This document shows positions 1 to 64,000 of a stretch of DNA of 64,000 bases, one piece after another. Below the pieces are notes generated by a model. It had not been told where the DNA came from, ran no database searches, and worked only from the letters and a program-made list of their open reading frames with translations. The position numbers and the translations under genes were made by a program. The stretch lies in NCBI GenBank assembly GCA_002862095.1, contig PHSQ01000002.1, forward strand, positions 434,001 through 498,000, written 5' to 3'. The stretch's first letter is position 1. The number at the start of each line of letters is the position of its first letter. This DNA is from Methylocystis sp. KS32. Its GTDB lineage: Bacteria; Pseudomonadota; Alphaproteobacteria; Rhizobiales; Beijerinckiaceae.

Positions 1-130
1 ATGGTGTTAATTACTTGCAGGCTCCGGTCCCTTACATTTTTGTAAGTCAAGAGGACGTCTCTAAGTTACGGGTGTCGTTCGAACAATACTGCAGGTAACT
101 CTGGGGACCGAAGCCGAGGTAAGACAGTTC

Positions 131-404
131 GAATTACGGTGACACGAATTACGAATTACGGAATTACGGTGACACGCCGGAATTACCAGAATTACGGTGA
201 CACGCCCGTATTTACCTTGTATCTGTTCTTGTATCTGTTCGATGCTACCGAGAGCATATGACCCGCAACGCCCGTATCGTTGTCCCCGGCCTTCCGCATC
301 ATGTCGCCCAGCGTGGCAATTGTCGCGCAACCGTGTTTTTCGAGGCGGGCGATTATGAGTTGTATCGGCTATTTAAAGGATAAAAACGGGCGTGTCACCG
401 TAAT
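131..404 (+). repeat. RAYT-derived mini-element, copy A, with terminal-repeat debris
   Basis: The left end AATTACGGTGACACGCCCGT starts at 190 and the inverted right end ACGGGCGTGTCACCGTAAT lies at 386-404, giving a ~215 bp unit. It carries a 41-codon fragment of a REP-associated tyrosine transposase. Bases 131-189 contain two further partial copies of the AATTACGGTGACAC end, as if earlier copies had been hit by later ones. Bases 1-130 show no gene. With the catalytic part missing, this must be non-autonomous. Confidence 0.8.
258..383 (+). pseudogene. N-terminal fragment of REP-associated tyrosine transposase (RAYT)
   Basis: The 41-residue reading frame starts MTRNARIVVPGLPHHVAQRG and ends after YRLFKG. 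This matches the conserved N-terminus of the IS200-like/RAYT (Y1_Tnp) family, which continues in intact members to the HUH and catalytic tyrosine motifs at total lengths of about 150-250 residues. Here the frame stops where the inverted right end of the element begins, so everything catalytic is deleted. Whether the 41-residue peptide is ever made is unknown; no good ribosome binding site precedes the ATG. Confidence 0.75.
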
Positions 405-421
405 ACGCGACGTCCATCGTG

Positions 422-1057
422 TTAGCCACAGATCTTTATTACGTTATCATGATTACGGCCCCAATCTTTAGATTGGGGAATCCCCATATATATTTGAAAT
501 CCAAGCCGCCTTATTAAGCCAGAGCAGTCCTTTTTAATGCTTTTTGTAACATTCTCTATTATTGTAAAAGGTTCATCCTTGTCTTTTGCTTCGCCATGAT
601 ACTTCAATATTCTGTTGAAAAATAAAAAGTCAAAGGCTGTCGAGTCAACCCAGTCAATCTCCTCGCTGTAGCCTGAAACCCAGGCCACATTAATTGGTTT
701 ATCGTAGAAATATCTAACCTTTTCCTCATCCAGAAACTGACAGGCTCCAAAGTGGATTCCAAAAAGATAGTAATTTTCCTTAACCTTCTGGAGGCATTTT
801 CGGATTTCATTACGTGATATTCTATCATCGTTATGCAAACATAGTCCATCATCAGAGCCGTGGCTATTTATTGAAATGTAGTAGTGTTGCAGGCCGCAGC
901 GTATAAAACCATCGTCGAAAGCAGCTTTGCTATTTATTGTCTCATAATGATATCCATGATGATCACCAAAATGAATGTCGGACAGAAGGTCGTAAATACC
1001 TCTAATCGACTTATTATCGGCGTCGCCCCACTTGCTTTCGATGACCGCTATACACAT
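422..1057 (-). CDS. DUF6642-like putative caspase-fold protein
   Basis: A 211-residue protein. The ATG at 1057 is chosen over the GTG two codons upstream because AGGAGG sits five bases before that ATG. It resembles DUF6642: a CIAVIES strand at the N-terminus, a histidine in NSHGSDDG near residue 66, a cysteine in HFGACQF near residue 105, and a VSGYSEEIDW motif near 128 that I recall as typical of the family. The His/Cys spacing after two predicted strands resembles caspase/CHAT-type cysteine peptidases; that link is my inference. The gene is clearly AT-richer than everything after 6 kb, which suggests recent transfer. It lies directly downstream of, and overlaps, a methyltransferase remnant, so a defence or cell-suicide role is possible but unproven. 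Confidence 0.6.
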   Translation of the reverse strand: MCIAVIESKWGDADNKSIRGIYDLLSDIHFGDHHGYHYETINSKAAFDDGFIRCGLQHYYISINSHGSDDGLCLHNDDRISRNEIRKCLQKVKENYYLFGIHFGACQFLDEEKVRYFYDKPINVAWVSGYSEEIDWVDSTAFDFLFFNRILKYHGEAKDKDEPFTIIENVTKSIKKDCSGLIRRLGFQIYMGIPQSKDWGRNHDNVIKICG

Positions 1058-1259
1058 CTGCACCTCCTAAATCACAAACATTAATCACCTCATCGGCGGG
1101 GTGATTAATGACTTTCACCACAATGCGTCCGCTCTTGGGCTTGGGAAACGGGTGGGAGACGTCTGAATAGAGACCCGCCCAAATTTCCTTGTCGATCTCG
1201 GCTCTGAGCGTCGTCTTAACCTTATACGTGCCATTCGCTTCCAGAATGTAAACGTGGAA
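1014..1259 (-). pseudogene. C-terminal remnant of a DNA methyltransferase-like protein (possibly type III Mod)
   Basis: The frame complementary to 1259-1014 encodes 81 residues containing KTTLRAEID, FPKPKSGRIVVKVINH and a final DEV segment. This resembles the extreme C-terminus of adenine-specific methyltransferases found with type III restriction systems, recalled from memory rather than searched. Upstream the frame is cut at 1260-1262 by an in-frame TAA formed at the junction with the GGTGACAC repeat cluster, so the start and catalytic domain are gone. Its last ~40 bases overlap the start of the DUF6642-like gene, consistent with a former operon. Confidence 0.4.
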
Positions 1260-1273
1260 TTACAATTACAATT

Positions 1274-1798
1274 CAATTACGGTGACACAATTACGCAATT
1301 ACAGTGACACGCCCGTATTTACCTTTAATTACGGGAATTACGGTGACACGCCCGTATTTACCTTATATCTGCTCGATGCTACCGAGAGTATATGGCCCGC
1401 ATCGAATTACGGTGACACGACCGTATTTACCTTGTATCTGTTCGATGCTACCGAGAGCATATGACCCGCAACGCCCGTATCGTTGTCCCCGGCCTTCCGC
1501 ATCATGTCGCCCAGCGTGGCAATTGTCGCGCAACCGTGTTTTTCGAGGCGGGCGATTATGAGTTGTATCGGCTATTTTTAAAGGGGAAAGACGAATTACG
1601 GTGACACGCCCGTATTTACCTTGTATCTGTTCGATGCTACCGAGAGCATATGACCCCCATCGCCCCTATCGTTGTCCCCGGCCTTCCGCGTCATGTCACC
1701 CAGCGTGGCAATCGTCGCGCAACCGTGTTTTCCGAGGCGGGCGATTATGAGTTGTATCGGCTATTTAAAGGGGAAAGACGGGCGTGTCACCGTAATTA
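1274..1798 (+). repeat. RAYT-derived mini-elements, nested copies B and C
   Basis: Left ends are at about 1302, 1336, 1404 and 1592. The 1336 unit is cut after 68 bp (at the GTATATGG start region) by the 1404 unit. The 1404 unit runs to 1593, where its right end is replaced by the left end of copy C. Copy C is complete, with the inverted right end at about 1779-1798. The 258-bp stretch 1336-1593 recurs without any difference at 5704-5961. Each unit carries the same 5' piece of a RAYT gene. Bases 1274-1335 are shorter fragments of the ends. Confidence 0.8.
1461..1604 (+). pseudogene. RAYT N-terminal fragment in copy B
   Basis: A 47-codon frame beginning MTRNARIVVPGLPHHVAQRG. It is identical to the copy A fragment up to YRLF, then shifted by two extra T bases so that it reads into the left end of copy C and stops at the TGA inside GGTGACAC. 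Catalytic motifs are absent. Confidence 0.7.
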
Positions 1799-1817
1799 CC
1801 GTAATTCCAAGAACTGA
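1650..1817 (+). pseudogene. RAYT N-terminal fragment in copy C (diverged)
   Basis: A 55-codon frame starting MTPIAPIVVPGLPRHVTQRG. It differs from the other fragments at several codons (HVTQRGNRRATVFSEAG), and its arginines match the usual RAYT consensus better, so it may be the older or independently derived copy. It reads through the right terminal repeat before stopping. Confidence 0.65.
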
Positions 1818-1872
1818 CTCTTGAGCCGTGAGGCAGTAGGCCGACCAGACTTCCGCATCATTGGCGCAATCG

Positions 1873-2163
1873 TCAGTCGAATTTGTGCGGCCATTGGCGT
1901 GCGCCGTGGAAGACCGCGAGAATCTCGACGTCCGCGTCACGCACGCGGTAAGGCGCGATGAAAGGCGTATCGACGACGACCAGCTCGCGCGTGCCGGGAA
2001 TGCGCCCTGCGCGCCCGATATGCGGGAAGGCCGCGAGATTGTCGGCTTGATCGAATATGGCGGTGACGATGCGCGCGGCGGCGGCGGGGGAACTGTCCTG
2101 CTTGATATAGTCGCCGATGGCTTCAAGGTCGCGCAGCGCCGGAGTTGTCCACCGCACTCTCAT
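1873..2163 (-). CDS. ParE/RelE-family toxin
   Basis: A 96-residue protein of the ParE/RelE superfamily. Visible signatures are the N-terminal WTTPALRDLEAIGDYI helix, the central FPHIGRAGRIPGTREL stretch, and YRVRDADVEILAVFHGARQWP at the C-terminus, where the family has its conserved basic and histidine residues. ParE toxins inhibit DNA gyrase and RelE toxins cut ribosome-bound mRNA; the sequence alone does not decide which. The start overlaps the upstream antitoxin stop by four bases (ATGA), the normal translationally coupled order. It looks intact despite repeat clusters on both sides. Confidence 0.85.
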   Translation of the reverse strand: MRVRWTTPALRDLEAIGDYIKQDSSPAAAARIVTAIFDQADNLAAFPHIGRAGRIPGTRELVVVDTPFIAPYRVRDADVEILAVFHGARQWPHKFD

Positions 2164-2399
2164 GATTTGAGTGCGAACTTCTTCCTAACGCGCGCCAGCT
2201 CGTCATCGCTGGCGAAGTCACCGATCTCGGCGGCGGCGAGCCCGGCTTCGGTCTTGCCGAGCTGCCACGCGTTGAGCGCGACAAAATCCTCGACGGCGCG
2301 GGTGACGAGCCAGTTGCGGGAGCGGTCGGTTTTTTCGGCGAGGTGGTCGAGCGCGGTCAGCGTCGACTCGTCGAGACGAACTGTGAAAGGCGCGGGCAT
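2160..2399 (-). CDS. Ribbon-helix-helix antitoxin (ParD/CopG-like)
   Basis: A 79-residue protein with an N-terminal ribbon-helix-helix: the strand PFTVRLDESTLTALDHLAEK and a helix pair with RSRNWLVTRAVEDFV, about residues 3-45. It ends in an acidic and basic tail (DDELARVRKKFAL) that in this family wraps around the toxin. As the first gene of the pair it should neutralise the ParE-like toxin and repress its own promoter. The operator is not identified; upstream bases 2400-2450 are the likely promoter. Confidence 0.82.
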   Translation of the reverse strand: MPAPFTVRLDESTLTALDHLAEKTDRSRNWLVTRAVEDFVALNAWQLGKTEAGLAAAEIGDFASDDELARVRKKFALKS

Positions 2400-2483
2400 G
2401 GCAGGCGTTACTCGTAAGGCATGGTGCGATCAGATTCATATGTAGTCTACGTGAACCAACCCGTCCCTTTCAAGGGGCATAAA

Positions 2484-2849
2484 ATGTCTGATAATGTCCT
2501 TTATCTTATATTCGGAATCATCCAGATGCGGGTCAGTTTCGACAGCAATGCATGGGAGGAAATTTTTCGGTCCGACGCTCTGGAATGCGTCGCCATTCGC
2601 GACGCACTCGCGACGAGGAAGGTCGAGGGACTGATTTGCGAGACGGCTTTCCGCATTGAGGCTGTCCGCAAGAAAGATCGCCTTGCCTATTTTGACGAGC
2701 CTCGCATGGAGGTGTCGTTCCCTGGGAGCCTTGTTCAAAGAGACGGCGAGCCGCACATTCATTTGATGTCGATAGGCCCGGACGACCGGCAGCATCCGGG
2801 ACTCCCGGAAGTTCAGGCTGAGCGTCTAAACTTGGCGGTGTCAAATTAG
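2484..2849 (+). pseudogene. PIN-like domain protein, 3' truncated by a mini-element
   Basis: The frame starts at 2484 with AAGGGG seven bases ahead of the ATG; an internal start at 2526 (MRVSFDSNAWEEIF) is also possible. The segment FDSNAWEEIF followed by VEGLICETAFRIEAV resembles the N-terminal strand and acidic residue of PIN-like nucleases from hypothetical alphaproteobacterial proteins that are roughly twice this length. Coding ends at a TAG (2847-2849) inside the left end of element copy D, so the protein has lost its C-terminal half. It is probably non-functional. Confidence 0.5.
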
Positions 2850-2989
2850 GGTGACACGCCCGTATTTACCTTATATCTCGCATCATGTCACCCAGCGTGA
2901 CAATCGTCGCGCAACCGTGTTTTTCGAGGCGGGCGATTATAAGTTGTATCGGCAATTTAAAGGGGTAAGACGGGCGTGTCACCGTAATT
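2844..2989 (+). repeat. RAYT-derived mini-element, copy D (internally deleted)
   Basis: The left end AATTAGGGTGACACGCCCGT carries one change in the consensus, and the right end ACGGGCGTGTCACCGTAATT is intact. About 65 bases around the transposase start codon are missing: the sequence jumps from the TTATATCT leader to CATCATGTCACCCAGCG. At 146 bp it is the smallest copy. It is followed by three short CGTAATTC repeats up to about 3015. Confidence 0.75.
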
Positions 2990-3064
2990 CCGTAATTCGT
3001 AATTCCCGTAATTCCTGGTCAACCACCAACGCGTCGAAAGGGCGCGGCGGCAAGCCGATTTCCC

Positions 3065-4033
3065 TCAACGGCTCGCGCTGGCGGGAAGAAACGTGTCGGA
3101 ACGCATCTGCTTGAGGCTGGCTCCCTTCAGATAAAGATCGCGTTTGAGACGGCCCACCAATTTCTCTCCTCCGCAGAGGAAGAACGCGGTGTGGGGGAGC
3201 GCGTCCTCATACTCCAGCGCCGCCGTGGCCACGTCGCCGCCCTGAGGGCCGGGATCGCTAAGCACGCGGGAGACGTAGCTGAGGTTCGCGTGCTTCTCCG
3301 TTAGCGCCGCTAAATGATCGTGCAGATACAGTCCGTCGCGCTCTCGTGCCCCGTGATAGAGCCGGATCGGCCCGCGGTGCCCGCGCCTCAGAGCGTCCCG
3401 TAGCACGCCGATCAGAGGCGCCAAGCCTGTGCCCGATCCGATCAGCGTCATCGGCTGATCCGGATCGACGCCTTCGTAAATGCACGTTCCTAAAGGACCC
3501 GCGATATGAAGCCGACGGCGGGGCGCAAGCTCTTCGGCGATGAATCTGCTCATCCTTCCGCCCGGGTGAAGACGAATGTGGAGCTCGACGAAGGGATCTT
3601 CCTCTGGCAGGCTTGCGATCGAGTAATGCCGTCCGAGTCCGTCGCCGGCGATGAGCTCGAGAAATTGTCCCGGGCGATAGGCGAAGTCCGCGTCGTGTTC
3701 CAGGCGCAGCCGCACTACTTCGCCCGAAAGTCGATCTATCGAGTGAACGACGGCCTCCGCTCGGCTCTCGGCTTCTTGCGCCGGAACGACGGTCAGGGGC
3801 GTATCGGGCACGCAGACGCAGGCCAGAAAATAACCCAGCGCCTTCTGCGCTTCGCTGAGCCCCTGCTGCGCGGCGGCCGGAGGTTTTCCTTCGACCGCGC
3901 GATGCATGCAGCTTTGGCAGACTCCGGACCGGCACGAGTGAGGCGCGTCGATTTCCGCGCGCAGCAGCGCGGAAAGGACGTCCTCCCCCGGCTCGATCTC
4001 TATGGCTGCTTCTCGATAAGTCAGCAGCGTCAT
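3065..4033 (-). CDS. 2Fe-2S ferredoxin / FAD-NAD(P) oxidoreductase fusion
   Basis: A 322-residue flavoprotein reductase. Residues 1-90 are a plant-type ferredoxin domain with cysteines in CRSGVCQSC plus one in YFLACVC. Residues ~95-190 form the FAD domain with the RxYS-type motif RHYSIAS, and residues ~195-310 the NAD(P) domain with GSGTGLAPLIG and a terminal CGG. Such proteins pass electrons from NAD(P)H through FAD and 2Fe-2S to a partner. It starts 10 bp after the truncated-haemoglobin stop, so the likely partner is that globin: together they would do what flavohaemoglobins do in one chain (NO dioxygenase or peroxide chemistry). That function is inferred from context only. Confidence 0.85.
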   Translation of the reverse strand: MTLLTYREAAIEIEPGEDVLSALLRAEIDAPHSCRSGVCQSCMHRAVEGKPPAAAQQGLSEAQKALGYFLACVCVPDTPLTVVPAQEAESRAEAVVHSIDRLSGEVVRLRLEHDADFAYRPGQFLELIAGDGLGRHYSIASLPEEDPFVELHIRLHPGGRMSRFIAEELAPRRRLHIAGPLGTCIYEGVDPDQPMTLIGSGTGLAPLIGVLRDALRRGHRGPIRLYHGARERDGLYLHDHLAALTEKHANLSYVSRVLSDPGPQGGDVATAALEYEDALPHTAFFLCGGEKLVGRLKRDLYLKGASLKQMRSDTFLPASASR

Positions 4034-4043
4034 TCGTATGGCC

Positions 4044-4409
4044 TCAGCGATTCAGGACATCGTTGCGAACGGAATTGGCCAGTGCCGCGACTTCTTGCAC
4101 TTCCATTTCAGCGACGCCGAGTTGGCGAAGCGTTGTCGATAGATTTTCGACGACTGCATCGACATGCATATCATTGAGGCCCTTCGCGACGAGCTTCTCA
4201 TGCGCTTTGCGCATGTCTGTGCCGGTGTATTTGTTGGGTCCGCCGAACGCCATGGTCAAAAAAGCTTTTTGCTTTGCGAGCTGGTCTTCCATGTTCACGC
4301 CCTCGAAGAAGCGCGCGATGCGCCCGTCGGCGAGAACCCTGCGATAAAAAAGATCGACCGCGGCATCCACCGCCTTTTCACCACCGAGACGCTCGTAAAG
4401 ACTAGACAT
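4044..4409 (-). CDS. Group I truncated haemoglobin
   Basis: A 121-residue 2/2 haemoglobin. It starts SLYERLGGEKAVDAAVDLFY, contains the TrHbN-type MAFGGPNKYTG stretch near residue 60, and has the proximal histidine in AHEKLV near residue 74. AGGAGG seven bases upstream fixes the ATG at 4409 rather than a start ten codons earlier. Family members bind O2 and NO and often detoxify NO. It is the third gene of a sigma factor / anti-sigma / globin / reductase set, so expression is probably stress-induced. Confidence 0.9.
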   Translation of the reverse strand: MSSLYERLGGEKAVDAAVDLFYRRVLADGRIARFFEGVNMEDQLAKQKAFLTMAFGGPNKYTGTDMRKAHEKLVAKGLNDMHVDAVVENLSTTLRQLGVAEMEVQEVAALANSVRNDVLNR

Positions 4410-4493
4410 GCATATTCCTCCTGTAGGCCCATCGATCATCTATCGCGACCGGTTTCCTTCACACGTCCTTTAGAGGCGCGGGCGAGAGGATTC

Positions 4494-4742
4494 TTACTTC
4501 GAGACGTCGGATTTTTTTTCGGACAGCACGACTTCGAGAAGACCGAGGTAAACCTCTTCGCACTCGGGGCACTGGTGCATGTGATGACGCACTTCGGGAA
4601 GGCGCGCCGCGGCGTCATCACCCGCGGCTTCCAGCTCGGCATAGCCCGGCAAACGATCGAAATAATCGCTGCACGACATCTCCTCGCCGGCTTTCGCCGC
4701 GAAGATGGTGTCGATCAGGCGTCCGAACTCTTTCCGTTTCAT
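4494..4742 (-). CDS. Putative zinc-finger anti-sigma factor
   Basis: An 82-residue protein with an N-terminal helix (KRKEFGRLIDTIF) and a C-terminal HHMHQCPECEEVY zinc motif (H-x3-C-x2-C), the ZAS signature of class I anti-sigma factors. There is no membrane segment, so it would be a soluble sensor like the RsrA/ChrR types. It starts 22 bp downstream of the ECF sigma gene, the usual arrangement, and should sequester that sigma factor until oxidative or nitrosative attack on the zinc site. The ATG at 4742 is used because GAGAAGCGA precedes it. Confidence 0.72.
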   Translation of the reverse strand: MKRKEFGRLIDTIFAAKAGEEMSCSDYFDRLPGYAELEAAGDDAAARLPEVRHHMHQCPECEEVYLGLLEVVLSEKKSDVSK

Positions 4743-4764
4743 GCTCGCTTCTCGTCGCTGACCA

Positions 4765-5457
4765 TTAGACGCCGTGAAACAAAGGATTCTTACCATCCTC
4801 TAGATAGGGTCGCTCGGGCCGAGGCGTATCGAAAATGGCGATGAGCTCGCGATGTGTGACGCCCTTCGACAGGAGGGCCGCCTTGAGCCGCTTGCGCGCA
4901 TCGTGGATGAGCTTATAGAGGCTGTTTCGATTGGTTCCCAGCCATTCAGCGACAAGATCCAGCGGCATGTCCTGGAACGCATGCGCAATTAATGCCTTGC
5001 GTTGCAAAGGGGTCAGCGAGGTTTCGATCAGCTCGCTCAGCAATGACCAGGCTTGCCGTTGCTCGAGGCTACGCTCAGGCCCGGGATTGTCGATCGGCCA
5101 AGGCGGCATGGCGTTGCCGAGGCCCGCCTCTTCGATTGCCGTTGCTTGCCAACGGTGTCGCCGCAGCTCGCTGAGGGTGACGCGGATGGCAATCGAATAG
5201 GCCCATGTGGTGAATTGGCTGTCGCCACGGAATTGATCCAGCTTGGACTGAATGAGGAGAACGGACTCTTGCGCGCATTCTTCCGTCAGATCGTCGTGTC
5301 CAACATAGATCATGCGCGCGTTGGAAGCGCTTTTCCGCGACAGGAAATTCGAAATGGCGCGCCTCAACAATTGCCGCAGCTCCTTGATAGCCTTCTCCTG
5401 ACTTTGTCCTCCCTCGCGTAGAGCGCTCAGCCACTCAATGTTGGATCTTGTCGCCAC
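4765..5457 (-). CDS. ECF-type RNA polymerase sigma factor
   Basis: A 230-residue sigma-70 family protein. Region 2 spans about residues 55-125 (LTEECAQESVLLIQSKLDQF, FTTWAYSIAIRVT) and region 4 about 145-200 (LTPLQRKALIAHAFQDM then LVAEWLGTNRNSLYKLIHDA, a helix-turn-helix). The start is a GTG at 5457 preceded by AGGGG. It heads a four-gene operon with its zinc anti-sigma, a truncated globin and a ferredoxin reductase. Autoregulation is expected but no promoter motif was confirmed in 5458-5660, which contains no other supported gene. Confidence 0.88.
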   Translation of the reverse strand: MATRSNIEWLSALREGGQSQEKAIKELRQLLRRAISNFLSRKSASNARMIYVGHDDLTEECAQESVLLIQSKLDQFRGDSQFTTWAYSIAIRVTLSELRRHRWQATAIEEAGLGNAMPPWPIDNPGPERSLEQRQAWSLLSELIETSLTPLQRKALIAHAFQDMPLDLVAEWLGTNRNSLYKLIHDARKRLKAALLSKGVTHRELIAIFDTPRPERPYLEDGKNPLFHGV

Positions 5458-5662
5458 CGATGCCCCTGGATTTGACGATTAGCCACCACGCTCTCCCTGC
5501 AGCCTTCATCGACGAAGGTCAAAAGGTGCAGGATAATCTCCGGCTTGCAGCTTGGGGCACGATTCCCCTGCTCTCGATGACCAGTCCGAATCTACAGAGT
5601 GCCGCCGGGAAGGCGCAAGTCCCAGCTCGCTTCGCCCCGAAGACCCTGGGATGAGCCCATCT

Positions 5663-5977
5663 AAGAATTACGAATTACGGTGACACAATTACGGCAATTA
5701 CGCAATTACGGTGACACGCCCGTATTTACCTTATATCTGCTCGATGCTACCGAGAGTATATGGCCCGCATCGAATTACGGTGACACGACCGTATTTACCT
5801 TGTATCTGTTCGATGCTACCGAGAGCATATGACCCGCAACGCCCGTATCGTTGTCCCCGGCCTTCCGCATCATGTCGCCCAGCGTGGCAATTGTCGCGCA
5901 ACCGTGTTTTTCGAGGCGGGCGATTATGAGTTGTATCGGCTATTTTTAAAGGGGAAAGACGGGCGTGCCACCATAAT
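5663..5977 (+). repeat. RAYT-derived composite mini-element, copy E
   Basis: Bases 5663-5703 are debris of the AATTACGGTGACAC end. From 5704 the sequence is a 68-bp truncated unit joined to a fuller unit, identical over 258 bp to 1336-1593, so this two-part composite has been copied as one piece. The right end at 5959-5977 (ACGGGCGTGCCACCATAAT) has two changes from the consensus. It separates the sigma-factor operon from pabC. Confidence 0.8.
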
Positions 5978-6005
5978 ACCCATAATACCACAGACGTTCA
6001 CATAA
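5829..6005 (+). pseudogene. RAYT N-terminal fragment in copy E
   Basis: A 58-codon frame beginning MTRNARIVVPGLPHHVAQRG. It is identical to the copy B fragment through the YRLFLKGKD region and then reads through the right terminal repeat into flanking DNA. It has none of the downstream catalytic motifs. Confidence 0.65.
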
Positions 6006-6047
6006 ACAGCGGGGCGCAACCATCTTTGTGGGTGCGTGACATCTGAG

Positions 6048-6719
6048 CTAAGCTTTAAATTGTGCGCCCGCAAGCCTCGCGCGGACCAAGCCCCGCACCG
6101 AATTGCCCATGAGGAAATCGACGCCGATAAAATCGGAGATCCGCAGCACGGCCTCCCTCGCCCTGCCCTCGCGCAAGAGGCTGGCGCGCAGCGTCCCAGG
6201 CAGGAGCCCACTTGAACCCGGCGGGGTCAGGAGCATTCCGGCGCGCTCAAGAAAAACATTGGCGCGCGCGCCCTCGCAGACTTCGTCCCGCTCGTTCAGA
6301 AACAGAACCTCGTCGGCGCCGGAGGCGGCGAGTTCGCCCTCGTAAATTTCCCGCCGAGTCGTCTTATGGCGCAGCAGCGGTTCGTTCGAATTGAACCGCT
6401 CTTTCGCCACGGCGACGCGCCACACAGTCCGCGGCGGAATCGGCTCGATCTCAAAGACGCTGGTCTCGAACGCGCCGCCGGGATGCAGAACGAACCGCAC
6501 GCGCAGTCTCGTCGGCGGCGGCGAAACCTGCACCGCCTCTTCGAGCGCGGCTCTCGCGCTGTCGATATCGCAGGGAAACCCGAGTTCCGTCGCCGACCGC
6601 CGAAGCCGCGCGAGATGCGAATCAAGGAGAAAAAAACATTCGGCCGGCGTCCACAAAAGCGTTTCGATAAGTCCGAAACCGCTCAGTCGCCCGTCAGGAA
6701 TCGCGCCTTTATCAGACAT
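6048..6719 (-). CDS. pabC: Aminodeoxychorismate lyase / class IV aminotransferase
   Basis: A 223-residue PLP enzyme of fold type IV. It carries GLIETLLW near the start, the PLP lysine in RHKTTRREIYEG, and the EVCEGARANVFL and GLLPGTLRASLL blocks of the family. It converts 4-amino-4-deoxychorismate to p-aminobenzoate for folate. The start MSDKGAIPDG at 6719 overlaps the end of pabB by 37 bp, a tight coupling common in Rhizobiales where pabB and pabC are adjacent. No separate glutamine amidotransferase (pabA) is seen nearby. Confidence 0.85.
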   Translation of the reverse strand: MSDKGAIPDGRLSGFGLIETLLWTPAECFFLLDSHLARLRRSATELGFPCDIDSARAALEEAVQVSPPPTRLRVRFVLHPGGAFETSVFEIEPIPPRTVWRVAVAKERFNSNEPLLRHKTTRREIYEGELAASGADEVLFLNERDEVCEGARANVFLERAGMLLTPPGSSGLLPGTLRASLLREGRAREAVLRISDFIGVDFLMGNSVRGLVRARLAGAQFKA

Positions 6720-7855
6720 TCGTCGTACTCTTCGCGAGCCTTCGAATCCGCGACAACGGCGGAACCGACGTTGCAGATCAGCCTGTGATCCGGAAAAATC
6801 GTCAGCGTGCGAATCGCCACGTTGAAGCGGATGTCGCCATCGGGGGCGATCACGCCGAGCGATCCGCAATAGACGCCGCGCGCCGCGCATTCGAGGTCGC
6901 GGATGATTTCCATCGCCCTTATTTTCGGGGCGCCGGTCACCGAACCGCAGGGGAAAAGCCCGGTGAAGAGATCCTTCAGCGTAACGCCTTCCCGCAATCG
7001 CGCTTCGATGCCGGAGGTCATCTGGTGCAGGGTTGGATAAGTCTGCACCGTGAAGAGATCCGCCACCCTCACCGAGCCGACTTCCGCGAGGCGCGACAGA
7101 TCATTGCGCAGCAGATCGACGATCATCAGATTTTCGGCGCGCGATTTCTCGTCTTCCACCAGATATTTGGCGCGCGCCATGTCCTCCAGCGGCATGAACC
7201 CCCTCTGCGCCGTGCCCTTCATCGGCCGGGCGCGAATGTCGCGGCCTCTCGCCTCGAAAAAAACCTCCGGCGACAATGAAACGACCGTCTCCTCGCCGAG
7301 CGCCACGACGCCGCCATAGGCGACCGGCTGGCGTTTGCGGAGCGCCTGATAAAGCGCCATTGGATCGCCTTCATAGCGCCCATAAAGGGGGAAGGTCAGA
7401 TTGATCTGATAGACGTCGCCCGCGAAAATAAAGTCGCGGCACTTCTTGAAACGCTCGGCGTATTGCTCGCGGCTCCAGGCGGGCGTGAGGGAGATGATCG
7501 ACTCCGCGCTTTCGTCGCCAGTCGGGGCGGTAAAGGGCTTTGGTTCGGCGAAGGCGCCAAACAGCAACAACGGCGTCGGCGACGCCGGCGTGGTTTGGGC
7601 GTGGAATTTCGGCTCCAGCGCGTAGCCGAGTTCGTAACTGGCGTAGCCGGCAAGATGCGAACCCCGCCGCGACGCGGCCTCCATCCGCGAAAACGCCTCC
7701 GCCACCTCGTCGGCGTCCCTGGCGACGATGATCTCTTCCGGCGCATCGAAAAGGAGGGAACGGCCGCCGTCGCGGCCGTCTTCGAACAGCACGAAGGGTC
7801 GATCCATCGAGGCGCCCGTCTTTTGGGCGGTGGGGCCGGCGGCGTCAGTCATCAA
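6683..7855 (-). CDS. pabB: Aminodeoxychorismate synthase component I
   Basis: A 390-residue chorismate-binding enzyme. It shows the C-terminal signatures LKDLFTGLFPCGSVTGAPKI (residues ~290-310) and RGVYCGSLGVIAPDGDIRFNVAIRT-type residues before the YDECLIKA end. It makes 4-amino-4-deoxychorismate from chorismate with ammonia or glutamine, feeding PabC next to it. The start is ambiguous: ATG codons at 7855, 7852 and 7807 are all in frame, and the last (MDRPFVLFEDG) matches the usual family start best. Confidence 0.88.
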   Translation of the reverse strand: MMTDAAGPTAQKTGASMDRPFVLFEDGRDGGRSLLFDAPEEIIVARDADEVAEAFSRMEAASRRGSHLAGYASYELGYALEPKFHAQTTPASPTPLLLFGAFAEPKPFTAPTGDESAESIISLTPAWSREQYAERFKKCRDFIFAGDVYQINLTFPLYGRYEGDPMALYQALRKRQPVAYGGVVALGEETVVSLSPEVFFEARGRDIRARPMKGTAQRGFMPLEDMARAKYLVEDEKSRAENLMIVDLLRNDLSRLAEVGSVRVADLFTVQTYPTLHQMTSGIEARLREGVTLKDLFTGLFPCGSVTGAPKIRAMEIIRDLECAARGVYCGSLGVIAPDGDIRFNVAIRTLTIFPDHRLICNVGSAVVADSKAREEYDECLIKARFLTGD

Positions 7856-7996
7856 AGGCGGCGCTCATATTTGCCTTTTGGAGTATAGCAGGTGCATCCA
7901 CCTAAGGAATGACGGACCGTTGAGCAATCCCTGGGCCGCAAAATTGCCCGCGACGGCTGCGCGCGCTATGGGGCTGAGAGGAGTTCTGGAAAATTC

Positions 7997-8845
7997 ATGA
8001 GCCAAGATACTAGCTCCCCTTTGCGTCTGTTATTCGTCGGCGACGTCGTGGGCCGCGCTGGCCGGGCCGCGGTGCAATCGCGCCTGCCGCGTCTGCGCGA
8101 GGCCTGGGCGCTCGACTTCGTCATTGTGAATGGCGAGAACGCCGCCGGCGGCTTCGGCATCACCGAGGCTATTTGCGACGAGTTGCTCCAGGCGGGAGCG
8201 GATTGCGTCACGCTCGGCAATCACGCCTTCGACCAACGGGAAGCGCTGGTTTTCATCGAGCGGCAGCCGCGCCTGCTACGGCCCATCAATTATCCGTCCG
8301 GAACTCCCGGACGCGGAGCCAATGTCTACCGCGCGGCGCGAGGCCAGCAGGTTCTGGTCGTCAATGTTCAGGGCCGGGTTTTCATGGATCAACTCGACGA
8401 CCCTTTCGCCGCGATAGAACGCGAACTGGGGGCCTGTCCGCTCGGCGTCGCCTGCGACGCGATCATGATCGACATGCACGCGGAAACGACGAGCGAGAAA
8501 ATGGCTATGGCGCATTTCGTAGACGGCCGCGCCTCGCTCGTCGCTGGCACGCATACTCATGTGCCGACGGCCGACAGCCAGATTCTGGCCAATGGCGCCG
8601 GCTATATTTCCGACGCTGGAATGACCGGCGACTACGACTCGGTTATCGGCATGGAAAAAGAGGAGCCTTTGCGCCGTTTCACCCGCAAGACGCCAGGGGC
8701 GCGTTTCGAACCCGCTCAGGGCGAGGCGACCCTGTGCGGGGTCGCGGTGGAGATCGGCGCCGACGGGCTCGCGCGGAAAATCGCTCCGGTGAGGCTTGGC
8801 GGCAGACTCTCTCAGGCGTGGCCGGAGTTCTGGGGCGCGCCTTGA
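7997..8845 (+). CDS. YmdB-family metallophosphoesterase
   Basis: A 282-residue protein of the TIGR00282/YmdB family. Metal-binding blocks are LLFVGDVVGRAGR (residues ~11-23), NGENAAGG (~45), LGNHAFDQ (~74), DMHAETTSEKMA (~155) and GTHTHVPTADS (~180). Characterised relatives are 2',3'-cyclic nucleotide phosphodiesterases. It is divergent from pabB. In related genomes this gene often follows a 5-formyltetrahydrofolate cyclo-ligase gene; that gene is not present here. Confidence 0.88.
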   Translation: MSQDTSSPLRLLFVGDVVGRAGRAAVQSRLPRLREAWALDFVIVNGENAAGGFGITEAICDELLQAGADCVTLGNHAFDQREALVFIERQPRLLRPINYPSGTPGRGANVYRAARGQQVLVVNVQGRVFMDQLDDPFAAIERELGACPLGVACDAIMIDMHAETTSEKMAMAHFVDGRASLVAGTHTHVPTADSQILANGAGYISDAGMTGDYDSVIGMEKEEPLRRFTRKTPGARFEPAQGEATLCGVAVEIGADGLARKIAPVRLGGRLSQAWPEFWGAP

Positions 8846-8982
8846 ACGAAGCGGAACGAAAGCAGCCGCGTCGTCCGCGCCTTGCCATCAAAAAGCCGCT
8901 TACTCCAAGTCTCGCTCGGCGGCGGCGCTTTCGCGCGGAGGCGGCGACCACTATCTTGAGACTCTCGAAGCGAGAAAGATTC

Positions 8983-9261
8983 ATGCGGGACGACACAATT
9001 CTGGCGCTCGAGGCCTTTTATCCATACGGATACAAGGGTCGTGAAATGATCGCCGTCGCCGCTCCCTTCCCTATGTCGGGGGAAACGCCGGAAATCATTG
9101 GCCGCCGCGTCGCGATCGCGGGCGCCTGCTACCGGGTGTTGGGCGTGGCCCGGCAGATCACCGGCAAAATCCATAAGGGGGAACCCATTGGGCTCGAAGT
9201 CGCCGTCGAGATCGAATCCAGCGGCGAAAACGAGACCGACAGCGCGGCGGGCGCCCAATAG
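8983..9261 (+). CDS. Conserved small protein of unknown function
   Basis: I do not recognise this 92-residue protein. It begins MRDDTILALEAFYPYGYKGR and contains a run of beta-like segments (REMIAVAAPFPM, RRVAIAGACYRVLGVARQIT) followed by an acidic tail. GAGAAAG lies six bases before the ATG. Its stop is one base before the next gene's start, so the two are co-transcribed, and the SGNH/GSCFA genes that follow suggest a shared envelope or polysaccharide role. Confidence 0.6.
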   Translation: MRDDTILALEAFYPYGYKGREMIAVAAPFPMSGETPEIIGRRVAIAGACYRVLGVARQITGKIHKGEPIGLEVAVEIESSGENETDSAAGAQ

Positions 9262-9262
9262 C

Positions 9263-10018
9263 ATGATTTCATTCGTTGGCTTCGGCCATAGCCATATCGT
9301 CGCCCTGGCGCACGGCTGTTATGCGATGATGGAGCGCGGCGAGCGATTTCACGGCCAGGCGCTGAAGGGAAGCTTCTATTATTTCTACGGCGACGAACTG
9401 TCCCCGGCTATTTTGAATGGGACGCTGAATCCCCGCATTCCGCATAAAATAGCCGAGGACGACGCGCGGTTCGTCTTGCTGTCGTCGGGCGGCAACGAGC
9501 ACAGCGCCTTGGCGATCATTCAGATGCAAGAGCGTTTCGATTTCATTCTGGGCTCCGCGCCCGAACTGCCGATCGACGCCGACGCGACTTTGCTTCCCGA
9601 AGCCGTGGTGAGAGAAACCTTGCGGGAAGCCATGACGGAGTCTCTCGATACGCTGCGCGCATTTCGCGACGCGACGAGTCTTCCACTGGCGCAAGTCGAA
9701 CCTCCGCCCCCTTTGCCGGGAGCCCAGGTTCTCGCCAATCCGGGCGAGTTCCTGCACACGATGGTCGACGCCAGCCGGCTTTCCTCAGACTCCCTGCGTT
9801 ATAAGATGTGGCGCGTCCAGTGTGAGCTTTATCGAGAGTCTTGCGCGCGGCTTGGCGTCATTTACGCGCCTGTCCCCAGCGAATTTATAACCGAGGCCGG
9901 AATGCTGGCGCCGCTTGCATGGGGTAAGGACGCAACTCACGCCAATACGCTTTTTGGCGAACGAATGGTGACCGAGGCCTTGTCGCTGCTCTCCAGCCAA
10001 CTCAATCCGGGCGTTTGA
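9263..10018 (+). CDS. SGNH-hydrolase-like protein
   Basis: A 251-residue protein beginning MISFVGFGHSHIVALAHG, which places a GHSH motif where SGNH hydrolases have GDSH or GDS. The later VLLSSGGNEHSALAII block (near residue 72) supplies a GNEH motif equivalent to the glycine and asparagine blocks. It ends with KDATHANTLFGERMV, reminiscent of the catalytic D-x-x-H block. So it is probably an SGNH-type esterase or acetyltransferase with a divergent nucleophile region. It lies between a small unknown gene and a GSCFA gene (5-bp gap). Confidence 0.55.
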   Translation: MISFVGFGHSHIVALAHGCYAMMERGERFHGQALKGSFYYFYGDELSPAILNGTLNPRIPHKIAEDDARFVLLSSGGNEHSALAIIQMQERFDFILGSAPELPIDADATLLPEAVVRETLREAMTESLDTLRAFRDATSLPLAQVEPPPPLPGAQVLANPGEFLHTMVDASRLSSDSLRYKMWRVQCELYRESCARLGVIYAPVPSEFITEAGMLAPLAWGKDATHANTLFGERMVTEALSLLSSQLNPGV

Positions 10019-10022
10019 TCGC

Positions 10023-11138
10023 ATGGCTTCGCATCCCTACAGCCGCTTGCCCGACTATGCGAATTGGCGGCGCGCCGTGAGCCGCGTTTCCCCCGGCGAC
10101 CTCGATCCCATGGTCGAGGCGCCATTTCGCTTCGGCGCCAGCGCTAGAGTGGTGACGGCCGGAAGTTGTTTCGCCCAGCACATCGGCCGTTTTCTCAGGG
10201 CGAAGGGGTGCGCTTATCTCGTGACGGAGCCCGCTCACGCCATCGTGGGCCCGAACGCGCGAAGCGTGCTGAATTACGGGGTCTATAGCGCGCGCTACGG
10301 GAATATTTACACCAGTCGACAACTGCTTCAATTGTTCGAGCGAGCCTACGGCCGCTTCACTCCGCGAGAAGACGTCTGGCGTGAGAGCGAAACGGTTTTT
10401 CTCGACCCTTTCCGGCCCAATATCCAGCCGCGGGGATTCAATTCCCTGCGCGAATTTGAAATCGACCGAGCCCGCCATTTTAAAGCCGTTCGCGACGCCT
10501 TCGAAAATCTCGATGTTTTCATCTTCACGCTCGGCCTGACGGAAAGCTGGCGCATGCGCGCCGACGGCGCGGTCTATCCTGTTTGCCCCGGCGTCGTGGG
10601 CGGCGAATTTTCGGGGGAGAAATATGAATTCATAAATCTCACGGTGGATGACGTCGTTGACGACATGAGCGCCTTTCTGGAGGGCTTGCGGGGAGTGAAT
10701 CCAGCGGCCCGCGTGATTCTCACCGTTTCGCCGGTGCCGCTCGTCGCCACCGCCGAGGCCCGTCATGTCCTCGTTTCCACCATGTATTCGAAATCGGTTT
10801 TGCGCGTGGCCTGCGACCAGCTCGCCCGGCGTTTCGAGGGAGTCGCCTATTTTCCATCCTACGAAATCATCGCCGGCGGCTTCGCCTCGAAAAATTATTT
10901 CGCCGAGGACAAACGCAGCATCACCGAAGAGGGCGTCGCCCATGTGATGTCCATCTTCGAGCGACATTTTCTCGAAGACTCGGAACAACAAACGGCGATG
11001 CGCCTTGCGCTACAATTGCTCAACGCGCAATCGGGCGATAATCGGGTTCAGGCGGTGGCCAAGGCGATGAAGCTTATGTGTGATGAAGAGGCGCTCGATA
11101 TTGATCCGCCCAAGAAAAATCACGGGAATCCGGATTAG
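10023..11138 (+). CDS. GSCFA-domain protein
   Basis: A 371-residue protein containing the name-giving motif in VVTAGSCFAQHIGRFL (residues ~42-57), followed by IFTLGLTESW (~175) and VILTVSPVPLVATA (~235), the hallmarks of the GSCFA family. GSCFA proteins are related to SGNH/GDSL hydrolases and often sit in polysaccharide or O-acetylation loci. It is the third gene in a short run with another SGNH-like protein, and a strong hairpin terminator follows about 90 bp downstream. Confidence 0.85.
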   Translation: MASHPYSRLPDYANWRRAVSRVSPGDLDPMVEAPFRFGASARVVTAGSCFAQHIGRFLRAKGCAYLVTEPAHAIVGPNARSVLNYGVYSARYGNIYTSRQLLQLFERAYGRFTPREDVWRESETVFLDPFRPNIQPRGFNSLREFEIDRARHFKAVRDAFENLDVFIFTLGLTESWRMRADGAVYPVCPGVVGGEFSGEKYEFINLTVDDVVDDMSAFLEGLRGVNPAARVILTVSPVPLVATAEARHVLVSTMYSKSVLRVACDQLARRFEGVAYFPSYEIIAGGFASKNYFAEDKRSITEEGVAHVMSIFERHFLEDSEQQTAMRLALQLLNAQSGDNRVQAVAKAMKLMCDEEALDIDPPKKNHGNPD

Positions 11139-11230
11139 GGCGAATCGGGGAGCGAACAGTATGACGAGTTTGATCGCGCATTGTTCGAACCGAGACGCCT
11201 GCGCCGCTTCCGCGATATCCTAAAAAGCCG

Positions 11231-11269
11231 AACAGGCCCCTCCCGCGTTTGACTGGGAGGGGCCTGTTT
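11231..11269 (+). terminator. Rho-independent terminator after the GSCFA gene
   Basis: AACAGGCCCCTCCC (11231-11244) pairs with GGGAGGGGCCTGTT (11255-11268) around a 10-base loop and is followed by TTTC. The stem is perfect and GC-rich. The short T run makes it moderate on the plus strand. Confidence 0.75.
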
Positions 11270-11312
11270 CGGACCCGCCACGCTTGAGAAGTTTCGCGCG
11301 CCGAGCCATGCG

Positions 11313-11357
11313 AAAAGGCGTCACGCCGGAGCCACCGCTCCAGACGTGACGGCTTTC
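11313..11357 (-). terminator. Rho-independent terminator of the 63-residue membrane protein gene
   Basis: Read on the minus strand, GTCACGTCTGGAGC and GCTCCGGCGTGAC form a long stem with a four-base loop, followed by GCCTTTT. It begins eight bases after the stop codon of the small gene, which supports that gene being a real, discretely transcribed unit. Confidence 0.65.
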
Positions 11358-11364
11358 AAGATGA

Positions 11365-11556
11365 TTACTGGATCATACGGCTGGTCTTGCCCACGCCTTC
11401 GCTTCCGAGCGACTGACGTCCGTTGCCCGTCCCGTTGGTGCCTTCCGGAGAAATCCAGTCCGGAACCCAGGTGAGCATCACGATAATGAAGGCGACGATG
11501 CCCGCCACGTACATCAGAGTCTTGCCGATTTCCGCGCCGCTGTGAACACTGGCCAT
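11365..11556 (-). CDS. Small single-pass membrane protein
   Basis: A 63-residue protein with one hydrophobic helix at residues 13-32 (LMYVAGIVAFIIVMLTWVPDW) and a polar, glycine- and serine-rich tail with NGTGNGRQSLGSEG. CAGGGGGAAAAC just before the ATG gives a strong ribosome binding site, and a dedicated terminator follows. I do not recognise the family. A monocistronic unit with strong signals suggests high expression, perhaps as an accessory subunit of a membrane complex; that is speculation. Confidence 0.6.
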   Translation of the reverse strand: MASVHSGAEIGKTLMYVAGIVAFIIVMLTWVPDWISPEGTNGTGNGRQSLGSEGVGKTSRMIQ

Positions 11557-12109
11557 GTTTTCCCCCTGTTGTTTGTTTTTAGACCATGAATGCTTGCCGC
11601 ATCGCCAGTAGCGTAACCCGATTCAAATTCATTGGCAATGCGGCGAATAGCGCATTTTTAAAAAATTCATATCCTATTGAATTCACGGTATATTATAAAG
11701 GTATTTCAGAAAATGCGCGCGCTTTTTGGTTTTCTTCCAGAGTCTCGCGTCGCCCTTCGCCGGCCCGATTTCGCATATGCGCGCCGCCCAAATTCGAATA
11801 TCGAATCTCTTTGCCGCATTCTAAAGAATTCGGACGGTCCGCAAACTCGATTGTGGCTCTCCGCCGCGACAGTTTGTTAAATACCACCGTTCGCGGAAAC
11901 GGAGCTATTCTCAATTGAGTCGCGCCCTTTTGACCAGACTCCTCGCACCTTGTTTTTCGCGCCGCGAGTCGCATAGTCGTGGAAAACGCGCCCGCCTGGA
12001 AACGCGCTTGCGCCAGCTTGCGGCGATTGTCGCCTTGACGGCCGACCTTCAACCCGAGGCCGGCGCAACTCAGGATTTTCCGCAAAATCAGGAAGATGGG
12101 TTCCCGCAA
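11557..12109. other. Intergenic region without a supported gene
   Basis: About 550 bp. The first 150 bp are AT-rich and include ATTCACGGTATATTATAAAG, plausible promoter sequence for the small membrane-protein gene or for rightward transcription. Reading frames present on both strands have arginine- or serine-rich, shadow-like composition and no family match that I recognise. Confidence 0.5.
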
Positions 12110-12358
12110 ATGCAACGAAAGGAAAACCACACGCCTGGATTCGACTTCTGCCCGCCGCCTCATGCGCCAGAGTGCATCGCGCACGCCGCGAAGGGAGCGG
12201 CGCAGGCCGCGTGCGAGGAAGAGGTCAGGATTTATATCGAGACTGTGTTCGCCTATCGTGAATGTCTCTCCTTCGAGATCGAACGCGCGGTGCGCGAATC
12301 GAATGACGCGCTTGATCGCTGGAGATGCGGAAAATCGGGAAGCAACCGTTGCAAATGA
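12110..12358 (+). CDS. Small cysteine-containing protein, function unknown
   Basis: An 82-residue frame starting MQRKENHTPGFDFCPPPHAP. It has regularly placed cysteines and an amphipathic helix (YIETVFAYRECLSFEIERAV, residues 47-66) ending in RWRCGKSGSNRCK. The helix plus paired cysteines resembles short alphaproteobacterial secreted or periplasmic proteins. The frame is open upstream to 11915, but no convincing start or ribosome site exists there, and the one used here is also weak. It ends 16 bp before the glycosyltransferase start. Confidence 0.4.
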   Translation: MQRKENHTPGFDFCPPPHAPECIAHAAKGAAQAACEEEVRIYIETVFAYRECLSFEIERAVRESNDALDRWRCGKSGSNRCK

Positions 12359-12374
12359 CCAGCTCGGCCGAACA

Positions 12375-13691
12375 ATGACCCGCGCGACGACACAGGGCGC
12401 CTTCGACCGCCCGGTGATCTATGACATCACCCGGCTGATCACGCGCGCGCTCAATCCAAATCCCAATGGCATCGACCGCGTGGATTTTGCGTTGGCCCGC
12501 CATTTCCTGGCCGGCGCCGGCCCGGAGCGAAACGCATTGTTCTGCTCTCTTGTCGGTCCACGCGTGGCGCCGGCCCATCTCGCCATGCAAGCGATCGAGG
12601 AAATCGAGTCTTGTTGGCGCGAGTCGGTCGACCCGGCGCGCGATCCGGCCCTCGAACGGCTGGTCGGCGCCTTCGAAAAGCCCGCGACGGACTCGTCGAA
12701 GGCGCGGCGGATCGCGCGACCCCAGTTCGACCGCGCGAGACAGAACTGGCGCGACCTCCGCCGCTGGGCTTTTAATTTGGGTTCGACGGTGGAGCGGATC
12801 CCGCATGGCGCCGCCTATGTCAATGTCAGCCAGTTCTTGCTGGACAAGCCCTGGTTCACGGGATGGCTGACTCAAAGGCCCGACATAAGGCCTGCGTTCT
12901 TCGTGCATGATCTTTTGACCATCGACCACCCCGAATTCTTCTGGAAGGACGAGGCGAAAAAGGGACCGCGCCGTCTCTCGGCCATCGTTCGGTTCGGCGC
13001 CGGCGCGATCGTGGGATCGGAAGTTCTCGCGAAGCGCCTTCGCGCCTTCTCCCTCGCCCAAGGCCGGGCGGAATTGCCCATTTGCGTCGCGCCTCTGCCG
13101 GCTGCGGCCGTTTTCGAGCAGCGAATTCAACCCGATCCACGCCTCGGCGATAAAAACTATTTTGTCGTGTGCGGCACCATCGAACCGCGCAAAAATCACA
13201 TGATGCTGCTGAACGTTTGGCGCCGCTTGGTCGAGCGGCGCGGTGCGGCCGCGCCAAAACTGGTCATTGTCGGCAAGCGCGGCTGGCTCAATCAAAATGT
13301 GATCGACATGGTGAGCCGCTCGCCCGCGCTATCCGCCACCGTCGTCGAGGTCTCGGGCCTGTCGACGCCGGGGCTGAGGAGCCTTCTCGCCGGGGCGCGC
13401 GCCTTGCTGATGCCTTCCTTCGCGGAAGGATACGGCCTGCCGGTGGCGGAGGCGCTGGCGGCGAATGTGCCGGTCATCGCGTCCGATCTCGACGTTTTCC
13501 GCGAGTTCGGCGGCGACGCCCCGGTCTATCTCGATCCGCTTGACGGCGCCGGCTGGCTGATGGCGATCGAGTCTTTCGCGGAGGCGGATTCGCCATTGCG
13601 GGAAGACGCGCTCGCTCGCGCGGCCTACGTCAGCAATGGTGGAAGCGAGGCTTTTTTTTCGGCCGTGGACGAATTTGTCGCGCGCTTGTGA
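12375..13691 (+). CDS. Glycosyltransferase family 4 protein
   Basis: A 438-residue GT-B enzyme. The C-terminal half has NYFVVCGTIEPRKNHMMLL (near residue 258), KLVIVGKRGW, and the donor-binding block LLMPSFAEGYGLPVAEALA with glutamates in EGYGLPVAEAL (~350). It transfers a sugar from an activated donor, probably in surface polysaccharide synthesis. The start at 12375 (MTRATTQGAF) is used because earlier codons are not conserved-looking. The sugar and acceptor are unknown. Confidence 0.85.
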   Translation: MTRATTQGAFDRPVIYDITRLITRALNPNPNGIDRVDFALARHFLAGAGPERNALFCSLVGPRVAPAHLAMQAIEEIESCWRESVDPARDPALERLVGAFEKPATDSSKARRIARPQFDRARQNWRDLRRWAFNLGSTVERIPHGAAYVNVSQFLLDKPWFTGWLTQRPDIRPAFFVHDLLTIDHPEFFWKDEAKKGPRRLSAIVRFGAGAIVGSEVLAKRLRAFSLAQGRAELPICVAPLPAAAVFEQRIQPDPRLGDKNYFVVCGTIEPRKNHMMLLNVWRRLVERRGAAAPKLVIVGKRGWLNQNVIDMVSRSPALSATVVEVSGLSTPGLRSLLAGARALLMPSFAEGYGLPVAEALAANVPVIASDLDVFREFGGDAPVYLDPLDGAGWLMAIESFAEADSPLREDALARAAYVSNGGSEAFFSAVDEFVARL

Positions 13692-13751
13692 CCCCACCGG
13701 ATTTCGCGTCCAGCCAATCGCCCACGACGCGCGAAACTGATAAAAGACGGC

Positions 13752-16739
13752 ATGACGCACAAGAAAAAATCCCTTGGCCCCGGCAGCCACGTCTTTCTCG
13801 TCGATGGCTCCTCTTTCGTGTTTCGCGCCTATTTTCAGTCCATCCGCCAGGATGCGAAATATAATTACCGTTCCGACCGGCTGCCGACGGGGGCCGTGCG
13901 GCTGTTCTGCACGAAACTCCTGCAATTCGTGCGAGACGGCGCCGCGGGCGTGAAGCCCACTCACCTCGCGATCGTTTTCGACAAATCGGAGAAATCGTTC
14001 CGCAAGGAAATCTACCCCGAATACAAAGCGCACAGACCGGACCCGCCGGAAGACCTCGTGCCGCAGTTTCCGCTGATGCGCGCCGCCGTGCGCGCCTTTG
14101 GCCTCACGCCCATCGAACAGGACCGCTACGAAGCCGACGATCTCATCGCCACCTATGCACGGCAAGCGCGCGAAAAAGGCGCCGAGGTTCTCATCATCTC
14201 CGCGGACAAGGATCTGATGCAACTCATCGGCGAAGGCGTGTCCATGTACGACCCGGCCTCCGGCGAGCAAGGCAAATTCGGCGCGCGAGCGGAACGCTTC
14301 ATCGACGAGAAAGAGGTCATCGATTATTTCGGCGTGCCCCCGTCGAAAGTGGTGGACGTGCAGGCGCTCGCCGGCGACAGCACGGATAATGTTCCCGGCG
14401 CCAAGGGCATTGGCGTCAAGACCGCCGCCCAACTCATCAACGAATACGGCGACCTAGAAACGCTCCTCTCTCGCGCGAAAGACATCAAGCAGCCCAAGCG
14501 CCGCGAAGCGCTCACCGATCCGGAAAGCGTCAAGCTCATCAAAACCTCGAAGAAACTGGTGGAGCTGGTGCGCGACGTCGACGTCGAGACGCCGCTCGAG
14601 GATCTCGCGCTCCACGAGCCCGACGGAAAGAAGCTCGTCGCCTTTTTGCAGGCGATGGAGTTCTCCACGATAACGCGGCGCGTAGCGGAAGCCTATGGCG
14701 TGGATGCTTCCGAAATCGAGCCCGATCCCGAATATGCCGGCCCGGCGGGCTGGCGCGGGCGTAATGGCGAGATAGCCGAACTCGCCGAGCCGCCACCCAC
14801 CGAAGCGGCGTCGGCGAAACGGCATACCGCCCACACGCCCGCCGCCCTCGCCGAAGCGAGGGCCAAGGAAGCGCTAACCTCGCCTATCGACCGGGATAGA
14901 TACGAAGCCGTCCAGACATTGGAGCGGCTCGACCAGTGGATCGCCGAGGCTTTCGACAGAGGCCTCGTGGCGCTGGACACGGAGACGACCTCGCTCGACG
15001 CCATGAGCTGCGAACTCGTGGGCGTGTCACTGGCGCTGGAGCGCGATCGCGCCTGCTACATTCCGCTCGGCCATCGCTCTCCCGGCGCCGAGGATTTGTT
15101 CGGCGGAAGCGACCTCGCGCCCGGACAAATCCCCCTGCGCGACGCGATCGCGCGACTGAAGCCGCTGTTCGAGGCCGCTTCGGTTCTCAAGGTCGCCCAC
15201 AACATGAAATACGATCTTCAGGTGTTGGCGCGCCATGGCGTCTCGGTCGCGCCGATCGACGACACCATGCTGATTTCCTATGCGCTCGACACCGGCCGCA
15301 ACAACCACGGGCTGGACGAACTGGCGCAAAAACATCTCGGCCACAAGAACATCGCCTTCGGTGAAGTCGCTGGCGTGGGCAAAAATTTCATCGGCTTCGC
15401 CCGCGTCTCGCTGGACAAGGCGACGGAATACGCCGCGGAGGACGCCGACGTCTGCCTGCGCCTCTGGCGCGCGCTGAAACCGCGCCTGCCCGCCGAAGGC
15501 ATGACAACCGTCTACGAAACGCTGGAGCGGCCCATGGTGGCGACGCTGGCGGCGATGGAGCGGCGCGGCGTCGCGATTGATCGGACGATTCTCGCGCGAC
15601 TTTCGGGCGAGTTCGCACAAGCGATGACGCGGCTGGAGAGTGAAATCCACGAGGCCGCCGGCGAGAAATTCAATCTCGGTTCGCCAAAGCAGCTCGGCGA
15701 TATTTTGTTCGGCAAGATGGGGCTTCCCGGCGCGAAGAAAACCGCGACCGGCGCGTGGTCGACCTCGGCCAGCGTGCTCGACGAACTCGCGGAGAATGGA
15801 AACGGCTTCGCGGCGCTGATTCTGGAGTGGCGCCAGCTTTCCAAGCTCAAATCGACCTATACCGACGCCCTGCCCGGCTTCGTCAATCCTCGGACGCACC
15901 GCGTGCATACATCCTACGCCCTCGCCGCGACCACGACGGGCCGTCTCTCCTCCTCCGAGCCCAATTTACAAAACATCCCCGTGCGCAACGAGATGGGACG
16001 CAAGATCAGAACGGCTTTCGTCGCGGAGCCGAGCCGCGTGCTGATTTCGGCGGATTATTCGCAGATCGAATTGCGGCTGCTGGCCCATGTCGCCGATATT
16101 CCCCAGCTCAGAAAGGCTTTCGACGACGGAATCGACATCCACGCCATGACCGCGAGCGAAATGTTCGGCGTGCCGGTGAAGGACATGCCCTCCGAAGTGC
16201 GTCGCAGGGCCAAGGCGATCAATTTCGGCATCATCTACGGCATATCTGCTTTCGGCCTCGCCAATCAGCTCGGCATTCCGCGCGAGGAAGCCGGCGCCTA
16301 TATCAAAAAATATTTCGAGCGTTTTCCCGGCATTCGCGACTACATGGACGCGACCCGAAAAGCCGTGCGCGAAAATGGCGTGGTGACGACCATCTTCGGG
16401 CGCAAGTGCCATTTCCCCAAAATTGCGTCGTCCAACGCCTCCGAGCGCGCCTTTTTCGAACGGGCGGCGATCAATGCGCCGATCCAAGGCGCCGCCGCCG
16501 ACATTATCCGCCGGGCCATGGTCCGCATGGACGCGGCGCTGACCGAAGCGGGGCTCGCGGCGCAAATGCTGTTGCAGGTGCATGACGAATTGGTGTTCGA
16601 GGCGCCGGCCGATCAGGCCGATGCGACGATCGAAGTGGTCAGGCGCGTGATGGTCGACGCCCCGCACCCCGCCGTGCAGCTCTCCGTGCCCTTGCAGGTG
16701 GACGCGCGGGCGGCGCGCAATTGGGACGAGGCGCATTGA
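13752..16739 (+). CDS. polA: DNA polymerase I
   Basis: A 995-residue three-domain polymerase. Residues ~12-310 are the 5'-3' nuclease (VDGSSFVFRAYF, YEADDLIATYAR, LAGDSTDNVPGAKGIG). Residues ~395-600 form the 3'-5' exonuclease with intact DTET, HNMKYD and YAAEDAD motifs, so proofreading should be active. The polymerase domain has motif A ISADYSQIELRLLAH, motif B RRRAKAINFGIIYG and motif C LLQVHDELVFEAP. The length is slightly above the E. coli enzyme because of a linker near residues 320-375. Confidence 0.97.
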   Translation: MTHKKKSLGPGSHVFLVDGSSFVFRAYFQSIRQDAKYNYRSDRLPTGAVRLFCTKLLQFVRDGAAGVKPTHLAIVFDKSEKSFRKEIYPEYKAHRPDPPEDLVPQFPLMRAAVRAFGLTPIEQDRYEADDLIATYARQAREKGAEVLIISADKDLMQLIGEGVSMYDPASGEQGKFGARAERFIDEKEVIDYFGVPPSKVVDVQALAGDSTDNVPGAKGIGVKTAAQLINEYGDLETLLSRAKDIKQPKRREALTDPESVKLIKTSKKLVELVRDVDVETPLEDLALHEPDGKKLVAFLQAMEFSTITRRVAEAYGVDASEIEPDPEYAGPAGWRGRNGEIAELAEPPPTEAASAKRHTAHTPAALAEARAKEALTSPIDRDRYEAVQTLERLDQWIAEAFDRGLVALDTETTSLDAMSCELVGVSLALERDRACYIPLGHRSPGAEDLFGGSDLAPGQIPLRDAIARLKPLFEAASVLKVAHNMKYDLQVLARHGVSVAPIDDTMLISYALDTGRNNHGLDELAQKHLGHKNIAFGEVAGVGKNFIGFARVSLDKATEYAAEDADVCLRLWRALKPRLPAEGMTTVYETLERPMVATLAAMERRGVAIDRTILARLSGEFAQAMTRLESEIHEAAGEKFNLGSPKQLGDILFGKMGLPGAKKTATGAWSTSASVLDELAENGNGFAALILEWRQLSKLKSTYTDALPGFVNPRTHRVHTSYALAATTTGRLSSSEPNLQNIPVRNEMGRKIRTAFVAEPSRVLISADYSQIELRLLAHVADIPQLRKAFDDGIDIHAMTASEMFGVPVKDMPSEVRRRAKAINFGIIYGISAFGLANQLGIPREEAGAYIKKYFERFPGIRDYMDATRKAVRENGVVTTIFGRKCHFPKIASSNASERAFFERAAINAPIQGAAADIIRRAMVRMDAALTEAGLAAQMLLQVHDELVFEAPADQADATIEVVRRVMVDAPHPAVQLSVPLQVDARAARNWDEAH

Positions 16740-16786
16740 GGGAGCGTGAGGCGCGGGCGCGCTTGCGTCAAAAAGCCGGCGTCATT

Positions 16787-16837
16787 GCGAGCGAAGCGAA
16801 GCAATGATGCGGGGTTGAGACTACAACCCCGCATCAT
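16787..16837. terminator. Hairpin between convergent polA and cysN, with a dispersed CATTGCGAGCGAAGCGAAGC repeat
   Basis: ATGATGCGGGGTTG (16804-16817) pairs perfectly with CAACCCCGCATCAT (16824-16837) across a six-base loop. It sits between convergent genes, and its right arm encodes the last residues of CysN. The preceding CATTGCGAGCGAAGCGAAGC is a repeat type widespread in proteobacterial intergenic DNA. The T tract is poor, so this may act as a transcript-end hairpin rather than a classical terminator. Confidence 0.5.
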
Positions 16838-18449
16838 GCAGGGAAGGCGTGTTTTCCCCGTCACTCGCGCCCTGCTCGGAGCGCGCCCAAATCCGCTCAT
16901 GCGCGAAATAAGCGCCGAGTTTCACCACCGCCTCGACGGCCGCAATCGACAAGGACAGGCCCGCGTCCCTCGTGAAGCCATAAACGATGAGGAAGGTCAG
17001 CGCGCTGCCGACGACGCGCCATGACGCCGCCTTGGCGAGCGCGCGCCGCCGCGACAGCATGGAGGGCGGCAGCGTTGGCAACCCTTCCATCGAGGAGTAG
17101 CTCGCCTCCAGCAGCGCCGTCGCGCCGCGTTCCGGCGACTGCGCGCTTTCCACCATGCCGACCGCGACCGTCTCATTGGTGATGCGGTCGATCAGGATGA
17201 AGCCGCCGGTTTCGCGATTTTCGACGTAAGGATCGCAGACGACGACGGAATCAAGCGCAAGGTCGGCTTCGCCAATGGCGTTGAAGGCCAGCGTTTCGCC
17301 TTCTTCCCGCAGCGGCGCGGCGAGTCCGGTTTCGATTTCTATCCGCGCCGTGACCGCCTTGACGATGGCCGGCGTCGTTTTGGTCCCAATCTTGAGCAGA
17401 TAGCTCTTTTCGAGCGCGAGAGGCTCGCGCACCAGCCAAAGCAGCTTCGCCTTGAGCCGGTCGCCAACCTTGGCGGGCGAAACCGGCGAGCACAGAAGAT
17501 CGCCGCGCGAAATGTCGATTTCCTCGGTCAGGGTCAGAGTGACCGACTGGCCGGAAACCGCGCTGTCGAGATCGCCGTCATAAGTGACGACGCGCGCCAC
17601 CTGGGTGTCGCGGCCGAGCGGCAGGATGCGCACAACGTCGCCGGGCCGCACGTTGCCGCCGCAAACGAAGCCGGAAAAACCGCGAAAATCGTGGCTCGGG
17701 CGATTGACCCACTGCACCGGATAGCGGAACGGCGCGACGATGGAGGCGTCCTCCACCGCGACGTTTTCAAGATAGGCCAAGAGCGGCGGCCCCTTGTGCC
17801 ATTCCATTTTCGCGCCGGACTTGACGAGATTGTCGCCGTCCTTCGCCACCAGCGGCACGACATAGGTCGAAAGAAAGCGCAGATGCTTGGCGAATTCCGC
17901 AAAGTCCTTTTCGATCTTGCGGAACACGTCCTCGCTATAGTCGACGAGGTCCATCTTGTTGACCGCGACGACCACATGGCGAACGCCAAGCATCGACACG
18001 ATGACGCTGTGACGTTGCGTCTGGGGCAAAATGCCTTTGCGCGCATCCACCAGCAAAACCGCGAGTTCGGCGGTCGAGGCCCCGGTGGCCATGTTGCGGG
18101 TGTATTGCTCGTGGCCCGGCGTATCGGCGACGATGAATTTTCGCTTTTCGGTGGCGAAATAGCGATAGGCGACGTCGATGGTGATGCCCTGCTCGCGCTC
18201 GGCGGCGAGACCATCGACGAGAAGCGCGAAATCGAGATCGTCGCCCTGGGTGCCGTGCTTTTTTGAATCCCTTTCCAGCGCTTCCAGCAGATCGTCCTGG
18301 GCAAGACCGGCGTCGTAGAGCATCCGACCGATAAGCGTGGATTTGCCGTCGTCCACCGAACCGCAGGTGATGAAACGCAACAGTGGCTTATCGGCGACGG
18401 GGCGGTGGGGCGGCGCCTCGCGCGGCGTATTTGCGGATGCGCCGTGCAT
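16821..18449 (-). CDS. cysN: Sulfate adenylyltransferase GTPase subunit fused to a DUF2061 membrane domain
   Basis: A 542-residue protein. Residues 1-~455 are the EF-Tu-like GTPase CysN: P-loop GSVDDGKSTLIGR, switch region DTPGHEQYTRN, and NKMDLVDY. With CysD it makes APS from ATP and sulfate, driven by GTP hydrolysis. In many bacteria the C-terminus carries an APS kinase (CysC); here it instead ends with KAASWRVVGSALTFLIVYGF and KLGAYFAHERIW, a two-helix DUF2061 domain. That predicts membrane tethering. The absence of CysC agrees with an APS-reductase-type CysH in the operon. The start overlaps the cysD stop (TGATG). Confidence 0.93.
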   Translation of the reverse strand: MHGASANTPREAPPHRPVADKPLLRFITCGSVDDGKSTLIGRMLYDAGLAQDDLLEALERDSKKHGTQGDDLDFALLVDGLAAEREQGITIDVAYRYFATEKRKFIVADTPGHEQYTRNMATGASTAELAVLLVDARKGILPQTQRHSVIVSMLGVRHVVVAVNKMDLVDYSEDVFRKIEKDFAEFAKHLRFLSTYVVPLVAKDGDNLVKSGAKMEWHKGPPLLAYLENVAVEDASIVAPFRYPVQWVNRPSHDFRGFSGFVCGGNVRPGDVVRILPLGRDTQVARVVTYDGDLDSAVSGQSVTLTLTEEIDISRGDLLCSPVSPAKVGDRLKAKLLWLVREPLALEKSYLLKIGTKTTPAIVKAVTARIEIETGLAAPLREEGETLAFNAIGEADLALDSVVVCDPYVENRETGGFILIDRITNETVAVGMVESAQSPERGATALLEASYSSMEGLPTLPPSMLSRRRALAKAASWRVVGSALTFLIVYGFTRDAGLSLSIAAVEAVVKLGAYFAHERIWARSEQGASDGENTPSLHDAGL

Positions 18450-19366
18450 CAAAAATATCCCTCTTGCTTCTTCTGTTCCATCGAGGTGGAGCCGTCGTGG
18501 TCGATCAGGCGGCCTTGCCGCTCCGACGAGCGGCTGTGGCGCATTTCGTCGATGATCGCGTCGAGACTCGCGGCCTCGCTTTCGATCGCGCCGGTGAGCG
18601 GATAGCAGCCGAGGGTGCGAAAGCGCACCATTTTTTGTTCGATCGCTTCGCCCGGCAAGAGCTTCATGCGCTCGTCGTCGACCATGATCAGCGTTCCCTC
18701 GCGCCGCACGACAGGACGCTCCTTCGCGAAGTAAAGCGGCACGACGGGGATGTTTTCCCGCGCGATATAGTCCCACACGTCCGCCTCAGTCCAATTGGAG
18801 AGCGGAAACACGCGCAAGCTCTCGCCCGGCCCTTTACGGGCGTTGTAGAGGCGCCAGAATTCGGGCCGCTGGTTTTTCGGGTCCCAACGGTGCTGCGCGG
18901 TGCGGAAAGACAGAACGCGCTCCTTGGCGCGGGATTTCTCCTCGTCGCGCCGCGCGCCGCCGAAAGCGGCGTCGAACCGCCATTTGTCGAGCGCCTGCTT
19001 CAAGGCCTCGGTCTTCATGATCTCCGTATGCAGCTTCGACCCATGCACGAACGGACTGATGCCCATCTCGATCCCATGAGGATTGGAATAGACCAGCAAG
19101 TCGACGCCCAGCTCTTTTGCGCGACGGTCGCGGAACTCGATCATTTCCCGGAATTTCCACGTCGTGTCGACATGGAGCAACGGAAACGGCGGCTTCGACG
19201 GATAAAAGGCCTTCATGGCCAGGTGCAGCATTACCGCCGAGTCCTTGCCGATCGAATAGAGCATCACCGGCCGTTCGCACTCGGCGACGACCTCGCGCAT
19301 GATGTGGATGCTCTCGGCCTCCAGTCGGTCGAGATGGCCCAATTTCCGGATCGCCAGAGCATTCAT
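18449..19366 (-). CDS. cysD: Sulfate adenylyltransferase subunit 2
   Basis: A 305-residue PP-loop ATP pyrophosphatase: [19 protein letters not shown] (residues ~33-51), [31 protein letters not shown] and the closing [12 protein letters not shown] motif. It forms the catalytic half of ATP sulfurylase with CysN. Its ATG overlaps the cysH stop by four bases and its stop overlaps the cysN start, so translation is coupled through the operon. Confidence 0.96.
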
Positions 19367-20118
19367 TGCGCCGCCTCGCTTCTCGTTGCAGGGCCACGAC
19401 GCAGAATGCCGCTCTCGTCGACGTGAAGGCCACATTCCTTCTTTGCGTCTTCTTCCCACCACCAGCGCCCGGCGCGCTCGCTCTCGCCGGGTGCCGCCGC
19501 GCGCGTACAAGGCGCGCAGCCAATCGAAAGAAAGCCCTGAGCGTGCAACTCGTTCACTGGCACGCTGAATCTTTCGGTTTCAGCGACGATCGTCTCACGG
19601 CTGTAATCGAGCAGCGGATTCACTTTCAGGAGCTTATGCGCCGCGTCGAATTCCACATAGGAAATATCCGCCCGAGCCGCCGATTGATCGGCCCGCAATC
19701 CCGTCACCCATGCGGAAGCGCCCGCCAGCAGCCGCCCCAAGGGCTCGACCTTGCGCAAATGACAGCAAGCCTTGCGGTTTTCGATCGATTTATAGAAGCC
19801 GTTGACGCCGTTCTCGGCCACCCATTGCTGCAGCGGGCCGGCCTGCGGATAAACGGCGGCGATGCGGCGGGCGTAACGCGCTTCGGTGCGCTCCCAAAGA
19901 TCATAAGTTTGCGGAAACAATCGGCCCGTGTCGAGCGTCGCCACCTCGATATCGAGCCCCTGCGTGAAAATCGAATGGGTGATCCATTGATCCTCCATGC
20001 CGAAACTCGTCGTGAACACGATGCGGCCCGGCACGAACTCCCGCAGCAGTTGCAGGCGATGATCCAGATCGAGCGGCGCCAGGCGCGGCTCCAAAACTTC
20101 CGCCAAAGTCGGCTTCAT
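19363..20118 (-). CDS. cysH: Adenylyl-sulfate reductase, assimilatory (CysH type)
   Basis: A 251-residue reductase with the P-loop-like TTSFGMEDQ, the double cysteine of [15 protein letters not shown] near residue 121, and GCAPCTR near 208. The CC plus CxxC pattern ligates a 4Fe-4S cluster and marks the APS-reducing class rather than the PAPS-only class. It reduces APS to sulfite for CysI, which fits the lack of an APS kinase in the operon. It overlaps the DUF934 gene by four bases. Confidence 0.93.
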
Positions 20119-20618
20119 GACCCAGCCTTTCGACGCCGCTCCAGAATCGAGCCGCGCGTTCCATAGCCTTCTTGATAGGTTCCGCTGTAGGCGGCGAGCG
20201 CCTTGGCCCACTGCGCTTCGTTCTGACGCATGGCGAGATCGTGCGGAATCTCGATCGTGTCGAAGCCGCATTGACGCGCGTGGATGGCTTGATCGGCGAC
20301 GATTCGCCCGCTCGCACGAAGTTCCCCGCCGAATCCGGCTCTACGCAGGAGGCGCGCAAGCGAGAAGCCGCGCCCGTCCGCGAACGCGGGGAAAGCGACG
20401 GCGATGAGCGACAGCCGCGCGAAATAGGGTGCGAGTTCAGCCGGATTGGCGGTGTTGGCGACGATGACGCCGAGCGCCCGATCCAGCGGCCGGGACGCGA
20501 CGGCCTCGCCCAGTCTCTTCTGCGAGACGATGAGCTTGCCCGACTTCGGCAGGTCCTCCTCTTCGGCGAGATGACGCCACTCGTCCTCGATAAATCGGCC
20601 TTCAGATATCAGCGCCAT
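20115..20618 (-). CDS. DUF934 protein of sulfite-reduction operons
   Basis: A 167-residue protein with VSQKRLGEAVASRPLDRALG (residues ~27-46), a central RLSLIAVAFPAFADGRGFSL block and SGRIVADQAIHARQCGFDT. These are hallmark segments of DUF934, a family found almost only next to cysI/cysH. Its biochemical role is not established; an assembly or accessory role for the siroheme reductase has been suggested by context. It overlaps cysI by 17 bases upstream and cysH by 4 downstream. Confidence 0.85.
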   Translation of the reverse strand: MALISEGRFIEDEWRHLAEEEDLPKSGKLIVSQKRLGEAVASRPLDRALGVIVANTANPAELAPYFARLSLIAVAFPAFADGRGFSLARLLRRAGFGGELRASGRIVADQAIHARQCGFDTIEIPHDLAMRQNEAQWAKALAAYSGTYQEGYGTRGSILERRRKAGS

Positions 20619-22326
20619 ACTCGCCCTCCCGTCGCACCGCGTCCTTGAACCGGGCGTGCCCGAGACGCCGCCAGGTGTCGATGAACCGCTCATCGCCCCG
20701 ACGTTCGGAAAGATAGAAATCGACGATGTGTTCGATCACATCCGCCACTTGATCGGCGGAGACGCCGGGTCCGAGCAGTTCGCCAATCGACGCAGACAGC
20801 GAGGGATCGCCGCCGAGGGTGATCTGATAGGATTCGCGACCCTTCTTTTCGAGGCCCAGAATACCGATCGCGCCGACGTGGTGGTGGCCGCAGGCGTTGA
20901 TGCAGCCCGAGATTTTTATCCCGAGCTTGCCAATCAGGCGCTGACGCTCGGGGTCCTGGAAACGACGCGAGATCGCCTGCGCGATCGGGATCGAACGGGC
21001 GGTCGCAAGCGAACAATAATCGAGACCGGGGCACGAGATGATGTCGGTCAACAATCCGGCGTTGGCCGTCGCGAGACCCGCCGGCTCGAGCATCTTCCAT
21101 AGCGCGTGGAGGTCGTCTTTCTTCACGTGCGGCAGGATGATGTTCTGCTCGTGACTGACGCGCAATTCGCCGAAGCCGAATTTCTCGCTGGCTTCGGCCA
21201 GCGCGCGCATTTGCGCCGAGGTGGCGTCGCCCGGAATGCCGCCGATAGGCTTTAGGGAAACGGTGACGATGGCGTAGCCGTCGACCTTGTGTGGAGATAT
21301 ATTGACCTCCGCGAAAGCGGCGAAGGCTCGATTTTCCTTCTTCGCGGCTTCGAGCGTCGCCGAATGAGCCGGAAGAGTTTCATAAGGCGGCGGCGCGAAA
21401 TAACTGGCGATTCGCGCGAATTCCTCGGCGTCGTGAGCGAATGGAGAACGATCCATCGCCGCGAATTCGCTCTCTATCTCGGCCTTGATCTGGTCGAGCC
21501 CGGTTTCGTGCACCAGTATCTTGATGCGGGCTTTGTATTTGTTGTCGCGGCGGCCAAAGCGGTTATAGACACGCAAAATCGCTTCGAGATAAGCGAGAAG
21601 ATCCTCTCGCGGCAAAAACTCCCGCACTAGCTTTCCGACGAATGGCGAGCGCCCCAGCCCGCCGCCGGCGACGACCTGATAACCGGGTTCGCTGTCTGGA
21701 CCCCGCACGATACGCAGACCGATGTCATGCACTTTGATCGCCGCGCGATCCTCGTCGGCGCCGCTCACCGCGATTTTGAACTTGCGTGGCAGGAAGCTGA
21801 ATTCGGGATGCAGGCTAGACCATTGCCGCAGAAACTCGGCGGTGGGGCGTGGGTCTTCATGCTCGTCGGCGGCGACTCCCGCGAAGTGATCGGCGGTGAC
21901 GTTGCGGATGCAATTGCCGGAAGTCTGAATGGCGTGCATCTCGACATCGGCCAACGCCTCCAGAATATCCGGCACATCGGCGAGCTTGGGCCAGTTGAAC
22001 TGGAGGTTTTGACGCGTCGTGAAATGGCCGTAGCCCTTGTCCCATTTGTCGGCGATCTCGGCCAGCCGGCGCATTTGACGCGCCGTCAACACGCCATAGG
22101 GAATGGCGACGCGCAGCATATAAGCGTGCAACTGCAGGTAAAGCCCGTTCATCAAACGGAAGGGACGGAACTCGTCCTCCGTCGTGGCGCCCGCGAGACG
22201 CCGGCGCACCTGCTCGCGAAATTCAGAGACGCGCTCGCGCACGAAAGCGGCGTCGTAATTGTCATAAAGATAAGTCGTCGTCGGCGAATTGGGCCGCCTC
22301 GCCTGATTGGGATCATGCGCGGTCAT
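20602..22326 (-). CDS. cysI: Sulfite/nitrite reductase haemoprotein (siroheme, 4Fe-4S)
   Basis: A 574-residue siroheme reductase. The cluster and siroheme cysteines are in CPGLDYCSLA (near residue 434) and SGCINACGHHHVGAIG (near 475). N-terminal blocks GYGHFTTRQNLQFNW and TSGNCIRNVTADHFAG match the ferredoxin-type nitrite/sulfite reductase repeat. It reduces sulfite to sulfide with six electrons, and the ferredoxin gene two positions upstream is the probable donor. The neighbourhood argues for sulfite rather than nitrite. Confidence 0.93.
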   Translation of the reverse strand: MTAHDPNQARRPNSPTTTYLYDNYDAAFVRERVSEFREQVRRRLAGATTEDEFRPFRLMNGLYLQLHAYMLRVAIPYGVLTARQMRRLAEIADKWDKGYGHFTTRQNLQFNWPKLADVPDILEALADVEMHAIQTSGNCIRNVTADHFAGVAADEHEDPRPTAEFLRQWSSLHPEFSFLPRKFKIAVSGADEDRAAIKVHDIGLRIVRGPDSEPGYQVVAGGGLGRSPFVGKLVREFLPREDLLAYLEAILRVYNRFGRRDNKYKARIKILVHETGLDQIKAEIESEFAAMDRSPFAHDAEEFARIASYFAPPPYETLPAHSATLEAAKKENRAFAAFAEVNISPHKVDGYAIVTVSLKPIGGIPGDATSAQMRALAEASEKFGFGELRVSHEQNIILPHVKKDDLHALWKMLEPAGLATANAGLLTDIISCPGLDYCSLATARSIPIAQAISRRFQDPERQRLIGKLGIKISGCINACGHHHVGAIGILGLEKKGRESYQITLGGDPSLSASIGELLGPGVSADQVADVIEHIVDFYLSERRGDERFIDTWRRLGHARFKDAVRREGEYGADI

Positions 22327-22652
22327 TTGACGTCTCCCGATTGGCCGAGCCAGGCCTGCTTGCCGAGATCCGGTCGCACGCTGGGTCCCCTGATCCGCAT
22401 TTTCTCGCGATAATGAAGTGGAACGGGGCTCCCGTCGGGGCCTATCTCGACCTCCGTCAGATAAACATCGACTACGCGATTAGCGGCGACGTCGCTTTTG
22501 CCGCGGGCTTCGAGCGCCGCCGCCTCGACGTCGTCGTGAGCCACCGTCGCCGCTAGGCAATCAGGAGTCCAGCCCTCTGGACCCAGAAAGAGCGCTTCAC
22601 CCAGACGAAGATCGCTTGCGACCAGGATTTTCGGGTTCTTGAGGAGCGCCAT
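22323..22652 (-). CDS. DUF2849 protein
   Basis: A 109-residue protein of the DUF2849 family: DLRLGEALFLGPEGWT near the start and VVDVYLTEVEIGPDGSPVPL later. It is typically encoded immediately before cysI in alphaproteobacteria. Its function is unknown. Its start overlaps the ferredoxin stop and its end overlaps cysI by four bases, so it belongs to the sulfate-reduction operon. Confidence 0.82.
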   Translation of the reverse strand: MALLKNPKILVASDLRLGEALFLGPEGWTPDCLAATVAHDDVEAAALEARGKSDVAANRVVDVYLTEVEIGPDGSPVPLHYREKMRIRGPSVRPDLGKQAWLGQSGDVK

Positions 22653-22999
22653 CAGACCCCCTTGGCTATCGTCAACCGCAGCCCGTCGTATTCGTCGGAC
22701 CAGATGATTTGGCATGAGAGTCGGGAGTTCTCGAACACGAGCGGAAGCTCGTCGAGTTTTTCGAGTTCGTCCTCCCTGGGGGCTGGAATCTTGCCGACCC
22801 ATTCGGAGTCGATGAGGACGTGGCATTCCGCGCAAGCGAGCGCCCCGCCACAGGTGTTTTCCATACCGAGGCCGTAATCGCGAAGGATTTCCATCAGCCG
22901 CCACCCTTCGACCGGTTCGACTTCATGCACGACGCCGATCCGGTCTTCGACACGGACTTTAGTCGCCGGCTTTTCCAGGCTTGCTTCCGCGCTACGCAT
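22652..22999 (-). CDS. 2Fe-2S ferredoxin (adrenodoxin type)
   Basis: A 115-residue ferredoxin. The cluster cysteines lie in NTCGGALACAECHVL (C-x5-C-x2-C, residues ~49-60) and in LSCQII near residue 95, with the DELEKLDELP segment typical of adrenodoxin-like proteins between. As first gene of the sulfite reductase operon it is the likely electron donor to CysI. The start at 22999 is chosen because G-rich sequence precedes it; the frame is open further upstream but that part is AT-rich promoter-like DNA. Confidence 0.85.
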   Translation of the reverse strand: MRSAEASLEKPATKVRVEDRIGVVHEVEPVEGWRLMEILRDYGLGMENTCGGALACAECHVLIDSEWVGKIPAPREDELEKLDELPLVFENSRLSCQIIWSDEYDGLRLTIAKGV

Positions 23000-23138
23000 A
23001 CGCGCCCCCCACGACCTGAAAAGGTCGATACGTCTCTCCCGGCCGCAATACGAAATCAGCCGCCTTTCCGACCAACCCCGCCTGCATTGCCTCTGGTTAC
23101 ATACCCGCCGGCTAGGGAATGTCAATTCACTTAAACGA

Positions 23139-23162
23139 ACGTATATTAATTTTAATATACGT
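23139..23162. promoter_or_regulatory. Perfect palindrome in the sulfur-operon promoter region
   Basis: ACGTATATTAA and TTAATATACGT form an 11-bp perfect inverted repeat separated by TT, in an AT-rich stretch 140 bp before the ferredoxin start and 120 bp before the divergent ParA-like gene. A second perfect palindrome, TGCTTGCAAGCA, lies at 23181-23192. The size and symmetry suit a dimeric repressor. A sulfur or cysteine regulator is the obvious candidate given the operon, but no regulator gene is in the window. Confidence 0.5.
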
Positions 23163-23281
23163 AAATAATTTGTAATATGTTGCTTGCAAGCATAGCTTCC
23201 TGCTTTCACCAGCTTTCTTAATTTTTCGGCAAACACAAACATTGGTGCGCGCGCCGCCGCCGGATGCTATATGGACACGCC

Positions 23282-24148
23282 ATGGCCAAGAAACCTATCG
23301 ATAAACTCAAGAGACCGACTACCGATATGACCGAATCGGCAGATCAACCAGGAGATGCGCCTGCATCGACGCAGGGAGCGAGAGCGGACATGAAACCATC
23401 AGTAATACTTGTTGGCGCTGACAAAGGCGGAGTTGGAAAAACCACGATCGCGCGTGCTGTTCTGGATTATCTCAATTCCAACAACATCGTTGCGCGAGGC
23501 TTCGACACCGAGTTTCCGCGCGGCACGCTTAACCGCTTTCATCCCGAGCAGACCAGCGTGGTCGATCTGACCTCGACGTCCGACCAGATGCGTATTCTCG
23601 ATACGCTGAACACGGCCCAGGTGAAAGTAACGGTGATCGACGTGCGCGCCGGCGGACTGAGCCTGGCGCTGCAGGCGCTGGAAGACACCGGCTTCCTGGA
23701 CGCGGTTCATGCGGGAGAGTTTAATTTCCTGATCTTCCATGTTTTGGGCTCGTCCATCGCCTCGCTCGACGAAATCGAGGAGATCGCGCCCTTCGTGGAA
23801 GACGCTCATTATTTCCTCGTCAAGAATCACGTCAACGACACCACCTTCTTCGAATGGGACCCGCTAACTCATACGAAATATTTCGAAAAGGTCATGACGA
23901 GCGGGGAAATGACGATCCCCAAACTCAACGAAATGTCCTACGAGCAGGTGGAAATCGCCGGCGTTCCCTTCTCTACTTTTGTGGCGGACAGAACCGCGGA
24001 AGGCGAGCCCGCGGGACAATCCTTCGTGCTGCGCGGCTATGTCCGCACCTGGCTTAACCGGATCGCCGATGAGTTCGACCGTGTCCAACTCCTCGGGCTC
24101 GTCGCGCCGCGCGACGCCAAGGCCGGCAAAGCCGGCAAGGAAAGATGA
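23282..24148 (+). CDS. ParA/MinD-like P-loop ATPase
   Basis: A 288-residue protein. A disordered, basic and acidic N-terminus (residues 1-36) precedes a deviant Walker A in VGADKGGVGKTTIARAVLDY, which carries the signature lysine of ParA/MinD ATPases. RGFDTEFPRGTLNRF and VTVIDVRAGGLSLALQALED supply the switch-like segments. I cannot assign a cargo. The nearby second ParA-like gene in the same direction (64 bp downstream) suggests the two work together. It is transcribed away from the sulfur operon, sharing its AT-rich upstream region. Confidence 0.75.
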   Translation: MAKKPIDKLKRPTTDMTESADQPGDAPASTQGARADMKPSVILVGADKGGVGKTTIARAVLDYLNSNNIVARGFDTEFPRGTLNRFHPEQTSVVDLTSTSDQMRILDTLNTAQVKVTVIDVRAGGLSLALQALEDTGFLDAVHAGEFNFLIFHVLGSSIASLDEIEEIAPFVEDAHYFLVKNHVNDTTFFEWDPLTHTKYFEKVMTSGEMTIPKLNEMSYEQVEIAGVPFSTFVADRTAEGEPAGQSFVLRGYVRTWLNRIADEFDRVQLLGLVAPRDAKAGKAGKER

Positions 24149-24212
24149 GATTCCCTCGACAGCCTTCCAAAGGGCGTCGGCAATTTGATTGGGAGCGCCG
24201 GCGAGCAGGCAA

Positions 24213-24923
24213 ATGAAACGGCGCGCCAACGTCTTTATCGTCTGCTCGCCCAGCGCCCGAGTCGGAGTATCGACGACAGCTCGACTTCTCACGGATTATT
24301 ACCTCCTCACCAACACAGAGCCAGCCGGATACGACACAGATCCCCACGAGCCTCGCTACGCGCCCTACTTTCCAGATCGCGTGCGCGTTCTCGATGTGTC
24401 GGACATTAGAGGCCAGATCGTTTTGTTCGACGGGCTGCTTGCGGACGACAACAGGCCGAAGATCGTGGATGTCTGGCATCGCTCCTTTCCTCGTTTTTTC
24501 GAAACCGTCCAGGATATCGGCTTCATCGAGGAGGCGCTTCGGCGAGACGTCGAGCCAGTCGTGCTCTATCACGCCGACGGTGGCCGCGCGTCCCTGGAGG
24601 GCGCCTGGGCGCTACATGAGCATTGGCCGGAACTGACTATGATGATAGTCCACAACGAGGGAGCGAGCCCACTGGAGCCGGAAGAAATCGAAATCTTTCA
24701 TCGCTACCCCGCCCAGGGCAGGTTCGTCATAGCTCCCTTGCCTGCCCCGGTCGTTCGGGCGCTCTCCGATACGACGCTTTCTCTGAGCGAGTTTTTACGC
24801 TCTCCGCCAGTCGACATGTCGATCGTGGTTCGCGCCGCCATAAAGGCGTGGATCGCGCCGATTTTCGCGCAATTCCAGAGCTTCGAACTGCGCAGACAAC
24901 TGGAATCGAGCAACTATCTGTAA
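24213..24923 (+). CDS. ParA-like protein with a degenerate Walker A motif
   Basis: A 236-residue protein resembling its upstream neighbour in outline: NVFIVCSPSARVGVSTTARLL occupies the P-loop position, but the GKTT lysine is replaced (RVGVSTT), so ATP hydrolysis by the standard mechanism is unlikely. Later segments are GYDTDPHEPRYAPYFPDRVR, VLFDGLLADDNRPKIVDVWH and a C-terminal helix. The start at 24213 (MKRRANVFIV) is favoured over an ATG eight codons earlier. It could be a pseudo-ATPase partner of the upstream ParA. Confidence 0.6.
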   Translation: MKRRANVFIVCSPSARVGVSTTARLLTDYYLLTNTEPAGYDTDPHEPRYAPYFPDRVRVLDVSDIRGQIVLFDGLLADDNRPKIVDVWHRSFPRFFETVQDIGFIEEALRRDVEPVVLYHADGGRASLEGAWALHEHWPELTMMIVHNEGASPLEPEEIEIFHRYPAQGRFVIAPLPAPVVRALSDTTLSLSEFLRSPPVDMSIVVRAAIKAWIAPIFAQFQSFELRRQLESSNYL

Positions 24924-24960
24924 CAACGCCGGCTGGCCTGTCCGGACCATGAGGGATGCA

Positions 24961-26010
24961 ATGGAGCGCCGCGAACTCGGACGGACGGGAATCTCCGTAT
25001 CCGCGATCTGCCTCGGAACGATGACCTTCGGCCAACAAAACACCGAGGCCGAAGGCCACGAACAACTCGACTATGCGATCGACCGTGGCGTAAACTTCAT
25101 CGACACGGCCGAGATTTACTCGATCCCGCCGGCGCCACGGACCCAAGGCTCCACCGAACGCATCATCGGCTCGTGGTTCAAGGCGCGAAAAAACCGCGAC
25201 AAAATGATCCTCGCGACCAAGGTGGCGGGACGCGGCGAGATGAACTGGTTGCGCGAAAACAACGAGCCTACCCGACTCGACAGGAAAAACATCCATTACG
25301 CGGTCGAGCAATCGCTCAAGCGGTTACAGACCGATTACATCGACCTCTATCAATTGCATTGGCCGGATCGCTCCGTTCCTCTGTTCGGCGCTGGTGGAAC
25401 GACCTGGCGTCAGCCCAGCGTCCGCCCCGAGGTGAACATCGAGGAAACGCTGGAAGCGCTCGCGGATTTAGTGACGGCCGGCAAGGTGCGGCATGTCGGC
25501 CTGTCCAACGAGACCCCTTGGGGGGTCGGGCGTTTTCTCCGGGCTTCCGAACTGGGTCACGGGCCGCGCGTCGCTTCGATCCAGAACGCCTATCACTTTC
25601 TGAACCGCACCTTCGAAATGGGCCTAGCCGAATTCGCCTATCGGGAGCAGGTCGGACTTCTCGCCTATTCGCCTCTGGCCCAAGGCTATCTGACCGGCAA
25701 ATATCAAAAGGGAGCGCGGCCCCCCGGCGCGCGCACGACGCTATTCCAGCGCGGCCAGAGATATGAAACCCCCGGCGCCGAGAAAGCGATAGACGAATAT
25801 CTCTCCCTCGCCAGGGAACTCGGATGCGAGCCGGCGCAATTCGCCATCGCCTTCGTCACTTCAAGGCCTTTCGTCACCTCCAACATCATCGGCGCCACGA
25901 CGATGGAGCAACTGAAGACAGACATGGACTCCATTAATGTGAGGATCACGCCAGAAATGGAGGCCAGAATCGACGTCATTCATCAGCTTCACAGCAACCC
26001 AGCGCCATAA
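24961..26010 (+). CDS. Aldo/keto reductase (Tas/YghZ-like)
   Basis: A 349-residue NADPH-dependent aldo/keto reductase: RRELGRTGISVSAICLGTMT at the start, the catalytic Asp and Tyr in FIDTAEIYSIP (residues ~48-58), the Lys in ILATKVAGRG, the His in YQLHWPDR, and an IIGATTMEQL cofactor-binding end. GAGGGA five bases before the ATG at 24961 sets the start over an ATG four codons upstream. The substrate is unknown. Confidence 0.9.
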   Translation: MERRELGRTGISVSAICLGTMTFGQQNTEAEGHEQLDYAIDRGVNFIDTAEIYSIPPAPRTQGSTERIIGSWFKARKNRDKMILATKVAGRGEMNWLRENNEPTRLDRKNIHYAVEQSLKRLQTDYIDLYQLHWPDRSVPLFGAGGTTWRQPSVRPEVNIEETLEALADLVTAGKVRHVGLSNETPWGVGRFLRASELGHGPRVASIQNAYHFLNRTFEMGLAEFAYREQVGLLAYSPLAQGYLTGKYQKGARPPGARTTLFQRGQRYETPGAEKAIDEYLSLARELGCEPAQFAIAFVTSRPFVTSNIIGATTMEQLKTDMDSINVRITPEMEARIDVIHQLHSNPAP

Positions 26011-26021
26011 GCAAGGAGCGC

Positions 26022-26666
26022 TCAAGCGTGGCCGGCGGTCGCGGAAAGGCTCGCGAGATCGATGCCGAGCGAGCGGAGCGCCCGCAAATATTTGGTGTCG
26101 AGGTCGCGGTCGAACAGGATCGCGGGATCAGCCGGGCAATGCAGCCATCCATTATGCTGGATTTCGTTTTCAAGCTGCCCCGCGTCCCAGCAAGCGTAGC
26201 CAAGCGCGAGCACCGCGCGATCCGGCCCCTGCCCCGACGCGATGGCCCGAAGAATGTCCACCGTCGCCGTCAGCGACACGCCATCGTCGATGGGCAAGGT
26301 CGAATTATCGATGAAGAAATCCGCCGAGTGCAGAACAAAACCCCGATCCGTCTGCACCGGACCGCCGGAGAGCACCTGAACCTCTTTTGCAGCGGCGGGC
26401 AGGCTGATCCGATCCTTGGGGGCGATGACCTTCAACTGTTCCAGCAGGTCGGGAAAATTGCGCACGCGCGCGGCCTTGTTGAGCATTATGCCCATCGCGC
26501 CTTCGGAGGAATGCGCGCAAATATAAACGACTGAACGGGCGAAGCGTTCATCCTCCATGCCGGGCATGGCGACGAGCACCTGGCCTTCCAGAAAATGCCC
26601 CTCTCGCTCCGCGCTCTTTTTGCCAGAGCGGCGCACGGAACCTTGCTTCTTTTTAGGCTCGCTCAT
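26022..26666 (-). CDS. YqgE/AlgH family protein (DUF179)
   Basis: A 214-residue protein. A basic N-terminus of about 25 residues precedes [25 protein letters not shown] and the family motifs [28 protein letters not shown] and [16 protein letters not shown]. The fold is known from structures but the function is not settled. It is convergent with the aldo/keto reductase (11-bp gap) and divergent from the DsbD-like gene. Confidence 0.9.
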
Positions 26667-26753
26667 AATTTCATGCTACGCTCGCCGCCTTTCATTCACA
26701 AGGCTTCTCTCCGGCGACGGCGGCGCACCATGAAAATTAATCAGGGCCTTTGA

Positions 26754-27587
26754 ATGCGCGTCGAATTCCGTCTCCCCCAGGCTTTCGGCCTCGCGCTTGC
26801 CTGCCTCCTGTTTGGCGTGGCCTACGCCAGTTCCGCCGAGCACACGCCCATTTTCGCGTCGGAAGAGGTCAAATCCCCAAATTCCACCGCCCGCCTGCTC
26901 GCGGGTGGAACCGAACAGGATGGCACCTACCTCGCCGCGCTCGAAATCGACCTCAAGCCGAACACCATCACCTATTGGCGCCAGCCCGGCGAATCCGGCG
27001 TCCCGCCTCAATTGGATTTCTCGCGCTCCAAAAACGTCGCTTCGGTGGAGGTGCTATACCCCGCGCCAAAACGCATCGAGGAAGCTGGCAGCTTCGTCGC
27101 GGGCTACGATTCGAAAGTGGTCTTTCCTTTGCGCGTCAAGCCGAACGACCCCTCGGCGCCGGTGGTTATGGACCTCTCGCTCGATTACGCGGCCTGCGAC
27201 AAGATGTGCCTACCGGCGCGGGCGCGACTTGCCTTGCCCCTCCCCCGCGACGCCGCATCGCCCTTTGCCGGCGACATCGCCGCCGCGCTTACGCGGGTTC
27301 CACGGAAAATAAGCCAGGAGGAAGCGAAAGAACTCTTCGCCCTCTCCCGCCGTCGGGGAGAAAATCTCTCGTGGAGGCTCGATTATCTCGGCAAGGACAA
27401 TGCGCGCGATGTTTTCGCCGAGGCGCCAGATCCTTTGTATCTCGACGCCGCGCCCTCGGCGGACGGCAAGGCTTTCGATCTCACTCTCGCGACCAATGGA
27501 ACGGGCGACGCGCCGAAGACCGTCAGAGCCACGCTGACGATCGTCACCGACAAGAGCGCGTTCGAAGCGCCGGTGGATTTGCAATAG
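26754..27587 (+). CDS. Secreted DsbD N-domain (thiol:disulfide interchange) protein
   Basis: A 277-residue protein with a signal peptide (residues 1-26, hydrophobic AFGLALACLLFGVAYA then SSA). The mature part matches the periplasmic alpha-domain of DsbD/ScsB, with the redox motif in YAACDKMCLPARA (C-x3-C, near residue 145). There is no transmembrane or thioredoxin domain, so it is a stand-alone N-domain. It probably accepts electrons from a CcdA-like protein and passes them to periplasmic substrates. It is convergent with the PDH operon (6-bp gap). Confidence 0.8.
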   Translation: MRVEFRLPQAFGLALACLLFGVAYASSAEHTPIFASEEVKSPNSTARLLAGGTEQDGTYLAALEIDLKPNTITYWRQPGESGVPPQLDFSRSKNVASVEVLYPAPKRIEEAGSFVAGYDSKVVFPLRVKPNDPSAPVVMDLSLDYAACDKMCLPARARLALPLPRDAASPFAGDIAAALTRVPRKISQEEAKELFALSRRRGENLSWRLDYLGKDNARDVFAEAPDPLYLDAAPSADGKAFDLTLATNGTGDAPKTVRATLTIVTDKSAFEAPVDLQ

Positions 27588-27593
27588 CCCCGA

Positions 27594-28535
27594 TCAGGCG
27601 AACATCGCCGCCGGATGTTCGATGTTCCGTTTGAAGGCCGCCAGTAATTCAGCGCCGAGCGCCCCGTCGATCGCGCGATGATCGCAGGAGAGCGTGACCG
27701 TCATCACGATGGCGACGGCGGGCGCTCCGTTCTTCACCACGACGCGCTGCTCGCCCTGACCGACCGCGAGAATGCTCGATTGCGGCGGGTTGATGATCGC
27801 CGTGAAGTTCCGTATTCCAAACATGCCGAGATTGGAAACCGCGCTGACCCCGCCCTCATATTCCGCGGGCTTCAGTCGGCGGTCTTTCGCTCTCGCGGAA
27901 AGCTCCTTGATTTCATCGGAAATCTGGCGAACCGCTTTCGCTTCCGCGTTGCGGATGATGGGAGTCACGAGCCCGCCAGGGATCGCCACTGCGACGCCGA
28001 TATCGCAACTCTTGTGCCGCAGCATGGCCTGCGGCGTATAAGTCACATTGGCGTCCGGTGTGTTGCGGAGCGCTATCGCTAGCGCCTTCACGATAAAATC
28101 ATTGACGGACGCCTTCCATTCCACCTTGCCATCGGCGCCAAGCGGGGCGGCGGAATTGAAATCCTCGCGCAACCGCAAAAGCGCATCGATCTCGCAATCG
28201 CAGGTCAGATAAAAATGAGGGATGGTTTGCGCGGCTTCCGTCAGCCGACGCGCGATGGCCTTTCGCATCGAATCGTGAGGAATTTCCTCATAAGCGTCGC
28301 TGGCGAAGAATGCGCGCGCCGAGGACTCCTTGGGAGGCTCAAAGGTCGCCGCGGACATGGCGCCGCCTGCCTTCTTGACGCCGCCGGAGGCGAGCGCGGC
28401 CCGCACGTCCCGCTCGACGACGCGGCCGTGAGGCCCGGACCCCTCGATCGCGCCAACATCGAGCCCCGCCTCTCGTGCGAGCCTGCGCGCAAGTGGAGAG
28501 GCGAATATGCGGCCCGTTTCAATCGCTGTCGTCAT
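27594..28535 (-). CDS. Dihydrolipoamide acetyltransferase-like E2 lacking a lipoyl domain
   Basis: A 313-residue 2-oxoacid dehydrogenase acyltransferase. It begins almost directly with the E3-binding domain (ASPLARRLAREAGLDVGAIE, residues 12-31), then a linker and the catalytic domain from about residue 80 (IPHDSMRKAIARRLTEAAQ) to the active-site DHRAIDG near residue 285. The N-terminal lipoyl domain normally present in E2 is missing, while E1-beta upstream has one. It is the last gene of pdhA-pdhB-small-E2. Either the lipoyl domain is supplied in trans by E1-beta or another full-length E2 exists elsewhere. Confidence 0.85.
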   Translation of the reverse strand: MTTAIETGRIFASPLARRLAREAGLDVGAIEGSGPHGRVVERDVRAALASGGVKKAGGAMSAATFEPPKESSARAFFASDAYEEIPHDSMRKAIARRLTEAAQTIPHFYLTCDCEIDALLRLREDFNSAAPLGADGKVEWKASVNDFIVKALAIALRNTPDANVTYTPQAMLRHKSCDIGVAVAIPGGLVTPIIRNAEAKAVRQISDEIKELSARAKDRRLKPAEYEGGVSAVSNLGMFGIRNFTAIINPPQSSILAVGQGEQRVVVKNGAPAVAIVMTVTLSCDHRAIDGALGAELLAAFKRNIEHPAAMFA

Positions 28536-28593
28536 CAGCGCATTCCCTCAAAGGATTCCTCAGCCGGTCTTCACCATTGTTTCGACGACCAGA

Positions 28594-28752
28594 TCACCCG
28601 CCCGCCGTCGAGCCGCCCGCGAGACCAAACAAAGCCCGCAAAACCTCCACGGCGAATTCCCTGTCCCGCGAAAATAAAAAAAGCGCGGTCAGCAGCGCGC
28701 AGGCGATCGCGACCGCGAGCAGAATCATATTTCCGTGTCGCGCGGGCTTCAT
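28594..28752 (-). CDS. Small membrane protein within the PDH operon
   Basis: A 52-residue protein starting MKPARHGNMILLAVAIACAL, with one hydrophobic helix (residues ~8-27), then charged RDREFAVEVLRALFGLAGG. It lies between E1-beta and E2 on the same strand, with gaps of about 50-60 bp. An in-frame ATG 11 codons upstream is also possible. I do not recognise a family, and confidence rests on its position and its plausible helix. Confidence 0.45.
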   Translation of the reverse strand: MKPARHGNMILLAVAIACALLTALFLFSRDREFAVEVLRALFGLAGGSTAGG

Positions 28753-28804
28753 TTTCGTTTCCCGATTCTCGGACGCCTTGAGCATGTCGCGCCGAAAGCC
28801 GCGT

Positions 28805-30181
28805 CTAGCGATAAAGCGCCGCCTTTGCCGCCGCGATCACCTCGGCGACGGAAGGCAACGCCAGTTTTTCGAGATTGGCGGCGTAAGGCATGGGCGCGTC
28901 CTTGCCGGTCACGCGCAGCACGGGCGCGTCGAGATAGTCGAAAGCCTCCTCCTGCACCCGCGCCGCTATATAGGAAGTGACGCCGCATTGCGGCCAGCCT
29001 TCTTCGATCGCGACGCAGCGGTGGGTTTTTTTCACGGATTCGACAATCGACCCGACATCCATGGGGCGAAGCGTGCGCAGATCAATGACTTCCGCGTCGA
29101 TTCCTTCCTTCGATAACTCCGCCGCCGCCGCGAGCGCATAGGTCATGCCGATGGAGAAGGAGACCAGCGTTACATCGCGGCCCGCGCGGGCCACGCGAGC
29201 CTTTCCGAGCGGAACCAGAAAGTCGTCGATGGCCGGCACTTCGCCCGTTTTTCCATAGAGAATCTCGTTCTCCAGAAAGACCACCGGGTTGTTGTCGCGA
29301 ATGGCGCTCTTCAACAAGCCCTTGGCGTCGGCGGGGTTGGAAGGCGCGACCACCTTCAACCCAGGAATCTGGGAATACCAGGCCGCGTAATCTTGGCTAT
29401 GCTGCGCGCCTACTCTCGCGGCGGCGCCGTTGGGTCCGCGGAACACGATGGGACAATTGATCTGCCCGCCCGACATATAGAGCGTCTTCGCCGCGGAATT
29501 GACGATGTGGTCGATCGCCTGCATCGAGAAATTGAAAGTCATGAACTCGACGATCGGCCTCAGACCCGCGAAAGCCGCGCCGACGCCCAGACCCGCGAAG
29601 CCATATTCGGTGATCGGCGCGTCGACCACCCTGCGGGCGCCGAATTCCTGCAGCAATCCCTGCGTGACCTTATAGGCCCCCTGATATTCTGCGACTTCCT
29701 CTCCCAGAACGAAGACATCCGGGTCGCGACGCATTTCCTCCGCCATAGCGTCGCGCAGGGCCTCGCGCATGGTCATCGCGAGCATGGTCGTTCCCTGCGG
29801 AACCTCGGGCTCCACGGGCGCGGCGACAGCGGTCGCGGAAGGGCTCGCCGCGGCGGCGGGCGGCGCGGCGGCGGGCGGCGCGGCGGCGGGCGCCGTCCCG
29901 GCGGCGGGCGCGGGCGCCGCGATGGTGGAGACGTCCTCTCCCTCGGCCGCGATCACCGCGATGGGCGCGTTGACGGGGACGTTCTCGGCGCCGGCCGGAA
30001 CGAGAATGCGGGCAAGCACGCCCTCGTCGACGACTTCCACTTCCATCGTGGCCTTGTCGGTCTCGATCTCGGCCACGACGTCGCCGGCTTTCACGCTGTC
30101 GCCTTCGGCTTTAAGCCATTTGGTGATTTTACCATGCTCCATCGTCGGGGAGAGCGCGGGCATCAGAACATTGACGGTCAT
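28805..30181 (-). CDS. pdhB: Pyruvate dehydrogenase E1 beta subunit with N-terminal lipoyl domain
   Basis: A 458-residue protein. Residues 1-80 form a lipoyl domain with the modified lysine in [17 protein letters not shown]. An alanine/proline-rich flexible linker (~85-130) leads to the transketolase-like E1-beta from [15 protein letters not shown] to the C-terminus, including [20 protein letters not shown] and [11 protein letters not shown]. This fusion is characteristic of alphaproteobacteria. With PdhA it decarboxylates pyruvate using thiamine diphosphate. Confidence 0.95.
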
Positions 30182-30230
30182 CGTCTCAACCCCGCAAACA
30201 CCTGAAATAGGTCAACACTCCGCGCTCCCA

Positions 30231-31235
30231 TCAAGCCAGCACGTCGGTCCATAGCTCGCTCGGGTCCGGTTCGCGGTCCTGTGAAGCAAAATCGGCGGCT
30301 TCGGCGACAATTTTGCGAGCCTGAGCATCTATCTTCTTGAGCTCGTCCTCGCTGGCGCCGCCCGCCAGCAGGCGCAGCCTCACCTGCTCGATCGGATCAT
30401 GTTCTTCACGCATCCGCGTGACCTCTTCCTTGGAACGATATTTCGCCGGGTCGGACATCGAGTGGCCCCGGTAACGGTAAGTTTGAGCCTCGATCAGGTA
30501 AGGCCCTTTGCCGGCGCGGCACCATTCCAGGGCTTCGTCGGCGGCCGCGCGCACCGCGCGCACGTCCATTCCGTCGATTTGCACGCCGGGAATGTTGAAG
30601 GCTACGCCGCGTTTGGCGAAATCCGATTGCGCCGATGACCGCGTGACCGAGGTGCCCATGGCGTAGCGGTTGTTCTCGACGATGAAGACGACGGGCAATC
30701 GCCATAGCTCGGCCATGTTGAAACTCTCGTAAACCTGCCCTTGATTGGCGGCGCCGTCGCCAAAAAAAGTCAGCGAAACATGGTCCTGACGGCGATAATT
30801 ATTCGCGAAAGCAATTCCGGCGCCGAGAGGGGCCGGAGCGCCCACGATGCCGTGCCCGCCGAAGAAATTCTTCTCCCGCGAGAACATGTGCATCGAGCCG
30901 CCCTTGCCTTTGGAAACGCCGCCCCGACGTCCGGTCAGCTCCGCCATCACGCCCTTGGGGTCCATGCCGCAAGCGAGCATATGGCCGTGATCCCGGTATC
31001 CGGTGATGAACTGGTCCCCTTCCCGCGACGCCATCTTGACGCCTACAACCACGGCCTCCTGCCCGATATAGAGGTGACAAAAACCCGCGATCAGTCCCAT
31101 GCCATACATCTGGCCGGCTTTTTCCTCGAAGCGCCGGATCAGGAGCATGTCGCGATAGGCGGCGCGCTCTTCGTCCATCGTGAAGGGTCGCGGGCCTTGC
31201 CGAACCGGCGCGGCCGTTTCGATCTGTTCCGTCAT
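30231..31235 (-). CDS. pdhA: Pyruvate dehydrogenase E1 alpha subunit
   Basis: A 334-residue protein. The thiamine diphosphate motif runs from FFGDGAANQGQVYESFNMA (GDG, near residue 170) to VENNRYAMGT (NN), with the phosphorylation-loop-like region YRYRGHSMSDPAKYRSKEE near 270. The start MTEQIETAAPVRQ at 31235 is the typical family start. It is the first gene of the PDH operon; 49 bp separate it from pdhB. Confidence 0.95.
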   Translation of the reverse strand: MTEQIETAAPVRQGPRPFTMDEERAAYRDMLLIRRFEEKAGQMYGMGLIAGFCHLYIGQEAVVVGVKMASREGDQFITGYRDHGHMLACGMDPKGVMAELTGRRGGVSKGKGGSMHMFSREKNFFGGHGIVGAPAPLGAGIAFANNYRRQDHVSLTFFGDGAANQGQVYESFNMAELWRLPVVFIVENNRYAMGTSVTRSSAQSDFAKRGVAFNIPGVQIDGMDVRAVRAAADEALEWCRAGKGPYLIEAQTYRYRGHSMSDPAKYRSKEEVTRMREEHDPIEQVRLRLLAGGASEDELKKIDAQARKIVAEAADFASQDREPDPSELWTDVLA

Positions 31236-31341
31236 GTCCGCCGTCCTTAAACTGCTTTCGCCAGCATAGCCTATACCGGAACCGAAAACGAGGGCCGCTC
31301 CAGCTTTGTCTGGCCGCAAAAGACATAGGGCTAATTTTCGC

Positions 31342-31545
31342 AAAAGTTGACGGATTTTCGCGATCGGAATTCTATCCGCGCTTTTGATTTCGAGCGATTT
31401 CCTGTCGTTCGAACGATAAGCGCCCCAGAGCGCTTATCGACCAGACGGAATCGTCTGGTCGATTAAGAAATCGCTCCAGATTCAAAAAGATGGAGCAAAA
31501 TCCAATCGAAAAGGTCTATCAAATTCTTCGGATTTTGCTCTAGCG
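31342..31545. repeat. Intergenic block of dispersed and inverted repeats
   Basis: Three structures sit in tandem. (1) AGTTGA..GATTTTCGCGATCGGAATTC at 31345-31371 and CGATTTCCTGTCGTTCGAACG at about 31395-31415 recur at 55413-55497. (2) CGATAAGCGC (31414-31423) pairs with GCGCTTATCG, and TCGACCAGACG pairs with CGTCTGGTCGA (31437-31462), all bracketed by AGCGATTTC/GAAATCGCT. (3) GAGCAAAATCC (31493-31503) pairs with GGATTTTGCTC (31530-31540). The final TTCGGATTTTGCTCTAGCG, which includes a stop codon on the minus strand, recurs at 58530-58548. Confidence 0.65.
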
Positions 31546-32316
31546 CTGATCGTCCTGAGATTGCAATTCCTCGGCGAAACCCGCGATACGCCGCGCGTTC
31601 GCGCCGAAATCGTGACGCCCGTAACGGGACGCCGCGCGCACGTCGACGCGGGTCTGGCCGGCGAGCGGCCGCAACCGGATCGTCACGTCTTCGTCAAATC
31701 CCAGAACGGTCGTTCTGTCCGTGAAATCAATGTGCGCGTCTCCGGACCGGGCGCTCGGAGGCCGCTGCTCCACCAAGCGCCACCCACGCGCGGCGGCGGC
31801 TTTGAGCACGAGGGCGGTCGCTTCCTCAAGATCGACATCGAGGACCACCGGCTTCACGTCCGGATAGGAAAGCGCCTGCTCGCCGCGCTCGGCGAAGGCG
31901 AGGTTGGGCGGCGAATACCCCCCTCTGATCTTCAACGCAAGACGCGAGTGCGAAAACTCCGGCGGATCTTCGACGTCGGTCGAAATATCCGCCAGAACCG
32001 GCAACCGCAGCGCCTCGAACGCAAGGTAAGACGGCCAGGCCAGGGTGAGCGCGGCGAAGAGGAAACCGTATATCGCGGCGCCAAGCCCACGCCCGCCCCA
32101 TCTCCAAATGCCGACACATGCGACGCCGAACAGAAACATCGCAACAAGGGCCACGGCTATCGCGACCCCCAGAGCGGTCAGCGCCGTGGGAGCATCCAAT
32201 CGGTGAGCGCGAGAGAGAGCCACGGTGACGCCGGCCGACGTCGCGGCCAACAACCCAAGGCGTCTGCTCCAGATGGCGGCCCGCGATACGGGCTCTGGCG
32301 GAAAATGGCGGCGCAT
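31540..32316 (-). CDS. DUF1499 membrane protein
   Basis: A 258-residue protein with three predicted membrane helices in the first ~115 residues (LGLLAATSAGVTVAL, ALGVAIAVALVAMFLFGVAC and GLGAAIYGFLFAALTLAW). A soluble DUF1499 domain follows, recognisable from TALVLKAAAARGWRLVEQ and VDVRAASRYGRHDFGANARR. Its function is unknown. Its stop codon lies inside a repeat shared with the tsaC 3' end. Confidence 0.82.
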   Translation of the reverse strand: MRRHFPPEPVSRAAIWSRRLGLLAATSAGVTVALSRAHRLDAPTALTALGVAIAVALVAMFLFGVACVGIWRWGGRGLGAAIYGFLFAALTLAWPSYLAFEALRLPVLADISTDVEDPPEFSHSRLALKIRGGYSPPNLAFAERGEQALSYPDVKPVVLDVDLEEATALVLKAAAARGWRLVEQRPPSARSGDAHIDFTDRTTVLGFDEDVTIRLRPLAGQTRVDVRAASRYGRHDFGANARRIAGFAEELQSQDDQR

Positions 32317-32500
32317 CGGGCTAGTTGTTCCAATCGAATATAAAACAATATCCCGCCACCCGCCGCCCCGTAAAGCTCCCCCGACGAATGTCGCGACAAT
32401 GACCCCGCCAGAATCGCTTAACGCCGATTTAACTCAATCGCGACAAATTGGCGCCACGGATTAATCCCAGCTTAAGCGCGTAACAGAGTAGAGGGCAGTC

Positions 32501-32713
32501 ATGCCGCATCAGTTCGTCACCGAGTTTCAGCAGTTGTCCTCCGAGAGCCCCGAGCACGATTTGATGGCGCGGCTTTATCGCGAAATTGGACTTTCGGCCG
32601 TCGCCGCCGCCCTCGGGATCGTCAATTCCCCGACAGATCTCAACGAAGAGGCGGACACAACTCACAGACATCAGCTCCCTGCGTTCCTTGCAGAAGAAAG
32701 CCTCGCGGCCTGA
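32501..32713 (+). CDS. Small soluble protein of unknown function
   Basis: A 70-residue protein: MPHQFVTEFQQLSSESPEHD, then a helix with LMARLYREIGLSAVAAALGI, and an acidic C-terminus. The helix pattern looks genuine and the gene sits alone after a ~180-bp leader. Codon use is like the surroundings. I have no family assignment. Confidence 0.5.
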   Translation: MPHQFVTEFQQLSSESPEHDLMARLYREIGLSAVAAALGIVNSPTDLNEEADTTHRHQLPAFLAEESLAA

Positions 32714-32751
32714 GGCCTCCCTGCGCCGCAAGCCGCTGGAGATCTGGCCTG

Positions 32752-33622
32752 ATCAGCCGCGGAACGGCGCTTGCGCAAGGAGCTCGCGCGCTTTTCGCCG
32801 GAAGCGCGAGGCTCGGCGCCCCTAGCGGGATCATTGAGCCCGATTTCATTCTCCACCTCGCCAATTGCGCGATTCGCCCCGCCAATTGGCCGCCCTCCCT
32901 TCGCTTGCGCATCGCGGCGATTTCCGATCCGCACATTTGCGAACCGTGGACGCCGGTCTCGCGCATCAAGGAAATCGTCGCGATCGTCAACGCCCTGGCG
33001 CCGGACATCGTCGTATTGCTGGGCGATTTTTCCGCGGGAGTCATGACCGCCGCCTCGGTGGCTCCAGAGCGATGGGGCGAAGCGCTTTCGCAACTGCGTT
33101 CGCCGCTCGGCCTCCACGCCATTCTCGGCGACCACGATTGGCGGCGCGGTCCCCTGCCCAAGGATCGGCCCGACGACGCCCGAGGCGTCCGCCGAGCCCT
33201 TCGGCTGATGGGCGCCAATCTGCTCGAGAACGACGCGATAAGACTTCAAAAAAGCGGAGCGCCCTTCTGGCTGCTGGGACTTGGCGACCAGATGGCGGTT
33301 CCAATGGGTGGCGGACAATGGCGAGGACACGACGATCTTCCGGCGACGCTCGCGAAGATTTCGGACGACGCGCTGGCGATTATCCTTGCCTATGAACCCT
33401 TCGTTTTCCAGAGAGTCCCTGAACGAGCAGATCAACCTCCCGCTCGCCGGTCCGGTCTTCGCCCAATTACGCTACCGTTCGAAACACCTCATTGGACATA
33501 TCGAAGAGGACGACCGTCATTTGATCGTTTCCGGCGGACTTGGCGAATCTATCATACCGATGCGCTTCATACGCCCGCCCGAGATTGTCCATGTGACGGT
33601 CGTCGCGCCGCCGTTGGCTTGA
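32752..33622 (+). pseudogene. Decayed metallophosphoesterase
   Basis: The first frame reads LRLRIAAISDPHICEPW, LLGDFSAGVMTA, LGDHDWRRGPLP and IILAYEPFVFQRVPER, metal-site blocks of membrane-anchored YkuE/YpbG-like phosphoesterases. After about 33425 the similarity continues in another frame (NEQINLPLAGP, then GHIEEDDRHLIVSGGLG), so there is a frameshift. The GHTHGGQ block expected between the two is deleted or scrambled. The first metal motif also has P for L/T (SDPH), and no credible start codon precedes the N-terminal segment. Confidence 0.65.
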
Positions 33623-33689
33623 GTCCATCGGGAGCAACCGAAGGGCCGTTTAAAAATCGGACACAAAAAGCTTCGCGCGAGGAGGCGCC

Positions 33690-34973
33690 ATGGATTTCCC
33701 TTATCCGATCCGAATAATACGCCGCGGCTGGTCCTTGTTGGGCATGGCGCGGCTCTGCGCGCTCGTCGCGATCGCAAATTCGACGGCATGCGCCGCCAAC
33801 GCGGCGGAAATTTACGCATGGACTCAATATGCGCGCGACGGTTTGGAGGCGCGCGCCGCGACCAACGAAACGACCTGCCCCAAAGCCGAAATCGACGGCC
33901 GCGAGGCGGCGATGATCGAGAGAGCGCGGCCGAATAAGGATTTTCCCATTCTTGTTTGCTCGCTTGCCATTCCCAAAGGCGCCGTCAATGCGTCGATCGC
34001 CGCGCGCCCGTTCGCCTTGCCGCCGTCCAGCGTCAACAAAATAGCGTTGATCGGCGACACCGGATGCCGGCTCAATGCCCTGAGCTTGCAAGGCTGCAAC
34101 TCGATAAAGAGCTGGCCGTTCAGGCTCGCCGCGGATGTGGCGGCCGAAATGGAGCCGGACCTGGTCGTCCATGTCGGCGACCTGATCTATCGCGAGCGTC
34201 CCTGCCCCCGCTCCACCAAGGGCTGCGCCGGCTCGCCTCATGGCGACAATTGGGAAACATGGAAGGCCGACGTTTTCGAGCCCGCCCGCGCGCTGCTTGG
34301 CGCCGCGCCCTGGGTGTTCGTGCGCGGCAATCACGAGATTTGCGACAGATCAGGTTCGGGCTGGAGCCGACTCGTCGGCCCGCTGCCATTCACGGAAGGC
34401 GCCTGCGCGTCGCAGGAGCCGCCCTATACGATCGATCTCGGCCAACTCACCCTCGCCGTGCTGGATGTGACGCGGGCGGAGGATCGCGCGGTCGATGACG
34501 GGCTTGCGCCGATGTTCAAGCAACAATTCGCCGATCTCGCGAAGGTCGAGGGTCCACTGTGGATCGCCATGCACAAGCCGCTCCATGCCTCCGCTCGGGT
34601 CAAGGACGGCGTGAACGAGGGCGACAACAAGACGCTGGTCGCAGCGGCGCGGGGGGTCATTCCGCCAAACGCGCAGCTCCTGCTCTCGGGGCATATCCAC
34701 ACTTTTCAGGCGATGAGCTACGTCGATGATCGTCCCGCGCAAATCGTCGCGGGTCACGGCGGCGTGATTCTCGACGCTTTCGCGCCGCAAAATATCGATG
34801 GCCTCGCGATGGGCGAAGCGAAGGTGGATCGCGGCGTCGGCCTGACCAATGTCTTCGGCTTCGCAATGCTGGCGCGCCGGGACGGCGAGTGGTTGCTCAC
34901 CGATTTCGACACCCATGGCCAGCCGCTGGCGCGCTGCCATTTGCGGGGCCGGAAATTCGATTGCGATCCCTAA
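33690..34973 (+). CDS. Secreted calcineurin-like metallophosphoesterase
   Basis: A 427-residue protein. A hydrophobic segment near residues 18-38 (MARLCALVAIANSTACAANA) is a likely signal peptide. The dinuclear metal site is visible in ALIGDTGCR (~120), VHVGDLIYRE (~155), FVRGNHEICD (~212), AMHKPLHA (~294) and LSGHIHTFQ (~332). It starts 68 bp after a decayed, unrelated phosphoesterase. The substrate is unknown; acid-phosphatase-like hydrolysis in the periplasm is likely. Confidence 0.85.
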   Translation: MDFPYPIRIIRRGWSLLGMARLCALVAIANSTACAANAAEIYAWTQYARDGLEARAATNETTCPKAEIDGREAAMIERARPNKDFPILVCSLAIPKGAVNASIAARPFALPPSSVNKIALIGDTGCRLNALSLQGCNSIKSWPFRLAADVAAEMEPDLVVHVGDLIYRERPCPRSTKGCAGSPHGDNWETWKADVFEPARALLGAAPWVFVRGNHEICDRSGSGWSRLVGPLPFTEGACASQEPPYTIDLGQLTLAVLDVTRAEDRAVDDGLAPMFKQQFADLAKVEGPLWIAMHKPLHASARVKDGVNEGDNKTLVAAARGVIPPNAQLLLSGHIHTFQAMSYVDDRPAQIVAGHGGVILDAFAPQNIDGLAMGEAKVDRGVGLTNVFGFAMLARRDGEWLLTDFDTHGQPLARCHLRGRKFDCDP

Positions 34974-35004
34974 AAAACAAGGCCGCCTTCGGAAGAAGGC
35001 GGCC
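34974..35004 (-). terminator. Rho-independent terminator of tuf
   Basis: GGCCGCCTTC (34981-34990) and GAAGGCGGCC (34995-35004) form a perfect 10-bp stem with a GGAA loop. On the minus strand it is followed by TTGTTTTTTA, a strong terminator just past the tuf stop. It may also stop plus-strand transcription from the phosphoesterase gene. Confidence 0.88.
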
Positions 35005-35029
35005 TGATATCCTCTACCTCGGTCGAGGA

Positions 35030-36220
<1,191 letters not shown>

Positions 36221-36347
36221 CGTCTCAGGTCCAATCCCAAAATTGCTCGCCGGCGCCCCATGGCCGCGCGCGGCGAGGGTTTATGCGGAATGGGGGGAGA
36301 GTTCAAGGGGGCAGCGGCAGAAGGCGAACGCGGCTCCATTCCGCCCT

Positions 36348-37664
36348 TCACCCCTCCCAAACCACCTCGCCGCCGACCACGGTCAGTTTCACCACGCCCT
36401 GCAGCAGCGCCTCGTCGAACGGCGTGTTGCGGCAGCGCGAATGGAGCTTCGCCGGATCGACCACGAAGGGTTCGTCGGGATCGAAGCGGATGACGTCGGC
36501 CGGCGCGCCCTTTTGCAGACGCCCCTGCTCCAGCCCCAAAATTTCGGCCGGACGGAAGGACATGGCGGCGAGCAGACGCGGCAGCGCCACATCGCCCGAA
36601 TGCACGAGGCGGAGCCCCGCCGCCAGCATGGTTTCGAGCCCGATGGCGCCGAATTCCGCCGCGCCGAAGGGCAAGCGCTTGGTCTCGACGTCCTGCGGAT
36701 CGTGATCGGAGACGATCACGTCGACGAGCCCTTCCGCCACCGCCCGAACCAGCGCCAGCCTGTCCGGCTCGGCGCGCAGCGGCGGGCGCAGCTTGAGAAA
36801 AGTGCGATAGTCGCCGATGTCGTTTTCGTTGAGCGTCAGGTGATTGATCGAGGTTCCGCAGGTGACGGGCAGGCCGCCCGCCTTCGCGGCCCTCAGCGCC
36901 TCCAGCGACAGAGGCGCGGCGACGACGCTGGCGTGATAGCGGCCGCCGGTGAGCGCGACGAGGCGCAGGTCGCGGTCCAGCACGATGGTTTCGGCCTCCG
37001 CCGGCACGCCGGCGAGCCCGAGACGCAACGCCATTTCGCCCTCGTTCATGACCCCTTCGCCCGCGAGGTCGCAGTCCTGCGGGAAATGGACGATGAGCGC
37101 GCCGAAATCGCGGGCGTATGTAAGCGCGCGACGCATCACCAGGGCGTTTTCGATGGCGTGAGCGCCATCCGAGAACGCCACCGCGCCCGCCTGCCGGAGC
37201 AGGCCCAACTCGGCCATTTCGGCTCCGGCGCATCCCTTGGTGAGAGCGGCCATCGGCAGCACCCGCACGCGACCGGTGTCGCGGGCGCGGCGCAGAACGA
37301 AATCGACCACCGCGGGACCGTCGACCACCGGCGAAGTCGCCGGCGTGGCGAGGATCGTGGTCACCCCGCCCGCCGCCGCCGCCGCGGTGGCGGTGGCGAT
37401 GGTCTCGCGATGTTCCGCGCCAGGCTCGCCAACGAAGGCCTGCATGTCGATGAGGCCGGGACACACGACGTCGCCGCGGCAGTCGATCACGCGAGCGCGG
37501 TTCGGCGCGGCGTCCGCCGTGACGCCGGGGCCGATATCGTCGATGATTCCGGCGCGAAGGAGCACGCCGCCGCGCGTCTCGGTCTGCGTCGCCGGGTCGA
37601 TCAGGCGGGCGTTGACGAGAACGAGCGGTTGCGCGTCCGACTTGGGAGCAAAACGAGAAATCAT
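36348..37664 (-). CDS. Dihydroorotase-like protein without the HxH metal motif
   Basis: A 438-residue amidohydrolase. The core is clear: CPGLIDMQAFVGEPGAEHRE, ATAAAAAGGVTTILATPATS, FPQDCDLAGEGVMNEG, and SDHDPQDVETK near residue 325. The first metal motif, DxHxH in active dihydroorotases, is DMQAF here, so two histidine ligands are missing. Such pseudo-dihydroorotases usually pair with aspartate transcarbamoylase (pyrB) and support its assembly. pyrB is not adjacent in this window, which is unusual. Confidence 0.85.
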   Translation of the reverse strand: MISRFAPKSDAQPLVLVNARLIDPATQTETRGGVLLRAGIIDDIGPGVTADAAPNRARVIDCRGDVVCPGLIDMQAFVGEPGAEHRETIATATAAAAAGGVTTILATPATSPVVDGPAVVDFVLRRARDTGRVRVLPMAALTKGCAGAEMAELGLLRQAGAVAFSDGAHAIENALVMRRALTYARDFGALIVHFPQDCDLAGEGVMNEGEMALRLGLAGVPAEAETIVLDRDLRLVALTGGRYHASVVAAPLSLEALRAAKAGGLPVTCGTSINHLTLNENDIGDYRTFLKLRPPLRAEPDRLALVRAVAEGLVDVIVSDHDPQDVETKRLPFGAAEFGAIGLETMLAAGLRLVHSGDVALPRLLAAMSFRPAEILGLEQGRLQKGAPADVIRFDPDEPFVVDPAKLHSRCRNTPFDEALLQGVVKLTVVGGEVVWEG

Positions 37665-37757
37665 GCGGATTTGATTAGGCCATTTGCCGCGCGGAGGGAA
37701 CTGCCTTTGGAACCGTCGCCTCGCTGTCAAAATTAGCTGCGAAGCTCGATTGTTGCT

Positions 37758-38426
37758 TTGACGCGATCCGCTCCAATTTTCCAGCAGCCGATGAGACAAA
37801 TCAGACCCGACCGCAGAGCCGAGGCGCCATCGCGCCTCGATCTCGTTTTCCTGTGCTTTTTCGCTCTCTTCGACGCGGGCGGAGCGACGATGCTCTTTAT
37901 TTCGTCGCTCGCGCCGAAAATCCCCGCGCCGGAGATCGGGCGCGATTGGCGGGCGCCGGTTCTCGATACGGCGACAACCATAGAGGCGAAATCCGCCTCC
38001 GCCGACGAGCAAACCCGGACGCGGCCGATATTCATGAAAACGCGGCGCCCCTTCGTCGCAAAGGCCGGCAGCGCCAAAGACGCGCCCGAGTCGGCCGGCG
38101 CGCCTTCCCTTCCCGCCGGCCTTTCCTTGAGGGCGATCGTCTCGCAGGGCCAGAAGATGAAACGCGTCTTCGCCGTCAGCAACGCCACGCGCGAGGGAAA
38201 ATGGCTGAAAGTAGGAGACGAATTCGAGGGCTGGACCGTCGTTGCGGCGCAGTCGCTCAAGGTCACGATGCGGAAGGACGAATTTGTCGCCGAGCTACCC
38301 TTCGACTACGCTCTTTCCCAGCCTCCCGGCGGCGGCGCGAAGCTCGCCGAAACGCGCCTTCAAACAAAAGAGGCGCAAGACCTGGCCTTAAAGCCAATCA
38401 ACGCAATCCGGCATGGTGCGATCTGA
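37758..38426 (+). CDS. GspC-like single-pass membrane protein
   Basis: A 222-residue protein. One membrane helix (LDLVFLCFFALFDAGGATML, residues ~27-46) is followed by a proline/alanine-rich linker and a C-terminal domain. That domain, with LSLRAIVSQGQKMKRVFAVS, KVGDEFEGWTVVA and FVAELPF, resembles the homology region of type II secretion GspC proteins. No other gsp genes are nearby, so it is an orphan. A start at 37791 is also possible. Confidence 0.55.
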   Translation: MTRSAPIFQQPMRQIRPDRRAEAPSRLDLVFLCFFALFDAGGATMLFISSLAPKIPAPEIGRDWRAPVLDTATTIEAKSASADEQTRTRPIFMKTRRPFVAKAGSAKDAPESAGAPSLPAGLSLRAIVSQGQKMKRVFAVSNATREGKWLKVGDEFEGWTVVAAQSLKVTMRKDEFVAELPFDYALSQPPGGGAKLAETRLQTKEAQDLALKPINAIRHGAI

Positions 38427-38717
38427 GCTGGACGCACCCCGGCTCGGAAAAAAGTTTCGAAGGCGTTAGCTCAAGGGCGCGTCGTAAGAAAACTGCAATG
38501 TAGATTATCAACTTATTGGTAATATTAAAAATTTCCTGTCGCCCTCCCGCCGCTCTTTTCCGTTGACGCCCGAGGCGATCGGCCCGACGGCCGCGCGCTC
38601 GGCCAAAATACATGTTTCCGTCATCCAACGATCACAAGGGAAAGCCATGGTCCGCCCCGCTGCAGCTTTCTAACACTTTGACGGAGCGATCCGTTCCGTT
38701 TTTGGCAGGGGGATTCC

Positions 38718-40841
38718 ATGCAAACCAAAGGCGTCAGCCTTAAAAAACTATGTCGTCGGTTCTCATCGCTCGTCGGGCTTGCCGCCATTCTTGGCAACAG
38801 CGCGGCGCCGACCCTGGCCTTCGCGCAGGGCGAAATCGCGCAGCTGCCAATCGAAATCGGAGGCCCTGCGGTGGCGACGAGGACGCCGATCAAACACGTG
38901 ATCGTCATCATCGGCGAAAACCGCTCCTTCGATCACGTGTTCGCGACCTACAAGCCGAAGCACTCAGACGACAAGGTTCTTAACCTGTTGTCGAAACATA
39001 TCGTCAACGAAGACGGCACACCTGGCCCGAACTACGGTCTCGCGCTGCAATACCAGGCGGAGGACACCGACGTCTATCGCCTCAATCCGTTCAAGGCGCC
39101 TTACTCAGTGTTGCCTCCGGCCCTCACCGGCGGCGCCTCGACGCCATACGTCTGTCAGGCCGCGGGGATCACGACCGGAACCTCATGCGTCAATCCCACG
39201 ACGCTGTCTCTGGCGGAAAGCCTCGAAAACGGTCTCCCCAACGACTATTATCAATATTTGCTGACCGGCGGCACCGGCCAGGCCAAAAAAGTCCCGGACG
39301 CCCGCATCAACTACAACAACCACGATGCGAGCCATCTGCAGCCAGGGCCTTATCAGCTCACCAATCCGACCACCTATCCATACGACGCCTATGCGGCGAG
39401 CCCGGTCCATCGCTTCTATCAGATGTGGCAGCAACTCGATTGCGACGCCGCCGCGGCGGATCGCTCGAATGGTTGGGGCTGCATGTCCGATCTCTTCCCC
39501 TGGGTCGAGACCACCATCGGCGCGGGTTCGAACGGCAAGGCGCCTCCGTCGCCTTTCACCGATTCGTCCACCGGCGAAGGTTCGACGTCCATGGGCTTCT
39601 TTAATGTCCAGCAGGGCGACGCGCCTTATTTGAAGTATCTCGCGGACACCTTCACCCTGGCCGACAATTACCATCAAGGGGTGATCGGCGGCACGGGCGC
39701 GAACCACGTCATGATCGGCTACGCCGACGCGCTCTGGTTCAGCGACGGCAACGGCAACGCGCTGACGCCTCCGAATAATCCGGTCAATCCGTCGAACCCC
39801 GGAACGCCCCCAAATGGCGTGAGTGCGCTCAGCGAAATCGAAAATCCGAATCCGCAGCTGGGCACGAACAACTATTATTTCCAGGACGGCTATGGCGGCG
39901 GCTCGGGCTCGCCTACCGCCACGGCTCCCAACGCAAGCTATGGCGGCGGCTCCTATGTCAATTGCTCCGATCCCACTCAGCCTGGCGTTCCCGCCGTGTT
40001 GAACTATCTGAGCGCCTTGCCTAATCCGGTGGCTCCCCGTTGCGACAACGGCCATTATTATCTGGTGAACAACTATAATCCGGGCTATTTCGGCGACGGC
40101 GGCAACGCCTACACCGACACGAACGCGAACAACTACGTGTTCACCATTCCGCCGACCAATGTTCGTCACATTGGCGACGCGCTGAACGCGAGGAGCATTT
40201 CGTGGGCCTACTATGGCGACCATTGGAATCGGTATCTGAACGACAAATATCAGCAAAACTCCGCTGACGTCTATTGCAACATCTGCAACTGGGCCCAGTA
40301 TTCGACCTCGATCATGACCGATGCAAATCAGCGCGCGGCTCACATCAAGGACACCACGGATTTCTACGCCGCTCTTCAAAGCGGCAAGCTTCCGTCGGTT
40401 TCCTATGTCAAGCCGAGCGGCCTTGTCGACGGCCATCCTTCGTCTTCGAAGCTCAATCTCTTCGAGGGCTTCGTGAAGAAGATCGTCGACATGACATCGG
40501 CCAATCCTCAGCTGCGCAAGGACACCGCGATCTTCGTCACCTTCGACGAGGGCGGCGGATATTGGGACTCGGGATATGTGCAGCCGGTCGACTTCTTCGG
40601 CGACGGCACGCGTATTCCGATGATCGTCGTGTCCAAATACAGCATGGGCGGCCATATCTCCCACAGCTATACGGACCACGCATCGATCGTGAAATTCATC
40701 GAAGCGAATTGGGGCCTTTCTCCGCTCACCAACCGGAGCCGGGATAATCTTCCCAATCCTCTCACTGACGGAAACCCCTACATTCCGGTCAACTCTCCCG
40801 CCATCGGCGACATGATGGATATGTTCAACTTCGATCGCTGA
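38718..40841 (+). CDS. Secreted phosphoesterase (phospholipase C / acid phosphatase family, PF04185-like)
   Basis: A 707-residue protein with a signal peptide (residues 1-~36, FSSLVGLAAILGNSAAPTLA). The family's first motif KHVIVIIGENRSFDHVFATY lies at about 54-73, and later blocks include YHQGVIGGTGANHVMIGYAD, TAIFVTFDEGGGYWDSG (~600) and SYTDHASIVKFIEANWGL. The E-N-R-S-F and D-E-G-G-G residues are the metal and catalytic sites of phospholipase C-type enzymes. A 288-bp leader without genes precedes it, and a strong terminator follows. Confidence 0.88.
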   Translation: MQTKGVSLKKLCRRFSSLVGLAAILGNSAAPTLAFAQGEIAQLPIEIGGPAVATRTPIKHVIVIIGENRSFDHVFATYKPKHSDDKVLNLLSKHIVNEDGTPGPNYGLALQYQAEDTDVYRLNPFKAPYSVLPPALTGGASTPYVCQAAGITTGTSCVNPTTLSLAESLENGLPNDYYQYLLTGGTGQAKKVPDARINYNNHDASHLQPGPYQLTNPTTYPYDAYAASPVHRFYQMWQQLDCDAAAADRSNGWGCMSDLFPWVETTIGAGSNGKAPPSPFTDSSTGEGSTSMGFFNVQQGDAPYLKYLADTFTLADNYHQGVIGGTGANHVMIGYADALWFSDGNGNALTPPNNPVNPSNPGTPPNGVSALSEIENPNPQLGTNNYYFQDGYGGGSGSPTATAPNASYGGGSYVNCSDPTQPGVPAVLNYLSALPNPVAPRCDNGHYYLVNNYNPGYFGDGGNAYTDTNANNYVFTIPPTNVRHIGDALNARSISWAYYGDHWNRYLNDKYQQNSADVYCNICNWAQYSTSIMTDANQRAAHIKDTTDFYAALQSGKLPSVSYVKPSGLVDGHPSSSKLNLFEGFVKKIVDMTSANPQLRKDTAIFVTFDEGGGYWDSGYVQPVDFFGDGTRIPMIVVSKYSMGGHISHSYTDHASIVKFIEANWGLSPLTNRSRDNLPNPLTDGNPYIPVNSPAIGDMMDMFNFDR

Positions 40842-40867
40842 CGCTTTAAGAAAAGCCGAAGCAATAG

Positions 40868-40902
40868 CCGGACGGATGGCTCATCCGTCCGGTTTTATTT
40901 TT
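40868..40902 (+). terminator. Rho-independent terminator
   Basis: CCGGACGGAT (40868-40877) pairs with ATCCGTCCGG (40883-40892) over a five-base loop and is followed by TTTTATTTTTT. It is a textbook structure about 26 bp after the phosphoesterase stop. Confidence 0.92.
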
Positions 40903-41002
40903 TCCGCGCCACGCCATCCGCCAGCCACGCACAAGCCAGGCCCGATTTAACCGATGCAACCTCACTCGTTCAGCCGCGGACGATCGAGCAAGCGTAGGGC
41001 CG

Positions 41003-42502
41003 ATGCAAACAACGATCGTTTCTATTCACGACACGGAGTTCAAGGGCGGCGCCTCAAAGGTTGAATTCGAATTGTTTTTGCAAAGCGGCGGCGATGAACG
41101 AATCTGGCGCGACCCCATCACCGGCCGCAACCGCTACGGAACCTCGCTCGCTCCCGCCGGTCGCGAAATCTGGTTTTCTTCGTCGACGGCGACGACAATC
41201 TCGGAACGCGGCTATGTCGCGGCAAGGCGAGCATTCGAAGACTGGATGAACTCGAACGGGAGCCGCGCCGGAAATCTTTCGGACTGGTTCGAGGCCCTCC
41301 GCGAACGCCTGACCTCGGCCCTGGGCATCCAAGGAGCGCAGGTGGTTTTTTCGGCTTCGGGCACGGACGCCGAAATCGTCGCCCTTACGGTGGCGCGACA
41401 CCTATTGCGCGGCTCCCTGACCAACATTGTCATCGCGCCAGAAGAGACGGGATCGGGCGTGATGACCGCGGCGGAAGGTCGCCACTTCAATGAAACATCC
41501 GCGTTTCATAGCGGCTTTCGTAAGGGAGATAGACTGGCGGGTTGGGAAGGAGACACGATAAAATCGGTCGGCGTCGGCCTGCGTGACGGCCAAGGCGGAC
41601 CGCGGCCAGGCGGGAATGTCGATGATGAAGTCTTGTCGCGCGCGCGGGCGGCGCTGCGCGCCGGCGACAAGGTCATGCTTCATGTGCTTGACGTCTCCAA
41701 GACCGGACAAGGCGGCCCGAGCCGCGACGCAGCCGCCGAGCTCTTGAGAAACCACCCCGATCGTGTCGCAGTCGTGGTCGATGCATGTCAACTGCGTTGT
41801 CCGTTCGAATCGATCAGGACGGATCTCGAAGCCGGGTTTCTGGTTTTGATAACAGGTTCGAAATTCGCGGCCGGCCCACCATTTTGCGGCGCATTGCTCA
41901 TTCCCCCTCAGCTTATGGGCGCTCTCGAGACTTTCTATCCGCCCAGAGGTCTGGCCAATTATTCGGCGCGGTTCGACTGGCCTGGCGGTCTTCACGCCTC
42001 GCTCCCGACGGAATTGTTCACTCCCGCGAATATTGGCCTTGCCTTGCGCTGGGAAGCCGCGCTCGCTGAAATCGAGTCCTATTCGATCCTGCCGCAGGCT
42101 CGGCGACTGAGCGTCATCCACGCGTTCGGCGCAATGTTGAAGCAGCGCCTCGCCGTGAGGCCGCGTCTCGATCTGCTCGACGAGCCCCGCGCGGACGCGC
42201 GAGCGTCCACGATATTCCCTGTCTTCACTGACGACGGCGCCCCTGCCCGCGCGTTTGATATTTATCACGCGCTGCGAACGGCGGATGGAGCTTCTCCGCC
42301 ATGCCATGTGGGTCAACCCGTGGCTATTGGCGATCGTTCGGCGCTGCGGATTTGTCTGAGTATGCCTTTGGTCACGGAAGTTGCGCGAAAGCTCGAACGA
42401 GGATTGACGACCTCCGCGTCTCTCGGCTCCCTTTCCTGTGATCTCGACGTCATGTTCGACAAATGGGACCGCGTGGCTGGACCAGCGCGAGTCACCTCAT
42501 GA
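41003..42502 (+). CDS. PLP-dependent fold-type I enzyme (class V aminotransferase-like)
   Basis: A 499-residue protein. FSSSTATTISERGYVAARRA (~55-74), VVFSASGTDAEIVALTVARH (~113-132), VAVVVDACQLRCPF with the cofactor-contacting Asp (~258), and ITGSKFAAGPPFCGALLIP with the presumed Schiff-base lysine (~285) fit a class V aminotransferase or cysteine-desulfurase-like fold. The DACQ and TGSK contexts are not those of SerC or NifS, so the reaction is open. Its end overlaps by 11 bp the convergent ATP-grasp gene, hinting at a functional pair. Confidence 0.72.
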   Translation: MQTTIVSIHDTEFKGGASKVEFELFLQSGGDERIWRDPITGRNRYGTSLAPAGREIWFSSSTATTISERGYVAARRAFEDWMNSNGSRAGNLSDWFEALRERLTSALGIQGAQVVFSASGTDAEIVALTVARHLLRGSLTNIVIAPEETGSGVMTAAEGRHFNETSAFHSGFRKGDRLAGWEGDTIKSVGVGLRDGQGGPRPGGNVDDEVLSRARAALRAGDKVMLHVLDVSKTGQGGPSRDAAAELLRNHPDRVAVVVDACQLRCPFESIRTDLEAGFLVLITGSKFAAGPPFCGALLIPPQLMGALETFYPPRGLANYSARFDWPGGLHASLPTELFTPANIGLALRWEAALAEIESYSILPQARRLSVIHAFGAMLKQRLAVRPRLDLLDEPRADARASTIFPVFTDDGAPARAFDIYHALRTADGASPPCHVGQPVAIGDRSALRICLSMPLVTEVARKLERGLTTSASLGSLSCDLDVMFDKWDRVAGPARVTS

Positions 42503-43730
42503 CCTGGGTCTCGCCGGCCACCCTGCGGCGCAGCATTTTTTCGAAGGCAGCGAAGAGCTTTTTCATCGGCTCCTGCTTATAGGGGAAGAGCGAAACCGGA
42601 TCGAGCGCGTGCACGATCATCGCGGTTCCAACCTCGAAGACAAGCAATCCGCCGTCAGGGCTCTCCGCGCAATCGATCACCAGATAATCCAGCTCTGTCC
42701 GCTGGTAAATCGCCGCCAGCGCGGGCGCGTGCCGCCGGGCGAAATCGCGATCGAAATCCGCCATGAAACGCGCTTCTTCGGCACGGTTTTCGGCGTTTCG
42801 CGTCATGTCCGCGTTCAGATAATGCACCATCCAGTTTTTGGAGATCGCCAAGTGGACGGGATATGGAACGCCGTCGATCAGCGCCATGCGAATTTTACGA
42901 TAGAGTCCGTCTTCACCTTTGTAATCGACAAAAGGCGCGAGGTAAAAATCGCTGGCCTCCTGCTTGCTGAGAAACGCCGCCAAAGCTGAATTTTCGTCGA
43001 CCCGCTCGAGTTGGTCCCCTGCATGTGAACCGACAGGCCGCACGATGATCGGATATTTTCCATCTCCGAGAAGCGAGCATAGCGGCGCGCGCCCATTCGC
43101 GATGTCGAGCAAGTCGCTCAGCCTTGCCCGTCTGTTGACCGGGTACGCAATTCCCGGGGCATCGTGCAAGAGCCTCCACGCGCCGTCTCGCGTCAGGCGA
43201 GCAATATTGCCAGGGCGGTTTATCAGGGGCCGTGGCCACAATGGCGCCCTAGCCTCGATGCTTGCCAAAATGACCCGATTGGCCTCGCTTTCGGCCACGG
43301 CGACGAACGCCACATCGTGATCCGGCAATTGTAGCGGAACACCATCGCCGGGACGAATAAAAAGGGTCTCGAGCGCGACGCTTTGGCTCTCTAGCAGAAA
43401 CTCCAGCGGCGTATTCGCCATGAAATCCCCGGGAGCCAGCAAGGCGAGCAAGCGCAATGGATTGGCCGCCGCGCAAGGATAACTGAAGCACCTGCGCCGA
43501 AGCAGCGCTTGCCTTTGCCAATTGTCGGCGCTTTCACGGTGACCGCTAACGCGCTCGACGATAGACAGATCGAGCCACGCGCAAGCGTTATCGGGGTCGC
43601 GAGACAACTGTTCGATGAGGTAAGCCTTTAGCGGCGCAAGGCTCTCGCCATTCAAGGCTTTTCGAGTAATAACGGCCAGGCCGAGTGGCGAATTTTTATC
43701 CGACCGTTCAAATTTCTCGCTGCTCAACAT
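42492..43730 (-). CDS. TPR plus ATP-grasp-like protein
   Basis: A 412-residue protein. Residues ~15-75 resemble a TPR-like helical region (LIEQLSRDPDNACAWLDLSI). The C-terminal ~220 residues resemble a RimK-type ATP-grasp ligase: YPIIVRPVGSHAGDQLERV, FYLAPFVDYKGEDGLYRKIR, and the metal-binding end LDYLVIDCAESPDGGLLVFEVG. Such enzymes join amines to carboxylates. Coupled with the convergent PLP enzyme it could form a small amino-acid or peptide modification module; this is inference. Confidence 0.65.
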   Translation of the reverse strand: MLSSEKFERSDKNSPLGLAVITRKALNGESLAPLKAYLIEQLSRDPDNACAWLDLSIVERVSGHRESADNWQRQALLRRRCFSYPCAAANPLRLLALLAPGDFMANTPLEFLLESQSVALETLFIRPGDGVPLQLPDHDVAFVAVAESEANRVILASIEARAPLWPRPLINRPGNIARLTRDGAWRLLHDAPGIAYPVNRRARLSDLLDIANGRAPLCSLLGDGKYPIIVRPVGSHAGDQLERVDENSALAAFLSKQEASDFYLAPFVDYKGEDGLYRKIRMALIDGVPYPVHLAISKNWMVHYLNADMTRNAENRAEEARFMADFDRDFARRHAPALAAIYQRTELDYLVIDCAESPDGGLLVFEVGTAMIVHALDPVSLFPYKQEPMKKLFAAFEKMLRRRVAGETQVMR

Positions 43731-44008
43731 GGTCGCTATTCAGGGCGATCGACGCGCCCGCTCCATCGAGATTTTCGGATCTTGTGTGGCCGGTTCGTCA
43801 AACCGTCTCGATGGATCATTCTCATTTCCTTGCAACCAAGGCGAGATGAAATTCCGAGCGCCGCAACGTCGATCAAGCTCCGCGCAAGGCCCATAAAAAG
43901 TTCGCGCAAGGCGCCTGAAACGCTTCGGCGTGAGCCGGCGCTTATTCTTCAATGCCCGGCATGGAACGCCTAAGCGCTAAATGGCTTAACGGGCCGCCGC
44001 GACGCCAT
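43731..44008. other. Intergenic region, no supported gene
   Basis: 278 bp between the ATP-grasp gene and nadD. A 70-codon frame on the minus strand begins with TTG and lacks a ribosome site or recognisable family, so I do not call it. No terminator-like stem was seen. Confidence 0.4.
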
Positions 44009-44614
44009 CTAAACGAACGGCCTCTTCGCCGCCCGCAGCGCGGAGGAGGATTGAGCTTCCCGTTTGCCGTGCAGGAAAACGAAGGCTGGCGGGGAGCGCC
44101 CTGCCAGCAACCCGGCTTCGTCCTCGGGCAATCGCGACGCGCTCACGACATGCGCCGACAAAGCTCCCGAGATTTTCCATGTCGCGCCGGGACGATCCAT
44201 CACCGCGATTGGCATGATGCGCAAGATGTCGCGCCAATGCCGCCATCGATGGAAGGTGAGGAGATTGTCGGCTCCCATGATCCAGACGAAGCGCACGCCG
44301 GGACAACGGGAACGCAGAAAGCGCAGCGTGTCATAGGTGAAGCGTGTGCGGATTTGCGCCTCGATCCCGCAAATGGACACGCGGGGATCCCTTTCGAGCG
44401 CGCGGCAGGCCGTCATTCGACGCTCCATCGATGGCAAGTCGCCCGTATCCTTTAAAGGATTGCCGGGCGTGACAAGCCACCACAACCGATGGAGGCGGAG
44501 GCGCGTCAGCGCGGTTCGCGAAACGAGCAGATGGCCCTCGTGCGGCGGATTGAACGAGCCGCCGAAGAGACCGATCCGCATTCCGGGAGCATGTGGGGGT
44601 AGACGCGGTGTCAT
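44009..44614 (-). CDS. nadD: Nicotinate-nucleotide adenylyltransferase
   Basis: A 201-residue nucleotidyltransferase. GLFGGSFNPPHEGHL (residues ~15-29) holds the HxGH-type motif, and VWIMGADNLLTFHRW (~110) is the second signature. It converts nicotinate mononucleotide to deamido-NAD. It follows proA by 11 bp, the standard alphaproteobacterial proA-nadD order, but rsfS, which normally comes next, is absent. Confidence 0.93.
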   Translation of the reverse strand: MTPRLPPHAPGMRIGLFGGSFNPPHEGHLLVSRTALTRLRLHRLWWLVTPGNPLKDTGDLPSMERRMTACRALERDPRVSICGIEAQIRTRFTYDTLRFLRSRCPGVRFVWIMGADNLLTFHRWRHWRDILRIMPIAVMDRPGATWKISGALSAHVVSASRLPEDEAGLLAGRSPPAFVFLHGKREAQSSSALRAAKRPFV

Positions 44615-44625
44615 GACGCGACGGC

Positions 44626-45915
44626 TCAGGATCGCGCCTGTCCAGTTCCATGCACGCGATATTTGAACGAAGTCAGTTGCTCCACCCCAACCGGTCCGCG
44701 CGCGTGCATCTTGCCGGTCGCGATGCCAATCTCGCCGCCGAAGCCGAATTCTCCGCCGTCGGCGAATTGCGTCGAGGCGTTATGCACGACAATGGCGGAG
44801 TCGACCTCAGCCAGAAACCGCTCCGCCGCGGCGGCGTCCTGCGTGACAATGCAATCGGTGTGGTGCGAACCATGTTTGGCGATGTGCGCCATGGCGGCCT
44901 CGAGACCATCCACGATACGCACGGCGATGATCGCATCGAGATATTCCGTGTCCCAGTCCTGCGCGCTCGCGGCGGTCACGCGCTGATCGACCATTCGCGT
45001 CGCGTCGTCGCCGCGCACGGCGCAACCCGCGTCGAGCAGCATCTCGACCAGCGGCGCAAGATGAGAGCCCGCGCAGGCTCGATCGACCAGCAGCGTTTCC
45101 GCGGCTCCACAAATTCCCGTGCGCCGCATTTTGGCGTTCAGAACTATGGTCTTCGCCATGTCGAGATCGGCAGCCGCGTGCACGAAGACATGGACGATGC
45201 CTTCGAGATGCGCGAACACGGGCACGCGCGCCTCGTGCTGAACTCTGGCGACGAGGCTTTTGCCCCCGCGCGGCACAATCACATCTATATTGCCGTCGAG
45301 CCCCGCCAGCATCGCGCCGACGGCCGCGCGATCGCTCGTCGGCACGAGCGAGACGACGTCGGTCGGGAGCCCAGCTTTTTCCAGTCCCGCGACAATGCAG
45401 CCATGAATCGCGCGCGAAGACCGCAGACTGTCCGAGCCGCCGCGCAGGATCGTCGCATTGCCGGCTTTGAGGCACAAGGCGGCGGCGTCCGCCGTCACAT
45501 TGGGACGGCTCTCATAGATAACGCCAATGACGCCGAGCGGCGTCGCGACCCGCTCGATGCGCAGACCGTTGGGACGCTTGAACTCCGCGAGAACGCGGCC
45601 CACGGGGTCGGGCAAATCGGCGATCTCCTCGACCCCGCGCGCCATCGCCTCGATCCGCTTCTCGTCGAGAGTCAGACGGTCGATTGACGAAGCGGGAGCG
45701 CCCGCGGCTTTCGCCTGCGCGACGTCCTGGGCGTTGGCGCCAAGAATAGCGGCGCTCGAGGCGCGTATCGCCGCCGCCGCCGCCCGCAGAGCCTTGTCTT
45801 TGGTCGCCGACGAAGCAAGCGCGGCCAGATGGGCGCTTCCGCGCGCCGCCTGCCCCATGGCGGTCATGAGATCGAGCGTGTCCGAAGCCGTATCGAGAAA
45901 TTGCGCTTGCGTCAT
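44626..45915 (-). CDS. proA: Gamma-glutamyl phosphate reductase
   Basis: A 429-residue aldehyde-dehydrogenase-fold enzyme. [20 protein letters not shown] (~115), [35 protein letters not shown] and the catalytic cysteine in [15 protein letters not shown] (~267) identify it. It makes glutamate semialdehyde for proline. The start at 45915 ([10 protein letters not shown]) is preferred over an upstream frame extension. proB is not adjacent. Confidence 0.95.
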
Positions 45916-46014
45916 TGTTCCAACAGGGTTCGGTATTTCGGAAGCGCAAAGCGCTATCACGGCTAGACCGCTCGCGAAAGCGGGCGTTGCGGAGAGCGTC
46001 GGCCGGAGAGAATT

Positions 46015-46055
46015 CTCCGACAATCGATAGACTTTTACGAATGGAATTCGTTCCG
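46015..46055. repeat. Short dispersed repeat upstream of proA
   Basis: CAATCGATAGACTTTTACGAATGGAATTCGTTCC resembles GTTGATAGACTTTGGCGATCCAAATTCGCTCC at 55419-55450 and the looser copy at 31345-31376. All three lie upstream of minus-strand genes (proA, the RutE-like gene, pdhA). Confidence 0.45.
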
Positions 46056-46178
46056 GCCTTTCGAAGGGGCGCTATTTCTTGTCGCCCGGAGCAGTCGATC
46101 CGGAGATAAGCGCGCCAGGCCACAGTTTGGCCCTCTTCCGACCCACACTCTCAACCAACCGATTCGCTTGGGGTTCTC

Positions 46179-46424
46179 ATGAGAAAAATACTGTTTGGAA
46201 TAGCTGTCGCCGGAATGGGGAGCGCGCTTGCGGCCTGCACGCCAGAGCGGGCGCTCGACGGCACGCTCGGCGCCGTCTCCGGCGCGGTCGTGGCCGGACC
46301 TGTCGGCCTCGTCGCGGGCGGCGTCGTCGGCGCGACGGCGGGACCCGCTATCGCCTCAAGCTGGGGCGTTCGAGGCGAGCCGCATTATCGCCATCGCCGC
46401 CGCCATCGGCGCCATAGCTATTAA
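46179..46424 (+). CDS. Small glycine-rich lipoprotein
   Basis: An 81-residue protein. MRKILFGIAVAGMGSALAAC ends in a lipobox (LAAC, Cys20), so it should be a lipoprotein. The mature part is a glycine/alanine/valine repeat (GAVSGAVVAGPVGLVAGGVV) resembling glycine-zipper proteins, followed by a histidine/arginine-rich tail (HYRHRRRHRRHS). Similar small lipoproteins are common in Rhizobiales; their function is unknown. Confidence 0.7.
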   Translation: MRKILFGIAVAGMGSALAACTPERALDGTLGAVSGAVVAGPVGLVAGGVVGATAGPAIASSWGVRGEPHYRHRRRHRRHSY

Positions 46425-46430
46425 GCCCGC

Positions 46431-47669
46431 TCACTCCGCCCGCTTGTCGGTGAGCGTCTCCAGGAAGGCGACGATCGCGTCGATCTCATCGTCCGAAAGC
46501 CGCGGCTTCTGGCCAGGCTTACGGTCGTAGGGGACTTCCTTCACATTGACGTTGTCTTTGAATTTTCCCGGCAGATCGTCGAATTTCGCCACCTTCCCGT
46601 CCGGCGCCTTTGGGTACCACCGCTCCGGATTGGTGTCGCGCGTGGCATAGAAGGCCACGGCGTCGCGCAGGGTCGCGAAAGCGCCATTGTGCATATAGGG
46701 CGCGGTCAGCGCCACATTGCGCAGCGTCGGAACCTTGAACGCGCCGCAGAGGCTCTCGACGTCGAAAGCCGCGGGCGCCAGCGCCGCCAGACCCTCGCGC
46801 TTGCACAGGCCGAGATCGAAATAATCGGCATTGGCGTTGGCTGGAATCGCCTTGTTGCGCGGGGCTCCAAGCGTATCGAAGGTGAAATCCGTGAACAGCC
46901 AGTCCTTGGGTTCATGCGATTTGGCCTCGCCGGCATGGCAGGCGAGACAATTGCCCTTGTGGGAATCCTTGAAAAGCGCGAAACCCTGGGCCTCCAGCGG
47001 CGTGAATTTCGCCTTTCCGCGCAGAACCGCGTCGAAGCGCGAGGAGAACGGATGAAACGCGGGCGTTTCCTCGAAGGCGGCGATGGCCTGCATCAACTTG
47101 TCGAAGGCGGCGTCGAAATTGTCGAAAACATTCCCGCCGAACACGCTTCGCGCCAGATCGGCGTAGGCGCCTTCCTTGACCTTGGCGACGACGGCCGCCT
47201 TGGAAGGATTGTTCATCTCGAGCGGATTGAGCAAGGGACCCGCCGCCTGCTCGGCGAGACCACGCGCCCGCCCGTCGCGAAACTGTCCCCCCACCGGCGT
47301 CTTCTCGATCTTGCCAGTCTCTTCGTCCTTCTTTTCCACGAAGGAAAAGGGCGGCGAGAAGGAGGCATAGGCCAGCGCTGGAGGCTTGCGCGTCCCGAAA
47401 GCGCCCGCAGGCGCGCCGCGCGCCACGGCCGCAATCGACGAACCGTTGACGCCGGAAAAAGCGCGCGCCGGGTTGTGACACGAGGCGCAGGAAACGCCGC
47501 GCGGTTCAGAAAGCGAGGCGTCGGAAAACAGCCGCGCGCCTAGTTGCTCGATAGGCGTCATCGAGGCCGCGCCCTCTTCCGCCGGCGCCCGCGCCGCAAA
47601 AATAGATGCCAACAACACAGCGAGGACCAAGATAGGCAGGCCCGACCGGAGAACGGTAAACCGAAGCAT
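46431..47669 (-). CDS. Di-haem cytochrome c peroxidase / MauG family protein
   Basis: A 412-residue periplasmic protein with a signal peptide (LPILVLAVLLASIFAARAPA) and two c-type haem sites: CASCH (near residue 65) and CLACH (near 237). Other family segments are LGARLFSDASLS, QFRDGRARGLAEQAAGPLLN and TLRNVALTAPYMHNGAFATL. It reduces peroxide with electrons from cytochrome c, or acts MauG-like on a protein. The start at 47669 gives a normal signal peptide; the frame extends further upstream. Confidence 0.88.
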   Translation of the reverse strand: MLRFTVLRSGLPILVLAVLLASIFAARAPAEEGAASMTPIEQLGARLFSDASLSEPRGVSCASCHNPARAFSGVNGSSIAAVARGAPAGAFGTRKPPALAYASFSPPFSFVEKKDEETGKIEKTPVGGQFRDGRARGLAEQAAGPLLNPLEMNNPSKAAVVAKVKEGAYADLARSVFGGNVFDNFDAAFDKLMQAIAAFEETPAFHPFSSRFDAVLRGKAKFTPLEAQGFALFKDSHKGNCLACHAGEAKSHEPKDWLFTDFTFDTLGAPRNKAIPANANADYFDLGLCKREGLAALAPAAFDVESLCGAFKVPTLRNVALTAPYMHNGAFATLRDAVAFYATRDTNPERWYPKAPDGKVAKFDDLPGKFKDNVNVKEVPYDRKPGQKPRLSDDEIDAIVAFLETLTDKRAE

Positions 47670-47875
47670 GAATGTCAACCCACCCGCCGCAGAGGAGGAC
47701 AAGAACCGCCACAATTTATAAGGACTCCGCAATAATCTCGTCAATTTCAATAATTTGGATAATTTCCAGAGAGCGCGACGTCAATTGATGGTGTGGAACG
47801 GCCCCGCTACCGACAGCATCTGAAGTGCTAAAACGTGGTCGTTGCTGGCAACGCCACAAGGTAGGGAGCCGTTCC

Positions 47876-48916
47876 GTGAAGCAGATTAGCACTATCGGCC
47901 TGGATTTGGCCAAGAACGTTTTTCAGGTCCATGGCGCCGACGCCGAGGGCTCGCCGATTTTCAACCGGAAACTGCGTCGAGCCGAAGTGCTGCGCTTTTT
48001 CGAAAAGCTGCCTCCGTGTCTGGTCGGGCTGGAGGCCTGCGGCGGTTCGCATTACTGGGCGCGCGAGATCGCGGCGCTTGGTCACGACGTGCGCTTGATC
48101 CCGCCGATTTATGTGAAGCCGTTCGTGAAACGGGGCAAGACGGACGCCGCCGACGCCGAGGCGATCAGCGAAGCCGTGACGCGCAAGACCATGCGCTTCG
48201 TTCCGATCAAATCCGCCGAACAGCAGGCGGCGGCTATGGTGCTGAAGACGCGCGCTCTTCTGGTCCGCCAGCAAACTCAGGCGATCAACGCGCTTCGCGC
48301 TCACCTGTCGGAGCTGGGCGTTATCGCGGCCACTGGCACGTCGAAGGTGGCCGCGCTGATCGAGATTTTGCGGGACGAAGAGGACGTCCGCCTGCCAAAA
48401 GCCGCCCGTTTGGCATTGGCCGAAATCGCCGATCAGATCGAGGCGTTGACGCGGCAGATCGACAAGCTCGAACGAGGGATCGTCGCCGAGGCGAAGCGCG
48501 ACGAGGACATGCGGCGGCTGACCACAATCCCGGGCGTCGGAGCGATCACGGCGGCTTCCGTCAAAGCGCTGGTTCCGGATCCCGACGGGTTCAAATCCGG
48601 CCGACACTTCGCCGCCTGGCTTGGACTGACGCCAAAGCCCCATTCGAGCGGCGGCAAGGAGCGGCTCGGCGGGATATCGAAAATGGGCAATCCGACGCTC
48701 CGCTCGCTTCTCGTTTGTGGCGCAACGTCAATCTTGCGACGCGTGAAGGGTAACGACAAAGCGCCGCAATGGCTAATCGGGCTTTTGGCGCGGAGGCCCT
48801 TCAAGGTCGTCGCGATCGCGCTCGCAAACAAAATGGCGCGGATCATCTGGGCGCTGCTCACCAAGGGCGGAACATATCGGAATACTGATGCGGCGAACGG
48901 AGCGGCGAGCGCTTGA
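47876..48916 (+). CDS. IS110-family transposase (DEDD plus serine type)
   Basis: A 346-residue transposase. The N-terminal DEDD RuvC-like part has GLDLAKNVFQVHGAD, VGLEACGGSHYWAREI and KRGKTDAADAEAISEA. The C-terminal Transposase_20 part has IPGVGAITAASVKAL and WLGLTPKPHSSGGKERLGGI with the serine pair thought to be catalytic. GGGAG lies upstream of a GTG start at 47876. It is full length with no frameshift, so the element may be active. Confidence 0.93.
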   Translation: MKQISTIGLDLAKNVFQVHGADAEGSPIFNRKLRRAEVLRFFEKLPPCLVGLEACGGSHYWAREIAALGHDVRLIPPIYVKPFVKRGKTDAADAEAISEAVTRKTMRFVPIKSAEQQAAAMVLKTRALLVRQQTQAINALRAHLSELGVIAATGTSKVAALIEILRDEEDVRLPKAARLALAEIADQIEALTRQIDKLERGIVAEAKRDEDMRRLTTIPGVGAITAASVKALVPDPDGFKSGRHFAAWLGLTPKPHSSGGKERLGGISKMGNPTLRSLLVCGATSILRRVKGNDKAPQWLIGLLARRPFKVVAIALANKMARIIWALLTKGGTYRNTDAANGAASA

Positions 48917-49188
48917 GTCGAAAGACGACCAGGACAGACTGACCGGCGTAGACGCCGGACAGAGGTGAGGTGCATAATTAGACGATGACTCCACGGGACG
49001 AAATCCCGAGGCGAGAGTGGCCGGCGCGACAATGCGCTTACAGCGCGTCAGATTGATTAGCCCCTCGCATCGCGAATTTCATCAAGGCCAGCGGTCCATG
49101 ACCGCGCTGAAAGGCCGGACATATGACCGCACCGTTCCCGCAGGATGAAATGTCTGAAAAAAGCACTTGCCTGGCGGGCCGTTCCACA
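48917..49188 (+). ncRNA. Candidate bridge/seek RNA region of the IS1111-like element
   Basis: In IS1111-group elements the RNA that guides target choice is encoded in the non-coding end downstream of the transposase. Here that end is 272 bp, long relative to the 84-bp left end, and contains stems such as CCGGCGT/ACGCCGG (48943-48958) and CGGGA/TCCCG (48994-49008). The call rests on position and knowledge of the group; exact RNA limits cannot be read. Confidence 0.35.
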
Positions 49189-49261
49189 TATGTCGCGCGG
49201 ACAGGCCTCTTTGAGACTCGGCCATTCCGGGGCACCCACTCCGCGCTGCCGTGAACGGAGG

Positions 49262-49276
49262 GAACAAAAAAAGAAC
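49262..49276. promoter_or_regulatory. LexA (SOS) box of recA
   Basis: GAAC, seven A residues, GAAC: an exact match to the alphaproteobacterial LexA operator GAAC-N7-GAAC, 111 bp before the recA start. It predicts damage-inducible recA expression. Confidence 0.8.
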
Positions 49277-49387
49277 TTGGCGATAAGAACAGAACGTGCA
49301 CAATAAGCGCCGGACGGTGTTTTTAACTAAAGCCTCGCGTCTCGGCGTTGCGCCCGCCGGCTAACCCGTGCCAGAAGGAATTTCGCT

Positions 49388-50464
49388 GTGAGCCAAGCCA
49401 ATCTCCGTCTCGTGGAAGGATCATCCGTGGACAAGACCAAGGCGCTCGACGCCGCACTGTCTCAGATCGAACGCGCCTTCGGCAAGGGTTCGATCATGCG
49501 GCTTGGGAAAAACCAGAAGGCCGTCGAGATCGAGACGGTCTCCACCGGCTCGCTTGGGCTCGACATCGCTTTGGGCGTCGGCGGTTTGCCGCGCGGCCGG
49601 GTGGTCGAGATTTATGGACCAGAATCCTCCGGCAAAACGACCCTTACCCTGCATGTCATCGCCGAAGCGCAAAAGGCGGGCGGCGTGTGCGCTTTCGTCG
49701 ACGCCGAACATGCGCTTGACCCTATCTATGCCCGCAAGCTGGGGGTTCAACTCGACGAACTCCTCATTTCCCAGCCCGATACCGGCGAGCAGGCGCTCGA
49801 AATCACCGACACTCTCGTGCGTTCCGGCGCCGTCGACGTCCTGGTTGTCGATTCCGTCGCCGCTCTGACGCCCCGCGCCGAAATCGAGGGGGAAATGGGC
49901 GACGTCCAGCCTGGCCTACAGGCGCGGCTCATGAGCCAGGCCCTACGGAAGCTCACGGCCTCTATCTCGCGCTCCAACACGCTCGTCATCTTCATCAACC
50001 AGATTCGCATGAAGATCGGCGTGATGTATGGCTCGCCAGAAACGACGACGGGCGGCAACGCGCTGAAATTTTATGCTTCCGTGCGGCTCGACATTCGCCG
50101 CATCGGCTCCATCAAGGACCGCGACGAGGTGATCGGAAACCAGACCCGCGTAAAGGTTGTAAAGAACAAAGTGGCTCCGCCCTTCAAGCAGGTCGAATTC
50201 GATATCATGTATGGAGAAGGCATCTCGAAGGTCGGCGAATTGGTGGATCTCGGCGTCAAAGCCGGCGTCGTGGAGAAGTCTGGGGCGTGGTTTTCTTATG
50301 ATAGTCAAAGACTTGGACAGGGACGAGAGAACGCCAAGTCCTTCCTTAGAGCCAATCCGGAAGCCGCCGCGCGGATCGAGCAAGCTATCCGCGAGAACTC
50401 GGGTTTGATCGCGGAACGCATTCTGGAGACCAACGGAGACGAGGAGGACGCCAACGACGCGTAG
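49388..50464 (+). CDS. recA: Recombinase A
   Basis: A 358-residue RecA: Walker [11 protein letters not shown] near residue 77, [16 protein letters not shown] Walker B, loop 2 with [20 protein letters not shown], and an acidic tail ending [11 protein letters not shown]. It pairs homologous DNA and triggers LexA cleavage. The start is a GTG (GTGAGCCAAGCC) at 49388. It is followed by a terminator and alaS, as in many Rhizobiales. Confidence 0.97.
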
Positions 50465-50482
50465 GCCTCGCGCCAAAGGCAC

Positions 50483-50526
50483 GCCGGCGGAGATCGATAA
50501 ATCATCCAACCCCGCCGGGCGTTTTT
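50483..50526 (+). terminator. Probable terminator after recA
   Basis: GCCGGCGG (50483-50490) can pair with CCGCCGGG (50512-50519) across a 21-base loop and is followed by GCGTTTTTC. The stem is GC-rich but the loop is long, so this is of moderate strength. Confidence 0.6.
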
Positions 50527-50636
50527 CATTGCCCAAACGGCCCCTAACTGGCATATCGCAAGAATCGAATTCGGCCGCGAGATCCTTCGCGGCGGCGTAC
50601 AAAATTCGCAAGAAGCAATAGCGAGCCAGCAGGACC

Positions 50637-53312
50637 ATGACCGGCGTCAATCAGATCCGCGACACGTTTCTCGATTACTTCGCGCGCCATGACCACGAGA
50701 AAGTGGCGTCTTCCTCGCTCGTGCCCCACAACGACCCCACGCTCATGTTCACCAACGCGGGCATGGTCCAGTTCAAGAACGCGTTCACCGGGGTCGAGAA
50801 GCGGCGTCATCCGCGCGCGACAAGTTCACAAAAATGCGTGCGGGCGGGCGGCAAGCACAACGACCTCGACAATGTGGGCTACACCGCGAGACATCACACA
50901 TTTTTCGAAATGTTGGGTAATTTCTCTTTCGGCGATTATTTCAAGGAAGGCGCGATCGAACTGGCTTGGAACCTGATCGCTCGCGAATTCGATATCCCTA
51001 TCAATCGTCTGCTCGTGACGGTCTATCATGACGATGATGAAGCCTTCGGCCTTTGGAAGAAAATCGCCGGCCTTCCAGACGATCGTATCATCAGGATCAA
51101 CAGCGCCGACAATTTTTGGAGCATGGGGGAGCTTGGTCCCTGCGGCCCCTGCTCGGAGATTTTTTTCGATCAGGGGGAGACGATCGCGGGAGGCCCGCCG
51201 GGTAGCGCGGATCAGGACGGGGATCGCTACCTCGAGTTCTGGAATCTGGTCTTCATGCAATATGAACAGGTGGCCGCGGGGGAGCGCGTGCCGCTGCCGC
51301 GACCGTCCATCGATACGGGCATGGGCCTCGAGAGGGTAGCGGCTATCCTGCAAGGCGTGACCTCCAACTACGAAACAGACCTCTTCCGCGATTTGACCGG
51401 CGCCGTGGCCGAACTCACAAATGTCAGCGCCAGCGGTCCACAAGCCGCGAGCCACCGGGTTATCGCCGACCATCTGCGCGCCAGCGCCTTCCTTGTCGCC
51501 GACGGCGTGACGCCCTCGAATGAAGGCCGCGGCTATGTGCTCCGCCGCATCATGAGGCGGGCCATGCGCCACGCGCAATTGCTCGGCTCCGCCGAGCCTC
51601 TGATGTGGCGCCTTGTCCCTCGTCTCGTGGCGCAAATGGGCCTCGCCTTCCCCGAACTCCAACGAGCCGAGCTCCTGATCCGCGACACTCTACTGACAGA
51701 GGAGAGCCGATTTCGCACGACGCTCTCACGCGGGCTTGCCATCCTGGACGAAGAAACCGCGTCTCTTCCCCAAGGTGGGCGCCTCTCGGGAGAAACAGCT
51801 TTCAAACTCTATGACACCTATGGCTTCCCTCTGGATTTAACCGAGGACGCGTTGCGGGCGCGCGACATCAGCGTCGATAAGGAAGGTTTCGCCGCCGCAA
51901 TGGGGCGTCAGCGCGCCGAGGCCCGCAAAGCCTGGGCGGGGAGCGGCGAAACCGCCACCGAAGCCGTCTGGTTCGCAATCAAGGATCGCGTCGGAGCCTC
52001 GGAATTCCTTGGATACGACGCTGAAAAAAGCGAAGGGATCGTCGCCGCCCTGACTCGCGGCGGGGCTCAAATCGAGTTTCTAAAGGCCGGCGATCACGGC
52101 TCGGTGATCGTCAATCAGACCCCGTTTTACGGCGAATCCGGCGGTCAGATCGGCGATGTCGGGGAGCTTCGCAGTAAGCATGTGCGTTTTCGCGTCGAAT
52201 CCACGCGCAAAATGCTCGGCGATCTCATCGTGCATGAGGGCGTGGTCGAGGAAGGTGAGATTTCGGTCGGAATGACCCTGGAGCTTGAAGTGGACCACGC
52301 GCGGCGGCGCGCCACAAGGTCCAATCATTCGGCGACCCATATTCTTCATGAGGCCTTGCGACGCGTTTTGGGCGACCATGTAGCCCAAAAGGGGTCCCTG
52401 GTCGCGCCGGACCGGCTCCGTTTCGATTTCACCCACCCGAAGCCGTTGACCGAGTGTGAGCTCCTGGAGGTCGAACGTCTCTCGAACGAGATCGTGCAGG
52501 ACAACAGCACGGTCGAGACCAGGCTGATGGATCAGGCGGAGGCGATATCGTCGGGAGCACGGGCTTTGTTTGGCGAGAAATATGGGGACGAGGTGCGCGT
52601 TGTATCGATGGGGCGGCGGGATAGCTCCGCGAGGCGCGCATTTTCAGTCGAACTGTGCGGGGGCACCCATGTTTCGAGAACGGGGGACATCGGCGTTATC
52701 AGCATTGTCTCGCAAAGCCCCGTCTCTTCTGGTGTGCGAAGGATAGAGGCGCGCACGGGCGAAGGCGCGCGGCTCGAGCTTTCCGCTCAGGCAAAGTCGC
52801 TGCGTGACCTCGCCGGGCTTTTGCGCGCACCCGTCGACATGGCCGCGGAACGCCTTGCAGCGCTTCTCGACCAGCATAAGCGCATCGAGCGCGAACTCGC
52901 GGACGCCAAGCGCAAAATGGCCATGACCGGTGGGTCCGGAGCCTCCGATGCGCAACCTGTGCGGAACGTTGCGGGAATCAAGCTTTTCTCCAAGTCCGTG
53001 AACGGGGTCGACGCCAAGGATCTCAAAAGCCTCGTCGACGAAGCAAAAAAGGTCGTGGTTTCGGGCGTTGTCGCAATCGCCAACGCCACCGCGGATGGCA
53101 AGGCGGGAATCGTCGTCGGCGTGACCCAAGACCTGACGGAGAAATTCAACGCCGTCGATTTCGTCAGGGCCGCCAGCGAGAAATTAGGCGGCAAGGGCGG
53201 CGGGGGGCGACCGGATTTAGCTCAGGCTGGCGGACCTAACGCCGCGGCCATCGACGCCGCCCTGGCCGCGGTGGAAGACGCCTTGCGCATGAAGGCGGAC
53301 TCCCGAGTGTGA
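50637..53312 (+). CDS. alaS: Alanyl-tRNA synthetase
   Basis: An 891-residue class II synthetase. The N-terminal aminoacylation domain starts with [20 protein letters not shown] and [18 protein letters not shown]. The editing domain has the zinc motif in [13 protein letters not shown] (HxxxH) and [14 protein letters not shown] (CxxxH). The C-Ala domain has the terminal [11 protein letters not shown] glycine-rich motif. Full length for the family. Confidence 0.97.
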
Positions 53313-53423
53313 ACGACATGGCTCGGCTGTCGCGCGTCTCGCCGCCCCAACATGCTTGCGCTACCGTCCGGTTATGTTCGACGGCGCCTCCGACAAAGGA
53401 TGTGGCTGACTTTTAAATAGAGC

Positions 53424-53666
53424 TTAATTCTATTGCGTCACGAGCCGGAAACTGGAGCGATAGCGGGGAACGTTATTGCGACCGCGAGCCAAAGGAGTGG
53501 CGGGAAGCAATCCAAAGGGCGCCGCCTGTCCCCTTTTCCTTTTCATGCTCGCAAGAATGCTCGAAACTATCCAGCTTCCGCCTTGTGCCCTGGATTGCTT
53601 CGTCGGCTTCGCCTCCTCGCAATGACGAACCTGCCGGCGAATTCGTTCATGACGCAGTAGAATTAA
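53424..53666 (-). mobile_element. 243-bp MITE with 17-bp terminal inverted repeats
   Basis: TTAATTCTATTGCGTCA (53424-53440) and TGACGCAGTAGAATTAA (53650-53666) are inverted repeats with one mismatch, bounding a unit with no gene. About 200 bp of it (53468-53663) recurs in inverse orientation at 57721-57916 with only scattered differences. Both contain the CATTGCGAGGAGGCGAAGCC core found in dispersed intergenic repeats. Confidence 0.7.
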
Positions 53667-54032
53667 TGGCTCTCTTCGTCATTTGCGGGCGGCTTCGCAT
53701 TTTAGAAATAGCCGCATCGCCCTGGATGTCGCCGAAATATCCCTGCTCCGCCGGAGTGGCTCTGTTGCGCCAGCGCTTGTCCAAGATGCGATCGATCCTT
53801 GGCGTAATCAATCTTCAGAGAGGACGCCTCATGTCGCGAAATTGAACAGCGGATCGAGGAAGCGCTGGCGCGCCGCGCCTTAAGTGGATTTGCCCGCCAC
53901 GGCGACATGATTGACGGCGAGCTTTCATCGCGTGACAATTGGCCGCGCGAGACCACCTAACAACAAAGGTTGAGCGCACAGGGCTTTGACGCCATTGTCC
54001 AGAGAACAGCCGTTCACCGCCGGGAGACGACA
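53667..54032. other. Intergenic region before uspA
   Basis: 366 bp with short reading frames on both strands but no ribosome sites or recognised families. One minus-strand frame (53702-53956) contains DYAKDRSHLGQALAQQSHSG and may be a gene remnant; I could not place it. Confidence 0.35.
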
Positions 54033-54458
54033 TTGTACCACAAGATTCTCGTTCCGATCGACCTTAGCGAGCCCGAGATGTCGGAGAAGGGCAAGGCGGC
54101 GGCGATCGAATTGGCGAAGATGGGGAAAGCCCAAATCCGGCTTGTCAACATACAAGCCATGACGCCGCTCACCTTCATGGACTATGTGCCGGCGGATTTT
54201 GACGCCCAGCTACGATCGAATACGGAAGCGGAGCTCGCCAAAACAGCGGCGTCCCTGGAATATCCCAAAGAGCTCGTTTCCACGGCGTTGCGCATGGGAT
54301 CTGTTTACGTGGAGGTTTTGGCGGAAGCCGAAGAATGGGGAGCCGATTTGATCGTGATCGGATCGCATCGGCCGAGCATGTCCACATATCTCCTCGGTTC
54401 GAACGCGAAAACCATTGTTCGCCATGCAAAATGTTCCGTGCTCGTCGCGCGGAATTAA
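54033..54458 (+). CDS. Universal stress protein, UspA family
   Basis: A 141-residue protein starting with a TTG at 54033 behind CGGGAG. It begins YHKILVPIDLSEPEMSEKGK and carries the ATP-binding end GADLIVIGSHRPSMSTYLLGSNAKTIV-type residues (G-x2-G-x9-G-S pattern: GSHRPS..LGSNA) then CSVLVAR. Single-domain Usp proteins bind ATP or AMP under stress. The upstream frame is open but lacks a ribosome site. Confidence 0.88.
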   Translation: MYHKILVPIDLSEPEMSEKGKAAAIELAKMGKAQIRLVNIQAMTPLTFMDYVPADFDAQLRSNTEAELAKTAASLEYPKELVSTALRMGSVYVEVLAEAEEWGADLIVIGSHRPSMSTYLLGSNAKTIVRHAKCSVLVARN

Positions 54459-54781
54459 GTCGCCTCGCTTCGCGTGGTCGGATTGCACGACCCCGACACG
54501 AATAGGTCCGCGTTATCGCGGAGACTTCTCGTAGCATTAGCCGTGCAAAGGGGGGGCGAGCCAAAAGTCGAAATCCAACGTCCCCGGCTTTGAGGACTTT
54601 GGGCAAGAAATATCCTCGCTCTAACCTCGCGGAAGCGCTTGGCGGGGGATCGTCGTCAAGAGCAAGGGCTTGGAAATGCCGCGTTTCGAGTCTTCGTTTC
54701 CGCCAGTCGAAGCGCTGATGGCCGATCTCGCTTCGGTGGAGGGAGCAATAAGCGCGGCGCGCCCATGGGGCCTCTCGCAGC
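54459..54781. other. Intergenic region with a short open frame
   Basis: 323 bp between the convergent uspA and RutE-like genes. A 37-codon plus-strand frame from 54676 (MPRFESSFPPVEALMADLAS) runs to 54789 and could be a remnant. No terminator stem is clear. Confidence 0.3.
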
Positions 54782-55372
54782 CTAAATAATGCGGGCCATT
54801 TCCTCGAAGGCGAGCCGCGGACCGCGCGGATAAAGCTTGGCCGCGTCGCCGAACCCGATATTCAACAAGAAATTCGATTTCACCTTACCATCCGGAAAGA
54901 ATTCGGCGTCAACGGCCTCCTTGTCGAAACCACTCATCGGGCCGGTGTCCAAGCCAAGCGCACGCAAGGCGATTATGAGGTAACCCGCCTGCAATGTTGA
55001 GTTACGAAACGCCGTTTCCTCGATCAAGGCGGGATTGCCCGCGAACCAGGAACGCGCATCGGCAGCCGGATAGAGTCGCGGCAGTTTCTCATGGAATTCG
55101 AGATCGTAAGCCAGGATCGCCGTCGCCGGCGCCGATAAGGTCTTTTCGAGATTTCCGGGAAGGAGCGTGGGCGCAAGACGGGCTTTCGCTTCTTGCGAGC
55201 GAAGGAAAACGATCCGCAAAGGCGAGCAATTAGCGCTGGTCGGCCCCCATTTCGCTATGTCGACGGCCTCCAGCAGGAGGGTGTCGGGAACCTCCCTATT
55301 CAGCCATCCGTTGTGGGTCCGCGCCTCGTGAAAAAGTTGAGCAAAAGCCTCCATCGACAGACGGTCTTTCAT
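54782..55372 (-). CDS. Nitroreductase-family protein, RutE-like
   Basis: A 196-residue FMN oxidoreductase of the malonic semialdehyde reductase (RutE/HadB) subfamily: [20 protein letters not shown] (~31-50), [20 protein letters not shown], and [20 protein letters not shown] near residue 138. RutE acts at the end of pyrimidine (uracil) degradation. No other rut genes are present, so the physiological substrate is uncertain. Confidence 0.85.
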
Positions 55373-55412
55373 CGCCGCTCACTCGCCTTTCCCTGGGCCA
55401 AGAGCGAAGTCC

Positions 55413-55497
55413 GCGAAAGTTGATAGACTTTGGCGATCCAAATTCGCTCCAACCTGTTGTTTGTGCGCGATTTCCTGTCGTTCGAACGGAAAGCGCG
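55413..55497. repeat. Dispersed intergenic repeat shared with 31342-31418
   Basis: CGAAAGTTGATAGACTTTGGCGATCC followed by GCGCGATTTCCTGTCGTTCGAACG. The 20-base core CGATTTCCTGTCGTTCGAAC also occurs near 31395. It occupies the space between the RutE-like and TPR genes. Confidence 0.55.
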
Positions 55498-56304
55498 CTA
55501 TATGTCGCGTCCTTCGACGTCGAAACGCAGACGCTCTTCGGATTTGCGCCACTCTTCCTGCATGGGATTCAAGGCTAGAGCCCGGCGATAGGCTTCGAGA
55601 GCGGCTTTCTTGTCGCCCGCTTGTTCCTTTAGGGCGCCAATCGCCGCCAGGGCGTCGAAGCGCCTCGGCTCCAGTTGGATCGCCGTCCTGAGGTCGTCAA
55701 TCGCGCCCTCCAGATCTCCGCGCGCAATCCTGCTTCGGGCGCGCCGCACAAAGCCTTCGGACCACGTGGGGTCGAGCGCAACCACATCGTCGAGCAGGGC
55801 TTCGGCGATCTGTTGCGCGTTCGCCATCTCCGCGGCGGTGGCGCGAGAGCCGAGCAGAGCGAGCGTGTCGGACGAGGTATTTGCGAAAAGCTCGGAAATT
55901 TTACTAGCTATCGCCTGAGCCTCGATTGGATCAGACGCCTCCTCGAGACGCTGGAAAAGCGCGTTCAACGCCTCGGCGCGCGCTTCCCTCGGCGTCTGGC
56001 GAGGCGCGGGCTTTGCGGGCGCGGGAGGTTGCGCCAAGGATTTCGGAAATTTTCCCGAAGCGGAATTCGTCTCGGATTCGTCCTCGTCGCCGCTCGACCA
56101 GCTCGGGTCTTGGGGTCGGAGACCAAGGATGCCCGGAGGAGTCTTGAGACGGCCGAAGCCTGGAATGTCGATGAAGTTTTCGCCGCTTCCGTCACCGTCG
56201 CGGGGCTCCTCGGGCTGTTCCGCGCGAACGACGGACATCGAGGCGTTCCCGGCAAGGAAAGCCAGCGTCCACACGAGGATTTTCGTCCCACTCCACGTTC
56301 CCAT
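55498..56304 (-). CDS. Secreted tetratricopeptide-repeat protein
   Basis: A 268-residue protein. It has a signal peptide (residues 1-28, ILVWTLAFLAGNASMSVVRA), a low-complexity acidic/proline region (~30-105), then at least two TPR units near the C-terminus (WSEGFVRRARSRIARGDLEG, and FDALAAIGALKEQAGDKKAA with LNPM). It is likely a periplasmic protein-interaction factor. Similar Rhizobiales proteins have no assigned role. Confidence 0.75.
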   Translation of the reverse strand: MGTWSGTKILVWTLAFLAGNASMSVVRAEQPEEPRDGDGSGENFIDIPGFGRLKTPPGILGLRPQDPSWSSGDEDESETNSASGKFPKSLAQPPAPAKPAPRQTPREARAEALNALFQRLEEASDPIEAQAIASKISELFANTSSDTLALLGSRATAAEMANAQQIAEALLDDVVALDPTWSEGFVRRARSRIARGDLEGAIDDLRTAIQLEPRRFDALAAIGALKEQAGDKKAALEAYRRALALNPMQEEWRKSEERLRFDVEGRDI

Positions 56305-56429
56305 ATTTGCATTCTAAACCCCAGCTCGCAGACCATACAAGGCCGGGCTTGGAATGAACGAAGCCATGAGCGCGAGAAATTCCGTTGGCGCGAGGAAATA
56401 GCGACCGCGGGTCCTCCTGCGTCACAAAG

Positions 56430-56580
56430 CAGAAGCCGGAGCGGTAAAGGCGAAAGTCATGGCCCTCAAAAAGAACTCCAAATCAATGCAGGGGCTGGCG
56501 CGACTTATGGGTTGCTTCGCCTCCGGCTCGCAATGACGCCTATGCTGTCCTCGGATTCTTTTTGTGACAAAGCAGAACGA
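56430..56580. repeat. Diverged MITE-like intergenic repeat
   Basis: CTGCGTCACAAAGCAGAAGCCGGAGCGG at one end and TTTTTGTGACAAAGCAGAACGA at the other surround a core with GGGTTGCTTCGCCTCCGGCTCGCAATGACG, similar to the 53.4-kb MITE but diverged. It lies in the gap before the Ntn-hydrolase gene. Confidence 0.5.
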
Positions 56581-56670
56581 GCATAGCTTCCAAAAATATT
56601 TCTGCTGATTATGACAAAAAGATGTGAAATTTATTTCTGTTCGACGACGGCTTCTTAACAGGAGAACCGC

Positions 56671-57714
56671 ATGAACCTCATCCCCTTGCTCGACGTACGA
56701 CGTGGCGGACCAATCGCCCACACACGCGCGCGGATCGACGCGGCGGCGAGCTTGCGCGAGGCCTGTCTTGCGCCAGTGCCCCGTTGGAGCAGGCATATCT
56801 GCCTTTCGTCGATTGATCGCATCGCCGCCAGATGGTTGCGCAGTTCGGTCTCGACCTATGTCGACGACCTCGAGCGCGTCGCCGAAATTCTCGGGTTTCC
56901 CGGCGCGCTGACCCTGAACATGTCGTACCTCTTCGCCTGTACGACCTCGGCCGCGAACGGACCTGAGGGCGCGCCTATTCTGCGTCGATCCCTCGACTGG
57001 CCGTTCGCCGGATTGGGACGGGGCGTGGAAGTGGCGTGGCAGGCCGGTCCGGCCGGCGAATTCTATAACGTGACCTGGCCAGGCGCGGTTGGGGTTCTCA
57101 CCGCGATGGCGCCGGGCCGGTTCTGCGCGGTGATAAACCAAGCTCCCATGCGACGCCGCACCCAAAGCCCGATCGGACTGCCTTACGACGCCGCCATCAA
57201 TATCGGCAACGCTTTGCTGCGCGAAGACGGCTGGCCGCCGGACCACCTGCTTCGCCGAGCGTTCGAAACCTGCGCGAGCTTTGAAGAAGCGATAGAATTG
57301 CTCAGCCGCGAACCGCTGGCGCGTCCAGCGCTTTTCACGCTGACCGGCGCGGCCGATCGCGAACTGGCGCTGGTCGAACGCACCGAACGGGAAGCCCTGG
57401 TGCTGCGCGGGCCTGTGACAGTCGCTAATGATTGGCAATCTCCGAGGCCGGGCTGGAATGGACGCATGGGGTTTGAAAACAACGAGGCGCGCAAGGCGAG
57501 CATCCGCGGCTTCGCTCCCGGCTGGCCTGTTTTCCGCTGGGCGGTTCCGCCGGTGTTGAACCCCACGACGCGGCTTGTCGTGGAAATGTCCGCCGCGGGG
57601 AAAGGAGAACTCCACGCGCGCGGCTATGAAGCGGCGTCGTGGCAAAGTCTACCGAAGCCGGCTACCGCGGATTTTACGTTGCGGGAGGCAAGCGTCGCTT
57701 CCTTGGCCGCGTGA
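56671..57714 (+). CDS. Ntn-hydrolase-like protein (acid ceramidase / choloylglycine-type)
   Basis: A 347-residue protein. TLNMSYLFACTTSAANGPEG (~89-108) offers a candidate nucleophile cysteine exposed after self-cleavage, followed by LRRSLDWPFAGLG with the conserved R and D that occupy the active site of acid ceramidase and C45/penicillin V acylase relatives. Later blocks VGVLTAMAPGRFCAVINQAP and VANDWQSP (the Asn) also match. There is no signal peptide. The substrate is unknown; amide hydrolysis of an N-acyl compound is likely. Confidence 0.65.
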   Translation: MNLIPLLDVRRGGPIAHTRARIDAAASLREACLAPVPRWSRHICLSSIDRIAARWLRSSVSTYVDDLERVAEILGFPGALTLNMSYLFACTTSAANGPEGAPILRRSLDWPFAGLGRGVEVAWQAGPAGEFYNVTWPGAVGVLTAMAPGRFCAVINQAPMRRRTQSPIGLPYDAAINIGNALLREDGWPPDHLLRRAFETCASFEEAIELLSREPLARPALFTLTGAADRELALVERTEREALVLRGPVTVANDWQSPRPGWNGRMGFENNEARKASIRGFAPGWPVFRWAVPPVLNPTTRLVVEMSAAGKGELHARGYEAASWQSLPKPATADFTLREASVASLAA

Positions 57715-57720
57715 CAGCAG

Positions 57721-57916
57721 TTCTATTGCGTCATGAACGAATTCGCCGGCAGGTTCGTCATTGCGAGGAGGCGAAGCCGACGAAGCAATCCAGGGCACAA
57801 GGCGGAGGCTGGATCGTTTCGAGCATTCTTGCGAGCATGACCAGGAAAAAGGGACTGGCGGCGCCCTTGGATTGCTTCCCGCCGCGCCTTCGGCTCGCGG
57901 TCGCAATGACGTTCCC
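57721..57916 (+). repeat. Inverted partner of the 53.4-kb MITE (truncated)
   Basis: Starts TTCTATTGCGTCATGAACGA seven bases after the Ntn-hydrolase stop and matches the reverse complement of 53663-53468 with few differences. The far terminal repeat is missing, so this copy is cut at its right end. Confidence 0.7.
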
Positions 57917-58090
57917 TTTTTGACGTTCCGGTTTCTGCTTTTTGCCTCAGTAAAAATAAGAGCCTTAAATTTTGGCCGCGCTTGAAACCTGACCGGCGCG
58001 CTCGAAGTTAGTCCTTAAACGACCGATGCGCGCGAGCCGCTGTTGGGGCGAGCGCGGATAAGAAGCTTCGATCGGGACGGGGCCGGCGTC

Positions 58091-58426
58091 ATGACAGCAT
58101 GTCAAACAAAAGTCCTACCGACATCGATGGCTATGGCTATGGCGGCTGCCCTGTTTTTCTCAAGCGCGAATATCGCGCTGGGGCGAGGCGAAGGGTTCCA
58201 CGGCGGCGGTTTTCATGGCGGCGGCTTTCATGTCGGCTTTGCAGGCCAGGGTTTCCGTGGGCGAAGCGGCGGATGGAGTGGAGGGGGTGGATACGGCTAT
58301 GGAGCCTACTACCTCCCTGGCTATTACCCTGGCTTCAATTACGACCCGTGCGATCAGCAAGTCTGGGTGCAGACTCCCGATGGTCAGCAATTGGTATGGG
58401 TGAACACTTGCGCTTACCCTTACTGA
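58091..58426 (+). CDS. Small secreted glycine/tyrosine-rich protein
   Basis: A 111-residue protein. A signal-like N-terminus (SMAMAMAAALFFSSANIALG) is followed by GFHGGG repeats and glycine/tyrosine-rich sequence (GGGGYGYGAYYLPGYYPG), and it ends with a conserved-looking DGQQLVWVNTCAYPY containing a second cysteine. Such GF/GY-rich exported proteins are frequent in Rhizobiales. The start is uncertain because no good ribosome site is visible. Confidence 0.6.
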   Translation: MTACQTKVLPTSMAMAMAAALFFSSANIALGRGEGFHGGGFHGGGFHVGFAGQGFRGRSGGWSGGGGYGYGAYYLPGYYPGFNYDPCDQQVWVQTPDGQQLVWVNTCAYPY

Positions 58427-58529
58427 CTCCTAGAACTCTTTCCCTGCGAACGGAATCGTTCAAACCATAAAAACTCTCTCAGAATCAAATCGTTGGAGAA
58501 AATTTTGAACACAAAAGTCAATCGACTTT

Positions 58530-58548
58530 TTCGGATTTTGCTCTAGCG
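58530..58548. repeat. 19-bp repeat spanning the tsaC stop codon
   Basis: TTCGGATTTTGCTCTAGCG is identical to 31527-31545, where it likewise spans the stop codon (TAG on the minus strand) of a gene. Confidence 0.6.
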
Positions 58549-59502
58549 AACAGCGGCGCGCCGTAGCCGATCGCGAATAGCCTCGCCAAGACCCTCCGAG
58601 GGGATCGGAGCGACGCCGGCGCGGTCGATGCCTCGTTCATCCAATTCGCGCAAAAACACATAAATATTCGCTGCCGCTTCCGTGAGATCGCCCGTCGGCG
58701 AGAGATCCAGAATCACGCCCCGCGCATTGCCGCGGCGCATGGCGCCGGCGAAATCTATCCCCGCCTCGCCGGGTTCGAGCGACAGGGCGTCCAGCCTCAG
58801 TTTGGCGCGCGGCGCATAATGGGACGCCGTCATGCCGGGAGACGTGATCGGACTATCGCCCGATGCGCCGCGCAACCGCCCGCCAATCACGTTCTGGAGC
58901 GCCTCTCGGGTGATTGCGCCGGGGCGTAGAATCATCGGTTCGTCGGTCAGGAAGGAAACTATCGTGGATTCGAGACCCGCGATTGACCGCCCTCCATCCA
59001 AGATGAGGTCTATCCGCCCGCCGAGTTCCTGTTCGACATGCCTGGCCGTAACCGGGCTGACATGACCGGAAATATTCGCCGAGGGCGCGGCGACGGGGCC
59101 GCCGAACGCGCGCAACAAAGCGAGCGAGCGCGGATGGCTGGGGATGCGCAGGGCCACGCTCGCAAGTCCGGCGCGCGCCAGATCGCATACGCCGCCCTGC
59201 GGCGAGACCGGCGCGACGAGCGTCAAAGGACCCGGCCAAAACTTCTCGGCAAGCCGCAACGCCGTGTCCGACAGAAGCGCTTCTCGCCGCGCCGCGTCCA
59301 GGCTCGCAACATGCGCGATCAAGGGGTTGAATGAAGGACGCCCTTTAGCCGCATAGATTTTGGCGACCGCGAGGGGCGAGTCCGCGGCGGCGCCGAGTCC
59401 GTAAACAGTTTCGGTGGGAAATGCGACCAGCCCTCCCGCTCGCAATATCCGCGCGGCCAGCGCAATTGCGGCTTCGTCCTCCGCGGAGCGAAACTCGGTC
59501 AT
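58543..59502 (-). CDS. tsaC: Threonylcarbamoyl-AMP synthase (Sua5/YwlC type)
   Basis: A 319-residue protein. The YrdC domain (residues ~10-200) has GGLVAFPTETVYGLGAAADS, YAAKGRPSFNPLIAHV, VALRIPSHP and APSANISGHVSPV. A C-terminal Sua5 domain begins near residue 230, so this is the long form. It makes the threonylcarbamoyl adenylate for the t6A modification of ANN-decoding tRNAs. It overlaps the upstream Anbu gene by four bases. Confidence 0.93.
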   Translation of the reverse strand: MTEFRSAEDEAAIALAARILRAGGLVAFPTETVYGLGAAADSPLAVAKIYAAKGRPSFNPLIAHVASLDAARREALLSDTALRLAEKFWPGPLTLVAPVSPQGGVCDLARAGLASVALRIPSHPRSLALLRAFGGPVAAPSANISGHVSPVTARHVEQELGGRIDLILDGGRSIAGLESTIVSFLTDEPMILRPGAITREALQNVIGGRLRGASGDSPITSPGMTASHYAPRAKLRLDALSLEPGEAGIDFAGAMRRGNARGVILDLSPTGDLTEAAANIYVFLRELDERGIDRAGVAPIPSEGLGEAIRDRLRRAAVR

Positions 59503-60245
59503 TGCCGGTCCCGATAAGGCGGCGGCGGAATGGCGATGTGAGCCGCGCGCAACGCCGCCGACCAGCGCTCCCGCAAATCACGGAAATAAGTGTCGTTTGC
59601 GCCGATCCGAGCGGCGACCTCGGTCTTCAGCGCATCGCGGCGCAACAAGGCGATGTCGATCGGCAAACCGACCGACAAATTGGAACGGATGGTCGAATCC
59701 ATCGAGATCAGGCCAATCTTTAGCGCGTCGTAAATGTCGGTCTCGTAAGTGATGGCGCGATCGAGGATGGGCTTGCCGTATTTGTGTTCGCCAATTTGCA
59801 AATAGGGCGTGTCGGGCGTGCATTCGATCGCGTTGCCCGCCGTGTAGACCATGAAGAGACGCGGTGGAGCCGCGCCAATCTGCCCGCCAAAAAGCAATGC
59901 GACATCAAAGCTGACGCCGGCCTGCTTCACGGCGTCGCCCATAAGCTCGAGCGAACGCCGAATGGCTCGCCCGACCAGATGCGCCGCCTGCACCATCGAT
60001 TTCGCTTCCTCCAGGCGCTCGACTTCGCCGGTTTCGGAATTCTCGAGCCCCTCGACGAGCACATTGACCGCGCCCTGCGTGACGGAAAGATTTCCCGAGG
60101 CGGCGAGCATCATCACATGCCGGCCCGGCTGCTCGAATAGTTGCAGCTTGCGGAAAGTCGAAATGTTGTCCAATCCCGCATTGGTTCTGGTGTCGGCGAT
60201 CATCACCAACCCCTCGCGAACCAGAATACCGCAACAATAGGTCAT
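59499..60245 (-). CDS. Anbu / proteasome-type protease
   Basis: A 248-residue protein of the Anbu branch of proteasome-like Ntn-hydrolases. MTYCCGILVREGLVMIADTR places the catalytic Thr at position 2, and RTNAGLDNISTFRKL and FMVYTAGNAIECTPDTPYLQ are hallmark segments. Anbu forms helical or dodecameric assemblies and is usually encoded beside an alpha-E protein, a transglutaminase-like protein and a circularly permuted ATP-grasp. Those are missing here; it is coupled to tsaC instead. Confidence 0.88.
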   Translation of the reverse strand: MTYCCGILVREGLVMIADTRTNAGLDNISTFRKLQLFEQPGRHVMMLAASGNLSVTQGAVNVLVEGLENSETGEVERLEEAKSMVQAAHLVGRAIRRSLELMGDAVKQAGVSFDVALLFGGQIGAAPPRLFMVYTAGNAIECTPDTPYLQIGEHKYGKPILDRAITYETDIYDALKIGLISMDSTIRSNLSVGLPIDIALLRRDALKTEVAARIGANDTYFRDLRERWSAALRAAHIAIPPPPYRDRQ

Positions 60246-60455
60246 GACCGCCTCCGGGCGGGCGGGCGCTCGCGTCCGCCAACTCGCTGGTTTACAGGGC
60301 CTGCGCCGCTTTAGACAAGCAGCCTTTCATGCCGATGGATCCGTGGCGGCGCCGAGCAGGATAGTGGGAAGGGCGAACAAATGCGCCTCGGGACAGTTGC
60401 GGCGAACGCCGGTTGCGGTGTAGGAGAGCGGTCTCCCTGCCTGCCACGGGCGGCC

Positions 60456-60532
60456 GGGCCGGTAGCTCAATTGGTTAGAGCCGACCGCTCATAACGGTCT
60501 GGTTGGGGGTTCGAGTCCCTCCCGGCCTACCA
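60456..60532 (+). tRNA. tRNA with CAU anticodon (elongator Met, or Ile2 if lysidine-modified)
   Basis: The 77-nt cloverleaf is complete. The acceptor GGGCCGG pairs with CCGGCCT, followed by ACCA. The D arm is TAGCTCAATTGGTTAGAGC, the anticodon stem GACCG/CGGTC holds the loop CTCATAA (CAT at 60490-60492), and the T arm is GGGGG TTCGAGT CCCTC. CCA is encoded. Sequence alone does not separate Met from the k2C-modified Ile tRNA with confidence. Confidence 0.92.
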
Positions 60533-60766
60533 GGGGGTTTAAAAAGCAACATCATAGCATTGCACGGTCGAGCGCTTCGACCTTGGCGCGAGACGTCGGG
60601 CGCGCCCCCAACGATATGCCGCTTTTAGCTCGCGAAAAATCGTGGCGGCGGCGCCATGCGCCACTTTGCGACAGAGGCGGTTCGGCGGCTATCTCACCGC
60701 ATAACCGCTGGCGCAACCTTGCCAGTTAAGGAAGCCACGACCCGAGTTTCCTCGGAACAACGCCGT
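60533..60766. other. tRNA-downstream gap, no gene seen
   Basis: 234 bp after the tRNA. No integrase, and no direct repeat of the tRNA 3' end, was found here or later in the window. Confidence 0.4.
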
Positions 60767-61162
60767 TCAACGGCTCTGCATACGCACGCTTCGCTCTCTC
60801 AGGGAGGCGGAACCGTTACCCGTAGCGGCGGGCGGAAAATCCGCTCGCCTTGGCGAAGCAATGTCCGGCGCCCGCGAAGCTTCGTCGATTGCGCTGCGCC
60901 GCTGGGGCAGCTCCTCGGCGTAGGACTCGACGCGCGTCGCTCGCATTCTGGGCCAATTCGATGGGTTTATCGCGCGACGCAGATTTTCCGAACAGCTGGG
61001 GCAAAGATCGGCGAGAATCTCATAGGCCTGGTTTCCGTTTTCGTGCGCGACGATACGATGCGTCACCCATCCCTTGAGAATATAATCCAGGCTGTGAATG
61101 GTTTCGAGCCCGATATGATCCACGAAGTCGCACCCGTCGCAAATGAATTCAAGCCGTTTCAT
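60767..61162 (-). CDS. Small zinc-binding protein, function unknown
   Basis: A 131-residue protein starting MKRLEFICDGCDFVDHIGLE. CDGC near residue 8 and CPSC near residue 54 give a four-cysteine zinc ribbon pattern (CxxC-x~42-CxxC) around ILKGWVTHRIVAHENGN. The last ~60 residues are basic and disordered. The start used here is an ATG three codons inside a longer frame. Unknown family. Confidence 0.5.
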   Translation of the reverse strand: MKRLEFICDGCDFVDHIGLETIHSLDYILKGWVTHRIVAHENGNQAYEILADLCPSCSENLRRAINPSNWPRMRATRVESYAEELPQRRSAIDEASRAPDIASPRRADFPPAATGNGSASLRERSVRMQSR

Positions 61163-61334
61163 TACATACATCTTTCATTATCGCGGAGCGCCAGCCGCCC
61201 AGCGCCGTTTCGATTTTTGTCTTGACGGTGCTGTTCGGAGCACAAAGCTGTCTAAATTCGCCAATTATTACGAGCGCTTGAATTTGCGCGCGCCAGATTG
61301 AAGCATTCCGCCGTTTCCCTATCGGTTGTCCCAT
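61149..61334 (-). CDS. Possible small protein overlapping the zinc-protein start
   Basis: A 61-residue frame (MGQPIGKRRNASIWRAQIQA then VIIGEFRQLCAPNSTVKTKI) whose end overlaps the next gene by 14 bp in operon fashion. No family recognised and the ribosome site is weak, so treat as tentative. Confidence 0.3.
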   Translation of the reverse strand: MGQPIGKRRNASIWRAQIQALVIIGEFRQLCAPNSTVKTKIETALGGWRSAIMKDVCNETA

Positions 61335-61528
61335 AATGACGCGACCTCCGCCGCCTTTCAAGAGCGCCGGCTAAAATCGTTGCGATAGGGGTTTTTCTCC
61401 TTCGCTTCCCGACGCCAATCCTTCGCTTGGCCTCAAACATCGCATTCGCGCCTTCGCGCCACTATATCCGAATAAGCGCGAGCAATTCCCGCTCGAGCGG
61501 GCGAAGAAGCGCAACGAGGGGACGGATC

Positions 61529-61930
61529 ATGCCGGACATAAACACCGAAAAAGTTTGCTTCGTCATCGTCAAGGCGCGCGAATTGGAATCGGAGGACGAA
61601 GGGATCGAGGCCGACGCCTCCGACGCCGCCGATGATAAATTCGTCAGTGTGTTGACGGAGGCGGCCTATCCCACGATCCATCGCGAGCTGCGCGAATACA
61701 TAGACGCGATGGACGAGGACGAGCAATGCGAGCTTGTGGCCCTTGCGTGGGTTGGCCGCGGAGACTTTAGCGCCGAGGAATGGGACGAAGCCGTCGCTCA
61801 AGCCCGACAAAGGCGCCAAGGCCCAACCTCGAAATATCTGCTCGGCATCCCCTTGCTCGCTTCCTTTCTCGAGGGCGGCTTGGCGGAGTTGGATGAAAGC
61901 TGCGAGGGATACGCGGCCGATCGCCAGTGA
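61529..61930 (+). CDS. DUF3775 protein
   Basis: A 133-residue acidic protein: NTEKVCFVIVKARELESEDE, DRKF-like DDKFVSVL, IDAMDEDEQCELVALAWVGR and a C-terminal KYLLGIPLLASFLEGGLAEL. This order is diagnostic of DUF3775, a short alphaproteobacterial family with no known function. GAGGGGA precedes the ATG. Confidence 0.8.
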   Translation: MPDINTEKVCFVIVKARELESEDEGIEADASDAADDKFVSVLTEAAYPTIHRELREYIDAMDEDEQCELVALAWVGRGDFSAEEWDEAVAQARQRRQGPTSKYLLGIPLLASFLEGGLAELDESCEGYAADRQ

Positions 61931-62326
61931 TTGGCGAAGGTCTGAAATTCTTCCCGGCGTGACCGCTCTTCCGTGTCGAGCGCCGGTATTCTGGGTTACA
62001 AGCGTCGCACGCCCGCGACGCTTGGCGATGTGGTTCTGCGACGGCGCAAGAGCGCTGTGCGCATCGTTATGGCTCGAAGACGGGAGATTGCGCCCGCGGA
62101 CGTTTTAGAATGCGTGCATCTCGTGAGGATTGCTTTCGAAAGCCTCCGGCGTCGCCTCTTTCATGGGATCATGACGCGACCTGAGCCCTGCACCGGAATT
62201 ACCGCGACATGTTCCAAGCTCGCTTTCCGCACAGACGCCCGCGCCCGCGACGATGAAAATGCGTATGAAAGAGCCTCGCGACCGAACGGGCGCTTAAGGC
62301 CCGCGGCCTTGATGACGGTCGCCACG
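61931..62326. other. Intergenic region, nothing recognised
   Basis: 396 bp. Plus-strand frames here are arginine-rich shadows. GGCCGCGGGCC near 62298-62309 could form a weak stem after the cytochrome gene on the minus strand. Confidence 0.35.
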
Positions 62327-62656
62327 CTATTTTTTAGCGAGGCTAACGATGTAGGCGGCGATTGCATCCGTCTCCTCTGGCGTCAGCATGACGTTCGGCA
62401 TGGTTGGATGCGAGGAACGCAAAAATACTTTTATCGAGAGTTCCGTGGTCGACGCCATGCGGCCCACATCCACGAAGCTCGGCGCCTTGTTCTCCGGGCG
62501 TTGCGCGCTCGCGTCAGGCGCGATCTGGTGGCAGGTGGCGCAATACTCCGCGGCAAGCCGAAAACCCGCCGAGGGATCGCTCATCTGGGCCTGGGCGGAA
62601 TGGAAGATCGAGCAACAGACGATCAGACCGCTCGCCGCTATAAGAGCCGCTCTCAT
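62327..62656 (-). CDS. Secreted monohaem cytochrome c
   Basis: A 109-residue protein. The signal peptide (residues 1-23, LIAASGLIVCCSIFHSAQAQ) precedes a single haem site CATCH near residue 39 with later candidate Met ligands in HPTMPNVMLTPEETDAIAAY. It is a class I cytochrome c-type electron carrier. Neighbours give no clear partner. Confidence 0.85.
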   Translation of the reverse strand: MRAALIAASGLIVCCSIFHSAQAQMSDPSAGFRLAAEYCATCHQIAPDASAQRPENKAPSFVDVGRMASTTELSIKVFLRSSHPTMPNVMLTPEETDAIAAYIVSLAKK

Positions 62657-62974
62657 CTCAACCCTCCCGAATTAATTCTAATATGCTATACTCTGAAAAT
62701 TGGCAGGTCCAGTTGCGGCGCCATGCCTGCTTCTCGCGAGCCAGTAAAAAGCCAACCAATCAGCGCGACAGGCGCCAATGTCCCTCCATCCAACCTCATG
62801 ATGTGCTGCTGGAGCGCCTGCGCGGCGCGCGTCGTGATATCCCATTTTCCTCGAGATATCGAGATTGCGGAAATCTCCTGGAGCAGCAAGCTCAGCCGGC
62901 CGTTCTTGAATCGCGACGCAGAAGCGAACGTCTTCTCCCGAGCGATTTAAAGGAAGTCAGAAACGCTCACGCCT
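62657..62974. other. Intergenic region, nothing recognised
   Basis: 318 bp between the cytochrome gene and the TAXI receptor. It includes AT-rich AATTAATTCTAATATGCTATACT at 62671-62693, a plausible promoter for the cytochrome gene. No frame has a convincing start. Confidence 0.35.
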
Positions 62975-64000
62975 TTATCCTGGCGCGGCTCCCAACTCGG
63001 CCCCTTCCCGCGCCTCGCCAGCGTGATTTGCGTTTGGGGTTCGCCGACTGTCGAGCGCACGCCTTGCATGTTCTATCGCTATTGACACCGGCGCGTGATC
63101 CGCCCCTCCGCTCCCCTGCAACAATTGGCTCACGCAGCTTGAGACGATGGCGTGGAACTCACGCTCCAAGGTCGCCAATTCGAGCGGCGTCGCCTTTACG
63201 GCTTCGTCCGCGATTACGAGCAAGCGGAAGACTCTTTGCTGATCGGCCGCCAAGCGCCTGTTTGTAATCAGGCCCGAGGCCACAGCGATCAGCGACCCCA
63301 TCAAACTCAGCGGTATGCCGATGGCGTAAAGATAAGTCTGTAGTTCGTCGAAAAAGCTTTGGTCGCCGTTAGACAAATAGGCGGAGACACCTGGATGGAT
63401 TGGCAAGATTGGGTTTTTTTCTTCAGGGTCGGGCGCCTCGATTTCCCCCGCCAACGGCGTGAGCGCCATCATTTTTCGTTTTGTCTTCAGGATCGAGCGG
63501 GCCAATGCGCCGGCGACGGCGTTGAGCATTCTCATGGGGACAACGAAACGATAGCTGACCGCCACTCCCTTGATATCGTCATCCGGCGTCGCCGGTCGCG
63601 CTTTGAACGCGCCCTTGGGAATGTCGATCTCCTCCAAGCCAGGATACCGCTTGCTGATGGCGTCGCCCTGATCGAGCGCAAGAATTTCGGGGGTCCCTCG
63701 CGTCGCTTTCGCCACCGCGTTGACGACGTCAACCGTCTGCCCTGGTCCGATCGGTCCAACCGCGAAAACGGCGACGGCCCGCTTTTCGCGAAGGGTCGTC
63801 CCAATCTCCTGGAGCGGGACAAAAATCCGCTTCACCGCTCCCGGCGAGACATTAAAATAATTGAGTATCAAGTCGAGAGCCCGCGCGTTTTCCTCCTGGA
63901 CCGGGCCTACCGGAATCACGACGGTTTTGCCTGAAAGCCGCGCGATGTTTTTTATCGGGGAAGCAGGGGGCAGAACCAGCGCCAGCACGTCCCGGCGCAA
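62975..64000 (-). CDS. TAXI-family TRAP transporter solute-binding protein (partial)
   Basis: 341 residues are visible; the N-terminus lies beyond the window end. LVLPPASPIKNIARLSGKTV, ILNYFNVSPGAVKRIFV and FAVGPIGPGQTVDVVNAV belong to the TAXI substrate-binding fold. A membrane helix (YAIGIPLSLMGSLIAVASGL, about 80 residues before the visible C-terminus' tail) and a cytoplasmic helical tail follow, an arrangement seen in membrane-anchored TAXI proteins. The ligand is unknown. Confidence 0.75.
   Translation of the reverse strand: MRRDVLALVLPPASPIKNIARLSGKTVVIPVGPVQEENARALDLILNYFNVSPGAVKRIFVPLQEIGTTLREKRAVAVFAVGPIGPGQTVDVVNAVAKATRGTPEILALDQGDAISKRYPGLEEIDIPKGAFKARPATPDDDIKGVAVSYRFVVPMRMLNAVAGALARSILKTKRKMMALTPLAGEIEAPDPEEKNPILPIHPGVSAYLSNGDQSFFDELQTYLYAIGIPLSLMGSLIAVASGLITNRRLAADQQRVFRLLVIADEAVKATPLELATLEREFHAIVSSCVSQLLQGSGGADHAPVSIAIEHARRALDSRRTPNANHAGEAREGAELGAAPG

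Follow-up and report, generated by a model that had tools for sequence, protein, structure and literature searches.

The repeats at the start of the window, by which is meant the whole 64,000-nucleotide stretch of Methylocystis sp. KS32 DNA analysed here, are with high probability a family of MITEs of a TIR-flanked Y1/HUH tyrosine transposon (TIRtron) in which 37 retained transposase codons are carried as cargo. The family has the look of a common kind of miniature element, from a transposon group that has received little study, and not of a peptide gene or an RNA signal. The only match to Pfam Y1_Tnp in the genome (PF01797, 35.2 bits against a cut-off of 23) is a protein of 226 aa encoded on contig C3 (P0001), in which NHVHL and YVALNP were recognized by eye as the HUH motif and the catalytic Tyr, and which matches the TnpAREP chain 4er8 with an E value of 7e-4. 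The element that carries this gene is intact, is about 765 bp long and has the same ends as the mini-elements; thus a full-length RAYT-type gene with matching ends is found in the same genome. The derivation of the mini-elements from such a gene, proposed in an earlier note on this DNA, is supported, and the lack of such a gene, which the note had named as a refutation, does not apply. The identity between mini-element and parent is 95% over the left 167 bp and 97% over the right 36 bp, and in 26/26 near-full copies the parent's left 167 bp are joined to its right ~36 bp at an identical junction. Read from this common junction, one 562-bp internal deletion, from codon 37 to the 3' tail, founded the family from a single founder, and the intact transposase most likely amplified it in trans. 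The genome has 31 matches to the N-terminal part of the gene and 1 to the C-terminal part.

Copies in the window and across the genome

The five sites that the earlier note had described as sharing common ends and the 5' piece of a RAYT gene are all present, unequal in completeness and accompanied by truncated left ends (Table 1). The note had let the piece end at about codon 41; the shared gene start stands but the homology stops earlier, at codon 37 (CGG), and beyond it the open frames run out of phase through sequence from the parent's 3' tail. One window copy has shrunk a second time and is now 146 bp long (2844-2989). The 258 bp of 1336-1593 recur without a difference at 5704-5961, so that the two represent a single duplicated array and not two separate insertions. 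Two 69-bp left-end stubs adjoin the element sites, as do several solo ends. Beyond position 6200 the window has 0 TTACGGTGACA, 0 TGTCACCGTAA and only one looser GGTGACA/TGTCACC match, which bears out that the copies are confined to the first 6 kb.

Table 1. Mini-element copies and end remnants, in positions of the window
Feature	Position	Strand	
Stacked solo left-end copies 5' of the first element	132..181	+	
Mini-element copy 1, with 12-bp internal duplication; open frame 258-383	190..404	+	
Solo end (from 1275) and 29-bp left-end stub (1297-1325)	1275..1325	+	
69-bp left-end partial copy, truncated by the next left end	1336..1404	+	
Mini-element copy without right end	1405..1593	+	
Complete 204-bp mini-element, the type copy; gene-derived codons 1-37 at 1650-1760	1594..1797	+	
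Mini-element with an extra 58-bp deletion, 2844-2878 fused to 2879-2989; ATG gone	2844..2989	+	
Solo left end	5673..5687	+	
69-bp left-end partial copy	5704..5772	+	
Complete mini-element; open frame from 5829	5773..5977	+	

Genome-wide, the 20-base end matched 77 times with no more than 3 mismatches (39 forward, 38 reverse), compared to 0 with the reversed control. When the 13 regions around these matches were examined by BLAST, counting matches of at least 60 query bases, 34 mini-element matches were found on contigs C1, C2, C3, C6 and C7, namely 26 near-full copies (189-215 bp) and 8 partial ones, the copy at 2844-2989 being tallied as partial. The median pairwise distance of the copies was 7.6%. 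A 417-bp unit lies in tandem on C3, and C6:661785-663272 is almost identical to another block (4 of 1488 bases differ). The flanks differ among most copies, starting right at the element ends, and some copies were duplicated together with their flanks, as in the window array and the C6 block. The copies are not all separate transpositions, because duplicated arrays, a tandem unit and a copied block are among them. Such joint copying is what would be seen if the repeats had been left by recombination and segmental duplication alone, without any transposition, but this is very unlikely because most copies have different flanks from the ends outward, because the mini-element is present in 1 of 39 genus genomes and was not found in the 38 others searched, and because whole related elements were duplicated elsewhere with the same limits (G442 and G450, see below).

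According to the transposition reading, the intact transposase would recognise the element ends, the long stem of a single-stranded copy may aid this recognition, and the mini-element would insert beside a TTAC-like sequence without target duplication. The TTAC at the left flank is reminiscent of the IS608 target. As TTAC/GTAA is part of the ends themselves, a new copy would often come to lie beside an old one, and this would give rise to the clusters and to the stacked, truncated ends; an extra core motif lies at most 60 bp away in only 15 of the 26 copies. When folded as DNA, the 204-nt mini-element gave -43.6 kcal/mol (z -5.2), with a long stem in silico. In 25 oriented copies target duplication did not exceed chance, and no empty sites were found at three regions, with no synteny across the insertions in the genus relatives compared (39 genomes, and 9 and 18 selected ones). 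Allowing 1 mismatch, the 20-base end occurs in only 1 of 398 genomes of a phylum sample, and the search of plasmids gave no match to the family. Viral spread was also considered, and the lone exact 18-mer in a viral contig, which by eye lies in an apparently unrelated coding stretch, was taken as chance.

The retained gene start

It had been claimed that most copies are still open from the ATG, and 19 of the 26 near-full copies are indeed open from there to codon 37, as would be expected at the median distance given above. A GAGAG stretch lies 5' of the ATG, and the consensus peptide of the copies is the same as the parent's first 37 residues. All this would fit a selected small peptide, such as a shortened transposase with a regulatory role in transposition, but we regard this as extremely unlikely. 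The changes in the near-full copies fall 29/32/19 on codon positions 1/2/3, and there were 80 on the 111 coding sites against 21 on the 30 noncoding leader sites. The variants comprise 11 synonymous, 47 nonsynonymous and 1 stop, where the neutral expectation is 27/71/2%; the 11 against 48 (stop included) fits neutral decay, the very pattern that the earlier note had set against its own proposal. Thus neither the codon-position nor the synonymous test gave any sign of purifying selection on the 37 codons, whereas over the same codons synonymous codon changes exceeded nonsynonymous ones in 7 of 8 full-length relatives. Moreover, 7 of the 26 near-full copies are broken, 3 by loss of the ATG and 4 by a frameshift or stop, the window copy at 2844-2989 has no ATG, and Methylocapsa sp. 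S129 has minis without any coding piece. Judged from these substitutions, the 37 open codons appear to be decaying freely as passive cargo of the founder deletion.

That the element requires the retained piece in cis, as a recognition signal in DNA or RNA, is also quite improbable. End-like motifs do lie within the piece (TGTCACC, TGTCCCC and CGCCCGTAT), TGTCACC falling within the HHVTQ codons of some copies, and the truncation points are near them: 7 partial-copy breakpoints lie at positions 69-94 of 204, with a simulated P of about 0.004 in a post hoc test that omitted the duplicate 439704, the 29-bp stub and the left junction at 35, and in which two of the seven are possibly one event. However, TGTCACC is at its site in 10 of 61 relatives against 5.1 expected, TGTCCCC in 0 of 24 against 0.4 expected, CATGTCACC is not kept at its site in 12 of the 26 near-full copies, and the S129 minis have the same ends and no such piece. 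In an alignment of 19 copies, the 51 predicted pairs included none with a compensatory change, and Rfam gave no match to window positions 1-6200 at E values up to 1, on which grounds an RNA family or conserved structure was rejected. A conserved internal DNA motif is weak at best. Given the neutral pattern, the lack of compensatory pairs, the negative Rfam search and the coding-free S129 minis, there is no support for the proposal that the copies retain the coding piece for a peptide or a recognition signal. This removes a tempting false lead, as a reading frame repeated more than 20 times appears to be decaying cargo.

Relatives and closest known elements

The reference group has to be changed from REP-associated RAYTs, because the ends are TIRYT-type terminal inverted repeats without a GTAG-tagged palindrome, and the parent fits better with TIRYT/TIRtrons than with GTAG-REP RAYTs. 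TIRYTs are TIR-associated tyrosine transposases with the TIR motif GGGGWSAS (Di Nocera et al. 2013, PMC3733652), and TIRYT/TIRtron is probably subclass 2.1 of PMC6006769. As described for TIRYTs, the parent's HUH-Y1 gene lies between long terminal inverted repeats that are unrelated to GTAG REPs, and TIR copies occur as dimers and clusters (PMC3733652). The motif here is GGTGACAC, which differs from GGGGWSAS at 1 of 8 positions, and GGGGWSAS is matched exactly in 11 of 48 relatives that have the upstream motif. What differs is that the KS32 repeat is an internally deleted transposon with 37 codons in 26 near-full copies, a form that the consulted TIRYT descriptions do not mention.

RAYTs are described as single-copy genes that apparently do not mobilise themselves (PMC3116915). 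The parent, too, is a single-copy gene in KS32, but in two genomes genes related to it occur as duplicated units that include their own ends. No GTAG head was seen by eye in the ends, and the score of 64.2 bits for NCBIfam REP_Tyr_transpos falls short of the cut-off of 80. The family resembles REPINs in being non-autonomous, with inverted ends, and for REPINs movement in trans by a Y1 transposase and an origin in sequences next to an IS200-like element have been proposed (PMC3116915, PMC2817692); the long stem is there in silico, although neither end is a GTAG REP. MITEs are 70-300 bp long, with terminal inverted repeats, no functional gene and a transposase needed in trans, and the element of ~204 bp, with inverted ends and a gene fragment showing no sign of selection, agrees with this in size, ends and lack of a functional gene; the intact parent with the same ends would be the source of the transposase. 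The most studied prokaryotic MITEs, however, relate to DDE elements (PMC2817692), whereas the KS32 family comes from a Y1/HUH element and no target duplication was found for it. Y1 HUH chemistry would be expected as for IS200/IS605 elements such as IS608, but these, as summarized in PMC2817692, have subterminal hairpins instead of terminal inverted repeats, whereas here inverted ends are present and the isolated ends fold like shuffles (z -0.66 and -0.12), with no notable hairpin.

Among the 74 of 80 relatives with enough flank, GG[TG]GACA was found upstream in 48, TGTC[AC]CC downstream in 41 and both in 29, compared to 1.9% and 2.5% of 2080 control windows. A related full-length TIRtron is duplicated in G442 as a 778-bp unit (90% identity, limits ATTACGGTGACA...TGTCACCGTAAT) and in G450 as a 736-bp unit (89% identity, limits ATTGCGGTGACA...TGTCACCGTAAT), and these limits are the same as those of the KS32 elements. 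Methylocapsa sp. S129 has a transposase 80% identical to the parent and six 85-bp minis, 96-100% alike. A related genome, G769, has one intact copy with two extra left ends before it, carrying 5' gene pieces, and two extra right ends after it, which, on a self-insertion reading, means that each outer copy lost only its middle. A tentative explanation is that a REPIN-like element is being born here, passing from a self-mobile ~765-bp TIRtron to the 204-bp coding mini and then to shorter forms (146 bp, and 85 bp in Methylocapsa), and that repeated self-insertion, as suggested by G769, may have produced the deletions. This RAYT-related group bears on how REPINs arise from transposons, as it has full units duplicated with their ends together with deletion derivatives of several sizes and similar ends. 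Of interest are the stacked ends and the fact that a full TIRtron, a coding miniature and a short miniature can be seen as one series; the full units and their derivatives are a natural test set for the parts that a Y1/HUH transposase needs. Among the papers listed from the open-licence literature, none dealt with a RAYT/TIRYT repeat that has lost its interior but still has the start of the gene.

N-terminal and C-terminal counts in 22 other genomes, reached via 24 of the 80 related loci, were equal or 1-2 apart (e.g. 15/16, 12/12, 6/8). A family-wide survey of 397 genomes gave an N-terminal match in 28 and a C-terminal match in 40; the KS32 genome (G000) scores 18 N-terminal matches there and not 31, as fewer candidates were scored. 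Some gene-start excess is also seen outside KS32, in G451, which has the largest among the 22 genomes (3/1), and in G641, which has the highest N-terminal count after KS32 in the survey (10 against 7).

Class and parent of the mini-elements

The mini repeats, internally deleted elements of about 204 bp in the KS32 genome, are a real MITE family of a TIRtron and are well explained as such. In the whole KS32 genome Pfam Y1_Tnp had a single match, the parent, whose product of 226 aa (P0001) contains NHVHL and YVALNP. The earlier note had proposed a search for a full-length gene starting like the fragment, and this parent was found to have both the left and the right ends of the mini. The left 167 bp of the two are 95% identical and the right 36 bp 97%, and the 562 bp lost between them left a junction with one ambiguous base. 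This deletion shifts the frame and thereby limits the gene-derived codons in the mini to 37, in which the parent differs from the mini consensus at one base, a synonymous one. The same junction is common to all 26 near-full copies (26/26), which argues for a single founder.

The positions of the mini-elements in the window as previously noted were correct, and the 20-base ends gave 77 matches across the genome and 0 with a reversed control. When the type copy was used as BLAST query on 13 regions chosen around all of these end matches, by which copies with no recognisable end could be missed, 34 matches spanning at least 60 query bases were obtained, shorter ones being excluded from the mini count. 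Near full length (189-215 bp) were 26 of these and 8 were partial; a 35th match was the left part of the parent.

The earlier note had called the elements RAYT-derived. The GTAG head of REP ends was not found in the element ends, and the parent transposase scores under the cut-off of the NCBIfam REP-associated model. Among at least 561 related loci 80 were kept, 74 of them with sufficient flank, and the best relative among the matches listed was from Methylocapsa sp. S129 (80%). GG[TG]GACA was present upstream in 48/74 relatives, its inverse downstream in 41/74 and both in 29/74, compared to about 2% in control windows. Of the 48 upstream motifs, 26 were directly preceded by TTAC and 11 fitted GGGGWSAS exactly. 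The ends of the parent and the flanks of its relatives thus fit the TIRYT/TIRtron group as described in PMC3733652, which PMC6006769 discusses as probable subclass 2.1.

Coordinates of the mini-elements, their parent and associated arrangements
Feature	Genome	Location
Type copy of mini	KS32	window 1594-1797
Parent Y1_Tnp gene	KS32	C3 ~22.4-23.1 kb
Separated mini, left part	KS32	C7:243188-243258
Separated mini, right part	KS32	C7:244626-244752
1488-bp block, first copy	KS32	C6:661785-663272
1488-bp block, second copy	KS32	C6:789056-790543
417-bp tandem	KS32	C3:20365-21399 (L034 2366-3400)
Nested element (L240)	G769	C1:3105843-3107100

Selection on the retained coding piece

Parsimony on a tree of the 26 near-full copies and the parent assigned 29 changes to first, 32 to second and 19 to third codon positions (37 sites each). 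Outside the codons, the 30 noncoding leader sites had 21 changes, the left end (26 bases) also 21 and the 41 sites on the right-hand side 35. Since the tree ignores recombination between copies all of these counts may be inflated, but the comparison between positions should stay unbiased. Among 59 distinct variants from the consensus 11 were synonymous, 47 nonsynonymous and 1 a stop, the neutral expectation being 27, 71 and 2%. When the same codons of eight full-length relatives were compared to the parent, the synonymous/nonsynonymous counts were 13/5, 12/5, 17/9, 13/8, 13/10, 13/10, 20/8 and 10/11, the last (L076) going the other way. Thus, the coding piece is under selection in the full gene whereas none is detectable in the mini, although selection might still act on a few source copies only. 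The frame is still open in 19/26 copies, as would be expected given their median pairwise distance of 7.6%. The 204-nt strand folds at z -5.2, its main stem being the inverted ends, and no compensatory changes were found at the 51 predicted pairs in 19 aligned copies. Together, the codon positions, the synonymous counts and the lack of compensatory pairs leave unsupported the proposal that the coding remnant is a recognition signal or a peptide, and the remaining interest of the family is evolutionary.

Distribution and putatively mobile relatives

The mini was found in 1/39 genomes of the genus and its 20-base end in 1/398 genomes of the phylum sample, and G477, apparently Methylocapsa S129, belongs to the same family as KS32. 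This narrow distribution and the family-level relative suggest, rather than prove, that the transposon was acquired from outside the genus and later amplified in KS32. G442 has a pair of full-length units (778 bp, 90% identical; left limit ATTACGGTGACA, right limit TGTCACCGTAATCC) and G450 a 736-bp pair (89%; ATTGCGGTGACA and TGTCACCGTAATTG) as well as further pairs 76-92% alike with the same left limit, not all of which reach the right end. These duplicated units suggest that the full TIRtron moves or has moved. Three copies in Methylocapsa S129 (L203, L204 and L205) are 85-91% alike and a fourth is at 75-83%; this genome also has an 85-bp element with matching ends and no coding piece, in six copies 96-100% alike. 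An independent deletion derivative in G442 (two copies, 86% alike) kept about 285 bp of the left end and gene start. By exact-pattern search, short forms of 46-93 bp were present in 6/23 genomes (G435 and G444, 6 each; G456, 2; G442, G448 and G451, 1 each) and in KS32 none was found.

Clustered and possibly rearranged copies

A second core motif lies within 60 bp of 15/26 copies, and one complete copy in the window comes after stubs measuring 29, 69 and 189 bp. Because the ends carry TTAC/GTAA, we infer that new copies would insert beside or into older ones, the exact process being a proposal; target duplication was not above chance in 25 oriented copies within the limits tried. An array in G769 stacks three left ends that each carry a gene start, the left pieces being 94-99% alike; the third is that of an intact related transposase gene, behind which come three right ends, likewise stacked, and such nesting could generate internal deletions. 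The breakpoints of seven partial KS32 copies fall at mini positions 69-94, 26 bases near end-like motifs (simulated P ~0.004, post hoc, with one duplicate and two short stubs excluded).

On C7, a mini is split into left and right parts with breakpoints at 71 and 78; their order is permuted and 1.4 kb separates them, which suggests a rearrangement. The two 1488-bp blocks on C6 differ at 4 bases, begin at the right end of a mini and stop where a repeat of about 940 bp ends, and this repeat is near-identical at several further sites of the genome. The 417-bp tandem unit on C3 contains a mini and another dispersed repeat gtcattgcgagcgtagcgaagcaatcc, and it puts three minis about 1 kb ahead of the parent gene.
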